NCBI GenBank assembly: GCA_021736615.1
Contig: JAIPFN010000055.1
Span: 1-6,180 of the forward strand
DNA: 6,180 bases
Reading direction: 5' to 3'
Source: Phycisphaerae bacterium
GTDB lineage: Bacteria; Planctomycetota; Phycisphaerae; Sedimentisphaerales; Anaerohalosphaeraceae
The position numbers and the translations under genes are program-made. A model generated the notes under the pieces. It did no database searches. It saw nothing but the letters and a program-made list of their open reading frames with translations, and had not been told where the DNA came from. Shown here piece by piece: positions 1 to 6,180 of this stretch (its first letter is position 1; each line of letters starts with the position of its first letter).

Positions 1-1492
1 CCCGATTCACCCCGCGAACCTCATTAATGATTCTGCTTGATATTTGCCCAAGTACCTCAAAAGGAATATGCGAAAAATCAGCCGTCATAAAGTCCGTAGT
101 CTCAACCGCCCGGATAGCCACAACATTCTCATAGCTCCGCTCATCGCCCATAACCCCGACAGTTCCTATCGGCAGCAAAACACACAACGCCTGCGAAATC
201 TGCCTGTAAAGCCCGGCCGCGACGATCTCTTCGATCAAAATAGCGTCAGCTTCTTTAAGAACATCAAGCTTAGGTTTTGTAATATCGCCAATAATCCGAA
301 CAGCAAGCCCCGGCCCCGGGAAAGGATGACGCCAAACTAAATGTTCCGGCAGACCTAGAAACTCGCCAACCTTGCGAACCTCGTCTTTGAACAACTCACG
401 AAGCGGCTCAACAAGATCAAACCCGAGCTGCTCCGGCAGCCCGCCGACATTATGATGCAGCTTAATATTCGCAGCAAGATTACCGTCCTTCGCACCCGAC
501 TCGATAACGTCAGGATAAAGCGTACCCTGCGCCAAAAAATCAGCATCTTCGATCTTGTCCGCCTCGGACTTAAACGCCTCAATAAACTCGGCACCGATGA
601 TCTTACGCTTTTTCTGCGGGTCGGTAACCCCTTCAAGCTTTTCAAGAAACTTATCCCCCCAGTCAACAACATGCAGGTCCATCTTGAAATGGCCCTTGAA
701 CATCGACTCAACTTCCTCGCGTTCATTCTTACGACACAAACCGTTATCGACAAAAATACACTTAAGCTGATTTCCGATAGCCTTATGCAAAAGCGCAGCC
801 ACAACAGAAGAATCAACCCCGCCGCTAAGCCCGCAAATAACATTCCTGTCACCAACCTGCTTGCGAACATCGGCGATAGTCTGCTCGACAAAATCAGCCA
901 TCTGCCAGTCACCGGCACAATCGCAAATGTCATAAAGAAAATTCTTCAGGATCGTATTGCCGTACGGCGTATGCGTAACCTCAGGATGAAACTGCACGCC
1001 GTAAAACTTCGACTTCGTATGTTTAACAACCGCGTAAGGACACGTATCGGTCGTCGCCAGCGCCTCAAAATCGGCACTAAGTTCATTAACCTGGTCGCCA
1101 TGACTCATCCAAACAGTCGTCGCCTCGGGAACATTGGCAAGCAGCTCGTTATCGGCAGTAACGCTAAGATTCGTCCGTCCATACTCACGCGACTTAGCAG
1201 GCTTAATATCCGCCCCAAGCGTCTTACACCCAAACTGCATGCCGTAGCAAATCCCAAGCACAGGCACCCCAAGCTCAAATATCTTCGCATCGCAAGCCGG
1301 AGCACCCTCGGCATAAACACTCGCCGGCCCCCCCGAAAGGATCACGCCCTTAAGGTTCTCCGCCGCAAGTTCCGCCGCCGTAACACAAGGCTGAAATATA
1401 CGCGAATAAACATTATGCTCACGCACCCGACGCGCGATAAGCTGACCATACTGACTACCAAAATCGATAATTGCAACAAGTTCGTGTGACAT
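1..1492 (-). CDS. guaA: GMP synthase (glutamine-hydrolysing), 3' end cut by window edge
   Basis: GuaA converts XMP to GMP in the cytoplasm, using ATP and ammonia taken from glutamine; this is the last step of guanine nucleotide synthesis. Translating the minus strand from the ATG at 1492 gives 497 open residues to the window edge. A class I glutamine amidotransferase domain comes first (about residues 1-190), with the nucleophile Cys82 in GICYGMQ and the His169/Glu171 pair in GVQFHPEV. The ATP-pyrophosphatase domain follows, with its PP-loop SGGVDSS at residues 223-229. The C-terminal dimerisation domain includes [14 protein letters not shown] and ends at the edge in [10 protein letters not shown]. 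Family members continue for about 16 more residues, so only the tail is missing. The start is preceded by GGGAACGAA, a weak ribosome site. No residue appears damaged. A two-gene cassette and a probable terminator lie upstream, between it and guaB, so it probably needs its own promoter or readthrough. Confidence 0.97.
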
Positions 1493-1520
1493 TTCGTTCC
1501 CGACTATAAAAATCCAATTT

Positions 1521-1555
1521 AAAAACCAAAACCCGCTTTAAACCCAAAAAGCAGG
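1521..1555 (-). terminator. Probable intrinsic terminator after the two-gene cassette
   Basis: Read on the minus strand, CCTGCTTT (1555-1548) pairs with AAAGCGGG (1539-1532) to give an 8-bp stem with one G-U pair and an 8-base loop. It is followed at once by TTTTGGTTTTT (1531-1521). This is the form of a rho-independent terminator, although the interrupted T-tract and the modest G/C content make it medium strength. It lies 43 bases past the stop of the upstream gene and 28 bases before the guaA start, so it would separate the cassette transcript from guaA. It could also be a leaky attenuator. Confidence 0.55.
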
Positions 1556-1602
1556 ACATTACCTAGTTTATTGCCTAGTTTAATCAAACATTACCTAATT
1601 AA
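1556..1602. repeat. Three short direct repeats between cassette and guaA
   Basis: On the plus strand ACCTAGTTTA (1561-1570), GCCTAGTTTA (1573-1582) and ACCTAATTAA (1593-1602) form three related copies, with starts 12 and 20 bases apart. The longer string ACATTACCTA occurs at both ends of the group (1556-1565 and 1587-1596). The last copy overlaps the stop codon of the upstream gene. They may be a protein-binding cluster for guaA control, or a scar from an insertion or duplication. No matching copy was seen at the other end of the cassette. Confidence 0.4.
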
Positions 1603-2429
1603 AAATCCAATCTCAGTTGCTTATCTACAGGCGGCGTAAATGTTCCTATGATCATAAATGGATTTTTACCCCTTTTATGAAAACTCTGTGTCGTGCCAAG
1701 AAAGAAATACATATCTTTCGTTAAAGCAAAATCGTCCCAATACTTCTGTTTCACTTTTTCAAGTGCTTCCTTTTCACTTCCGCCGGCTTTTAAACAGTTC
1801 CAAAAAAGTGCACCTAGCTCCCAATCTCTAATACTCAAATCACAGCTTTTGCCTTTGCTATCAATGAATTTATACCTACATACATATGGCAACTTGCGGG
1901 CCAACTTAAAATCTTCTTTAAACTCTTCCTGCTCGAAAAGCTGCCCTTGCTTCATATCTGCAATAATACTATTTAATTTCTTTTCATCCCATTCCCTACT
2001 ATCTTCTTCTTTCCAGTAAAAACCTGTCACTTCCTTAGGTTTAAATAACGCCAGAGACAACTCATTTTTTTCTTTAGCAAGACATATCAATTCTTCGATA
2101 GAATCAAAACATTTCACTTTGCCTAAAATAAAACGACGTCGCTCCTGCCATTTATCTGAAGTGCCCATATGGCCTACAGTTTTAATCGCAGTGAGATCTT
2201 TGGGCCTGAAACTTTCCGGCCTGTCATCTTTTTGATTTCTTTCTAAAGGCAATTCAATCCAATTGTATTTCTTGAATTGAAGGTCATCATTCAGTCTTCT
2301 AAATGGTATTGGATAAATCCGAACCCACGAGCCATCTTCCGTGACCCCAGCCGTACAAACAAGTTCTCCATATGATGTCGATAATGCCGGATATGTCTTT
2401 ACCGTTATTAAAACCTTCTCCGTTTTCAT
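1599..2429 (-). CDS. Conserved-looking hypothetical protein, partner of the DUF488 gene
   Basis: This 276-residue protein has no function I can assign. It begins with a short beta-rich part containing VLITVKTYPALS (residues 6-17), GELVCTAGV (21-29) and a WVRIYPIPFRR run (35-45). A charged stretch RPESFRPKDL follows (70-79), then a mostly helical middle rich in Lys and Glu (about 110-180). The C-terminal part has RDWELGALFW (201-210) and ends with FFLGTTQSFHKRG and PFMIIGTFTPP (242-267). There is no signal peptide, membrane segment or recognisable nuclease or ATPase motif. The ATG shares its A with the last base of the upstream stop codon (TAATG), so translation is probably coupled and the two proteins are likely made in fixed ratio. 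From memory, proteins of this type often sit beside DUF488 genes in other bacteria; this was not checked. The gene is AT-rich compared with guaA and guaB. The coding call is firm; the function is unknown. Confidence 0.88.
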   Translation of the reverse strand: MKTEKVLITVKTYPALSTSYGELVCTAGVTEDGSWVRIYPIPFRRLNDDLQFKKYNWIELPLERNQKDDRPESFRPKDLTAIKTVGHMGTSDKWQERRRFILGKVKCFDSIEELICLAKEKNELSLALFKPKEVTGFYWKEEDSREWDEKKLNSIIADMKQGQLFEQEEFKEDFKLARKLPYVCRYKFIDSKGKSCDLSIRDWELGALFWNCLKAGGSEKEALEKVKQKYWDDFALTKDMYFFLGTTQSFHKRGKNPFMIIGTFTPPVDKQLRLDF

Positions 2430-3316
2430 TAGAACTCTTTAAATTTAATCCCATTTTCTCCTAAAGACTTTATAGCCTTAGCAACTGACGTCCTATGGCA
2501 CATGGAAGGCTGTAATTCAAAACAGGTTAAAGCGATTCGTTTCTTGCTTTGCAAGCATTGATAAAGCTCTTCAACTTTATCAGTTCGAGCAGAAAGAACA
2601 TCTTTCTCGTATTCCTCAAACAACTCATCGTAATCTTTCTGGCAATTAAGGTCCTTACGAAATGAACTTTCTATCCCCAATTCCGGAATATGCTTATATT
2701 CTATCCCAAGACATTCAGCTGCATTACTAAGAGTTTTCTTGGAAAACCCGTATTTACGGCTTAAAGCATTCTTCCTGACATCACATAAAACCTTGACATC
2801 CTGCCTGATCAGTATATTTAAAAATTCCTCAAGAGTCCTGCCTTCGTACCCCAAAGTATAAAGAACTGTACTGTTATTTCTTGGTCTGAACTCATTTACT
2901 TTTCCCATTTCACTTTTTGATAAAATGCGATCAGCAATAGAACTGTTTATTGCAAAGTATGGATATTTTCTATAAACACACTTTATCAAGTCATCCCCAC
3001 TTAAATCACCATATTCTTTTTTAATATTCCAGAGGCGATCTTTTTCGTCAAAGCCAATCATGTCAACAAAACTTGGATGTTTTTTTGCAACCACCCATTC
3101 ATCGCAATCCTTTAAATAACCTTTGCTTATCAACTTTCGCCTGTCATCATAAGCCTGAAACGAGAAGCAACCAAATTTATAGGGCACAAAATGGTAACTT
3201 TTTTCTTCCTGAAGGCGAGTAAATAGAAAAAGATATTTCTGCAAATCAGTACTCCGCAAACTGCCTCCAAAGTACTCAAGCAATGCAAGTATTATCTTTT
3301 GACGTTTAAATATCAT
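2429..3316 (-). CDS. DUF488-domain protein with N-terminal LQK-type domain
   Basis: This is a 295-residue, two-part protein. Residues about 1-110 carry LQKYLFLF (25-32) and VPYKFGCFSFQ (44-54). This pattern recalls the helical or winged-helix-like start of YwgA- and SocA/Panacea-type proteins, but I cannot name the family securely. Residues about 150-295 match the DUF488 pattern: YTLGYEGRTLEEF (153-165), CDVRKNALSRKYGFSKK (178-194), PELGI (211-215), then CFELQPSMCHR (265-275) with the paired cysteines and His-Arg typical of the family. DUF488 proteins have no settled biochemical role. No signal peptide or membrane helix is present, so it should be cytoplasmic. The ATG at 3316 is preceded by GAGGT four bases away. 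The gene overlaps the next by one base (TAATG). It sits between guaB and guaA on the same strand and is clearly more AT-rich, which suggests that it was acquired. Confidence 0.9.
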   Translation of the reverse strand: MIFKRQKIILALLEYFGGSLRSTDLQKYLFLFTRLQEEKSYHFVPYKFGCFSFQAYDDRRKLISKGYLKDCDEWVVAKKHPSFVDMIGFDEKDRLWNIKKEYGDLSGDDLIKCVYRKYPYFAINSSIADRILSKSEMGKVNEFRPRNNSTVLYTLGYEGRTLEEFLNILIRQDVKVLCDVRKNALSRKYGFSKKTLSNAAECLGIEYKHIPELGIESSFRKDLNCQKDYDELFEEYEKDVLSARTDKVEELYQCLQSKKRIALTCFELQPSMCHRTSVAKAIKSLGENGIKFKEF

Positions 3317-3329
3317 AAATACCTCAACT

Positions 3330-3347
3330 TGTATAATCCGTTATACA
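3330..3347. promoter_or_regulatory. Perfect inverted repeat in the cassette leader, candidate operator
   Basis: TGTATAATCCGTTATACA is two exact 7-bp arms (TGTATAA / TTATACA) around a 4-base centre. It lies 14-31 bases upstream of the DUF488 gene start and downstream of the predicted promoter, where a bound repressor would block elongation. The arms are AT-rich, so a stable RNA hairpin is less likely than a dimeric regulator site. No regulator gene is seen in the cassette, so the binding protein is unknown; the partner proteins themselves are possible. Confidence 0.45.
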
Positions 3348-3391
3348 GAATTCATCGGTCATCTAAAACTGATAACTTTACCCATATATAC

Positions 3392-3400
3392 ATTATACCA
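3392..3400 (-). promoter_or_regulatory. Candidate extended -10 promoter for the cassette
   Basis: On the minus strand TGGTATAAT (3400-3392) is an exact extended -10 element (TG, one base, TATAAT). No convincing -35 box lies 16-18 bases upstream, which extended -10 promoters can do without. The transcript would start near 3385 and leave a leader of about 70 bases carrying the 3330-3347 inverted repeat. It lies in the 129-base gap after guaB, where I saw no terminator, so readthrough from guaB may also feed the cassette. Confidence 0.5.
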
Positions 3401-3445
3401 TTTTCAAAGAAAAACGGTTGTGCATAAAGGATGAAATTAAAATAA

Positions 3446-5150
<1,705 letters not shown>

Positions 5151-5160
<10 letters not shown>

Positions 5161-5465
5161 AAACAACGCCATTTACTCCTCAAAAAAAGCCTAATGAACC
5201 CAATGTTTTTATAAAGTTTGACGATAATACATGTGTTGGATGGGACGGCAGACAAAAGGCAATAGCCTGGTCAGCCGTGCTGAGAATTATGTTAAAGCAT
5301 AAAAACCCACCATGTCTGTTCCGCATAGACGGAGCAGGCATGCCATCCACAACTAACTATGACAGTTTCAGGTTCCATTTTTTCTTTTTCGGGCAGGCCG
5401 CAATGGCCTGCCTTTTTTTTACGCCTTATGCCTTACTCTTTTACACCTTACGCCTCACACCCTAA
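5151..5465 (+). CDS. Doubtful small open frame, 104 residues
   Basis: An open frame starts at an ATG inside the left heptamer array and runs to a TAA that overlaps the stop of the convergent transporter gene. It has no Shine-Dalgarno site. It also reads straight through the strong terminator at 5391-5420, so a transcript ending there would lack the stop codon. The first 75 residues look soluble and basic (for example VGWDGRQKAIAWSAVLRIM), while the last 25 are encoded by the T-rich tract and repeats. I recognise no family. It may be a chance frame over a structured RNA, or the remnant of a small gene that lost its end. Confidence 0.2.
5223..5228 (+). promoter_or_regulatory. Possible -10 box for the plus-strand RNA
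   Basis: GATAAT matches the -10 consensus at five of six bases and would place the transcript start near 5235, exactly where the predicted RNA fold begins. No -35 box fits at 16-18 bases upstream, and the flanking DNA is AT-rich. It is weak evidence on its own. Confidence 0.25.
5235..5420 (+). ncRNA. Candidate structured small RNA of unknown family
   Basis: A multibranch fold can be drawn by hand. The closing helix P1 pairs 5237-5243 with 5343-5349 (7 bp, TGGATGG with CCATCCA). P2 pairs 5245-5249 with 5274-5278 and continues, after an internal loop, as AGGC/GCCT (5257-5260 with 5265-5268) around AATA. P3 pairs 5287-5291 with 5298-5302. P4 pairs 5311-5323 with 5330-5342: 13 continuous bp including two G-U pairs, with loop CATAGA. 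P4 abuts P1 and could stack on it. The G-U pairs favour the plus strand, since the other strand would have A-C mismatches. A strong terminator ends the unit at 5420, giving about 185 bases. I looked for the hallmarks of 4.5S, 6S, tmRNA, RNase P RNA and tRNA and found none. No comparative support is available. Confidence 0.4.
5391..5420 (+). terminator. Strong intrinsic terminator, plus strand
   Basis: GGCAGGCC (5392-5399) and GGCCTGCC (5405-5412) form a perfect 8-bp G/C-rich stem with loop GCAAT, followed by eight T (5413-5420). On the minus strand the stem is followed by CGAAAAAG, so it is not a good terminator for the transporter gene. It therefore implies a plus-strand transcript arriving from 5150-5390, although no confident protein gene is there. 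Confidence 0.85.
5419..5461. repeat. Degenerate 7-bp tandem repeat, TTANNCC type
   Basis: Consecutive units on the plus strand are TTACGCC, TTATGCC, TTACTCT, TTTACACC (8 bases), TTACGCC and TCACACC. The array starts in the T-tract of the terminator and ends at the stop codon of the transporter gene. Its TTA-first units run on the opposite strand to those of the array at 5126-5160, so the two look like inverted borders. Confidence 0.6.
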
Positions 5466-6180
5466 TCCACAAATTCCCTTTCGATTTGTTCCAGCGTCTT
5501 GCCCTTTGTTTCAGGCACGCAGAAGTAAATAAACACCGAACCCACTATGCACACCCCTGCGTACAGCCAGAAAGTTTTCGCCATACCGAAATACGCGTTC
5601 AGACTCGGGAAAGTATAAGCCAGCACGAAATTCGCGATCCACATCGCAAACACCGCGATAGAAGTAGCAAGCCCGCGAATCCGGTTAGGAAATATCTCCG
5701 AAAGAAGAACCCATGTAACAGGCCCGATACTCGAAGCAAAAAACGCGATCGACAAAAGCACCAGTGCTAACACATGAATCCCCTGGCTTTGTGTATAAAA
5801 ACAAAAACCAAGCGCCGTATAAGAAATACCAAGCGTTATCGCCCCCAGGAATATCAGCAATTTTCGACCCAGCTTATCAATCGTCGCCATCGCGACAATC
5901 GTAAACAGAAAATTCGTCAACCCCACGATCATCAGGTTAAAAAGCACGCCGCTTACGTCATACCCAGCCGCTTTGAAAATATCATGCGCATAATTGAATA
6001 TAACATTAATGCCGCACCATTGAGAAAAGATAGAGATCAAGATCCCGATGATAATAATTTTCGACATCTTCGGTTTCACCAGTTCGGCGAACTCTTTGAT
6101 ATGGTGGCTGTCCTTAAGCGTATCCTTAATATCGGCCAGATAAACACCGGCATATTCATCCCCGCCGATCCTCCCAAGCA
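5462..6180 (-). CDS. Sugar-porter MFS transporter, C-terminal half
   Basis: This inner-membrane protein belongs to the sugar porter family of the major facilitator superfamily, which moves sugars, often with protons. The window holds the last 238 residues of roughly 450-500; the start lies beyond the right edge, and the ATG at 6079 is internal. The visible part begins in the central cytoplasmic loop (GGDEYAGVYL) and then has six hydrophobic segments matching TM7-TM12. TM7 carries SQWCGINVIFNYA, like the QQ-x-x-GIN-x-x-x-YY sugar site of XylE relatives, with Ser in place of the first Gln. The family motifs DKLGRK (TM8-TM9 loop), PVTWVLLSEIFPNRIRG (TM10-TM11) and PETKGKTLEQIE (after TM12) are all present. 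The substrate cannot be told; xylose or another monosaccharide is the natural guess. It ends in TAG with no clear terminator on its own strand. Transport has no evident link to the purine genes. Confidence 0.93.
   Translation of the reverse strand, partial: LGRIGGDEYAGVYLADIKDTLKDSHHIKEFAELVKPKMSKIIIIGILISIFSQWCGINVIFNYAHDIFKAAGYDVSGVLFNLMIVGLTNFLFTIVAMATIDKLGRKLLIFLGAITLGISYTALGFCFYTQSQGIHVLALVLLSIAFFASSIGPVTWVLLSEIFPNRIRGLATSIAVFAMWIANFVLAYTFPSLNAYFGMAKTFWLYAGVCIVGSVFIYFCVPETKGKTLEQIEREFVD

Follow-up and report, generated by a model that had tools for sequence, protein, structure and literature searches.

A Panacea-like DUF488 protein and its predicted dual-OB partner between guaB and guaA of a planctomycete: a possible module against invading nucleic acid

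Introduction

What are two overlapping genes doing between guaB and guaA, and how did they come to stand there? The window analysed here, a 6,180-nt stretch of DNA from a Phycisphaerae bacterium, carries between these genes a cassette of two overlapping minus-strand genes, A and B. A sequence-only reading had described the overlapping pair with its TAATG junction, and the gene coordinates listed below bear this out. It had taken the pair for an accessory module of jointly acting proteins, possibly in stress response, nucleic-acid processing or defence. We describe the cassette as a widespread, uncharacterised two-gene module gained by a planctomycete between housekeeping genes, and our preferred reading, at a probability of roughly 0.4, is that it is a PDC-M19-type module acting against invading nucleic acid.

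Anatomy of the locus

The features of the window are as follows.

2-1492, minus strand: guaA, downstream flank, open at the window end; name read by eye, without family search
1555-1532, minus strand: terminator-like hairpin and T-run after B, with small changes in the sister locus L001
1599-2429, minus strand: gene B, 276 aa, predicted tandem OB folds; PADLOC PDC-M19B
2427-2431, minus strand: TAATG stop/start overlap of A and B, one shared base (2429)
2429-3316, minus strand: gene A, 295 aa, N-terminal Panacea-like and C-terminal DUF488 domains; PADLOC PDC-M19A
2432-2878, minus strand: DUF488 domain, A residues 147-295 (PF04343, E 2e-24, and conservation)
2891-3313, minus strand: putative Panacea/DarG-C-terminal-type fold, A residues 2-142
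3330-3347, no strand assigned: 7+7 nt palindrome in the leader
3392-3400, minus strand: extended -10 box TGGTATAAT of the cassette
3446-4918, minus strand: guaB, upstream flank; name read by eye, without family search

Whole-gene GC is 0.377 for B and 0.358 for A versus 0.503 for guaA and 0.515 for guaB, third-position GC is 0.33-0.35 in A and B versus 0.52-0.54 in the gua genes, and the contrast is repeated in L001. The earlier figures of 22 of 60 G/C at 2101-2160 in the cassette and 29 of 60 at 4321-4380 in guaB were obtained exactly on recount. A 104-aa plus-strand reading frame (5151-5465) lies between guaB and a transporter-like gene (MFS by eye).

The control elements proposed from the letters fared differently. 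The cassette's own extended -10 box TGGTATAAT is conserved in L001; the two-hexamer promoter scan alone is not above chance (3 sites versus 6.3 expected) and found no -35. The leader palindrome is real, but L001 has changes that break the arms, and it is therefore only a weak candidate operator. As for the terminator, both its stem-loop and its T-run are found again in L001, whereas the scan is at chance level (1 hit versus 1.2 expected) and the whole 108-nt spacer folds no better than its shuffles (z -0.06). An Rfam search gave no match. Between the end of B and the terminator, a 12-nt repeat (ATTACCTAGTTT on the plus strand) occurs in three near-copies (1558-1601), and these three motifs are present in L001 as well. 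An exact 12-nt direct repeat, TAAAAATCCAAT, marks either end of the B-guaA spacer (1507-1518 and 1600-1611).

History at the guaB-guaA site

In L001, from the Planctomycetota MAG MohnsGC08_bin187, the gene order is guaB-A-B-guaA as in the window, with identities of 89% for A, 85% for B, 95% for guaB and 93% for guaA. Directly after its guaA stands a gene that is BRO/DinD-like by eye (L001:12513-13367). Among 148 genomes, 142 had guaB matches and the best 30 places were examined, one of them being G001 itself. Both gua genes were measurable at 21 of the 29 others; the eight remaining places (L026, L028, L032, L033, L038, L040, L042 and L043) were not measurable, some being cut by contig ends and four (L028, L032, L033 and L043) showing no guaA despite full 1.5-kb flanks. 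In the gap comparison that had been proposed, guaB and guaA are separated by -2 to 139 nt in 19 of the 21 measurable relatives, and the cassette was inserted into this otherwise nearly gapless pair. The other two, L030 and L035, hold unrelated insertions some 0.9-1.0 kb long, so elements may have landed in this gap repeatedly; by eye, the inserted genes are BRO/DinD-like and GIY-YIG-like.

Neither A nor B was found on the examined stretch at any of the 29 other guaB places. With the gene order shared by L001 and 19 of the 21 measurable gaps near-empty, the cassette was most simply gained before the split of the window and L001 and kept since. It is under purifying selection, with dN/dS of 0.073 for A and 0.071 for B versus 0.043 for guaA and 0.042 for guaB (dS 0.75-1.19). 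The caveat raised earlier, that relatives might all carry these genes at this place, applies to the sister L001 alone, where inheritance is now vertical.

Protein A: a Panacea-like N-terminus and DUF488

The C-terminal half of A scores 87 bits against DUF488 (PF04343; Pfam gathering score 22.2) and passes DUF488-N3a (PF22751) barely, at 28.1 bits against 27. Across 82 sequences the invariant residues are G156, D179, R181, G214, R220, C265, E267, C273, H274 and R275, and the invariant motifs in A are D-x-R, C-x-E and CHR. Homologues of A number 5,085 at E up to 0.001. Profile comparison identifies the N-terminus, fused to DUF488, as a diverged antitoxin domain of the Panacea/DarG type, an identification new here: hhalign gives 96.2% over 112 columns against Panacea (PF13274), with six controls at 2.5% or below. 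The Pfam Panacea profile itself finds no match in A of the window at E up to 1, below its gathering score, and the DarG profile (NF048014; cut-off 250 bits, macrodomain included) finds none there either. Among 65 relatives of A, Panacea matches 15 weakly (best 0.0018), a count to be read beside the unrelated DUF3867, which as a control matched nine of the same relatives (best 0.0013), and DarG matches 20 weakly (best 0.0017). Single-stranded DNA mimicry by this domain, an idea prompted by the DarG match, is not favoured because the domain averages +4.3 across 100 sequences, a basic value.

Protein B: a predicted dual-OB protein

Modelling with moderate scores predicts tandem OB folds in B, which is new here. 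In Pfam the protein matches no known family: its best hit reaches only E 0.1, and the matches of 75 relatives are scattered, with none better than 0.002. The DuOB profile (PF22557) does not match B of the window at its gathering score, nor is DuOB among the 13 Pfam families with matches (E 0.1 or lower) in the 75 relatives. At the profile level only, B may resemble DuOB, with 87.4% over only 67 columns versus 0.2% for the reversed control. A sequence search of solved structures with the cassette proteins returned nothing or chance-level matches. B had been called unrecognised, which does not hold, as PADLOC profiles match both proteins strongly: A matches PDC-M19A at E 2.8e-113 (3-293 of 295) and B matches PDC-M19B at 1.5e-109 (1-274 of 276). 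In PHROG, both match families of unknown function. Remnant or broken copies of B occur at L016, L110, L126 and L128, which suggests recurrent loss.

Distribution and linkage of the two genes

The distribution of B is sporadic: 15 of the 148 relatives carry it, as do 15 of 392 genomes of the phylum, both counts including G001 and the weak remnant G051. Single-sequence scans found few loci (one scan a single locus, another none). Altogether 86 B loci were examined, leaving 75 non-redundant ones after copies at 97% or above were dropped; they are not a random sample, as we hand-picked 9 of 23 plasmid records and one of the seven from Gordonia phages. A DUF488 domain adjoins B in 73 of the 75, within 130 nt by domain edges, and the two unpaired loci are L105, where B is cut by a contig end, and L128, a broken copy. 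The paired loci comprise 28 with the fused A before B, 15 with DUF488 lacking Panacea before B (one of them a ParB fusion), 27 convergent and three with B first; Panacea is missing in 45 of the 73. In a quick tree of 68 B proteins, parsimony gives seven architecture changes (minimum four for five states); the strongly supported branches alone require fewer changes, and three end branches are long. On this quick tree, the adjacency of DUF488 and B was kept through about seven architecture changes, a finding new here. The convergent arrangement (L048-L050, L052-L055 and most of L090-L114) is an unusual layout for partners that must be co-made, and in six of seven annotated convergent loci the 3' ends overlap.

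B is found on 23 plasmid records, 19 of which also show DUF488 by plain tblastn; on two cyanobacterial records DUF488 was found only by profile, and NC_010598 and NC_020051 were checked by plain tblastn only. Conversely, 21 of the 40 plasmid records with DUF488 lack B. Both occur together in seven records of five Gordonia phages. The linkage, the plasmids and phages, the sporadic presence and the insertion between guaB and guaA all agree with the earlier view of an accessory module with paired proteins.

Neighbourhoods

On plasmids, the neighbours of the pair include heavy-metal, transposase and regulator genes, and on plasmid p.QF3 a RecT and a PD-(D/E)XK nuclease-like gene are annotated nearby. 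In Gordonia phage Herod, B shares one base with the repressor gene. For Gordonia phage CarolAnn, defence has been proven for genes that are expressed together with the repressor (PMC6426606); its genes 43 and 44 were considered as cassette homologues and rejected, being a RexAB-like pair of another family. Among 58 viral loci, 11 of the 14 lacking B carry an SSB-, RecT- or YqaJ-like gene, compared with 4 of the 44 that have B (Fisher p 1.7e-6), where the rows are not independent, copies were kept, the queries came from the same loci, gene names were read from the sequences, and two of the 14 are imperfect (L077 has only an N-terminal A fragment and L066 is cut right after A). The 11 viral contigs are L057-L060, L062, L065, L071-L073, L078 and L079.

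For planctomycetes, we set 119 neighbour ORFs, drawn from 17 of 20 loci, against 137 ORFs from 20 control stretches; three loci were dropped where the ORF picker missed B, and shadow ORFs arise in GC-rich genomes. PADLOC profiles matched number 113 among the neighbours and 42 among the controls. The best 25 of each are mostly type I specificity and PD-T4-6 profiles with one member each, and because the listed matches are dominated by these, no excess is claimed. The other neighbour matches among those listed are mad8 (two members) and PDC-M41B, PDC-M30B, SoFic and RtcR-CARF (one each). Thus the defence-island neighbourhood suggested earlier was not clearly seen in these 17 loci. No repair family is prominent among the best 25 of 107 Pfam families of the planctomycete neighbours, taken without a control set.

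Interpretation

How might the two proteins act? In a PDC-M19-type module, B would use its two predicted OB folds to hold DNA or RNA in single-stranded form, and A would contribute DUF488 as the catalytic effector, brought in or switched on by B. The Panacea-like N-terminus of A would serve for docking or restraint, holding the pair inactive as long as no invader is present. The nucleic-acid processing suggested by the sequence-only reading is supported by the tandem-OB model and, weakly, by the phage context. The module might instead serve DNA repair or recombination, in which DUF488 would process or mend single-stranded DNA held by an OB protein, either B or a phage SSB, and mobile elements would keep the module for their own replication. 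The modelled OB folds, the RecT and nuclease-like gene on p.QF3 and the enrichment of SSB-, RecT- or YqaJ-like genes in viral loci without B are in line with this, but the viral rows have the dependence and the two defective loci described above, the cassette is sporadic and embedded in PADLOC, and the planctomycete neighbours show no prominent repair family; we consider an accessory repair role less likely than the preferred reading, yet a serious rival to it.

A toxin-antitoxin pair, with the Panacea-DUF488 protein A as antitoxin and B as toxin, would fit the overlapping operon with the antitoxin first and the similarity of the A N-terminus to the DarG C-terminal domain, and Panacea is a proven antitoxin domain (PMC8832971). 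Against it, 27 of the 75 loci are convergent and without Panacea, B has no known Pfam family, and the other domain of DarG is a macrodomain where that of A is DUF488; this pairing is rather unlikely, though still a serious rival. A role in purine metabolism, as a local regulator or enzyme exploiting its guaBA place, is suggested by the position of the cassette in the window and one sister, but is highly improbable: the gap is near-empty in nearly all measurable relatives and otherwise holds unrelated inserts, cassette relatives sit at unrelated places, and the cassette has its own conserved -10 box and terminator. Returning to the module against invading nucleic acid, DUF488 is a common family, and the dual-OB partner, the Panacea-like fusion and the invariant residues make an anonymous candidate directly testable.

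Comparison with known systems

PDC-M19 and the cassette agree in both proteins near their whole length, adjacent and with A before B. PDC-M19 is an unvalidated phage-defence candidate whose library entry carries no mechanism, and most PDCs lack experimental validation (PMC12988326). Our literature search, with subscription papers and preprints outside it, found no paper naming PDC-M19 and none giving a DUF488 reaction; judged by title and the start of the abstract, none concerned the A-B pair. The same search found nothing relevant on dual OB or DuOB, and earlier notice of DUF488 with DuOB is possible in subscription papers or preprints. The gene yeaO we take to be a DUF488 gene. It is listed in one oxidant-resistance gene table (PMC8228696).

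Like the PanAT systems with Panacea (DUF4065) antitoxins, the cassette has a Panacea-like domain in A and is a two-gene overlapping operon; it differs in its missing Pfam Panacea match, its DUF488 fusion and a partner that is not a known toxin. It differs from DarTG in that A has no macrodomain and a basic N-terminus, and within the window no DarT gene was found, the neighbours being guaB and guaA by eye and B having no DarT match. RPA/HIN-type tandem OB proteins may be comparable with B, whose model of two OB folds has moderate scores. Archaeal ParB-CTPase-DUF488-HTH proteins share DUF488 with the cassette, and a ParB-DUF488 protein of Sulfolobus plasmid pSOG1 stands directly before B, with ParB in the place of Panacea. 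CTP binding is reported for an archaeal protein that joins a ParB fold to DUF488-HTH (PMC12704722), and passages of a study of Methanoperedens plasmids mention DUF488 without a B partner (PMC9674854).

PDC-M45 and DuOB likewise place a dual-OB protein near DUF488 genes. DuOB was found at eight loci in 199 genomes, six with DUF488 reading frames in the flank, two each, unlike the cassette; PDC-M45A matches the DuOB gene in two of these eight genomes, and the DUF488 domain of A matches PDC-M45B and PDC-M45C. Thus, PDC-M19 and PDC-M45 seem to follow a related design, a relationship new here. A bolder and tentative extension, which we would not yet bet on, is that DUF488 with a dual-OB protein forms one broad, unnamed class of prokaryotic immune enzymes comprising PDC-M19, PDC-M45 and the archaeal ParB-DUF488 plasmid genes, in which the OB protein would sense single-stranded invader nucleic acid and guide a new catalytic fold to it, and the N-terminal control domains would be swappable, many bacteria having Panacea, Sulfolobus plasmids ParB and others none.
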